Shown: positions 1-36,897 of the stretch, one piece after another
How positions within the stretch are numbered: position 1 is the first letter of the stretch
How the letters are laid out: each line of letters starts with the position of its first letter
NCBI GenBank assembly: GCA_944322955.1
Contig: CALUQQ010000009.1
Span: 1 to 36,897, forward strand
DNA: 36,897 nucleotides
Reading direction: 5' to 3'
Origin: Candidatus Gastranaerophilales bacterium
GTDB lineage: Bacteria > Cyanobacteriota > Vampirovibrionia > Gastranaerophilales > Gastranaerophilaceae
Made by a program: the position numbers and the translations under genes
Notes under the pieces: model-generated
Seen by the model: only the letters and a program-made list of their open reading frames with translations
Told to the model about the DNA's origin: nothing
Databases searched by the model: none

Positions 1-158
1 TGTTGGTCGGGTTTTCTAATCCGACTGTTACTTCTTAGTGCCTTACTGCCATAGTATCTTAATATCTTTTTCCAATAGATACCTCCGAAATGCCCGCTAC
101 GCGCGGTTAAAAGGGTCGCCCCCCCCCCGAGATTCTTGATGGAATTTTTCTTTTTCAT
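1..158 (-). CDS. Possible 5' end of a minus-strand gene with a poly-G tract
   Basis: An ATG at 158 is preceded at good distance by a strong AGGAGG ribosome site (170-165). The frame stays open to the window edge, about 52 codons, starting MKKKNSIKNLGGGATLL and then rich in Lys, Arg and Tyr. I do not recognise the product. Codons 11-14 are made from an uninterrupted run of ten G on this strand. The downstream part has unremarkable composition and could be non-coding, so the strong ribosome site and open frame are the only support. It may also be a remnant at a contig edge. Confidence 0.35.
   Translation of the reverse strand, partial: MKKKNSIKNLGGGATLLTARSGHFGGIYWKKILRYYGSKALRSNSRIRKPDQ
119..128. 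repeat. Homopolymer tract of ten C (ten G on minus strand)
   Basis: Ten consecutive C on the plus strand lie inside the first 14 codons of the putative minus-strand gene. With nine G that frame meets TAA within a few codons, and with eleven it meets TAG. Only the observed length stays open to the edge. Such tracts are classic slipped-strand sites, but they are also common assembly and sequencing errors. Confidence 0.7.
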
Positions 159-246
159 ATGTATCCTCCTTATAAAATAATTATATACCAAATTTTAAAA
201 TAATGCAAATACAGTTTTTTATGCTAAACTTAATGAGAGGGATATT

Positions 247-1362
247 ATGAAAAAATTATTTTTAATTATTATGATATTATTTAGTCTTATAATACCTGCG
301 TCAGCGGAGAAAAATGAGATTCTTCCGGCGGAAAAAGGGATTGTCGAAAACATTGAATATATTGATATGGAGAATTTTGAAGGCAGTGACCAAAATCAAA
401 TTAAGCAAGATGTTACGGTTAAAATTCTGACCGGAAAATTCAAAGGCAGTACAATAGAACTTGATAACATGCTGACCGGCAATCCGGCGTATGACATTAT
501 GCTGTCAAAAGGTGACCGAGTAATTCTACATCTTGAGCCGAAAGTTGAATTTATTCAAGACATTACGGATGTAGATTTTTTCATATCAGATATTGAGAGA
601 GTACACGCTACATACATTTTTACAGGAATATTTTTTCTAATGCTGATTGTAATAGGACGAAAAAAGGGGATTTTGAGCTTTGTATCAATCATTGCGACAG
701 TTGCATTAATATTTTTTGCGCTGACGCCTATGATTTTACAGGAAGTATCACCAATTTTGGCGTCATTAATTGTATGTGTGCTTGCAACAATCATCACAAT
801 ATACTTGGTCGGCGGGTTCAATTACAAAAGCACCTCTGCGATTTTAGGTTCAATCGTAAGCGTGGGATTTGCGGCAGCACTATCAATTCTAAGTATAAAA
901 CTTGCTACCCTCACAGGTTTTGCGGGAGAAGAAACGATGTTTTTATATACGGCAAGACCTGATTTAGATTTTACAGGGATATTGTCCGCGTCAATAATGC
1001 TTGCGGCGCTAGGTGCGGTTATGGATACGGCTGTTTCAATTGCAAGCACTATTAACGAAATCTTCCTTACAAATACCGATTTAACCATAAAAGACCTTTT
1101 TAAATCCGGTATGAATGTGGGACGTGATATAATCGGCACAATGTCAAATACGCTTATTTTAGTGTATCTTGGAAGCTCCTTGCCGCTTGTGCTTTTGTCA
1201 AACAACATTGACCTGAATAAATTTTTCAACCTTAATCAGGTTGCGACAGAAATTACATCAGCACTTATCGGCAGTATTGCAATACTTGCCTGCGTACCGA
1301 TTACAGCAATTATAAGCGCATATTTAATTAAGACTAAACACACGGAAGAATTTGAAATATAG
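247..1362 (+). CDS. YibE/F family membrane protein
   Basis: A 371-residue protein with an N-terminal signal-like segment (residues 1-20, ending PASAEK), an extracytoplasmic domain of about 100 residues and then seven or so hydrophobic helices from about residue 120 to the C-terminus. The helical part has the YibE/F pattern: GRKKGILSFVSI after the first helix, a Gly/Ala-rich middle, and conserved GAVMDTAVSIAS and GRDIIGTMSNTLILVYLGSSLP stretches. The family is an uncharacterised membrane protein family found in many Firmicutes and relatives; a transport role is guessed but unproven. The start is supported by GAGAGGG six bases upstream. It appears monocistronic, closed by the terminator at 1420-1457. 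Family assignment is strong, function unknown. Confidence 0.88.
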   Translation: MKKLFLIIMILFSLIIPASAEKNEILPAEKGIVENIEYIDMENFEGSDQNQIKQDVTVKILTGKFKGSTIELDNMLTGNPAYDIMLSKGDRVILHLEPKVEFIQDITDVDFFISDIERVHATYIFTGIFFLMLIVIGRKKGILSFVSIIATVALIFFALTPMILQEVSPILASLIVCVLATIITIYLVGGFNYKSTSAILGSIVSVGFAAALSILSIKLATLTGFAGEETMFLYTARPDLDFTGILSASIMLAALGAVMDTAVSIASTINEIFLTNTDLTIKDLFKSGMNVGRDIIGTMSNTLILVYLGSSLPLVLLSNNIDLNKFFNLNQVATEITSALIGSIAILACVPITAIISAYLIKTKHTEEFEI

Positions 1363-1403
1363 TTGTCCTGAACAAAATCCGTTCAGATTAATTTCTGGGA
1401 CAA
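1363..1403 (+). other. Nested inverted repeats after the YibE/F stop codon
   Basis: Directly after the stop codon, TTGTC (1363-1367) pairs with GACAA (1399-1403). Inside it CTGAAC (1368-1373) pairs with GTTCAG (1381-1386). The transcript would therefore carry a stacked hairpin just before the terminator hairpin, possibly a 3' stabiliser. No T run follows, so it is not itself a terminator. Confidence 0.45.
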
Positions 1404-1419
1404 CTTATTCACATATAAA

Positions 1420-1457
1420 AGAAGGTTGTGGTAGTACCCCAAACCTTCTTTTTTTTT
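1420..1457. terminator. Bidirectional intrinsic terminator between yibE/F and metK
   Basis: AGAAGGTT (1420-1427) pairs perfectly with AACCTTCT (1442-1449) across a 14-base loop. On the plus strand it is followed by a run of nine T. On the minus strand the same stem is followed by TTTTATAT, so it can also end metK transcripts. It sits between two convergent genes, where a shared terminator is expected. Confidence 0.85.
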
Positions 1458-1512
1458 AGCTGAAAACGCTCTAACATGTTAAAAAAACATAATGCTGCAC
1501 TGTATATAATTA

Positions 1513-1530
1513 GACGGGTAAAAACCCGCC
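1513..1530 (-). terminator. GC-rich hairpin just after metK
   Basis: On the minus strand GGCGGGT pairs with ACCCGTC around a TTTT loop (one G-T wobble), 13 bases past the metK stop. What follows is AT-rich but not a clean T run, so this is a weak terminator or 3' stabiliser ahead of the stronger shared terminator. Confidence 0.4.
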
Positions 1531-1542
1531 CTGAATTTATTC

Positions 1543-2811
1543 TTAGCAGCTTGCGCAGGATAGCGATTGAGATTTCAAGGCGTCAGCCTTGTCAACTCTT
1601 TCCCACGGAACATCAATATCAGTACGTCCCATATGACCATAAGCAGCCAATAACTGATAAAATTTGCCGCCGTTTTTAGCCGGCAAACCGCGCAAATCAA
1701 ACTGCTTGATAATTGCGGCAGGTCTTAAATCAAAATTTTTGTAGACCAAATCTGAAATTTCATCGTCAGAGATTTTTCCTGTACCGAAAGTATCAACCAT
1801 AATAGAAACAGGTTCAGCAACGCCGATTGCATAAGCAAGTTCTATTTCGCATTTTTCAGCCAAACCTGCAGCAACAATATTTTTTGCGACATATCTTGCA
1901 GCATAAGCGGCAGATCTATCAACTTTTGTAGGATCTTTGCCGGAAAAAGCGCCGCCGCCGTGACGTGAATAACCGCCATAAGTGTCAACGATTATTTTTC
2001 TGCCTGTCAAACCTGCGTCACCTTGAGGACCGCCAACTACAAAACGTCCTGACGGGTTTACAAGAATAATTGTTTTGTTATCCAATTTAATTGATTCATG
2101 TGAAAAAACCTCGTCAATAACGTATTTTATAATATCACGTCTTATAATTTCCTGAACTTTATAGTTATCGGTTTCGCCAAGAATTTCAGGGTCATGCTGA
2201 GTTGAGATTAAAACAGTATGAATTCTTGCCGGTTTACCATCAATATATTCAACCGTAACCTGAGATTTGCCATCAGGTCTCAAATAACTCAAAACACCTT
2301 CTTTTCTGACTTTTGCAAGTCTGTGTGAGAGCTTATGAGCCAAACTAATAGGTAAAGGCATCAATTCAGGAGTTTCATTGCAAGAATAACCGAACATAAT
2401 ACCTTGATCGCCGGCACCAATATTTTCAGTTTCTGAAACTGCTGTATCCGCATTATCCGAGCGGGTTTCCAATGCCTTATTAACGCCGCCTGCAATATCC
2501 ACTGACTGTTCATCAATGCTTGTCAAAACAGCACAGGTTTTATAATCAAATCCGCCGCCTTCACTGCCTTTGTAACCGATATTTTTAATCGTATTTCTGA
2601 CAATTTCCGGGATATCAACATAGCAATCCGCAGTAATTTCACCGCAAACCAATGCCATACCGGTCGTAACCGTTGTTTCCGCCGCAACACGTGCCTGCGG
2701 ATATTTTGTCAAAAATTCATCCAAAATTGCGTCTGATATCTGATCGCATACTTTGTCGGGGTGACCTTCCGTTACTGATTCGGAAGTGAACAAAAAATTT
2801 CTTGGTGTCAT
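1543..2811 (-). CDS. metK: S-adenosylmethionine synthetase
   Basis: MetK makes S-adenosylmethionine from methionine and ATP in the cytosol. The 422-residue product begins [20 protein letters not shown] and has the family's ATP-binding [16 protein letters not shown] near residue 17, the [11 protein letters not shown] hexapeptide region, and the Gly-rich loop [19 protein letters not shown]. It is slightly longer than the usual 380-400 residues. The start is fixed by AGGAG about seven bases upstream and by a consensus-like promoter further up. It appears to be a single-gene unit. The roughly 65-base leader shows no SAM-riboswitch-like structure that I can recognise. Confidence 0.97.
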
Positions 2812-2883
2812 TTCTTTTTCTCCTTAATTCTTTTACCGCCGGTAAGTCTTTTAATTCCAACCCGGCCGCTCCATTTAAAATAC

Positions 2884-2912
2884 ATTATAATCCCGAAAAT
2901 TTTTAAAATCAA
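2884..2912 (-). promoter_or_regulatory. metK promoter
   Basis: On the minus strand TTGATT (2912-2907) and TATAAT (2889-2884) are separated by exactly 17 bases, placing transcription start near 2877, about 65 bases before the metK ATG. Confidence 0.7.
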
Positions 2913-2926
2913 ATAATCAGGAAATT

Positions 2927-3079
2927 TTACTTAATATATGAAACACTTATCAAAAGTTCTTCTTCCAAAACCGCTGCAACTGACCACCTTAATGGTTCAA
3001 TCCCAAGATTTTGAAGCTCATGTTCTATTAAAATATCATCATTTACGTATTTAATTTTTATAAAGTCTGATGTAATCAT
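2927..3079 (-). CDS. Small protein of 50 residues, unknown
   Basis: A 50-residue frame starts MITSDFIKIKYVNDD and contains LGIEPLRWSVAAV before ending SYIK. It has no signal peptide, membrane segment or Cys pair, and I do not recognise its function. There is no Shine-Dalgarno site. Instead an extended -10 (TGG then TATAAT) ends six bases before the ATG, which would make the mRNA leaderless. It diverges from the toxin-like gene at 3153, whose own TATAAT sits at the same distance from its ATG. The balanced composition and matching promoter geometry support a real gene, but length keeps confidence moderate. Confidence 0.5.
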   Translation of the reverse strand: MITSDFIKIKYVNDDILIEHELQNLGIEPLRWSVAAVLEEELLISVSYIK

Positions 3080-3118
3080 AAAATCATTATACCACAATAT
3101 AAAACAACTTGATTTATG

Positions 3119-3146
3119 CTGACAAAAATCAAATCTTATGTATAAT
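3119..3146 (+). promoter_or_regulatory. Promoter of the toxin-antitoxin remnant
   Basis: CTGACA (3119-3124), a 16-base spacer ending in TG plus TATAAT (3141-3146). The ATG of the toxin frame begins seven bases after the -10, so the transcript probably starts at or very near the ATG. Confidence 0.6.
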
Positions 3147-3152
3147 GATTAT

Positions 3153-3462
3153 ATGGAAAAACAATTTGTTGCAATATATACACCGGAAGCCGAGCAGGAC
3201 TTAAAAAGTCTTGAAAAACAGGATTTTTGAATATTTAGGCAAAAATGGTGTAAACAGCCGACCGTCGAATAAACGCGGATTATTTGAAATGAAATGCGAT
3301 AAAGTCAAAATTTACTTTATGTATCACGAGAATAATATAATTATAGTCGGACTTGTTACATTAAAGAAAACTAATAAAGCACCGGAACGTTATAAAATTG
3401 AAGCAATGACAAATATTGAAAAATACATAAGGAGCAAAGTTTATAAAAAATCTAAAAACTAA
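3153..3462 (+). pseudogene. RelE/ParE-type toxin, frameshifted
   Basis: Two frames together spell a RelE/HigB-like mRNA-endonuclease toxin. The first (ATG 3153 to TGA 3230) gives MEKQFVAIYTPEAEQDLKSL, a typical start of these toxins. The second (from about 3211 to 3462) gives the family's C-terminal half: RGLFEMKCDKVKIYFMY, a hydrophobic strand, then LVTLKKTNKAPERY. They join by a +1 shift at GAT-TTT-TGA: removing one T gives D-F-E-Y-L-G-K-N and a continuous protein. The joined protein is about 100 residues, and the helical region between SLEK and YLGKNG looks shorter than usual, so a deletion may add to the damage. Either it is a dead toxin or a +1 programmed shift like prfB. No in-frame start is evident for the second half. 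Confidence 0.7.
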
Positions 3463-3694
3463 TGATGATTTAATAAAAGAATTTTTAACACCTGATGAAC
3501 AACAAGAATTAACTTCTGATATTGAACAAGCTGTTATAAAATATCATGGAGGTTTTCGTGAAGGAGCAGGACGCAAAAAGAAAAATCCGAGTCTTGTTCT
3601 TAAATTTCAAATAAGAGTTTCAGAAAAAGAAAAAGAATTTTTGGCATTCGCCAGAAAACACAATCTTGACTATGACAAACTAATGGGACTTTAA
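3443..3694 (+). CDS. Probable antitoxin of the RelE-type toxin, ATA at start position
   Basis: An 83-residue frame overlaps the toxin's 3' end by 20 bases. The C-terminal half runs from GGFREGAGRKKKNPSLVLKF to RVSEKEKEFLAFARKHNLDY and ends DKLMGL. A basic stretch, a beta-like strand and two helices give a ribbon-helix-helix-like layout, fitting a DNA-binding antitoxin encoded after its toxin. AAGGAG (3429-3434) lies eight bases before codon ATA (3443-3445), exactly where ATG should be, and no other plausible start lies upstream in frame. So it uses a rare ATA start or has lost its start by one G-to-A change. The pairing with the toxin is inferred from position. Confidence 0.55.
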   Translation: MKNLKTNDDLIKEFLTPDEQQELTSDIEQAVIKYHGGFREGAGRKKKNPSLVLKFQIRVSEKEKEFLAFARKHNLDYDKLMGL

Positions 3695-3787
3695 ATACCA
3701 AGCGGCTGAGCCGCCTCACCTCTCTCGATATTAAGTCAGCCGATAGCGAAACTCAAAGTGCCAAAGGCACGACATTTCTCGCGGTAT
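3695..3787. repeat. Hairpin-rich element between antitoxin and tRNA
   Basis: About 93 bases bounded by ATACC (3695-3699) and its reverse complement GGTAT (3783-3787), with GCG/CGC just inside. It contains two compact GC-rich hairpins, GCGGC-TGA-GCCGC (3702-3714) and GTGCC-AAA-GGCAC (3758-3770). It is more GC-rich than its surroundings and has no coding frame. It may be a palindromic repeat of REP or MITE type, or a structured RNA end. Only one copy is seen here. Confidence 0.45.
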
Positions 3788-3793
3788 TAGAAA

Positions 3794-3866
<73 letters not shown>

Positions 3867-3957
3867 ATTTGTATTATTTTTACACTTCAGTCTTAACGTA
3901 TTATTACCAAAATGGCTTAAAGGACTTAACCTCTTATTGTCTTCAATTATCAATGTA

Positions 3958-5802
3958 CTATTCAACTGTGACGGATTTAGCGAGATTTCGTGGCTGGTCA
4001 ACGTCTTTTCCCAAAAATTCCGCTATATAATATGCTATTAATTGCAAGGGAATCACGGCAATTATCGGTGACAGGAATTCCTGAACCTCCGGAACCCTTA
4101 TTATACATTCAAACAAATCCTCAAGCTTTGAATCGTTTGAATTTGTGAGAGCAATCATCCGCGCATTACGGGCTTTTGCTTCTTCACTGTTTGACAAAAG
4201 TTTATCATAAACAATTCCTTTCATCAAGATGGATAAAACAGGCATTGTATCGTCAAGCATTGCAATCGGTCCGTGCTTTAATTCGCCTGCAGCATAGCCG
4301 GTTGCATTGATATAGCTTATCTCTTTAAGCTTCAATGCACCCTCTAATGCAGTCGGAAGATTAATTCCGCGCGCTATGTATATAAAATCTTTTGTACCCG
4401 AATATTTTCTTGCACATTTTTGAATTTCATCAGTATTTGCAAGCACCTGCTCAATCTTTTGCGGCAAAATCATTAATTCATTTTTAATTGACTGAATAAT
4501 TGATTTATCCGTACTGTCTTTAATTTCTGCCATATATAACGACAGAAGATAAAATGCCATTAATTGCGCAATATAAGATTTTGTTGCCGCAACGGAAACC
4601 TCAATTCCTGCGTTTACTGAAAGCAAACTATCCGCCTCGCGCGCCATTGATGAATCCGGTCGATTAGTAATAATCAAAATATGCGAGCCGCGCGCTTTTG
4701 CCTGTTTAATTGCCGTCAGAGTATCCGCAGTTTCGCCTGATTGAGAAACACCAATAACAAGCGTGTGTTCATCGGTTACCGTACGCCTGTAAATGTATTC
4801 GCTTGAGGCCTCAACATCAACCGCAATGCTGCAAAACGTTTCCAATAAATACTTTCCAACCATTGCCGCGTGCAATGATGTACCGCACGCTATAATCTGA
4901 ATTCGTGTTAATTTTTTTAATGTATCTTTAGTAAGCTTAACCTCGTCCAGAATTACCGGTTCCGCTGCCGTATGAAGTTTTCCGACAAGAATATTACGAA
5001 TGACATCGGGCTGCTCATGGATTTCTTTGAGCATAAAGTGCTTATAGCCCATTTTGCTCAATGCTACAGGCTCCCACGGTAAAAGTTCAATTTTCGGCTG
5101 AACTTCATTACCGTCGTTGTCAATCAATTTCATGGAATCAGGGGTGACGGTCACAATCTGGTTTTCGGATAAATACATTGCTTTTTTAGTATATTTAATA
5201 ATTGCAGGAACATCCGATGCAATTAGATATTCGCCCTCACCGATACCAACTAAAAGCGGAGCATTACGCTTTGTTGCGACAATTGTATTTTTGTAATCAT
5301 TATGCATAACACAAAGCGCATATGCGCCTTCGATTTCTTTTGAAGCAAGTCTTACAGCTTCCGTCAAGTCATGAGTTTCGTCGTATTTTTTTGCAATAAA
5401 GTGAGCCGCAACCTCCGTATCAGTTTGGGATTTAAAAACACAACCTTCTTTTTCCAGCTGACTTCTAAGTTCCTTGTAATTTTCAATAATACCATTATGA
5501 ACAAGTACAAGATTTCCGTGAGTGCATGTATGCGGGTGCGCATTTAAAACAGTAGGCGCACCGTGTGTTGCCCAGCGGATATGGCCTATACCGATGGTGG
5601 ATTGTGCAAATTCATTTACATGAGATTTTAATTCTTCACGCAAATTCTTCAGTTTGCCAACCGCCTTATATACTTTTATAGCATTATCACATTTGACAGC
5701 AATGCCCGACGAATCATATCCTCTGTATTCAAGCTGCTCCAATCCGTCAAGTAATATATCAACAACAGATCTAAAGCCCACATATCCTACTATTCCGCAC
5801 AT
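3958..5802 (-). CDS. glmS: Glutamine--fructose-6-phosphate aminotransferase (isomerising)
   Basis: GlmS forms glucosamine-6-phosphate from fructose-6-phosphate and glutamine, the entry to UDP-GlcNAc for peptidoglycan and lipid A. The 614-residue protein is full length. It starts MCGIVGYVG with Cys2 as the N-terminal nucleophile, followed by RGYDSSGIA and HTRWATHG-type HIRWATHGAPT (glutaminase half). Two SIS domains follow, with CGTSLHAAMVG and SQSGETADT, and the C-terminal DQPRNLAKSVTVE closes the active site. GAGGAG nine bases upstream sets the start. No glmS ribozyme is recognisable in the roughly 180-base upstream gap, which instead carries an extended -10 and the palindromic element at 5881. 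Confidence 0.97.
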   Translation of the reverse strand: MCGIVGYVGFRSVVDILLDGLEQLEYRGYDSSGIAVKCDNAIKVYKAVGKLKNLREELKSHVNEFAQSTIGIGHIRWATHGAPTVLNAHPHTCTHGNLVLVHNGIIENYKELRSQLEKEGCVFKSQTDTEVAAHFIAKKYDETHDLTEAVRLASKEIEGAYALCVMHNDYKNTIVATKRNAPLLVGIGEGEYLIASDVPAIIKYTKKAMYLSENQIVTVTPDSMKLIDNDGNEVQPKIELLPWEPVALSKMGYKHFMLKEIHEQPDVIRNILVGKLHTAAEPVILDEVKLTKDTLKKLTRIQIIACGTSLHAAMVGKYLLETFCSIAVDVEASSEYIYRRTVTDEHTLVIGVSQSGETADTLTAIKQAKARGSHILIITNRPDSSMAREADSLLSVNAGIEVSVAATKSYIAQLMAFYLLSLYMAEIKDSTDKSIIQSIKNELMILPQKIEQVLANTDEIQKCARKYSGTKDFIYIARGINLPTALEGALKLKEISYINATGYAAGELKHGPIAMLDDTMPVLSILMKGIVYDKLLSNSEEAKARNARMIALTNSNDSKLEDLFECIIRVPEVQEFLSPIIAVIPLQLIAYYIAEFLGKDVDQPRNLAKSVTVE

Positions 5803-5826
5803 AAAATATTCTCCTCTATAAAAAAT

Positions 5827-5835
5827 ATTTTAGCA
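5827..5835 (-). promoter_or_regulatory. Possible glmS extended -10
   Basis: On the minus strand TGC directly precedes TAAAAT (5832-5827), an extended -10 about 25 bases before the glmS start. No good -35 is visible. Confidence 0.4.
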
Positions 5836-5880
5836 TTAAAAAAATCTTTTTAAAATATTTTTATAAAAGTTTTACATAAG

Positions 5881-5951
5881 GGAATAGGTTATTTCTGAAA
5901 TTAATCTGAGCAAATTTTATTCAATAACTATTTTTATATAACAGTTATTCC
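5881..5951. repeat. Palindromic element, copy A (upstream of glmS, downstream of clpB)
   Basis: About 71 bases whose ends are imperfect inverted repeats: GGAATAGGTTAT at left, and TATATAACAGTTATTCC at right. It resembles copy B at 8613-8678 over most of its length, sharing GGAATA-GTTAT, ATTAAT-TG-GC, TTCAA and TATATAACA-TTATT-CC. Inside, AATAACT (5933 region) and AGTTATT can also form a hairpin at the 3' end of clpB. It may be a regulatory element shared by glmS and clpB, or a small repeat. Confidence 0.55.
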
Positions 5952-5984
5952 TTATTTATTCCTTTTTTTTTTCAAAAGAGGGGC

Positions 5985-7571
5985 TTATTCTTCTTTAACA
6001 AACCGGATTTCGTCGTTATCAACGTCGATAATAATTTTGTCGCCGCGCTTGAATTTTTGCTCCAGAATTTGTTTTGACAGCGGATTTTCAACCATTTGTC
6101 TTATAACCCTCTTCAAAGGTCTTGCTCCATAAACCGGATTAAAACCGCGAGTTGCAAGAAATTCCTTTGCTTCTTCAGTAATATCAAGCTCAATTTCCTG
6201 ATCTGCAAGGAGTCTGCGCAGATAATCGGTCTGGATATCCACGATTGAACTCAATTGCTGCAACGTCAAAGCTTTGAAGAAAATTATCTCGTCAATTCTG
6301 TTTAAAAATTCCGGTTTAAATTTTGTTCTCAAAAGCGCAAGAACTTCTTCTTTTGTTTTATCAAAATCCGTCTGATTAAGCATTGAATCAAGTGTTTTTT
6401 CAAGAATTATGTCACTTCCGAGATTACTTGTCATAATTATCAAAGTATTTTTGAAATCAACAACACGTCCTTTGGAATCCGTCAAACGCCCGTCGTCAAA
6501 GATTTGGAGCATAATATTAAACACGTCCGGATGAGCTTTTTCAATTTCATCAAAAAGCACGACCGAATACGGTTTTCTTCTGACTGCTTCCGTCAACTGC
6601 CCGCCTTCTTCATATCCGACATAACCCGGAGGAGCGCCGACAAGGCGCGCAACGTTATGTTTTTCCATATATTCCGACATATCAATACGGATAAGCGCAT
6701 CTTCATCATTAAACATAAATTCCGCAAGTGCTTTTGCAAGTTCAGTCTTACCCACACCTGTCGGGCCTAAGAACAAAAAGGTTCCAATAGGTCTTTTCGG
6801 ATCTTTTAAGCCGGAGCGTGCACGACGGATAGCATCGGACACGGTTGTTACGGCCTCGTCCTGACCGATCAAACGTTTATGAAGAATTTCTTCCATATTA
6901 ATCAGTTTTTGCATTTCGCTTTCAACAAGTTTAGTAACCGGAATTCCCGTCCACTTGCTTACAACTGCAGCAATATCACCTTCGTCAATCTGCTCTTTTA
7001 AAAGCTGATTATCTTTTTTGTCGCGGTTTTCACAAGCCTTAAGCTGTTTTTCCAACTCAAGCAGCCTGCCGTATTTGAGCTCAGCCGCCAATTGTAAATC
7101 CGTGTTGCGTTCAGCTTCTTCTATTTGCTTTTTAACCTTGTCGATTTCATCTTTAATTGCGGCTTCACCGATTATTGAGGACTTTTCCTGCTCCCACTGA
7201 ACTTTCATCTTATTAATTTTTTCTTCAAGTTCATTAATCTGTTTGGTCAAATCGTCAACTTTAGACTTTGCCTCGTCGCTGTCCTCTTTTTTCAGGGCTT
7301 CGCGTTCAATCTCAAACTGGATTTTCTGACGCATCATGGAATCAATTTCCTCTGGCATTGAATCAATTTCAATACGCAGGGACGATGCCGCCTCATCAAT
7401 CAAGTCAATAGCTTTATCAGGCAGAAATCTGTCTGTGATGTATCTGTCTGAAAGCTTTGCGGCAGCAATAAGAGCACTATCAAGAATTCTCACCCCGTGA
7501 TGAACTTCATATTTTTCTTTCAAGCCTCTTAAAATACTTATTGTATCTTCAACGCTCGGTTCATTAACCAT
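5985..7571 (-). CDS. clpB: ClpB C-terminal part (3' of the stop)
   Basis: The open frame after the stop, from an internal Met (MVNEPSVEDTISILRG) to the natural C-terminus, 528 residues. It carries the end of AAA-1, the heptad-rich middle domain, and the complete AAA-2 with Walker A GPTGVGKTELAK, the pore loop GYVGYEEGGQL, Walker B VVLFDEIEKAHPDVFN, sensor TSNLGSD and the C-terminal GARPLKRVI. No Shine-Dalgarno site stands before this Met, so separate translation is doubtful, although ClpB homologues are known to use internal starts elsewhere. Confidence 0.6.
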   Translation of the reverse strand: MVNEPSVEDTISILRGLKEKYEVHHGVRILDSALIAAAKLSDRYITDRFLPDKAIDLIDEAASSLRIEIDSMPEEIDSMMRQKIQFEIEREALKKEDSDEAKSKVDDLTKQINELEEKINKMKVQWEQEKSSIIGEAAIKDEIDKVKKQIEEAERNTDLQLAAELKYGRLLELEKQLKACENRDKKDNQLLKEQIDEGDIAAVVSKWTGIPVTKLVESEMQKLINMEEILHKRLIGQDEAVTTVSDAIRRARSGLKDPKRPIGTFLFLGPTGVGKTELAKALAEFMFNDEDALIRIDMSEYMEKHNVARLVGAPPGYVGYEEGGQLTEAVRRKPYSVVLFDEIEKAHPDVFNIMLQIFDDGRLTDSKGRVVDFKNTLIIMTSNLGSDIILEKTLDSMLNQTDFDKTKEEVLALLRTKFKPEFLNRIDEIIFFKALTLQQLSSIVDIQTDYLRRLLADQEIELDITEEAKEFLATRGFNPVYGARPLKRVIRQMVENPLSKQILEQKFKRGDKIIIDVDNDEIRFVKEE

Positions 7572-7625
7572 AACAGGCTGAAAACGACGTTCCAGTGCGG
7601 GGTCTTTTTCAATGTATTTTCTGTA

Positions 7626-8588
7626 TTAGTTAATTGTTGTAGCGCCGATTGTTCGCAAAACACCGCGAGCCAGCATCGGCTTTAATAGGTTTCCGGCATC
7701 CATTGAGCCTTCGGTTGCTCCAGCGCCGACAACTGTGTGAAGCTCATCAATAAACATAACAATCTCGCCGTTTGAGTCCTCGACTTCTTTCAAAACAGCT
7801 TTCAGACGTTCTTCAAATTCGCCTCTGTATTTTGCGCCTGCAACGAGTGCGCCCATATCAAGAGAGATTAATTTAACCTCTTTCAAGCTTTCTGGCACAT
7901 CACCTCTTACAATACGCTGTGCCAACCCTTCTACTATTGCGGTTTTACCGACACCCGGTTCACCAATAAGCACAGGGTTGTTTTTGGTTCGTCTGTTCAA
8001 AACCTGTATAATCCGCCTGACTTCCTCATCACGACCAATTACCGGGTCTAATTTACCTTTTCTTGCAAGCGCCGTCAAATCAGTTGAATATTTTTCCAGC
8101 GCTTTCATGTTTTCTTCTGCATTTTTATTATCCACTTTTTTATTACCTCTAATTTTTTTCATTGCATTCAAAACAGTATTTGAATTTACCCTGAAATCGT
8201 TCAAAATTTTCTGGATATTTGAATTATCCAATCTTGTCATAGCAAGCAAAACATCTTCAACACTTATAAATTCGTCCTTTAATTCATCGGCAACGTCAGC
8301 GGACAAATCAAGAAGTCTGTTGGTTTCCTGCGACAAAAATAACTGCTGGGAATTCTGCAGCCCTGATATTGTCGGAAAAGACTTTACCGATGCAACCACA
8401 CGGTCAATAAAGGATTGCGTCAAAAGTTTCAACTCAGTCAGGTAATCCTTGATTATCCCGTTGTCTTTTATCATCGCAAGCATAATGTGTTCCGGCTGCA
8501 TTTCCGTGTTTTTATTGGAATTTACAAGCGCGTTTGCACTTGATAAAAGTTCCTGTGAATAATTCGTAAATCTGTTTATATCAACCAT
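7626..8588 (-). CDS. clpB: ClpB N-terminal part (5' of the stop)
   Basis: A 320-residue fragment as translated: the Clp N-domain (residues 1-145), then AAA-1 with Walker A GEPGVGKT (209-216), pore loop [11 protein letters not shown] and Walker B IVMFIDE (276-282). It ends at GATTIN just before the AAA-1 sensor and arginine-finger region, so it would lack a working ATPase module. The start has AGGAG five bases upstream. No CIRCE-type operator is seen upstream, where palindromic copy B lies. Confidence 0.75.
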
Positions 8589-8612
8589 TATTGCTCCTTT
8601 TAATCGAATAGG

Positions 8613-8678
8613 GGAATAAGTTATATATTAATTTGTGCGGGATTTTTTCAATTTTCATTTTATATAACACTTATTACC
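8613..8678. repeat. Palindromic element, copy B (upstream of clpB)
   Basis: About 66 bases ending 25 bases before the clpB start. The ends are inverted repeats: GGAATAAGTTATATA on the left, TATATAACACTTATTACC on the right. On the minus strand it includes TTGAAA followed 17-18 bases later by ATATATA, so it may contain the clpB promoter. It is clearly related to copy A at 5881-5951, in the same orientation relative to the downstream gene. Confidence 0.55.
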
Positions 8679-8842
8679 TAATTCACTCATTTATATAATC
8701 ATTTTAACGTTAAATTTAAAAAAATCAGTTTTTTTAATGTTTAATTAATATTTTTACGGTAAATTTATATTATTGCTGCATAACAAAAATTAAGGTAGCA
8801 AAAAATATTTTGGAGAAGTTTTCATACAAAAAAGGAGAAACA

Positions 8843-9238
8843 ATGCAAATATCACCAATAAATCATGCACAACCCGCATTTAGAGGTAAATTCAAATATT
8901 CAATAGAACTTGAACAATATATCCATACCCTCGACCCTATTGAATTTAAACTCTTTCGTAAAAATCTTGACCTGATGCAGCAAGTTAATGACGGAAAAGA
9001 ATATTTATTAAAAAAAGAAAACCAACAGGGTAAATATATTACTATTACAAGCCGAAAATTATTAGAAAACGGACAAAAAATCATGAATAGCTCTGAGCAG
9101 CATTCCGACATAAAAATAATGTTTGATAAATTATTCGACAGATACAACCCAAACAGAATTGCAGAAGAGCTGAATGAACATACAAAATTATTTAAAATTA
9201 AAAAGAATTTTTTGGATGATTTAAGGAATACGAAATAG
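8843..9238 (+). CDS. Small unknown protein with N-terminal Phe tag
   Basis: A 131-residue protein, rich in Lys, Asn and Glu, mostly helical, with no signal peptide or membrane segment. The ATG at 8843 is chosen over one at 8810 because AAGGAG sits six bases before it and because the N-terminus then reads MQISPINHAQPAFRGKFKYS. That is a short polar leader ending in PAFRG, matching the tag seen in four other proteins of this window. I do not recognise a function. It appears to be a single-gene unit. Confidence 0.7.
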   Translation: MQISPINHAQPAFRGKFKYSIELEQYIHTLDPIEFKLFRKNLDLMQQVNDGKEYLLKKENQQGKYITITSRKLLENGQKIMNSSEQHSDIKIMFDKLFDRYNPNRIAEELNEHTKLFKIKKNFLDDLRNTK

Positions 9239-9274
9239 ACATAATATCAAATATTTCGTTAGCAAATTTAGGAT

Positions 9275-9305
9275 AAAAAAAAGTTGCCAAAGATTATTCG
9301 GCAAC
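9275..9305 (-). terminator. Minus-strand intrinsic terminator with no upstream gene
   Basis: On the minus strand GTTGCC (9305-9300) pairs with GGCAAC (9288-9283), extendable by a G-T and two A-T pairs to a nine-pair stem with a five-base loop, followed at once by eight T. On the plus strand the stem is followed by ATTAAAT, a poor terminator. The strong direction therefore faces a stretch with no minus-strand gene. Confidence 0.65.
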
Positions 9306-9556
9306 ATTAAATAAACACGAGGATATTAAGAGAGAGAGTATAAAAAACTTTTTCCCGTTCCGTTCCCGTCACGCCGGAAACCTGAACTCATATCCAATAC
9401 TTATTAAATTTCCCTTACATATTTATAAAAAAATCTTCTCCGTATTAATTGCTAAAATTAAAAAATATGTTACAAAAATTTAACAAAACATATTTTTACT
9501 TCCTGAACAAGAAATTTTACGGGTTTTGCTAAAACTATTGATTTTATTGATTTTTT

Positions 9557-9612
9557 CAACCCTTACCCAACCCTTGCCCAACCCTTCTGGATAAGGATAG
9601 GGATAAGGATAA
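9557..9612. repeat. Three 11-base tandem repeats and GGATAA repeats
   Basis: CAACCCTTACC, CAACCCTTGCC and CAACCCTTCTG follow one another (9557-9589). Then come repeated GGATAAGGATA units (9589-9612). The two blocks are partly complementary (CCTTACCC against GGGATAAGG, with one bulge), so the whole can fold back on itself. Confidence 0.7.
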
Positions 9613-9667
9613 ATAAAAGGAAAAAAATTAAAAAATATATTTTCAACTTTTTTAAACCAACTCACAC

Positions 9668-9696
9668 TTGTCAGCACTACCACAAAATGCTATAAT
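9668..9696 (+). promoter_or_regulatory. pilT promoter
   Basis: TTGTCA (9668-9673), a 17-base spacer ending TGC, and TATAAT (9691-9696) form a strong extended promoter. Transcription would start near 9703, just before the AGAGGA ribosome site, which rules out the longer frame starting at 9668. Confidence 0.8.
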
Positions 9697-9715
9697 CAAA
9701 ACAGAGGAAAAGTTT

Positions 9716-10810
9716 ATGCAAGAAGAATTTAACGTAGTCGAATTTTTAAAACAAGCAGTCACGATAGGCGCATCCGATATCCACCTGCACGTAGGAGAAT
9801 ATCCGGCTGTCAGACGCGACGGCAAAATAATCAAAATCAACATGCCGCAGTTAACCGATGCCGATGTTCAAAGAGCCTGTGTTGAACTTGCACCTCTGCA
9901 TTTGAAAGACAATATTGAAGGTATGCTTGATGTTGATTTTGCATACGAAATCAAAGGAGTTTCAAGATTTCGTATCAACGTTTCCCGCCAGCTTGCAAAA
10001 TACGCGATTGTAATAAGAACAATTCCTTATACCATAAGAAAACTTCAAGACCTGCACCTGCCTGAAACAATAAACCATTTTACCGAACTGGATAACGGAC
10101 TGGTACTGGTTACAGGCCCGACAGGTTCCGGCAAATCCACAACCCTTGCTTCCATGCTTGAATATATCAACGTAAATTACCAAAAACACATTATCACCAT
10201 TGAAGACCCCGTTGAATTCATCTTTAACAACAAAAAATCCATTGTTTCCCAAAGGCAACTGCTTGTAGATACACCTTCTTACTCGGACGGTATAAAATAC
10301 GCACTCCGACAAGACCCTGATGTCATCTTTATCGGCGAAATTCGTGATAAAGATACAGTCAGCAGTGCATTAAAAGCCGCTGAAACCGGGCATTTGGTCT
10401 TTGCGACCATTCATACAAATAATGCTATCCAAACAGTCAACCGGATTATCAACATGTTTACACCTGCTGACAGACCGTTCGTACGAAACCAGCTTGCAGA
10501 AATTCTTCGCGGCACGGTTTCTCAAAAACTTGTACCGCTTGCTAACGGCACCGGCAGACATCCGGCATGCGAAATTCTCGTTGTAACCTCTACTATCAAA
10601 GATTTTATTGTAAAAAATGAGCTGGAACAAATTTATGACCTCGTTAAAAAAGGTTCCTTTAATAACATGATTACCCTTAATATGTCTTTATATGACATGT
10701 TTCAAAAAGGTGACATCACGCAAGAAGCCGCCCTTCTCGCCTCCAGCAACAAAAACGAACTAAAACAAATGATTCGCGGCGTATATCACGGAACAGGCAT
10801 GGATAAATAA
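9716..10810 (+). CDS. pilT: PilT-type type IV pilus retraction ATPase
   Basis: PilT is the cytoplasmic hexameric ATPase that depolymerises type IV pili for twitching motility. The 364-residue product starts MQEEFNVVEFLKQAV, has the ASDIHLHVG N-domain signature, Walker A GPTGSGKST, the Asp box IEDPVEF, Walker B DPDVIFIGEIRD and the His box ATIHTNNA. ATG 9716 is preferred over the upstream TTG at 9668 because the promoter lies between them and AGAGGA precedes 9716. It overlaps recO by one base (TAATG), so the two are co-transcribed. No other pilus assembly genes are adjacent. PilU-type paralogues cannot be excluded. Confidence 0.92.
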   Translation: MQEEFNVVEFLKQAVTIGASDIHLHVGEYPAVRRDGKIIKINMPQLTDADVQRACVELAPLHLKDNIEGMLDVDFAYEIKGVSRFRINVSRQLAKYAIVIRTIPYTIRKLQDLHLPETINHFTELDNGLVLVTGPTGSGKSTTLASMLEYINVNYQKHIITIEDPVEFIFNNKKSIVSQRQLLVDTPSYSDGIKYALRQDPDVIFIGEIRDKDTVSSALKAAETGHLVFATIHTNNAIQTVNRIINMFTPADRPFVRNQLAEILRGTVSQKLVPLANGTGRHPACEILVVTSTIKDFIVKNELEQIYDLVKKGSFNNMITLNMSLYDMFQKGDITQEAALLASSNKNELKQMIRGVYHGTGMDK

Positions 10811-11568
10811 TGAATAATTTCGTAACTGATGCTATAAATTTGAAATCTTATAATTTGTCTGAATCCGACAAAATTATTGTCATGTATTCAAAAGATAAAG
10901 GCTTGATAAAAGGGGTAGCAAAAGGTGTTAAAAAGCCTAAAAGTAAACTCGGCGCAAGAATGGATATGTTTGTTGCTAATAAACTTATGCTCTATAAGGG
11001 CAAAACCCTTGACAGAATTTGTCAGGCAGATGTTTTGAATACATTCAACAAAACCCGCCGGGATATGGACAAAATTTTTTATTCATTTTACATAACAGAA
11101 GTAGTAAGCAATTTCGGGGTTGAAGATGACCCGTGTTCAAACGAAGTTTACGCACTTCTTTATAAAGCGCTTGAAAAAATTTCCGATGCTGAAAACAAAA
11201 TAGAAATATTGATATCTGTTATAAAATTCCAATTAAAAATGATGCAGATATCAGGTTTCGGGATAGAATTTGAAACTTGTCTTGCATGCGGCTGCCATTT
11301 GGGCGAAGAAAACATGTACTTTTCCGCTTCTACAGGCGGGGTTGTCTGTGCAAAGTGCAATGAAATCCTACACTTGAGAACAATTATGCACCACAAAATC
11401 CGAGACTTTTTAAATGCACTTGTCCAGTTTGATTTTGATTTTAAATCCGAATATGAAGAAAAGGCCACAGAAAAAGTTTGCACTGTTTGTTTTGACCTTT
11501 TGAAGGAATACATAAACCTGCATTCATCAAAAAAGTTCAAATCCACAGGCGTCCTGCAGGAAGTATAA
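10810..11568 (+). CDS. recO: DNA repair protein RecO
   Basis: RecO helps load RecA on SSB-coated single-stranded DNA with RecR in gap repair. The 252-residue protein opens with the OB-fold, typically patterned as DAINLKSYNLSESDKIIVMYS and then GLIKGVAKGVKKPKSKLG. It is followed by a helical domain and a zinc site of two Cys pairs (CLACGC and CAKC, residues about 156-194). Length is normal. It starts inside the pilT stop codon (TAATG), implying translational coupling. It ends 32 bases before the convergent prepilin gene. Confidence 0.9.
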   Translation: MNNFVTDAINLKSYNLSESDKIIVMYSKDKGLIKGVAKGVKKPKSKLGARMDMFVANKLMLYKGKTLDRICQADVLNTFNKTRRDMDKIFYSFYITEVVSNFGVEDDPCSNEVYALLYKALEKISDAENKIEILISVIKFQLKMMQISGFGIEFETCLACGCHLGEENMYFSASTGGVVCAKCNEILHLRTIMHHKIRDFLNALVQFDFDFKSEYEEKATEKVCTVCFDLLKEYINLHSSKKFKSTGVLQEV

Positions 11569-11600
11569 GTTCATAAAGGATATCCCGTACTATCAAACGA

Positions 11601-12278
11601 TTAAAATTTTATCGGGTACCAATCAGGGATTTTCCAGCCGTTACGGCGGATTGCTTCAGTACAAGTAAGACCGCGGCCGGTTAATGAACAATCTTCCTTA
11701 ATTTGTTCATCCGTATAACCGCTTCGGCGCGGGAAAACGGATTTACCGGATTCATACTCAAAAGCAAACACATCATACCCAAATTTATTCGGCGGGTTTG
11801 CTGCATTTAAGTCAACTAAAATGACATTAGTATCACTTTGAATGGAACCATCATCCTCTACTGTATACAAACAAATTACATATAACATCCCATCAAAACC
11901 GATAAATGTTTTTCTGCTGTCATGTATCAGTATCAAGCCGTCTTGCTGACCATTCGGATTTACAAATGCAGAATTTGATTTGTAACCGCAATCACTGTAG
12001 CTTTCGCACATTTTACCTATTTTAAGATACGGCTTCCAATAATTTTCAAAAAACTTTTCAGCATTTTCAGGGTTTAATGCAAGGCTTCCCATATAACCAT
12101 TTTCAAATTCCGCTCGTGTAAATGATTGAGCTAATGACGAATTCACTTTTTTCAATTGTGTGACAACAACATTTTTTTTGTAATTTGCAATAATCGTCGG
12201 AATAGTTAACGCCGCCACCACGCCGATAATACCAAGTGTGATTAAGACCTCTGCCAGTGTAAAACCTTTTTTATCCAT
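11601..12278 (-). CDS. Type IV prepilin-like protein
   Basis: A 225-residue protein with a class III signal: MDKKG, the prepilin peptidase cleavage point, then FTLAEVLITLGIIGVVAAL, with Glu5 of the mature protein and a hydrophobic helix to residue 30. The globular part has four Cys (CESYSDC and CSLTGRGLTC) that could form two disulfides. It ends with NGWKIPDWYPIKF, a Trp/Pro-rich tail I associate with a large pseudopilin-like family in gut Melainabacteria. It could be a pilus or type II secretion minor subunit, or a surface filament. GGAGGAAG precedes the start. A consensus promoter lies at 12349-12377, with a perfect hairpin at the mRNA 5' end. Confidence 0.88.
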   Translation of the reverse strand: MDKKGFTLAEVLITLGIIGVVAALTIPTIIANYKKNVVVTQLKKVNSSLAQSFTRAEFENGYMGSLALNPENAEKFFENYWKPYLKIGKMCESYSDCGYKSNSAFVNPNGQQDGLILIHDSRKTFIGFDGMLYVICLYTVEDDGSIQSDTNVILVDLNAANPPNKFGYDVFAFEYESGKSVFPRRSGYTDEQIKEDCSLTGRGLTCTEAIRRNGWKIPDWYPIKF

Positions 12279-12312
12279 TTATTCTTCCTCCGGTTGATTT
12301 ATTAAATTAGAT

Positions 12313-12344
12313 TATATATAAATAGACTAATCTATTTATATATA
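12313..12344. repeat. Perfect 14-bp inverted repeat with four-base loop
   Basis: TATATATAAATAGA (12313-12326) and its exact reverse complement (12331-12344) flank CTAA. Transcription of the prepilin gene should begin at about 12342, so the hairpin would form the very 5' end of that mRNA. Alternatively it is an operator covering the start site. Confidence 0.85.
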
Positions 12345-12348
12345 GTTT

Positions 12349-12377
12349 ATTATAACGTTTTTTGCAGAGAGTGTCAA
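12349..12377 (-). promoter_or_regulatory. Consensus promoter of the prepilin gene
   Basis: On the minus strand TTGACA (12377-12372) and TATAAT (12354-12349) are separated by 17 bases, a perfect sigma-70 consensus. It overlaps the divergent promoter of the 12397 gene. Confidence 0.85.
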
Positions 12378-12390
12378 GCTAAACTATAAT
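12362..12390 (+). promoter_or_regulatory. Promoter of the small HTH-like gene
   Basis: TTGCAG (12362-12367), 17-base spacer, TATAAT (12385-12390). The ATG begins seven bases after the -10, so the mRNA is probably leaderless. The prepilin -35 (12372-12377) lies inside this spacer. Confidence 0.7.
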
Positions 12391-12396
12391 TAAGGA

Positions 12397-12621
12397 ATGG
12401 TAATAAACGATTTTGATGATTTTCAGCTTGTGAAGTATCTATTAAACAAAGAATACATGCTTCAAAAGGACTTGTCGGACAAACTAAACGCAAGAACAGG
12501 CAAAACAACTAAGCCTGCGAATTTTTCCGCAAAATTAAAAAGGCAATATTTAACTTATCGGGAATTACGGCAGATCTGCGACATTCTGGGATACGATTTA
12601 ATCATTCAAAAACGTAATTAA
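12397..12621 (+). CDS. Small XRE-like helix-turn-helix protein
   Basis: A 74-residue, all-helical protein starting MVINDFDDFQLVKYLL. The middle, YMLQKDLSDKLNARTG followed by NFSAKLKRQYLTYRELRQ, fits a lambda-repressor-like (XRE) helix-turn-helix layout, and it ends CDILGYDLIIQKRN as in small XRE proteins from low-GC bacteria. There is no effector domain. AAGGA touches the ATG and is too close to be a ribosome site, fitting leaderless translation. Its position, divergent from the prepilin gene across interleaved promoters, suggests it may control that gene, itself or both; that is inference. Confidence 0.7.
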   Translation: MVINDFDDFQLVKYLLNKEYMLQKDLSDKLNARTGKTTKPANFSAKLKRQYLTYRELRQICDILGYDLIIQKRN

Positions 12622-12636
12622 GCAAGCTCTGCAACC

Positions 12637-13578
12637 TTACTTCGCTGCAACAGGGGCAAGGGTTTCGAGGTATTTTACCGCATAAACCGCACCGACAGCT
12701 CCGTCTGAGGCTGCCGTTATAACCTGACGCAAAGGAGTGTGTCTGACATCACCCACCGCAAAAACACCGTCAACAGAGGTTTTCATGGTTTCGTCAGTCA
12801 GAATAAAACCGCCTTTGTCCTGCTCGATTTGGCCGTTAAAAAGTTCAATATTCGGAACCATGCCGATATACGGGAAAACGCCGTTCACTGCAAGTTCAGA
12901 CATTGAACCCGACTTAACGTTTTCAATAACGACCGTATTAACCAGATCTTCGCCCTTAATTTCTTTCACGACGCTATCCCAGACAAATTCGATTTTTTCA
13001 TTTTTAAATGCGCGATCCTGAACGATTTTGTCCGCTCTTAAGGCATCGCGCCTGTGGATTACGTAAACCTTATCGGCGAATTTGGTCAAATACATTGCTT
13101 CTTCCACTGCCGCATTACCACCGCCCACGACCGCCACAACTTTATTTTTATAAAACGCGCCGTCACAAACCGCGCAATAGCTGACTCCGCGTCCGACGAA
13201 TTCTTTTTCGCCCGGAACACCCAATTTCATAGGCTGAGCGCCTGTTGCGATAATTACGGATTTTGCCCTGAACTCGTATTCGCCGGTCAGAATTATTTTA
13301 GGATTAGAAATCAAATCAACGCGCTCGATTTCCTGCATCGGGAACTTTTCAACCCCGAATTTATCAGCGTGTTCTTCAAACTTTTCCATCAAATCGAAAC
13401 CACCTATAGTGCCAAATCCCGGATAATTTTCAAGTTCAAGATAATTTGACGGCTGACCGCCCATCATGTTAATATCGACAATTGCGGTTGAAACAGCTCC
13501 GCGAGCAGCGTAAATTCCTGCAGAAAAGCCTGCCGGACCGCCCCCTAATATTACCGTATCAAATTCTTTTACCTGCAT
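12637..13578 (-). CDS. trxB: Thioredoxin reductase
   Basis: TrxB passes electrons from NADPH through FAD and a Cys pair to thioredoxin. The 313-residue protein has the FAD-binding GGGPAGFSAGIYAAR (residues 12-26), the redox pair CAVC (135-138) in the family context GVSYCAVCDGAFYK, the NADPH-binding GGGNAAVEEAMYL and the C-terminal FAD motif GVFAVGDVRHTPLRQ. GAGGA precedes the start. It lies nine bases after the secreted-protein gene and is probably the last gene of the pgi unit. It converges with the 12397 gene, 15 bases apart. Confidence 0.95.
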   Translation of the reverse strand: MQVKEFDTVILGGGPAGFSAGIYAARGAVSTAIVDINMMGGQPSNYLELENYPGFGTIGGFDLMEKFEEHADKFGVEKFPMQEIERVDLISNPKIILTGEYEFRAKSVIIATGAQPMKLGVPGEKEFVGRGVSYCAVCDGAFYKNKVVAVVGGGNAAVEEAMYLTKFADKVYVIHRRDALRADKIVQDRAFKNEKIEFVWDSVVKEIKGEDLVNTVVIENVKSGSMSELAVNGVFPYIGMVPNIELFNGQIEQDKGGFILTDETMKTSVDGVFAVGDVRHTPLRQVITAASDGAVGAVYAVKYLETLAPVAAK

Positions 13579-13587
13579 ATTTTATCC

Positions 13588-14103
13588 TCACTTTATACTT
13601 GTACCTGCTATTTTTTCACCTTTAAGCGAATAAACCGCTTTGGCCGTTTTTATAACGGAATTATCGACATCGGAAAGAGTTTCGAGCACAAGAGTATTTG
13701 TACCCGAAAACTTATCGCCGGCCAATTTAATTTCAACAGTGTCGGTCAAAATTTTTCCGTCATAATTTCCTTTTTTTGTAAATCTGATTGCATCATCGCC
13801 CACATAACTCAAGATTATCGAGGCTGATGCCCCTGTAAAAGGGTTGCTGAGATTAATGACGTCGCCGGACTTAGATAAGTTCCAGATATCCGTATTTTCT
13901 TTTCTGAAATTTTCCGGACTATTTGTGTCAGCCAAAACCGACTTAACTCGCCAAGTGCCGTAAAAACTTTCCGGAAGCTGTTCCTGTAATGATATTCCCG
14001 CCTTTAACACATTTTTATTATACCCGTCACAATTTCCGAAATTAACGGATAAAATAATTACAAAAAGCGGTAATATAAGAAGTTTTAAGATTTTACAAAA
14101 CAT
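13588..14103 (-). CDS. Secreted protein of unknown function (lipocalin-like size)
   Basis: A 171-residue protein with a clear signal peptide (residues 1-25, MFCKILKLLILPLFVIILSV, likely cleaved near FGNCDG). A Cys there could also make it a lipoprotein, though the lipobox is poor. The mature part begins LPESFYGTWRVKSV and continues as alternating strands with Gly turns, a layout like small beta-barrel or lipocalin-type proteins that start with a GxW. I do not recognise a family. It sits two bases after pgi and nine before trxB, so it is co-transcribed with both. Confidence 0.75.
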   Translation of the reverse strand: MFCKILKLLILPLFVIILSVNFGNCDGYNKNVLKAGISLQEQLPESFYGTWRVKSVLADTNSPENFRKENTDIWNLSKSGDVINLSNPFTGASASIILSYVGDDAIRFTKKGNYDGKILTDTVEIKLAGDKFSGTNTLVLETLSDVDNSVIKTAKAVYSLKGEKIAGTSIK

Positions 14104-14105
14104 TT

Positions 14106-15494
14106 TTACCCCAACGCCATTTTTTTGCGCAGCGTATTAGCTGATTCTTCATACCCCACGCGCCCCATAAGCGCATAAGTATAATTTTTAGCCTGCTCAA
14201 CACCAGGCTGGTCAAACGCATTTATATTATACAATGCACCTGCAATAGCGGTTTGAATTTCAAACATATACAAAAGCTGTCCGATGTAATAACCGTTAAT
14301 CACGGGAAGTGTAATAGTAATCGTAGGCTTATTGTAATCCGTCAACGTAACCCTTGTTGCATCAGCCTCTGCATTCAACAAATCATTAACCGTTTTGCCG
14401 CCGAGATAACCAATTCCCGTGTATTCAAAAATTTTCGGAATTTCAAGGTTATTATCAAATTCGCTAACTCTGATAAAATTAATAATTTTATCATTCGGTC
14501 CTTCGTTATAGAGCTGAATTTGAGAGTGCTGATCAGTAGCACCGAGAGCTTTCACAGGAGTCGGACCAATGTGAACCGTATCGCCAAAGAGATTTTTTTC
14601 TTTTCCCAGAGATTCAGCCCACAATTGCGCGTACCAATCCGCGACATAACGCAAACGGCTTGAATACGGCATCATAACCGAAATATTTTTGCCTTTTTGA
14701 GTATCCATAAGAAAATGTATCAAAGCGTTTTGTGCTGCTATATTTTCGCGGATATCGGTATTTTTAAGGATTAAATCCATATCTTTGACGCCGTTAATAA
14801 TTTCGTCAATATCAAGCCCCACAAGCGCAAAAGGTAATAATCCGACGGCTGAAAACACCGAAAATCTTCCGCCAACGTCATCAGGGATAATAAAAGTTTT
14901 GTACCCCTCCTGATCAGCAATTTGTTTAAGCACACCAACATTTTGGTCTGTTGTTGCAACGATATTTTTTCTGTAATCGTCGCCGAGTTCCGATTCAAGC
15001 CTATCTTTTATAATCATAAACTGTGACATTGTTTCAGCGGTTGAACCTGATTTTGTAATCACATTCACAAGAGTTTTTGACAAATCCAAGACATCAAGCA
15101 GACCTTCAATAGAATCCGGGTCGATATTATCAAGAAAAAATATTCTTGGAAAACCATTACGTTGTTCGGGTGAAAGCAAATTCCAATAAGGTTTCAAAAG
15201 TGCTTCAGTAACTGCCATACCGCCTAGCGCAGAACCTCCTATACCTAAAACAAGAATATTTTCAAATCTGTTTTCGACAAGTGCTGCGTATTCTTTCACA
15301 TACCAGACGGTTTCTTCACTATAGCCCAAATTCATCCATCTGAGCCACTGGCCGGGCTTATCCTTTCTTTTATTCAAATCCAGAATAATATTTGCGATTG
15401 TATTTTTATACTCATCGAATTTTTGTTGAATATTCAAGCCGTTTGCGTCGCCAATCAGCGATGAATCAGCATATTTATAATTCAGCGTTATCAT
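14106..15494 (-). CDS. pgi: Glucose-6-phosphate isomerase
   Basis: Pgi interconverts glucose-6-phosphate and fructose-6-phosphate, which is also the GlmS substrate. The 462-residue protein has the SIS-fold sugar-phosphate site VLGIGGSALGG (residues about 82-92), ITKSGSTAETMSQF, the signature region GGRFSVFSAVGLLPF, and ALGATDQHSQIQLYNEGPND with catalytic residues. The length fits the shorter bacterial forms. GGGAG precedes the start, and a clear promoter lies 18-45 bases upstream. It heads a unit with the secreted protein and trxB. Confidence 0.94.
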   Translation of the reverse strand: MITLNYKYADSSLIGDANGLNIQQKFDEYKNTIANIILDLNKRKDKPGQWLRWMNLGYSEETVWYVKEYAALVENRFENILVLGIGGSALGGMAVTEALLKPYWNLLSPEQRNGFPRIFFLDNIDPDSIEGLLDVLDLSKTLVNVITKSGSTAETMSQFMIIKDRLESELGDDYRKNIVATTDQNVGVLKQIADQEGYKTFIIPDDVGGRFSVFSAVGLLPFALVGLDIDEIINGVKDMDLILKNTDIRENIAAQNALIHFLMDTQKGKNISVMMPYSSRLRYVADWYAQLWAESLGKEKNLFGDTVHIGPTPVKALGATDQHSQIQLYNEGPNDKIINFIRVSEFDNNLEIPKIFEYTGIGYLGGKTVNDLLNAEADATRVTLTDYNKPTITITLPVINGYYIGQLLYMFEIQTAIAGALYNINAFDQPGVEQAKNYTYALMGRVGYEESANTLRKKMALG

Positions 15495-15511
15495 AATGGC
15501 TCCCTGATTTT

Positions 15512-15539
15512 ATTATAACAGCTCAATGAGGAAATGCAA
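15512..15539 (-). promoter_or_regulatory. pgi promoter
   Basis: On the minus strand TTGCAT (15539-15534) and TATAAT (15517-15512) are separated by 16 bases. Transcription start is expected near 15505, just before the GGGAG ribosome site of pgi. Confidence 0.75.
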
Positions 15540-15569
15540 CAGGAAACAGTCGGAATAATATTTTTTAGT

Positions 15570-16436
15570 CTATATTTTACTTTTTTTAAATCTTGCGCCG
15601 TAAGTTTCGTGAACATCAACAATTGACATAAACGCGTGCGGATCAATTTCCTTAACAATTTCTTTGAGCTTAGACAACTCAAGCCTGGATATAATACAGT
15701 AAATCATTGTTTTATCAATTTTGGAATAGCCGCCCTGACCGTAAATATAGGTAATACCGATATCAAGTTTTTCAATTAAAGACTGACCGATTTCATAAGA
15801 CTTGTCACTGATAATCCTGACGGATTTAGAACTGTTAAACCCTTCAATAACAATATCAATAACTTTAAATGCAATAAAATAAGTGAGCATTGAATACATG
15901 GCTTTTCCCCAGCCAAAAACAAGCCCCGCCCCGCAATAAATGAATATATTCATCCCCATAATGAATTCACCGACCGAAAAACCCCATTTTTTAGACAAAA
16001 CAAGTGAAAGTATTTCCGTACCGTCAAGAGAACCTTCATTTTTAAGAATTATACCGACACCCGTGCCTAATATAATTCCGCCGAATACAGTTGCCAACAG
16101 CAAATCATCAGTAGCATGATGACCATGCAAAACATTCAAAGCAACTGAAAACATTATAATTGCATAAAAAGTCTGCAAAACAAATTTTTTCCCCATTTTT
16201 GTAAAAGCAAGACAAATAAAAGGAAAATTAATCAACACAACCAGCAGCCCCAGATTAATTTTAGTCAGATAAGTAGCGATCATTGATATACCGATGACTC
16301 CGCCGTCTATAATGTTATTTGGCAGCAAAAAACCTTCAATTGCCGCAGCCGCAATAAACGCTCCGATTGTTAAAAAAATCATTTTACGGATTATCAATAA
16401 TATTTTAAATTTTAAAGGAATAGTTTTTGTCATCAT
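15570..16436 (-). CDS. YitT family membrane protein
   Basis: A 288-residue protein with five or six hydrophobic helices (residues about 15-190) followed by a soluble C-terminal domain of roughly 85 residues (VRIISDKSYEIG to HETYGARFKK), the DUF161 plus DUF2179 arrangement of the YitT family. Typical patterns are LLPNNIIDGGVIGIS and GSLDGTEILSLVLSKK. The role is unknown; transport has been proposed. It starts one base after the cdaA stop with no clear ribosome site, so translation is probably coupled to cdaA. Two adjacent ATG codons make the exact start uncertain by one codon. Confidence 0.88.
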   Translation of the reverse strand: MMTKTIPLKFKILLIIRKMIFLTIGAFIAAAAIEGFLLPNNIIDGGVIGISMIATYLTKINLGLLVVLINFPFICLAFTKMGKKFVLQTFYAIIMFSVALNVLHGHHATDDLLLATVFGGIILGTGVGIILKNEGSLDGTEILSLVLSKKWGFSVGEFIMGMNIFIYCGAGLVFGWGKAMYSMLTYFIAFKVIDIVIEGFNSSKSVRIISDKSYEIGQSLIEKLDIGITYIYGQGGYSKIDKTMIYCIISRLELSKLKEIVKEIDPHAFMSIVDVHETYGARFKKSKI

Positions 16437-16437
16437 A

Positions 16438-17322
16438 TTATTTTTTCTTGATTGTAATAAAATTATTTATTTTAAAAACAGTTTTTTTACCATCCTCATC
16501 CGATGGTTTAATCCCGAGAATATTTTCCAAATCGGTTTTAAGAGTCACAAGATCCTCATATCTTTTCAAAGTTCCGTCAATACAAACGGATACATCACCG
16601 GTTTCCTCCGACACTACGAGACATGCAGCATCGCTGACTTCTGACATTCCGATTGCAGCACGGTGACGTGTACCATATTTCCAGCTCAATTTTGGATCTT
16701 CCGTAAGCGGAAGAAGTACACCCGCAGAGATAATTTTGTCACCATTAATCACAACAGCACCGTCATGAAGCGGAGTATTGGGATGAAAGATTGTTAGCAA
16801 AAGTTCAGTAGAAACATCCGCGTTTAATTCTGTTCCCACATCATAATATGTATTGCTCAAATCGTCCTGAAACACGATTAAAGCTCCTGTATGAGATTTA
16901 GAAAAATATTTTACCGCCTCAATAATCTCTTTCACAACGTCAATACGTTTGCTGTCCGTTTTTTTAGAATTATCAAAAAGTTTATTAATAAAATCAACCT
17001 GACCTAAAAATCCCAAAAGCCGCCTTAATTCCGGTTGAAATATTACTATTAAACTTAATGCGACAAGGGTTACAACGGATTTCAAAAAAACACCAATTAT
17101 CTTAAGATCAAATCTAATTAAAATCTCACTAAAAATCCATAAAAATACCAGAAAAAACGCGCCTTTTACAAATTTTTCAGACTGGGTGTTTTTGATAAAT
17201 TTTTGATAAAAAAGCCATAAAATTGCAATAATAACACAAATTTCAACCAAATTAGTCCAGTTAAAAGCCAAATCCATAGGCGCTATTAAACTTTGAAAAT
17301 ATGCTGAAATTTCCGATATCAT
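16438..17322 (-). CDS. cdaA: Diadenylate cyclase CdaA
   Basis: CdaA condenses two ATP to c-di-AMP, a messenger for potassium and osmotic and cell-wall balance. The 294-residue protein has three N-terminal membrane helices (residues about 20-100) and a DAC domain with both catalytic motifs, LHDGAVVING and the RHR motif in GTRHRAAIGMSE. The start overlaps the lysA stop in ATGA. Elsewhere cdaA usually sits with cdaR and glmM; here it follows lysA and precedes a YitT gene, and no cdaR is adjacent. Domain assignment is secure. Confidence 0.95.
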   Translation of the reverse strand: MISEISAYFQSLIAPMDLAFNWTNLVEICVIIAILWLFYQKFIKNTQSEKFVKGAFFLVFLWIFSEILIRFDLKIIGVFLKSVVTLVALSLIVIFQPELRRLLGFLGQVDFINKLFDNSKKTDSKRIDVVKEIIEAVKYFSKSHTGALIVFQDDLSNTYYDVGTELNADVSTELLLTIFHPNTPLHDGAVVINGDKIISAGVLLPLTEDPKLSWKYGTRHRAAIGMSEVSDAACLVVSEETGDVSVCIDGTLKRYEDLVTLKTDLENILGIKPSDEDGKKTVFKINNFITIKKK

Positions 17323-18644
17323 ATTAACCCATCCAAAATAACATCACGAGAAATTAAATCCTCAAATGTCTCTCTATATACTATAATATCAGATTGTGAA
17401 TTATTTACAAGTACCATGCACGATTTTTGGACCCGATTGTAATTTGATGACATTGAAAAATTATAGGCACCGGTGTTAAACACGCATAAAATGTCGCCTT
17501 TTTCGGGATTCGGGAGCTGAATATTTTTTATCAAAATATCACCTGATTCACAAAATCGGCCGGCAATTGTTACTGTTTGTAAATTTTCTTCAGAATTTGC
17601 CTTATTAGCGACCACCGCAGAATATTCAGCACTATACATTGAAGGTCGCGGATTATCAGCCATCCCTCCGTCAATTGCAACATATTTTGTACTGTTTGGA
17701 ACTTGTTTTTGGCCTCCGATGGTGTATAGGGTTACACCGGAAGTGGAAATAATACTTCTGCCCGGTTCAATATAGACAACAGGCGGAACGATTTGATATT
17801 TTTGAATTGCAGTATTAAGCGCCGTGATAATTACATCCGCAATTTCATCGACAGAAGGCGGTTTATCCGTTTTTGTATATTTAACCCCCAAACCGCCTCC
17901 GAGATTAATTTCATCAAGATTTAGGACAAATTTTTCTCTAAGACGAGCAATTTCTTTTACCAAAATTTCAACTTCATCAGAGTATATTTTCGTTTCAAAA
18001 ATCTGAGACCCAATATGTGCGTGCAGTCCCATCAACTCAAGATGCTTATATTTTTTCAGAATAAGTTCAACAGCTTCGTCAATCTGTGTCAGGTCAAACC
18101 CGAATTTTGAATCAAGATGTCCTGTTTGAATATATTCATGTGTATGGCATTCAATACCGGGTGTAATCCTCAGGAGAATTTTAACAATTTTATTTTTTGA
18201 CAGAGCTATTTCATTCAACATTTCAAGCTCGGTAAAATTATCAACGGAAATTCTGCCGGTATTCAAGTCAATTGCCAGCGAAAGTTCATCAAAAGACTTG
18301 TTATTGCCGTTAAAGAGGACTCTTGACATATCAACACCCGCTTTATGCACCGTAAACAACTCCCCGCCGGATACAACATCAAACCCAAAGTCTTCTTTTG
18401 CAATCAATTGCGAAGTGGCGATAGTACACAAGGCTTTTGACGCGTACATCATACGGATTTTTGGATAAGACTTAAACGCGTTTTTATATTCTCTGCAAAT
18501 ACTTTCTATTGTATATCTGTCCAAGACATACAAAGGTGTTCCGAATTTTTTTGCAAGCGCAACAGTGTCGCATCCGCCGATTTCAAGATGTCCCAATGCA
18601 TTTACGGCAACTGTCAGAGGTTTTAGGGATTGATTTGTCGTCAT
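17319..18644 (-). CDS. lysA: Diaminopimelate decarboxylase
   Basis: LysA is the PLP enzyme that makes lysine from meso-diaminopimelate. The 441-residue protein has the PLP lysine in MMYASKAL (Lys near 69), DVVSGGELFTVHKAG, the HIGSQI histidine, the Gly-rich phosphate loop GGGLGVKY, and the conserved CESGDIL. GAGAGG precedes the start. It follows ubiA by 32 bases and overlaps cdaA by four bases (ATGA), tying lysine and peptidoglycan precursor chemistry to c-di-AMP synthesis in one transcript. Confidence 0.95.
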   Translation of the reverse strand: MTTNQSLKPLTVAVNALGHLEIGGCDTVALAKKFGTPLYVLDRYTIESICREYKNAFKSYPKIRMMYASKALCTIATSQLIAKEDFGFDVVSGGELFTVHKAGVDMSRVLFNGNNKSFDELSLAIDLNTGRISVDNFTELEMLNEIALSKNKIVKILLRITPGIECHTHEYIQTGHLDSKFGFDLTQIDEAVELILKKYKHLELMGLHAHIGSQIFETKIYSDEVEILVKEIARLREKFVLNLDEINLGGGLGVKYTKTDKPPSVDEIADVIITALNTAIQKYQIVPPVVYIEPGRSIISTSGVTLYTIGGQKQVPNSTKYVAIDGGMADNPRPSMYSAEYSAVVANKANSEENLQTVTIAGRFCESGDILIKNIQLPNPEKGDILCVFNTGAYNFSMSSNYNRVQKSCMVLVNNSQSDIIVYRETFEDLISRDVILDGLI

Positions 18645-18676
18645 TTTTTCCTCTCTTTTATATTAGAGTAGCAAAT

Positions 18677-19642
18677 TTAAAAGGAATTTTCAAGCACAAA
18701 TGCAATACAAACAAGTATAGTGAAATAAGTTGTAATATTACGCGCCAAATAAAGTCTTAAATAAAAACTCTGAGTCCCTTCTTGTTCAATGTGTGCCCAG
18801 TTTCCTAGAGGATAATTCCACCACTTGACCTCAGGCACAAGACTTTTATCCAGATTATATTCAGCAAGACTTTTATATAAAAGACAAATCAAAGGAACGG
18901 CTAAAAATGAGATTACGACTGTATAAATATGTGTTAAATATGCAAAAACCGCCATGAAAACATATCCTTCCGCATAAAATCCGGCAAGAACTTTCAGTGC
19001 ATCATTTTTATCGGAAAACGAACACGCAAGAGTTTTTTTGTGCGAACACAAATCCCCATCGTAATCCAAAATCGTGTGAGTATATAAAAATGCAATTACA
19101 AAAGGCGAAACCCCAAGTGAAAGGATTAAGACATCCAGCGAAAAACTTCCTGTCATAACATAATAAACCCCCTCAAACAATAATGGCCCGTAAGTAATCC
19201 CAACCGCAAATTCTCCAAGCCCTATAAATGTGAATTTTGAATAAAAAATCACGAAAACACTTGCAAGAAGTGCAATCAAAACCACGCCCCAGCCGGCAAT
19301 TAACGTAAATAAAACGCCGAAACATACCGCGATTAACAAACACACCAATCCTGCAATCAACATTCCTTTATGTGTTACAAGTCCGTCGGTTATAAATTTA
19401 CATTTGCAAACTTGAGCAGATTTAAGATATTTTTCGTCTTTTGACAAAATATTATAATCAAAATAATCGTCAAACATATTTGCTGCAAGATGCGCAAAAC
19501 AAATCCCGATAAGTGCCAGACCCCCAAAAAGAGCATTTCCGCCGGAAATTAAGGCATATACAAATACCAAAAGCCACGACATTACCGTAACCGGCAGAGC
19601 AAAAGCTCTTGAACAATTCCACCAGAATTTCAATCTGTTCAC
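18677..19642 (-). CDS. UbiA-family prenyltransferase
   Basis: A 321-residue integral membrane protein with about eight helices. It has the first Asp-rich motif of UbiA enzymes, NMFDDYFDY (about residues 55-63), and a second in DYDGDLCSHKKT, which bind the prenyl diphosphate through magnesium. Such enzymes prenylate aromatic or quinone precursors (MenA, UbiA and relatives). The MenA group is most likely, but no other quinone gene is nearby, so the acceptor is open. It overlaps the upstream 72-residue gene by four bases and lies in the nanE-to-yitT unit. Confidence 0.85.
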   Translation of the reverse strand: MNRLKFWWNCSRAFALPVTVMSWLLVFVYALISGGNALFGGLALIGICFAHLAANMFDDYFDYNILSKDEKYLKSAQVCKCKFITDGLVTHKGMLIAGLVCLLIAVCFGVLFTLIAGWGVVLIALLASVFVIFYSKFTFIGLGEFAVGITYGPLLFEGVYYVMTGSFSLDVLILSLGVSPFVIAFLYTHTILDYDGDLCSHKKTLACSFSDKNDALKVLAGFYAEGYVFMAVFAYLTHIYTVVISFLAVPLICLLYKSLAEYNLDKSLVPEVKWWNYPLGNWAHIEQEGTQSFYLRLYLARNITTYFTILVCIAFVLENSF

Positions 19643-19857
19643 AATAAAATATTCCCCATTCCTATTACTGATTCATAACTTGCACCGGCTTCAAGAATTT
19701 CTTCTGCCGTAAGCCCAAAAAGAGTTACAAGTGCATAAACATCTCTATCACCGGTTTTTAGCATATCAACAACTGTTTCAACCGCTTCTTCACGTGAAAG
19801 CTTTGAAAACCTGTCATTAATTCCCAAATGTAAACTTCTTTTCTTAGCCTTGCCCAA
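19639..19857 (-). CDS. Conserved-looking 72-residue protein, unknown
   Basis: A small protein starting MGKAKKRSLHLGINDRF, with helices KLSREEAVETVVDMLKTG and an EILEAGASYESVIGMG tail; no Cys, no membrane segment. I do not recognise it. It begins three bases after the ROK kinase stop and overlaps ubiA by four bases (ATGA-type), so tight packing supports it being real. Confidence 0.65.
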   Translation of the reverse strand: MGKAKKRSLHLGINDRFSKLSREEAVETVVDMLKTGDRDVYALVTLFGLTAEEILEAGASYESVIGMGNILL

Positions 19858-19860
19858 AAT

Positions 19861-20739
19861 TTACCCCTTGTACTTTTCAAACGCAAGAAGCGCTGCACCT
19901 ATCATGCCTGAATAATTTCCGGCCTTCGCCTTAACCACACGCGTCGGAGTCGTTACTATTTCTTTATTTACTGCCTCCGTCAGATAATCCGTATTAACAA
20001 ACTGCGCCATAGAACCCGAAAGAACAACGACATCAGGGTCAAAAAGATTAGCAAGCCCGATAATCCCTTCCAGAATATCATTTTGCCAGCGGGAAAAAAT
20101 CTTTGACATAAGTTCATCGCCTGATTTCATCCCGTCAATTATTTCATATGTTGTAATCTTGGGATTCCCGGACAATTCTTCACCCGTAAGCTTCAACCCT
20201 GTTCCCGAACAATAAATTTCAAAGCAGTCCCACGAACCGCATGTGCATTTTCTGTGTTTATCAGTACGCATTTTAAAATGCATTTCGCCTGCCGCGCCAT
20301 TTTTACCTTTTAACAGTTTGCCGCCGACAATAATTCCGCCGCCGACACCCGTCCCGAGCGTAAGCATTACGGAATGCAAACAACTCTTAGACGCCCCTAT
20401 TTTATATTCAGCCCACGCTGCACAATTGGCATCGTTTTCCAAAAATACCGGCCTTCTGCTCAAACTCTGAAAATTCGTTGAAGGATACCCTTTTGCAATA
20501 TTTCCGGTCGAACCGAGAATTCGTGTATTATCATTATTTACTGCCCCGCAGGTAGAAAACGCTATAATATCGACCTCATTTTCATATTTTTTAATGATAT
20601 TTTTAAAAACTGAAAGTATATCGTCATAATACTTGGGAGTAGAAATTTTTTCAATATCCGATATTATTTCACCGTTTTGATTTATTATTGCGGAATAAAT
20701 CTTAGTTCCTCCGACATCAATTGCAAGTGCATTTTTCAC
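19861..20739 (-). CDS. nanK: ROK-family sugar kinase, likely N-acetylmannosamine kinase
   Basis: A 292-residue ROK kinase with ATP motif IDVGGTKI at the N-terminus, sugar-site ENDANCAA, LGTGVGGGII, and the ROK zinc site (GEMHF followed by CTCGSWDC). ROK enzymes phosphorylate glucose, ManNAc or related sugars. Because it overlaps nanE by one base (TAGTG), ManNAc kinase is the best guess; glucokinase is the alternative. The start is GTG at 20739. With NanE it would convert ManNAc to GlcNAc-6-phosphate; no nanA or sialic transporter is in the window. Confidence 0.85.
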   Translation of the reverse strand: MKNALAIDVGGTKIYSAIINQNGEIISDIEKISTPKYYDDILSVFKNIIKKYENEVDIIAFSTCGAVNNDNTRILGSTGNIAKGYPSTNFQSLSRRPVFLENDANCAAWAEYKIGASKSCLHSVMLTLGTGVGGGIIVGGKLLKGKNGAAGEMHFKMRTDKHRKCTCGSWDCFEIYCSGTGLKLTGEELSGNPKITTYEIIDGMKSGDELMSKIFSRWQNDILEGIIGLANLFDPDVVVLSGSMAQFVNTDYLTEAVNKEIVTTPTRVVKAKAGNYSGMIGAALLAFEKYKG

Positions 20740-21428
20740 TATTTATTACCCCTTTGAACAAAACGTTTTGTAATAAGCTGAGGACGCGTAATTGCAGAAC
20801 CTATAACAACAGAATGCGCGCCAAGAGAAAAAGCTCTGTCAACTTCACAAGGCTCCCATATACGTCCTTCAAGGCAAACCGGCACATCCACAGAACTTAT
20901 AAGTTCTTCTAAAAGCGGAAAATCCGGCCCAGCAGGTGAATTTAATGACTCGAGCGTATAACCTGCAAGAGTCGTCGATAAAATATCCGCCCCAAGCTTT
21001 GCTGCCGCAATTCCCTCCTCAACAGTTGAAATATCAGCCATTGCCACTTTTTTATTAATATGAATATATTTTATCATCTCGGCCAGAGAATTTTTATTCG
21101 GACGGGGTCTTTGAGTTCCGTCAAACGCAATAACATCAGCACCGGCCTCAACAAGCGATATTACATCCTCCAATGTCGGTGTAATATAAACTATTTCTTT
21201 ATAATTCAAAGGAATGATATTCGGTTTTGTAATCCCGATTACAGGAACGTCAAAAAGCGTCTTTGCATTTCTGACATCACGAACACCAGCAACCCTCAAA
21301 CCGCCGGCGCCGCCTTTTACAACGGACTTCATCATCGCAGCCATGCATTTTTCCAAGTATAAAGGTTCACTAGGCATTGCCTGAACAGAAACCACCACTT
21401 TATTTTTCAAACGATTAATAACATCCAT
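20739..21428 (-). CDS. nanE: N-acetylmannosamine-6-phosphate 2-epimerase
   Basis: NanE is a TIM-barrel enzyme converting ManNAc-6-phosphate to GlcNAc-6-phosphate. The 229-residue protein has the family N-terminus VVSVQAMPSEPL, GGAGGLRVAGV, VIGITKPN, DVIAFDGTQRPRP, MADISTVEEG and EGRIWEP. It heads the seven-gene minus-strand unit. There is no ribosome site: TATAAT ends seven bases before the ATG, suggesting a leaderless mRNA. The promoter shares its short gap with that of the divergent M16 peptidase gene. Confidence 0.93.
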   Translation of the reverse strand: MDVINRLKNKVVVSVQAMPSEPLYLEKCMAAMMKSVVKGGAGGLRVAGVRDVRNAKTLFDVPVIGITKPNIIPLNYKEIVYITPTLEDVISLVEAGADVIAFDGTQRPRPNKNSLAEMIKYIHINKKVAMADISTVEEGIAAAKLGADILSTTLAGYTLESLNSPAGPDFPLLEELISSVDVPVCLEGRIWEPCEVDRAFSLGAHSVVIGSAITRPQLITKRFVQRGNK

Positions 21429-21435
21429 ACATTTA

Positions 21436-21441
21436 ATTATA
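21436..21441 (-). promoter_or_regulatory. nanE -10 adjacent to start codon
   Basis: TATAAT on the minus strand (21441-21436) lies seven bases before the nanE ATG at 21428. No convincing -35 is visible. The plus-strand TATAAT at 21463-21468 serves the divergent peptidase gene. Confidence 0.5.
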
Positions 21442-21462
21442 TACCAAAAAAAGTTTTTGAGG

Positions 21463-21468
21463 TATAAT
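21463..21468 (+). promoter_or_regulatory. -10 of the M16 peptidase gene
   Basis: TATAAT 22 bases before the ATG at 21491, with GAGAGG between them as the ribosome site. The -35 is weak. Confidence 0.5.
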
Positions 21469-21490
21469 TAACATTACAAAGAGAGGTTAT

Positions 21491-22822
21491 ATGAAAAAAA
21501 GTCTTGTAAAATATCCCTTTTTAACGAAGGATGTCGAAGTTTACACGCGTGAAAACGGCCATACAATTGTTTTGGCACATAAAGAAGGCACTCTTGTTAA
21601 TATAAGTACATGGGTTAAAACAGGCTCCATAAATGAAAACAACCAAAATAACGGCATTTCGCATTTTTTGGAACATTTGATGTTCAAAGGTACACACACT
21701 CATAAGGCGGGATATTTTGACAAAACTCTCGAGGCCAAAGGCGCGATTGTAAATGCAGCCACCTGGAAAGATTATACTTTTTATTATGTAACACTTCCTA
21801 AAGGTGAAAATAATTCTAATCTCGACCTTGCAATAGAACTTCATGCTGATATGATGCTTGATCCTGTTTTACCTGAAGAAGAAATCGGCGCGCCGTTTGA
21901 CTTAAACGACACAAACGTTATGGATAAACGGGAACGCCACGTTGTCATCGAAGAAATTCGGATGCGAAAAGACCAATCGTGGACTAAAGTTTATAATACT
22001 TGCAATTATAATATGTACACAAAACACCCATACAAACGCGATGTCATAGGAACACCGGAGATTATCTCCCAAGTTACGCGCGATGATATAATGGATTATT
22101 ACAAAAATTTCTATACTCCTGAAAACATGACAACCATTGTTGTCGGAGATTTTGACCGCGATGAAGTTCTGAAAAAAATAGAAAAAGAATTTGATTTTAA
22201 AGGACGTGAAAATCATCCTGCACCTTCTCACCAACCGGATTTACCTGTAACTGAAACTAAATATATTGAGCAAACTTCACATATAAATACATCTTATGCA
22301 ATGTTTGGCTGGCTCGGACCTAAAGCAAATGATTTAAAAGGCACAATATGTCTGGATTTAATAAGCCTGATTTTCGGCGACGGCACAAGCTCAAGACTTT
22401 ATCAAAATTTAATCGAAAAGCTGCCGGAACCTGTTTTCAATATGATAAATTCAGAACATTATCAGTTTAAAGACGGTGATAATTTCTTTATACAAGCCAA
22501 TTTCAAACCCGAAAAAAAAGAAGAAGCACTTGATTTAATCAAAAAAGAGCTGGAAAAGCTTTTTACGGTCAAGATTACGGAAGAAGAACTTTTGAAAGCC
22601 AAGAAAAAAACTAAATCAAAATTTGCATATTCAGCCGAAACCGTTTCAGAAATCGGCGAGAATATCGGCTATTACATGACGGTTTGCGGCGATTTAAAAA
22701 TAATAGAGCACTACCTGAACGAACTGGAAAATATTAGTGTTGAAGATCTTGAAAATATCATCAAAAAATACCTGAATTTGAATAATGCGGTAATATCAAT
22801 TCTAATGCCGGAAGTCATTTAA
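21491..22822 (+). CDS. M16 family zinc peptidase
   Basis: A 443-residue insulinase/pitrilysin-type metallopeptidase. It has the inverted zinc motif HFLEH (His58, Glu61, His62) within GISHFLEHLMFKGTHT, and the distal Glu ligand in RHVVIEEIRMRKD. It then has the second, inactive-type half (GDGTSSRLYQNLIEKLP region) as in single-chain bacterial processing-peptidase-like M16B proteins. There is no signal peptide, so it is likely cytosolic or exported another way. Substrate unknown. GAGAGG precedes the start. It is divergent from nanE and convergent with folP. Confidence 0.93.
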   Translation: MKKSLVKYPFLTKDVEVYTRENGHTIVLAHKEGTLVNISTWVKTGSINENNQNNGISHFLEHLMFKGTHTHKAGYFDKTLEAKGAIVNAATWKDYTFYYVTLPKGENNSNLDLAIELHADMMLDPVLPEEEIGAPFDLNDTNVMDKRERHVVIEEIRMRKDQSWTKVYNTCNYNMYTKHPYKRDVIGTPEIISQVTRDDIMDYYKNFYTPENMTTIVVGDFDRDEVLKKIEKEFDFKGRENHPAPSHQPDLPVTETKYIEQTSHINTSYAMFGWLGPKANDLKGTICLDLISLIFGDGTSSRLYQNLIEKLPEPVFNMINSEHYQFKDGDNFFIQANFKPEKKEEALDLIKKELEKLFTVKITEEELLKAKKKTKSKFAYSAETVSEIGENIGYYMTVCGDLKIIEHYLNELENISVEDLENIIKKYLNLNNAVISILMPEVI

Positions 22823-22899
22823 AAAATTTACTATCTGCATTTCATAGGCGCTGGGATAATATTTGCAGTTAAGATTACCGGATGGCTTTGTCTTTAGGA

Positions 22900-24045
22900 T
22901 TAAAGCCCAGCATTTTCAAGTAAATTTATAAGCATTTTGTTTAATTTTACATTATGAACACGCAAAAAATCCACTTTTTTATTTACCGCCAGTGTATTTA
23001 ACGCAACAGTAAAAATATCTTTTATAAAATTATCCTCATTCTGCATATTTAATAAACTTTTACGAGAAATCCCAAGCATAACGGGACAGCCAAGCCCATA
23101 TAATTCTTCAATTCGATTAATAATTTCAAAATTATCTTGGCGGGTCTTGCCAAACCCTATACCAGGGTCTATGATGACATTTTCGCGCTTTATGCCTTTT
23201 GAGACAGCAAGCTCAATTTTCTTTTCAAGTTCGAGATAAATTTCATCCATTAAATTTTCATAAAAAGGATTATCCTGCATATTTTGTGGCGTTCCTTTTG
23301 AATGTTGGATAACAACTTTGGCGTTAAATTCAGCAATTACATCAGGCATTTTTATATCATAGTCAAAACCCGAAACATCATTAATAATATCCGCCCCCAG
23401 CTCAAGACACTTTTGTGCGACATTTGCACTGCGGGTATCAATGCTTATAGCTGTCGTAATTTTATTTTCTTTAATATATTCCAAAACAGGCACCAGTTTA
23501 GCAAGCTGTTCATCGTCAGACACAGGCTCACAATAGGGTTTTGTAGACTCCGCGCCGATATCAATAATATCCGCCCCGTCTTTTAACATTTCATTTAAAT
23601 GTTCAATTGCATTATTGAACTCATAAAACTCGCCGCCGTCAGAAAAAGAATTAGTTGTAAGGTTTAAAATTCCTACGATTTTGCACCTTTCGTCATTTTT
23701 TACATACCTTTGCATAAGCATTTCGCCGAGTTTTTTAAGTCCAAACGGCTGCAAGGCAAGTTTTTGGGCAATTTTATCAATTTGTGATAAACTCCCGCCG
23801 AGAATACAATCCGTTTTTTCGACTTTAGCGGTAATTGTTTCCCTGTGGGTTGCGCAATCAGCACCGACAGATAATGCTGTTTGCTTCAAAATATTTGCCT
23901 GCGCCGGCGTAAGTCCGAAAATTTTTATATTTTTATAAACAAATTTGTCACGGGCTTTTTTGATATAGGATTTGTCAAACCCAACGGAGGAAAGCTCTTT
24001 GTCTAAATTATCAGTTACAATTTCTTTTAAAACAAAATCGTGCAT
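22900..24045 (-). CDS. folP: Dihydropteroate synthase, long form
   Basis: FolP joins p-aminobenzoate to hydroxymethyl-dihydropterin diphosphate in folate synthesis. The C-terminal 270 residues are a standard DHPS barrel: ILNLTTNSFSDGG, DIIDIGAESTKP, AISIDTRSANVA, INDVSGF and DPGIGFGKTRQDN. About 110 residues precede it (MHDFVLKEIVTDNL to LMQRYVKN), an extension known from some clostridial and deep-branching DHPS proteins and of unclear role. It stands alone, with a short gap to the M16 gene. Confidence 0.93.
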   Translation of the reverse strand: MHDFVLKEIVTDNLDKELSSVGFDKSYIKKARDKFVYKNIKIFGLTPAQANILKQTALSVGADCATHRETITAKVEKTDCILGGSLSQIDKIAQKLALQPFGLKKLGEMLMQRYVKNDERCKIVGILNLTTNSFSDGGEFYEFNNAIEHLNEMLKDGADIIDIGAESTKPYCEPVSDDEQLAKLVPVLEYIKENKITTAISIDTRSANVAQKCLELGADIINDVSGFDYDIKMPDVIAEFNAKVVIQHSKGTPQNMQDNPFYENLMDEIYLELEKKIELAVSKGIKRENVIIDPGIGFGKTRQDNFEIINRIEELYGLGCPVMLGISRKSLLNMQNEDNFIKDIFTVALNTLAVNKKVDFLRVHNVKLNKMLINLLENAGL

Positions 24046-24086
24046 AACCGAAGTTTAGCACGATTTTATCAATTTAACAATATTTT

Positions 24087-24545
24087 TTAAGCTTTGCTGT
24101 CAGCGAGCTTACCGAAGGTCTTACTCATCTCGCCAATTCCGGAAATAAATACAAACACAGCGGTGATTCCGCCGGCAATACCGGAAAATTTAGCGAATGC
24201 TTTACTGTCAAACACAGGTTTCAGCCATTTTGCGACTTTAAGATTTTTACCCCAGTTAATAATACTTTCTTTATAATTTTTAGCATTAGCAAACATCTTA
24301 CTCCAAAGAGATTTTGTCTTTTTACCGACATCTGCAGCTTCTCTAATAGCCTTTGTTGTTTCACCTGACAGCTGAACGACATCGCCGACTTTGCCTAATT
24401 TGAAACGTTTAAATGCATTAATACCGTATTTAGCACCGCCTACAGTAGCACCTGCACCGACACCGACTTCAGTAGCAGTAACGCGGTTTTCATCACGTTT
24501 TTCATTATTAGAGGTAAAGGATATTTTGTTAACACACAATGACAT
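24087..24545 (-). CDS. Small hydrophobic protein with N-terminal Phe tag
   Basis: A 152-residue protein starting MSLCVNKISFTSNNEK. The tag KISFTS is followed by a basic, Gly/Ala-rich body and one hydrophobic segment near the C-terminus (FSGIAGGITAVFVFISGIG). I chose ATG 24545, one base after the upstream stop, because it places the tag at the N-terminus as in the related genes. A GTG at 24581 is possible but has no ribosome site, whereas AGGAGG lies 15 bases before 24545 and coupling is likely. Function unknown; it pairs with the next gene upstream. Confidence 0.65.
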   Translation of the reverse strand: MSLCVNKISFTSNNEKRDENRVTATEVGVGAGATVGGAKYGINAFKRFKLGKVGDVVQLSGETTKAIREAADVGKKTKSLWSKMFANAKNYKESIINWGKNLKVAKWLKPVFDSKAFAKFSGIAGGITAVFVFISGIGEMSKTFGKLADSKA

Positions 24546-24546
24546 A

Positions 24547-25227
24547 CTAATCTTTTGTAACCTCCTGTAATGCGCTAACACCGCCGGTAACGCCGCCGCT
24601 TACCGCGAAAAGATTTGATGTTCCTTTTTCAAGATTATCGGCTGTTGCCCATTTTGCAACTTGTTCTTTTAATTGTGCACCTTTTGCAACAGCGGATTTA
24701 TAATATTCATTTTCTTTTATGCCTGCGCACAAATTGCTTAACTTTTGAGAAAATTTTGTATCTTTATATTTGTTGTTTAAACCGGTTAAAAACTCGTTTG
24801 TTTTTACACCCAGCTTGGAATTTTTTAACTCAGCCAAAAGTTCCTGAGATTTTGAGAAAATATTTTTTACGAATTTTTTCTCACCAAGAGCCTTAATACG
24901 TCTTACACCGGGTCTGATAATTTTTGAGATAACCCCCTGAGTACCGTATTTCAGACCTGCAAATCCAAGAGCTGCACCCAAACCTATTGTAGCAAGTTTA
25001 CCAACAGCACGAATCGGTTTCGGCACTTCAGTATTTTCGACCACCGCATTTATTTCTTCCAGCTGCTTTTCAAGCGCTGACTTATCATTTTCATACGCTT
25101 CTTTTGAATAATATTCATCTGACGGCATATCATCGACCACTTCATAATCAACATCTTTAACTTCGCCGTATTTCGGATAATAAGAACCAAATGCAGGTCT
25201 GAAATTTACTGATTGTACACTTAACAT
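24547..25227 (-). CDS. Hydrophobic-segment protein with N-terminal Phe tag
   Basis: A 226-residue protein starting MLSVQSVNFRPAFGSYYPKY, carrying the VNF/PAFGS tag. Then come an acidic Tyr-rich stretch (YEVVDDMPSDEYYSKEAYE), a Gly/Ala-rich hydrophobic pair of segments (residues about 75-105), a long basic helical region, and a final Gly-rich segment NLFAVSGGVTGGVSAL. No known domain. GGAG precedes the ATG. It is one base from the next tagged gene, and the pair probably acts together, perhaps at a membrane. Confidence 0.7.
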   Translation of the reverse strand: MLSVQSVNFRPAFGSYYPKYGEVKDVDYEVVDDMPSDEYYSKEAYENDKSALEKQLEEINAVVENTEVPKPIRAVGKLATIGLGAALGFAGLKYGTQGVISKIIRPGVRRIKALGEKKFVKNIFSKSQELLAELKNSKLGVKTNEFLTGLNNKYKDTKFSQKLSNLCAGIKENEYYKSAVAKGAQLKEQVAKWATADNLEKGTSNLFAVSGGVTGGVSALQEVTKD

Positions 25228-25347
25228 ATTTTCTCCAATTCTGTTGCAAACAATTAAAAATCCGTGAAAAATATTTTTTGCCGATTTTTTTTAATTTTTT
25301 TAACAAAATTTTACAAAATAACCTTATTAATTATTACACATTTTTAC

Positions 25348-26274
25348 TCATTTGTAAATAAATTTCAACCCTTGATGTGAATTTCTCTTAATAAATTCGC
25401 GGTCAATTTTATTCAAGCAGTCGAACTTTGCACCGAGCCATTTAGGCGCGATTAAAGTATCTCTAAAACCGTTTCCTGCAAGACGGTGTATTGTAGTTTC
25501 TTTCGGAAGATATTCCAAAAAGTCACACACATAATTTACATAATCATCTTCACTCATGAAATCAATTTCGCCGTTTTTGTACATCCTTGCGAGTTTTGTA
25601 TTTTCAAGGGCGCAAAGCATGTGGATTTTGACCCCGTCGACCTTTAATTGTGCAAGCTTTTGAGCAGTCTGCATAATTTCGTCATGGCTTTCCCACAACC
25701 CGAAAATCACATGCACGCAAACATTAATCCCGCGTTCTTTTGTTTTTTCATAAGCTTTTAAAAAACAATCCATGTCATGGCCGCGGTTAATACGGTTCAA
25801 AGTCTTATCATGAATCGACTGTAGTCCGTATTCAATCCATGTGTAATAATCATTTTTGTAAGCAGCAATTAAATCAAGCTTTTCATCGTCAACACAATCC
25901 GGCCGTGTTCCGATTGAAATGCCGACTATTTTGTCATTATGTAATGCGGAATTATAGATTCTTTCGAGTTCTTTAACCGGTTTGTAAGTATTTGTATAGG
26001 CTTGAAAATATGACATGAATTTTTCAGCTTTAAACCGCTCCGTCAAATTCTTAATGCCGGAGTCAACCTGTTCTTCAATTGATAATTTATTAGAATGCGC
26101 CTGTGAAAAACTTCCGCCCTCATCGCAGAATATACATCCGCCCGTAGAAATTGTTCCGTCCCTGTTTGGACACGAAAAACCGGCGTCAAGTGTTATTTTA
26201 TAAACCTTAGCGCCGAATTTATTTTTCAAATGTGCACTATACTGATTATAGCGTTTATCAGTATTATTAAACAT
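25348..26274 (-). CDS. Radical SAM protein, YhcC/TIGR01212 family
   Basis: A 308-residue radical SAM enzyme of the family typified by E. coli YhcC. It has the cluster Cys pattern CPNRDGTISTGGCIFCDEGG (CysX9CysX2Cys), preceded by KITLDAGFS, then EYGLQSIHDKTLNRINRGH and HVIFGLWES. A role in tRNA modification or related chemistry is suspected for the family but not settled. It starts two bases after the small zinc-ribbon gene, without a strong ribosome site of its own, so it is likely translated by coupling. Confidence 0.9.
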   Translation of the reverse strand: MFNNTDKRYNQYSAHLKNKFGAKVYKITLDAGFSCPNRDGTISTGGCIFCDEGGSFSQAHSNKLSIEEQVDSGIKNLTERFKAEKFMSYFQAYTNTYKPVKELERIYNSALHNDKIVGISIGTRPDCVDDEKLDLIAAYKNDYYTWIEYGLQSIHDKTLNRINRGHDMDCFLKAYEKTKERGINVCVHVIFGLWESHDEIMQTAQKLAQLKVDGVKIHMLCALENTKLARMYKNGEIDFMSEDDYVNYVCDFLEYLPKETTIHRLAGNGFRDTLIAPKWLGAKFDCLNKIDREFIKRNSHQGLKFIYK

Positions 26275-26276
26275 TT

Positions 26277-26447
26277 TTACCGTGCGTCGTCATTGTTATC
26301 CAAAATAGGATATACATAATGCTCTCCGCAATTGGGACAAACAACTTCCTGTTGTTTACCATCTTCCAGCTGAGCCACTTCAAACAAGGTTTTGCAGCCT
26401 GATTGTACGCATCTTATTGCCCATGAAGGTCTTACTAATCTTGCCAT
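26277..26447 (-). CDS. Zinc-ribbon protein of 56 residues
   Basis: A small protein starting MARLVRPSWAIRCVQSGCKT, with a CX4C pair at Cys13 and Cys18 and a CPNC pair at residues 37-40: four Cys spaced as a zinc ribbon or rubredoxin-like knuckle. It ends with an acidic tail (DNNDDAR). GAGAGGAAT precedes the ATG. Only two bases separate it from the radical SAM gene downstream, so it may supply that enzyme with a partner, but nothing in the sequence proves it. Confidence 0.75.
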   Translation of the reverse strand: MARLVRPSWAIRCVQSGCKTLFEVAQLEDGKQQEVVCPNCGEHYVYPILDNNDDAR

Positions 26448-26568
26448 AAATTATTCCTCTCTTTTACAGAAACATTTTAACACTGAATATAAGTTTAGGC
26501 AAGTATTAAACAATCGGGCATTACAAAACATCAGCCGAAAGAATAAAATATTAAAAAAGGAGCAAAAA

Positions 26569-26847
26569 ATGAAAAATTTTTTAATATTTATAGCAATAGC
26601 AACCGTAATAGTATTTGCCGCCATGGATGCGACACAAAGAATGAATGAACTAAACGAAATTGCAATAAAAACGCCTGCACAGGTTGAAATGAAAAATGAC
26701 CTGATAAAAAGAGAACCGCAGCAGAATAAAAACAACAGCCCGCAAAACAATATTCAAACACCTGCCAATTCTTTTAACGAACGCTTAAAAGAACAACAAA
26801 ATAACAATCTGCCGCAGACAAAACAGCCGAATTTTAAAATGAATTAA
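26569..26847 (+). CDS. Membrane-anchored Asn/Gln-rich small protein
   Basis: A 92-residue protein. Residues 2-18 (KNFLIFIAIATVIVFAA) form an uncleaved anchor or signal, and the rest is hydrophilic and rich in Asn, Gln, Pro and Lys (for instance PQQNKNNSPQNNIQTP). ATG 26569 is chosen over an upstream start because AAAAAAGGAG lies just before it. Function unknown; the low-complexity tail suggests a flexible periplasmic segment. Its last four bases overlap the stop of the convergent gene. Confidence 0.65.
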   Translation: MKNFLIFIAIATVIVFAAMDATQRMNELNEIAIKTPAQVEMKNDLIKREPQQNKNNSPQNNIQTPANSFNERLKEQQNNNLPQTKQPNFKMN

Positions 26848-27635
26848 AAATCAAAAATTGTTTCGCTTTGTATTTCACCGTAATCGTTTTCATCTTGCTG
26901 ACGAACATTAGCAAAAGGTTTGGTAATAAAATCCGTTTGTTTTGTTTTATCAGAAGCCGGTAAAACAGGTTTTGTAACTTTCGGATAAAATCTCAGCATA
27001 ATGTTTTGCGCAATGTCTTTGGAAACAATATCTTTTGAATAGAATTTCAATTTTTCCAGCTGCGATTCAGCCTGCGCCGTTGAAACCGCCCAGAACCGCG
27101 ATTCGTTATCTGCAAGACTTCTTTTATACTTTCCGCTCCACATTACAATGTCGTTAACGTTATCAGTCAATACCGCATCAATTTCCATTTTATAAATATT
27201 ATATATTTCAAACACTGTTGAAATTTCCAAAACTTCCCAGACACTTCTTCCGGTACTTTGTTGAACCGCTTCAGCATCAATTAACAGGACAGATTTTGCA
27301 TCAAAAGCCTTAGATAGAAGTTTTAATCCTGTAAAATCAACCGATTTGGAACTTCTATATTTATTTAAAACATTAACTGCTGAAGCTTTTAATTTAGCAT
27401 CTGAAGATAATTTTTTCCTTACTGCATATAAATCGGGCGATAAAATTTTTCCCTGACTGTTAAAATTCTTTATAACGTCGTCAGCAATAATTTCCGACAT
27501 TTCCGGGAAGCAATAGTAATTTCCGCACACGTTCAATAAATCAACCGGCAGCACAAGCACCTTAAAAGATTCCGCACCAACACAATTGCCTAAAAACAAA
27601 CAAATTAATACTATAATCTTGGCCCATATTTTCAT
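26844..27635 (-). CDS. Secreted protein of unknown function
   Basis: A 263-residue protein with a signal peptide MKIWAKIIVLICLFLGNCVG, cleaved near VGA-ES. The mature part starts FKVLVLPVDLL, has SEIIADDVIKNFNS and a strand-helix pattern seen in periplasmic proteins that build a DUF-type TolB-N or CsgG-like fold (VLVLPV followed by a helix), and ends in a disordered acidic tail. The family is not identified. ATG 27635 is preferred to an upstream Met because an extended -10 ends six bases before it (leaderless) and the signal peptide then starts properly with Met-Lys. Confidence 0.7.
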   Translation of the reverse strand: MKIWAKIIVLICLFLGNCVGAESFKVLVLPVDLLNVCGNYYCFPEMSEIIADDVIKNFNSQGKILSPDLYAVRKKLSSDAKLKASAVNVLNKYRSSKSVDFTGLKLLSKAFDAKSVLLIDAEAVQQSTGRSVWEVLEISTVFEIYNIYKMEIDAVLTDNVNDIVMWSGKYKRSLADNESRFWAVSTAQAESQLEKLKFYSKDIVSKDIAQNIMLRFYPKVTKPVLPASDKTKQTDFITKPFANVRQQDENDYGEIQSETIFDF

Positions 27636-27641
27636 AATAAA

Positions 27642-27650
27642 ATTATAGCA
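27642..27650 (-). promoter_or_regulatory. Extended -10 directly before the secreted-protein gene
   Basis: On the minus strand TGC then TATAAT (27647-27642), with six bases to the ATG at 27635 and no ribosome site. Transcription would start at the ATG. Confidence 0.6.
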
Positions 27651-27716
27651 CAATCATACACCTAATGGATTATATTTCTAAAAAAACAGTCTAAAATATT
27701 CCTAAAGGAGAATATT

Positions 27717-28100
27717 ATGGATTACAACTTTTTAATGGAAAAAGCAATTGAAGTTTCTAAAAATGCCTATATTCCTTATTCCAAATTTCCAGTTGGCGCG
27801 TGTGTTTTAACGGAAAATGATAAAATATACACAGGCTGTAACTTTGAAAACGCAAGTTTCGGACTCACAATATGCGCGGAAAGAAATGCTATTGGCTCTG
27901 CAATAGCTGACGGCGAGAAAAAAATTAAAGCAATAGCAATATATTCTCCTAATATGGATAACTGTTATCCCTGCGGGGCTTGCCGGCAGGTGCTGCACGA
28001 ATTCAAATCGGATAACGGAATTGATATTATTTTAAAAAATAAAAATGAATTGACTTTTCATAAAATTGAAAATCTACTCCCTGAAGGATTTAACTTGTAA
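27717..28100 (+). CDS. cdd: Cytidine deaminase
   Basis: Cdd deaminates cytidine and deoxycytidine for pyrimidine salvage. The 127-residue protein has YIPYSKFPVGACVL, the zinc and catalytic-glutamate motif CAERNA (Cys ligand form of tetrameric Cdd) and PCGACRQVL with the other two Cys ligands. Full length for the small tetrameric class. AAAGGAG precedes the start. It overlaps the following small zinc-ribbon gene by one base (TAATG). Confidence 0.95.
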   Translation: MDYNFLMEKAIEVSKNAYIPYSKFPVGACVLTENDKIYTGCNFENASFGLTICAERNAIGSAIADGEKKIKAIAIYSPNMDNCYPCGACRQVLHEFKSDNGIDIILKNKNELTFHKIENLLPEGFNL

Positions 28101-28318
28101 TGTACTTTTTAGAACTTCTGGTGAAAAAATTTATAAAAAAAAATGACCCCTATAATTCCTACGACCCGCTCAATAATGAACAGGATGATGATTATTTGGC
28201 TTGCGAACACATATTTATGCCGCTCGACAGCACCGGTGAATACCTTTCCTGCCGCAATTGCGGACTAGTTGTCAAAAAACAAGATTTGAAAGATATAAAC
28301 TTTTTCAGACATAAATAA
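28100..28318 (+). CDS. Small zinc-ribbon-like protein, unknown
   Basis: A 72-residue protein starting MYFLELLVKKFIKKND, then acidic (NNEQDDDY). It then has CEH and, 16 residues later, CRNCGLVV, giving a possible three-Cys plus His zinc ribbon of the kind that recognises nucleic acid or protein. No known family recognised. It starts in the cdd stop codon, so it is translationally coupled to it. Confidence 0.65.
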   Translation: MYFLELLVKKFIKKNDPYNSYDPLNNEQDDDYLACEHIFMPLDSTGEYLSCRNCGLVVKKQDLKDINFFRHK

Positions 28319-28357
28319 ATTTTGTAAAAATTATTTAATATTCCGTCAAAAAAATTC

Positions 28358-28386
28358 TTGATGTTTTTTTATAAATAGTGTATTAT
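28358..28386 (+). promoter_or_regulatory. Promoter of the four-repeat regulator
   Basis: TTGATG (28358-28363), 17-base spacer, TATTAT (28381-28386), 20 bases before the TTG start codon at 28407. Confidence 0.6.
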
Positions 28387-28406
28387 TAACTAACGGATGG
28401 TGTGAA

Positions 28407-29552
28407 TTGAATATTAAAAAGAACGAATTGACAAAAATTCAAATAAATGAGATAAAAAAGGATTTGCCGGACTTAAAGAACATAACCGAGTCAAAAGCTG
28501 TGACAATAAGCAAATGGCTTGGCGAATGGATAAAAGAAGACTTAGCATCGGGCCAGATCAACGAAAATGATTTGCTCCCTTCCAAAGCAGATTTTGCCTA
28601 TATGTTCGGCGTGAGTCTGGGGACTATGCAAAACGCACTCAGATATTTGGAAGACAATGGTTTTGTACAATCCAAACAATGTATAGGAACTCTTGTCAAA
28701 TCTTCGGACAAACAAAATCCCGCAATGCGTAAATTGACATCAAAACGTGAGGTTGCAATAGAAAATATTAAAAAATATATTTTAAAATCAGGCTTTATGC
28801 CAGGTGACAATCTGCCGTCATCCTGTATTATTGCACAAAAAGCCGGTTGTTCGCCTAATACGGCAAGACTTGCGCTGGAATATCTTTGTAATCGCGGAAT
28901 TTTAACTCATAAATTTAAAAATTCCAAAGAAACCGGCTGGATCCTGAACAAAAATGATTTTGAAATCACTGATAAAAATTCAAACGAAACTCTTGTCGAC
29001 AAAATTCAAAATGACTTAAAAGAATATATTAAAAACAATCTCCAAACAGGTGACAAAATTCCGGCACATGCAGAACTTTCAGAAAAATTCAAAGTCAGTA
29101 TAAAAACACTTCATGATGCTTTGAAACTGCTTATTCAAGAAGGAATACTGCTAGCAAGACGCGGACGTTACGGAACCATTGTTGTTAAAATGCCGGATGA
29201 AATGACCGTTGAACAACGCTATGAAACATCTATATTTGCGCCGGCAAAAGACACTGCTTTTTACTATTATGAAAAAACACAAAACAATATAAAAAAAATG
29301 ATTGCAGAGAATTACTCGGTTGGCATGAAGCTGCCATCCATAGCAGAGCTTTCAAAACAAATGGACTTAAGCCCGAATACAATAAGAAAAGCCTTCCATA
29401 ATCTTGCTAAAGAGGGCTATTTGATATTTTCACGCGGCCGCTACGGCGGAACTTTTGTTATTGATATTCCGGAAACCGACGAACACGCTTTCAAATGGCT
29501 TGCTGTCAACCCGAAATACGCTGAGGTTATTCATCCTGGTCCGCTTATATAA
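28407..29552 (+). CDS. Regulator built of four GntR-type winged helices
   Basis: A 381-residue protein with four successive GntR-like winged-helix units and no recognisable effector domain. They lie at residues about 33-97 ([20 protein letters not shown]), 116-180 ([20 protein letters not shown]), 196-261 ([20 protein letters not shown]) and 289-353 ([20 protein letters not shown]). Each has the G-x-x-LPS start, the recognition helix and, in units 3 and 4, the wing RRGRYG/SRGRYGG. Normal GntR proteins have one such unit plus an FCD, UTRA or aminotransferase domain. Unit 4 fits the consensus best. The start is TTG 28407, with GGATGG upstream. Its 3' end overlaps panD (convergent) by eight bases. 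Confidence 0.85.
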
Positions 29553-29892
29553 TTTTATTATTTTCGTCTACCATTACAATTGCAGGCTTGAAATTTACAA
29601 CTTCATCCGGTGTAAAATACGCATAAGATACGATTATAACCTTATCGCCCGGCTGAACTTTTCTCGCTGCGGCACCATTCAAACAAATACATCCTGAATC
29701 AGCAGAACCTTTGATTACATAAGTCTGAAACCTTTCTCCGTTATTTACATCCAATATATCAACCTTTTGACCTTCTTTTATTTTGCTTGCCTTCATCAAG
29801 GTTTCATCAATAGTAATTGACCCGACGTAATTCAAATTAGCATCAGTAACAGTGGCTCTGTGAATTTTTGAATATAAGAATTCTTGTAACAT
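29545..29892 (-). CDS. panD: Aspartate 1-decarboxylase proenzyme
   Basis: PanD makes beta-alanine from aspartate for pantothenate and coenzyme A, using a pyruvoyl group made by self-cleavage. The 115-residue protein has the cleavage site in NYVGSITID (Gly-Ser at about 23-24), the N-terminal [12 protein letters not shown], and [20 protein letters not shown]. Full length. ATG 29892 is chosen over an upstream frame extension because GAGGT precedes it and the promoter lies between the two. No other pantothenate genes are near. Confidence 0.94.
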
Positions 29893-29908
29893 TTTTACCT
29901 CACACAGG

Positions 29909-29937
29909 ATTATATAACAGACAAAAAAGCGGTGCAA
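29909..29937 (-). promoter_or_regulatory. panD promoter
   Basis: On the minus strand TTGCAC (29937-29932) and TATAAT (29914-29909) are separated by 17 bases. The -35 is part of the downstream arm of the GH13 gene's terminator hairpin. Confidence 0.75.
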
Positions 29938-29952
29938 GTTTTTACCTGCACC
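29923..29952 (-). terminator. Terminator of the GH13 operon
   Basis: On the minus strand GGTGCA (29952-29947) pairs with TGCACC (29936-29931) around a ten-base loop, then GC and six T. It lies just past the GH13 gene stop and ahead of panD. Confidence 0.75.
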
Positions 29953-29973
29953 TTTGTTTATTTAATGTGTGCC

Positions 29974-31695
29974 TTAATGCTGTTTAAAAATCTTTTTAGA
30001 ATAATTTTCTATAAAAGGTGTATCAATTTCAAACACATGAATTCTTGCAGGGCCCAAATCGACATGCAACACACCGGAATCTGCCTGAATTATACTTTCA
30101 TCACCATAAGACGGAAGGAGATTTTCCAATTTCTGGTCTGCTTTTAATGTTGGTACTTTTATTGTGCCTGATGAATTTCTATCAATATTTTTATTGGCGA
30201 CAACAAGAATCGTTTTGCCTTTATAATGGCGTGCATAAGCAATAATTTGATCGTTTTCGTCACCTTTTTTATCCAGTTCTATAAATGAACCTTTATTAAC
30301 GACATCAGAATATTTATCTTTAAGTTTGAAACATTCTGTCAAAAATTCGCCTATTTCAGGATTTTTTCCGCCCGGTTTTCTTGAAAGATTAAATATATCG
30401 AGTTTGCCGTGATGGACAATCATAGTATTGCATTCGGTTGAAGTTTCCGGATTATACTTGTCTTCATAAGGGTAGGCGTAATAATCACCGGTTTGAAAGC
30501 CGTCAACAATATAAGGATTCAACATCGGCAAAGTTGCCTGAAGCCCGCTTGTCAGGTTGCAATATTCTGTTTTACCATGATACATCGGCGAAATATCATC
30601 ATGAGTCGCAAAAGAACCAATTAACGATTTTCCTTTATCAAGGCGGTTTGACATTTCCAGCTGATCTTCAACATATTTGACAAAATCAGTTGCTGTCGGC
30701 ATTTCATGGAAGATATGATACTGACCGTAAATCATATCAAAGCCTGCTCTGAGGGAATCTTCCGGCCTGTCATAAGGCATGTTGGCCTGAGGGGAAGCGT
30801 CTTCATAAGTATAAGTTTCTGCAAGCCAGCCGAATTCAGGATCAAGCTTTCTTGAATACGGAATAATTATATCCCAGAATTCAACCGGTTTAGCGCGTGC
30901 GACATCGGCTCTAATACCATCAATTCCCATATCAACGCAAAAATCTATATACTGTTTATGAAGTTCCAAAAGTTTCGGATTAAGTGTGCGCTTACCTTCA
31001 TCTTCCCACGGCTGGAACATTCTTATATCTGTCCAGCCCTGAGGAATTTTTGCAAGGCCGTCGCGCTCTTTTGCCATCAATTCAGGTCTTTCCAAAAACA
31101 TATCATATGATGCGCAGCTGGGCAAATCCAACATAACTCTAATTCCGCGTTTGTGACATTCATCGACAAAAGCCTTAAATTGTTCCCTGTCAGAGCGCGG
31201 ATCATTTTTATCAATTAAAACCGGATCTATTGCAAGCAGATCTTTCGGAGAGTATATCGAACCTGCAGTACCCATAGCTTTCATTTTACCGGGAGGATGT
31301 ATTGGAAGTATATGAAGTGTATTGAACCCTTGAGCTTTTACTTCATCCAATCTGTCAATAGCATTCAAAAATGTACCGTTTTGCTCATCAGCATCTATGT
31401 ATTCATTACCGTTCAAATCCTGAGCGTTAAAAATTCTGGGTACAATTGCAAGAATTTTAGCCTCGTTATTTCTTATAAGAGTTCTGAAATCATTTTTATA
31501 AGGTTTATTTTCGGATGTTTTAGCCGGTTCTGTTTTTATTACTAAAGGCGCGTTAGCAGCAGCCGTTGTTTTTAGAAAACTTTCCAAAAGGTTTCCTGAT
31601 TTGGGAAATTCGTAGGATCTGTCTGCCTGTTTTAATTCCGGTTTTGACTGATAAAAGCTGATTTTTTGTGTTAATAAATTTGTAGAACTAATCAT
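29974..31695 (-). CDS. GH13 (alpha-amylase superfamily) enzyme with N-terminal Phe tag
   Basis: A 573-residue protein starting MISSTNLLTQKISFYQSK, with no signal peptide, a Pro/Lys linker to about residue 75, a GH13 TIM barrel and a C-terminal beta domain. Region II GIDGIRADVARA gives nucleophile Asp264, GWLAETYTYED the acid/base Glu293, and SFATHDD the His365-Asp366 pair, so the triad is intact. Region I reads LDLPSCASYD in place of the usual DxVxNH, somewhat like GlgE-type maltosyltransferases. The substrate is therefore open: intracellular alpha-glucan, trehalose or maltose-phosphate chemistry. It overlaps the preceding 832-residue gene by eight bases; GGAGG precedes the start. Confidence 0.85.
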   Translation of the reverse strand: MISSTNLLTQKISFYQSKPELKQADRSYEFPKSGNLLESFLKTTAAANAPLVIKTEPAKTSENKPYKNDFRTLIRNNEAKILAIVPRIFNAQDLNGNEYIDADEQNGTFLNAIDRLDEVKAQGFNTLHILPIHPPGKMKAMGTAGSIYSPKDLLAIDPVLIDKNDPRSDREQFKAFVDECHKRGIRVMLDLPSCASYDMFLERPELMAKERDGLAKIPQGWTDIRMFQPWEDEGKRTLNPKLLELHKQYIDFCVDMGIDGIRADVARAKPVEFWDIIIPYSRKLDPEFGWLAETYTYEDASPQANMPYDRPEDSLRAGFDMIYGQYHIFHEMPTATDFVKYVEDQLEMSNRLDKGKSLIGSFATHDDISPMYHGKTEYCNLTSGLQATLPMLNPYIVDGFQTGDYYAYPYEDKYNPETSTECNTMIVHHGKLDIFNLSRKPGGKNPEIGEFLTECFKLKDKYSDVVNKGSFIELDKKGDENDQIIAYARHYKGKTILVVANKNIDRNSSGTIKVPTLKADQKLENLLPSYGDESIIQADSGVLHVDLGPARIHVFEIDTPFIENYSKKIFKQH

Positions 31696-34186
31696 TTTTC
31701 TGTCCTCCCGGTAATTTCATTTTTCCAAAGAAAAACTGCGACAAAACAGTTACACCCAAAAGTCCTGCTCCGAATCCGCCGAACATTTTAAGCCATTTTC
31801 TGGTATTATAGATAGATTTTGTTGTCATATTCAGCATCTGATCCGGCGCAAGCCCTACGAGAAGGAATTGTCTGTAAGATTTCGTATTTTTATTTATTGC
31901 ACCAGTTGTATGGTGAGGTTTAAAGAAGTATTCGGCATTGCCGATTTCATTTATAAAAGTTCTTCTGTATTCAGCCAATTCATCAACCAGTGCAGATCCG
32001 GAATTTGAAACAATATCTACGGTATGCGGGTGCATTTTATTTTCATAAAGTAATTTCATAATTTCATGGAAGAACATTTTATCCTGCGGGATATCAACCT
32101 TGCCACCCGGGACATTTTCGCCGAGAAATTTATATTCCACTTTGCCGGCAACGGATTTTATCTGATTTTTATCATCTGAATTCAGTTTTGGATTGCGTAA
32201 TTCAAAGAATTTTGTTATGTAATCGGATGTTGTACCGCTTATTGAAAGTTTTTTTGCAAATTCAACTATTTCCTCTTTAACCGCTTTAGGCATACCCGAA
32301 TGCAATGCCGCAATATATTCATCGGAAATCTTTCCTGCATCGGCAATTCGTTTATAAAAATCAAGAGTATTTAATAATCTATATAGCGAACTTCTTATTC
32401 CAAGCACTCTATTAGCGCCGAAATCTTTTTGAACATTTTTCAAAGAACCAAAATTACCGTTAATACGGTTAACAGTATTCGGCATACTCAGACCTTTTTC
32501 CTGCAAAACATTGGGGAAACGCTCAAATACACTATTTACCGCATTAATATAATTTTCTGACATTGCCGGAGATCTGTCAAAAACTTTAATCTTTTCAACT
32601 ATTGCTCTGACAAGTGCGTCATATTCAGTATCAGATGCAACAATTTTTTCAATCTTATTACGCAGCAATTCGCCGGTCAATTTTCTGTCAAACCGCGTTT
32701 CAGCTATTTCTTTTTGAGAAATATTGAACAATTTCGGCAAAGCATGCGTAAAATCATTCCATGCATTAGCAAGAACAGTTTGAGGAGCAGCAGCAGCTTT
32801 TAAATAAATATATTCATCCAATACAGCGTTACGAGCTTTAAATTCAGTCAGAACATTTGCCGTTGAACGTAATGTTTCAACCAAAGAATCCGACAATTTT
32901 GATGAAGGTTTTATAGCTTTTGCAATAGGATTATCCGCCATTTTTAAATTAAAAAGCCTGTCTATAACGCGTCTTTCATCAACTTTACCAAAATCAATTG
33001 AAGAATTATACGAACGAACATTTCTTCTAATTTTTGCACCTACGACACCGAGCAATTTTTTCACATCAGTTTCTGACAACTCTTTATTCAAAAAATCATC
33101 TTTCAATAAATTCTGCAGCGAATCTGTATCCGGCAAAAATCTGTCAGCCTGAGCCGGAGTAACCAAAGTTTCAAGAGCTTTACGGGTATTTGCGGTAATA
33201 TTTTCCAGTGTCATGTAATCAACATGATATTTTTTATTATTAAGACCTAAAATATCATCCAAATCATCGCTTATGGCCTGTGCCGTGACACCGTCAAAAC
33301 CTTTTGTCAAATTGGCTTTAATTTTTTTAACCAAATCAGAATTTAATTTTTTATCTTTATTCTCGGCAATAAACTCCTCAAGCTCATCTAAAGCGGCAGT
33401 ATCTTTAAATTTTACAGATGCATTATTCAAATCCAAAAGCATATTATCAGCTTTTTTAGCTCTATGCTTCCCTATTAAATTAGTAATCGGTTTTTCGCAC
33501 GCATTACAAATTAAGGCGCTTAAAACAGGGGTAGCAAAACCAGCCGTCCACATCCACATAGTATTATTTTGAATTGCAGTTTTTTTCATCTTTTCCTGAA
33601 TAAAGTCGCGGCGGTTGTTCATATCTTTCGGGACGCCCATCCAGTCACCGATTTTGTTAATTTTCTGATCGCTGAATAAAGACCAGGCCAAATATTGAGG
33701 ATCCTGGAAGAATAATTTTTCCCGGCCAAAACTGTCCTCATACTTTTGTCTTATATTAAACCCATGAACCAACTGAGCCGGCCATTGAAGTGCTATTTTA
33801 GGCCAAATAGACATTGCTGCAAAAAACGACGCAAGTCCCACAAACTCCATTGCTTTTGCAAGAGGAGCCTGTTTTCTTGTCATAAGATAACCTGCTATCA
33901 TAAGCCCGCCGAGTTTCATGCCTATATCATTAACTTTTCCTGCCTCATAATCATTAGCTTTACCCCTTGCTGCTTTTACGAAAGATTTTGTATCATAAGC
34001 AATATTTTTAGCAACAGCAGCCGGAGCGCTCAGAATACCTCTATTTATCAAATGACCTTTTGACGGCAAAGGCTTTATAAAAGTTCTGTTCGAAAGTACA
34101 TATTCAATATCAAGGTTACGATCCTTTTTATCGGGCGGAACCTGCGGCATATTATTAAGATATGTTTGAATTAAATTCGGTCGCAT
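31688..34186 (-). CDS. Unknown 832-residue membrane-associated protein
   Basis: A large protein with no domain I recognise. The N-terminus MRPNLIQTYLNNMPQVPPDK is polar. Hydrophobic segments lie near residues 90-105, 112-135 and 205-225 (with CNACEKP after the last), and one at the C-terminus (FGGFGAGLLGVTVLSQFFFGKM). The 500 residues between are basic, helical and rich in Asn and Lys. The shape suggests membrane anchoring at both ends and a long soluble part. It starts two bases after the 343-residue gene and overlaps the GH13 gene. It is co-transcribed and probably functionally linked to both, which is inference. Confidence 0.75.
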   Translation of the reverse strand: MRPNLIQTYLNNMPQVPPDKKDRNLDIEYVLSNRTFIKPLPSKGHLINRGILSAPAAVAKNIAYDTKSFVKAARGKANDYEAGKVNDIGMKLGGLMIAGYLMTRKQAPLAKAMEFVGLASFFAAMSIWPKIALQWPAQLVHGFNIRQKYEDSFGREKLFFQDPQYLAWSLFSDQKINKIGDWMGVPKDMNNRRDFIQEKMKKTAIQNNTMWMWTAGFATPVLSALICNACEKPITNLIGKHRAKKADNMLLDLNNASVKFKDTAALDELEEFIAENKDKKLNSDLVKKIKANLTKGFDGVTAQAISDDLDDILGLNNKKYHVDYMTLENITANTRKALETLVTPAQADRFLPDTDSLQNLLKDDFLNKELSETDVKKLLGVVGAKIRRNVRSYNSSIDFGKVDERRVIDRLFNLKMADNPIAKAIKPSSKLSDSLVETLRSTANVLTEFKARNAVLDEYIYLKAAAAPQTVLANAWNDFTHALPKLFNISQKEIAETRFDRKLTGELLRNKIEKIVASDTEYDALVRAIVEKIKVFDRSPAMSENYINAVNSVFERFPNVLQEKGLSMPNTVNRINGNFGSLKNVQKDFGANRVLGIRSSLYRLLNTLDFYKRIADAGKISDEYIAALHSGMPKAVKEEIVEFAKKLSISGTTSDYITKFFELRNPKLNSDDKNQIKSVAGKVEYKFLGENVPGGKVDIPQDKMFFHEIMKLLYENKMHPHTVDIVSNSGSALVDELAEYRRTFINEIGNAEYFFKPHHTTGAINKNTKSYRQFLLVGLAPDQMLNMTTKSIYNTRKWLKMFGGFGAGLLGVTVLSQFFFGKMKLPGGQKND

Positions 34187-34188
34187 AA

Positions 34189-35220
34189 CTAGTTCACCAC
34201 GTACTTTCTGTCTTTATCTATGACATCTTTTGGAGTTTTTTCAGAAGCTTTTTTGACTGATACTGCATTCAACACTCCGAGTACCGTTGAAAGTGCAGCT
34301 GTTCCTATCATAAATTTACCGGCGTATTTTGACCAGCCCGTTGCACCCGACGGCCCGTTATAAAACTCTTTTGCACATTTTATAGCCGTATTTTTAAACA
34401 CTTTTAATGAATGCTTAAATTTTCCGAATTTCCAGAATTTTAATGTGGCTACATTAAAATAATCCTGCCACGAATTCTGGAATGCATAAGCAACACCTGC
34501 CGCTGCCCACAAATATGATGACAATGTTTTTGCCATATCTGTCTTGGTGGCTATTTTCTTTATAACCGGTTTCATTTCCTGATCCGAATCATTCAGATTT
34601 TCGCCGTATCCCAATTTTTTTGCAATATTGTCATAATATTCATTTCTCTTTTCACCCTTTGCCTCTGACTTATATAATAAATCCCAGCGCGAAAACTCCT
34701 TGCTCTCAAAAACTTTATGATACTCAATACTTGTGATATCAGTATCATCAACACTATCCGGCAATTCGTAAATAAATTTTGCATAAGGAATTTCAACATC
34801 AACTCCGGTAAGCCATTTAACAGGAGCTGTCACCAACGGTTTTGTAGCGGCTTTCAATATCCCGTAAAACAATACGCCCAAAGCCATTTTACGGCCTACG
34901 GCGCCTGCTTTTGAACGTGCAATCGGTTCAAAAAATTTATTCGCAGAATTAAAAACGGACATCATCATCAAACTGCCTATAACATAAGGAATTGAACCCA
35001 TTGTTAAAAATTCATAGAAATTCGCGTTCTTATCACCCTTCAAACCTTTTGCAGTATAAAGCGAAAGCGCATTCGTAAATTTGTCATACGTAATCAAAGC
35101 TCTGTTTTTAAAATTATTTTTTAACAAAGTATCGCAATCATAAGGCAGCTCCTTTTTTTTCGCCTTTTTATCGTCTGTAAAATTTACTCTGTTATTGAAA
35201 TTACTTACCGGTAATATCAT
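34189..35220 (-). CDS. Unknown 343-residue membrane protein with N-terminal Phe tag
   Basis: A protein starting MILPVSNFNNRVNFTDDKKAKK (RVNFTD tag). Four hydrophobic segments lie near residues 70-90, 100-120, 225-245 and 300-325 (MIGTAALSTVLGVLNAVSVKK). Between them are polar, basic and acidic stretches (LTGVDVEIPYAKF). No known family. GGAG precedes the start. It heads the three-gene unit with the 832-residue protein and the GH13 enzyme; the two unknown proteins have similar paired Gly/Ala-rich membrane segments. A 93-base gap separates it from uppP. Confidence 0.72.
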   Translation of the reverse strand: MILPVSNFNNRVNFTDDKKAKKKELPYDCDTLLKNNFKNRALITYDKFTNALSLYTAKGLKGDKNANFYEFLTMGSIPYVIGSLMMMSVFNSANKFFEPIARSKAGAVGRKMALGVLFYGILKAATKPLVTAPVKWLTGVDVEIPYAKFIYELPDSVDDTDITSIEYHKVFESKEFSRWDLLYKSEAKGEKRNEYYDNIAKKLGYGENLNDSDQEMKPVIKKIATKTDMAKTLSSYLWAAAGVAYAFQNSWQDYFNVATLKFWKFGKFKHSLKVFKNTAIKCAKEFYNGPSGATGWSKYAGKFMIGTAALSTVLGVLNAVSVKKASEKTPKDVIDKDRKYVVN

Positions 35221-35313
35221 TTTTACTCCGCATGCACTACGTTTTATATAAGACCTGTCAAATTTTTTTTTGTGATGACATTTGTTCTATTTAACATTTT
35301 TTTACAATGTTTT

Positions 35314-36156
35314 TTATGCAAAAACAGTAAAGAATACTGCCGTAAAAATACCTACAGCAATGCAATAATAACCGAAAATTGCAAGAGAAAATTTTGCAAC
35401 AAATTTCAAAAAATATTTTATACACAAATATCCTACAAGTCCGGAAACTATTGTTCCTGAAATAATAGCACACCAATTATAGGTAACCGCTTCATGAAAA
35501 TCTATTTTTATAAATGGATAAATCATGGAAGCCCCTAAAATTATAGGGATACTCAATAAAAACGAATATCTTGCAGCAGACAATCTGTCCAAACCGTTAA
35601 AAAGTCCGGTTGCAATTGTCCAGCCGGATCTCGAAAGGCCCGGAAGTGCCGCAATCCCTTGTGCTAACGCAATAAAAACAGAACTTTTCAAATCCACATC
35701 TGATTTAGTCGGGATTTTTTTTGATATATTTTCACTATAGAAAAGAATAAAACCTGTCATAACAAGTAAGATTCCGACAACAGCAGGCGAATACACAAGC
35801 TTTTCCGCAACTTTTTCCAAAGGATATGCAACAGCTACGGTTAAAACCGTACCCAATAATATATACAGCCCAACTTTTGCGTTTTGTTCGCTGTAATCTT
35901 TTGTCTTAACTCCGTTACACAAGGCTTTTAAAATATCCGCAATTTCTTTTCTGAAAAATATCAAAACAGCAATCAAAGTTCCGAAATGAAGCATGATATC
36001 GAAAAAAATTTCCTCATTTGAATGTTGAACTATCTCAAGCCCGTTAAAAACTTTATAAAAATTAGATGTAAAAACCAGATGCCCCGAACTTGATATCGGC
36101 AAAAATTCGCTCAAACCCTGTACTATCCCCATTAATATTGCCTGTATAAAATTCAT
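35314..36156 (-). CDS. uppP: Undecaprenyl-diphosphatase (BacA type)
   Basis: UppP removes a phosphate from undecaprenyl diphosphate to recycle the lipid carrier for peptidoglycan and O-antigen; it also gives bacitracin resistance. The 280-residue membrane protein has the family N-terminal motif GLSEFLPISSSGHL and the second motif ALPGLSRSGWTIATG, with about eight helices. GAGGAAT precedes the start, three bases after queD. It fits with kdsC and the envelope genes. Confidence 0.96.
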   Translation of the reverse strand: MNFIQAILMGIVQGLSEFLPISSSGHLVFTSNFYKVFNGLEIVQHSNEEIFFDIMLHFGTLIAVLIFFRKEIADILKALCNGVKTKDYSEQNAKVGLYILLGTVLTVAVAYPLEKVAEKLVYSPAVVGILLVMTGFILFYSENISKKIPTKSDVDLKSSVFIALAQGIAALPGLSRSGWTIATGLFNGLDRLSAARYSFLLSIPIILGASMIYPFIKIDFHEAVTYNWCAIISGTIVSGLVGYLCIKYFLKFVAKFSLAIFGYYCIAVGIFTAVFFTVFA

Positions 36157-36159
36157 TTT

Positions 36160-36522
36160 TTATTCCTCTTCATAATACGTAGCGCAGGAAGTCTGCGTTT
36201 CCCAAACCGAAATTTTGTCCAGCAGAACTATTTTCTCTTTTAATTTACCGTAAATAAAACGTGCAATCATCTCGCTGGACGGACTTTCACCGTTAAATTC
36301 AGGCAGTTCATTAATATCTTTATGATCCAACAAGTCTAAAACCGCATTCAATTCACGTTTCAAAACCTTATAATCAATCAAAATATTGCTTTTGTCGAGC
36401 GTGTCGCCCTTTACATAAGCCTCAACCATCCAGTTATGCCCGTGCTGATTTTCGCATTCACCTTCATAATTCAAAAGATGATGTGCTGCTGCAAAAAACG
36501 CCTGTGTCTTAATTTCGTACAT
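36160..36522 (-). CDS. queD: 6-carboxytetrahydropterin synthase QueD
   Basis: QueD converts dihydroneopterin triphosphate to 6-carboxytetrahydropterin on the queuosine (7-deazaguanine) route. The 120-residue protein has the zinc His in FAAAHHLL, the motif CENQHGHNW with two more His and the catalytic Cys, and VWETQTSCATY with the substrate-binding Glu. Length is typical. GAGGAG precedes the start, 14 bases after kdsC. No other queuosine genes are in the window. A 6-pyruvoyl-tetrahydropterin synthase is the alternative. Confidence 0.92.
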   Translation of the reverse strand: MYEIKTQAFFAAAHHLLNYEGECENQHGHNWMVEAYVKGDTLDKSNILIDYKVLKRELNAVLDLLDHKDINELPEFNGESPSSEMIARFIYGKLKEKIVLLDKISVWETQTSCATYYEEE

Positions 36523-36536
36523 TTTTCTCCTCTTTA

Positions 36537-36897
36537 TCAGGAAGCTTTTGGTGTGCTTCCTTCACAAACTATATACTCTTTTTCAATTCCCTGACAATCC
36601 AGAATAAAATCGCAAAGTTCTCTGACTGCTCCGCGTCCGCCGTTTTTGGAGGACACAAAATGACAAATCCCCTTTACTTCATCCACCGCGTCATTCGGGC
36701 AACATGCCAGACCTACTTTTTCCAGACAGCAAACATCCGGCAGATCATCTCCCATATAAGAAATTTCATCATAAGAAAGATTGTATTTCTGACGCAATTC
36801 TTCTAAAGTCGGAAGTTTGTATTTTTTCCCTTGATGTAATTCCGTTATATTAAGATTTTTGGCACGATGAGCAACCGTTCCGTTATTTCTTGCGGTA
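36537..36897 (-). CDS. kdsC: KdsC-type 3-deoxy-D-manno-octulosonate 8-phosphate phosphatase, partial
   Basis: KdsC releases Kdo from Kdo-8-phosphate for lipopolysaccharide. The frame is open to the window edge. The C-terminal 120 codons read ARNNGTVAHRAKNLNITELH, then YMGDDLPDVCCLEKVGL (HAD motif IV, two Asp), CPNDAVDEVKGICHFVSS and GGRGAVRELCDFIL, the KdsC GGxGAVRE pattern. The N-terminal Asp-x-Asp motif lies outside the window. The related NeuA-associated and YrbI-type phosphatases are the alternatives. It is the first seen gene of the kdsC-queD-uppP unit. Confidence 0.9.
   Translation of the reverse strand, partial: TARNNGTVAHRAKNLNITELHQGKKYKLPTLEELRQKYNLSYDEISYMGDDLPDVCCLEKVGLACCPNDAVDEVKGICHFVSSKNGGRGAVRELCDFILDCQGIEKEYIVCEGSTPKAS

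Follow-up and report, generated by a model that had tools for sequence, protein, structure and literature searches.

A lineage-specific operon of Gastranaerophilales combines two predicted membrane proteins of a new family with a GH13 enzyme

Why should two predicted membrane proteins without a recognised domain be encoded in one operon with a GH13 enzyme? The question is raised by a stretch of 36,897 nucleotides (the window) from the 1.5 Mb genome, in 138 contigs (G000), of a member of Gastranaerophilales, an order of poorly studied gut relatives of Cyanobacteria. As the initial annotation described, three genes are packed head to tail on the minus strand: gene A (34189..35220), an open reading frame for a predicted helical membrane protein of 343 aa, lies 2 bases from gene B (31688..34186; 832 aa), which overlaps by 8 bases with gene C (29974..31695), for a GH13 enzyme of 573 aa that was recognised through Pfam and lacks a signal peptide. 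Ninety-three non-coding bases separate A from the upstream uppP, the gene for undecaprenyl-diphosphate phosphatase, and the unit is closed, again as annotated, by a good intrinsic terminator 3' of C (29931..29952, minus strand) with a 9-bp stem, a T run and a fold z of -3.2. No description of A-B-C was found in the literature searched. On the plus strand, the window also encodes a 381-aa protein (28407-29552) with four consecutive GntR-type winged-helix matches, in which no effector domain was found.

The initial annotation proposed a comparison of gene order in relatives and held that genes lying apart in most of them would speak against a common unit. Among 80 loci, which were fetched by name, the order A-B-C is kept in 71 and the other nine contradict nothing; in eight the contig stops 0-775 bases past the last gene seen, and in the ninth (L139, by position apparently genome G029) C is present in a genome search and had been missed by the start-codon rule of the ORF caller. 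Across the 80 loci the A-B gap is most often 1 base and the B-C overlap usually 8 or 4 bases, and the flanking genes beyond A-B-C vary from family to family. B was found in 48 and A in 47 of 59 related genomes, almost the same ones as carry operon-type C, and A, B and C are jointly absent from ten genomes, the absence of A and B having been rechecked by profile search. When 291 genomes were sampled from the phylum, B was found in 133, all within Gastranaerophilales, and in neither the five sister-family genomes nor the other phylum members. A-B-C is inherited and lost as a block, and its arrangement is far beyond chance. That C is functionally unconnected to A and B, with no more than a transcript in common, is improbable given the invariant order throughout Gastranaerophilales, the loss as a block and a peptide common to B and C that is discussed below. 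One locus, L098 (G014:C90), holds a second, diverged A-B pair on a contig that stops before any C gene is visible.

The lack of a recognised domain in A and B was borne out, since neither protein belongs to a family in Pfam, NCBIfam, PHROG or PADLOC, where scattered matches concerned one or two members only (no Pfam match is common to the A orthologues), and fold searches against the PDB gave nothing below E 0.08. Structure prediction, also suggested with the initial annotation, yielded fair AlphaFold models of A and B (pLDDT 79 and 83) that match no solved fold. We also considered and rejected a defence system, as PADLOC has no match for either protein. Comparison of profiles with hhalign revealed that A and B are homologous over the N-terminal ~200 residues (97.6%, E 3.4e-12, 15% identity). 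B can be described as an A-like protein with a conserved membrane core (residues ~60-255, homologous to A), followed by a variable helical insert of ~550 residues ahead of a last, C-terminal hydrophobic helix. Hydropathy indicates three or four putative membrane helices per protein, and it is on hydropathy and predicted helices that the membrane association claimed initially stands. Given modest hydropathy peaks and an ambiguous topology, either side of the membrane is possible for the large region of B. Judged by sequence, A and B are sister proteins of a new, predicted membrane protein family found only in Gastranaerophilales.

Two homologous proteins of similar topology call to mind heterodimeric permeases, and strong conservation is limited to the membrane cores of A and B, as might be expected if they formed a heteromeric malto-oligosaccharide transporter or channel whose incoming sugar is trimmed or transglycosylated by C, together with a further GH13-type protein, D. 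However, A and B resemble no transporter in sequence or fold, their transmembrane segments are few and weak, and the large variable region of B would be unusual in a permease; we consider such a transporter unlikely. A role in assembling or decorating the cell envelope, with C making or trimming an envelope-linked glucan and not a storage or food glucan, would suit membrane proteins with an undecaprenyl-diphosphate phosphatase gene upstream in the window, but this upstream neighbour differs among genomes and C has no signal peptide, leaving an envelope role quite improbable.

C is a GH13 family member by sequence, with alpha-glucan activity predicted; it matches PF00128 of Pfam at 24.8 bits (cut-off 22) and PDB profiles with E-values down to 1e-24. 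The triad, called intact in the initial annotation, is invariant in 42 orthologous sequences and consists of the predicted nucleophile D264 (30904..30906, in GIRADVAR), the acid/base E293 (30817..30819, in WLAETY) and the transition-state stabiliser D366 (30598..30600, in FATHDD), all on the minus strand. The best PDB matches, in which the barrel regions are conserved, are the Thermotoga maritima maltosyltransferase (1gju) and two alpha-amylases (4gkl and 3dhu), followed by GlgE; PADLOC gave only a weak match to a GlgB-type entry. Region I of C, DLPSCA, departs from the usual DxxxxNH form, as does that of 1gju (DFIPRTA). Identity to 1gju, 4gkl and 3dhu is low, however, and C differs from them in its N-terminal tail, which bears a docking-like peptide, and in having membrane proteins as gene partners.

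Homology to GlgE, the maltose-1-phosphate maltosyltransferase (3zss, 4u2y), is detectable in C, with RxDxxxxKPxxFW around the nucleophile and LAE[TA] at the acid/base, but GlgE is the longer protein and is matched over part of its length only, and the Pfam GLGE_C score of 18.5 bits is under the cut-off of 27. The residues that we take to form the phosphate pocket of GlgE, Lys264 (of the HRKG motif) and Asn395 in Streptomyces numbering, align to Met141 and to Val265, the residue after the nucleophile, in C. Since neither position is conserved, GlgE activity of C is unlikely. The NCBIfam equivalog for trehalose synthase (TreS) is likewise matched under its cut-off (30.8 bits against 678). In agreement with the initial annotation, no hydrophobic segment of the signal-peptide or transmembrane kind was found in C, whereas a paralogue encoded elsewhere in the genome, C', mostly 37-45% identical to C, does start in a signal-peptide-like manner; in several genomes the gene next to that of C' looks as if it encodes a sugar-binding component of a transport system.

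The N-termini of the operon products were examined for short conserved peptides. In Gastranaerophilales, a class of conserved N-terminal hxF.[GAS] motifs, the Phe tag, is represented in A by MILPVSNFNNRVNFTDD (35170..35220, minus strand), which is predicted to be disordered; the Phe is found in 91-99% of A orthologues, that is, in 91% by the strict motif F[KTSQRNDG][GASN] and in 99% by a loose one. The initial annotation assigned this tag to both A and C, and the assignment to A stands. In C the strict motif occurs in 8% of orthologues, and proteins of the same genus have KVNSYQ, KVNTYH or KINLHQ where C reads KISFYQ, so the Phe in C looks like a chance residue and the tag was ruled out as a link between A and C. 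In 400 kb samples of each of two genomes, a loose regular expression for the tag was not enriched at N-termini and a stricter one was enriched about twofold (5.6-6.4% vs 2.8-2.9%, p = 0.014 and 0.003); the sequence patterns indicate a real tag that is only modestly separable by pattern alone. Phe-tag-like starts were also seen elsewhere in the window, in two overlapping minus-strand genes (24087-25227; 164 and 226 aa) with Gly-rich hydrophobic stretches, the 226-aa product having no Pfam match above cut-off, and in a 142-aa plus-strand protein (8810-9238) that begins MQISPINHAQPAFRGKF.

A different peptide is common to B and C. Residues 5-10 of B, LIQTYL (34157..34174, minus strand), form a predicted helix in a disordered N-terminus, and residues 36-41 of C, LLESFL (31573..31590, minus strand), match the same L[IL]xx[YF]L pattern. 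Counted in a relaxed form (a hydrophobic pair, two residues, Y or F, a hydrophobic residue), the peptide is found in 78/97 B and 72/89 C orthologues, where shuffling gave means of 1.3 and 4.2 (~80% vs 1-5%); the sequences within each set are mutually related, so that these are non-independent events, and the pattern was picked after viewing them, so that the shuffle test speaks for a conserved and not a predicted peptide. The strict form is absent from ~20% of B and C sequences. A peptide of this class occurs in 1 of 98 A sequences, and among 2,491 ORFs from all the fetched DNA the start-anchored peptide is nearly confined to B and C. An 862-aa membrane protein with an ABC1-type kinase domain (L109:3242-5830, G010) has a B-like start, MTNLISDYVNK; it was dismissed as a third carrier because its relatives are without the peptide.

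The Phe tag of A recurs in the product of a further gene, D, a GH13-type protein of ~1,350 residues (~1,250-1,450 aa when full-length), in which the motif is present in 13 of 13 proteins. D was found in 37 of the 40 genomes with A-B-C and in none of the ten without (Fisher p = 3e-8, counting genomes without phylogeny correction), and it adjoins A-B-C in nine genomes of four families; it was not found in G038 and G054, two fairly complete A-B-C genomes. In the source genome, D encodes 1,406 aa with the tag VSFNGY on a contig other than that of the window (G000:C101; L216:5762-9982). With a strict pattern, the motifs of GH13 regions II, III and IV (WRIDAAK, [AG]E[FL]TD and GNHDKPR) are all present in three of ten full-length D proteins, one or two of them in five and none in two; some D proteins are thus likely to have the catalytic triad.

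Taken together, the data suggest that A-B-C, a conserved operon specific to this lineage, encodes a membrane-associated complex for alpha-glucan processing, a reading to which we give a probability of about 0.45. A and B, as sister membrane proteins, would form a platform or scaffold to which cytoplasmic GH13 enzymes are brought for work on alpha-glucan, with C acting at this platform. As the short helical peptide of B recurs in the disordered N-terminal tail of C, both proteins may bind one and the same site on a partner, perhaps A, and the larger D, tagged like A, could work with A-B-C. This reading retains the membrane-tethered alpha-glucan machine of the initial annotation, for which the invariant gene set, the block inheritance and the partner D argue, the membrane and the glucan being predictions. 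A bolder version, in which an undescribed membrane-bound glucan machine of one order combines a new heteromeric family with two private peptide codes (the Phe tag for A and D, L[IL]xx[YF]L for B and C), is possible but doubtful.

GH13-type proteins with membrane partners are found in other systems, and the likeness to them is one of analogy only. In the SLC3/SLC7 amino-acid transporters of animals, a GH13-fold protein is paired with membrane proteins, as C is here, but the SLC3 heavy chains are no longer catalytic, while the triad of C is intact. The Sus-type starch utilisation systems of Bacteroidota similarly combine a GH13 enzyme with membrane partners; in contrast, A and B match no known family and C has no export signal. 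The four-gene module, with two membrane proteins of the new family and two GH13-type proteins, could be a main alpha-glucan route of Gastranaerophilales, and, with its tagged and untagged partners known from a single system, A-B-C-D also offers a concrete handle on the unexplained N-terminal tags of the lineage. Gastranaerophilales have been predicted from their genomes to use starch and glycogen (PMC4040986, PMC3787301).

The initial annotation had also raised a compartment for glycogen-like storage, for which A and B would be the shell or a granule scaffold. The GH13 content fits this idea, as does the presence of the glycogen synthase GlgA in most genomes, but GlgA is not above cut-off in four genomes with A-B-C (G039, G041, G046 and G049, three of family f7 and one of f5; completeness is 78-82% for G039 and G049 and 99% for G041 and G046), and it is present in nine of the ten genomes without A-B-C. 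GlgA and A-B-C vary independently, which disfavours a role in glycogen storage; A-B-C is separate from GlgA-type glycogen synthesis. Furthermore, A and B match no shell protein among the known families searched, nor any other known family. Storage was dropped as the leading idea on the GlgA distribution, and we regard such a scaffold as very improbable. Phosphorylase and MalQ profiles were uninformative on linkage to A-B-C; among 48 genomes, a full-length glycogen phosphorylase above cut-off is encoded only in G021 (G021:C5:6276-8696).
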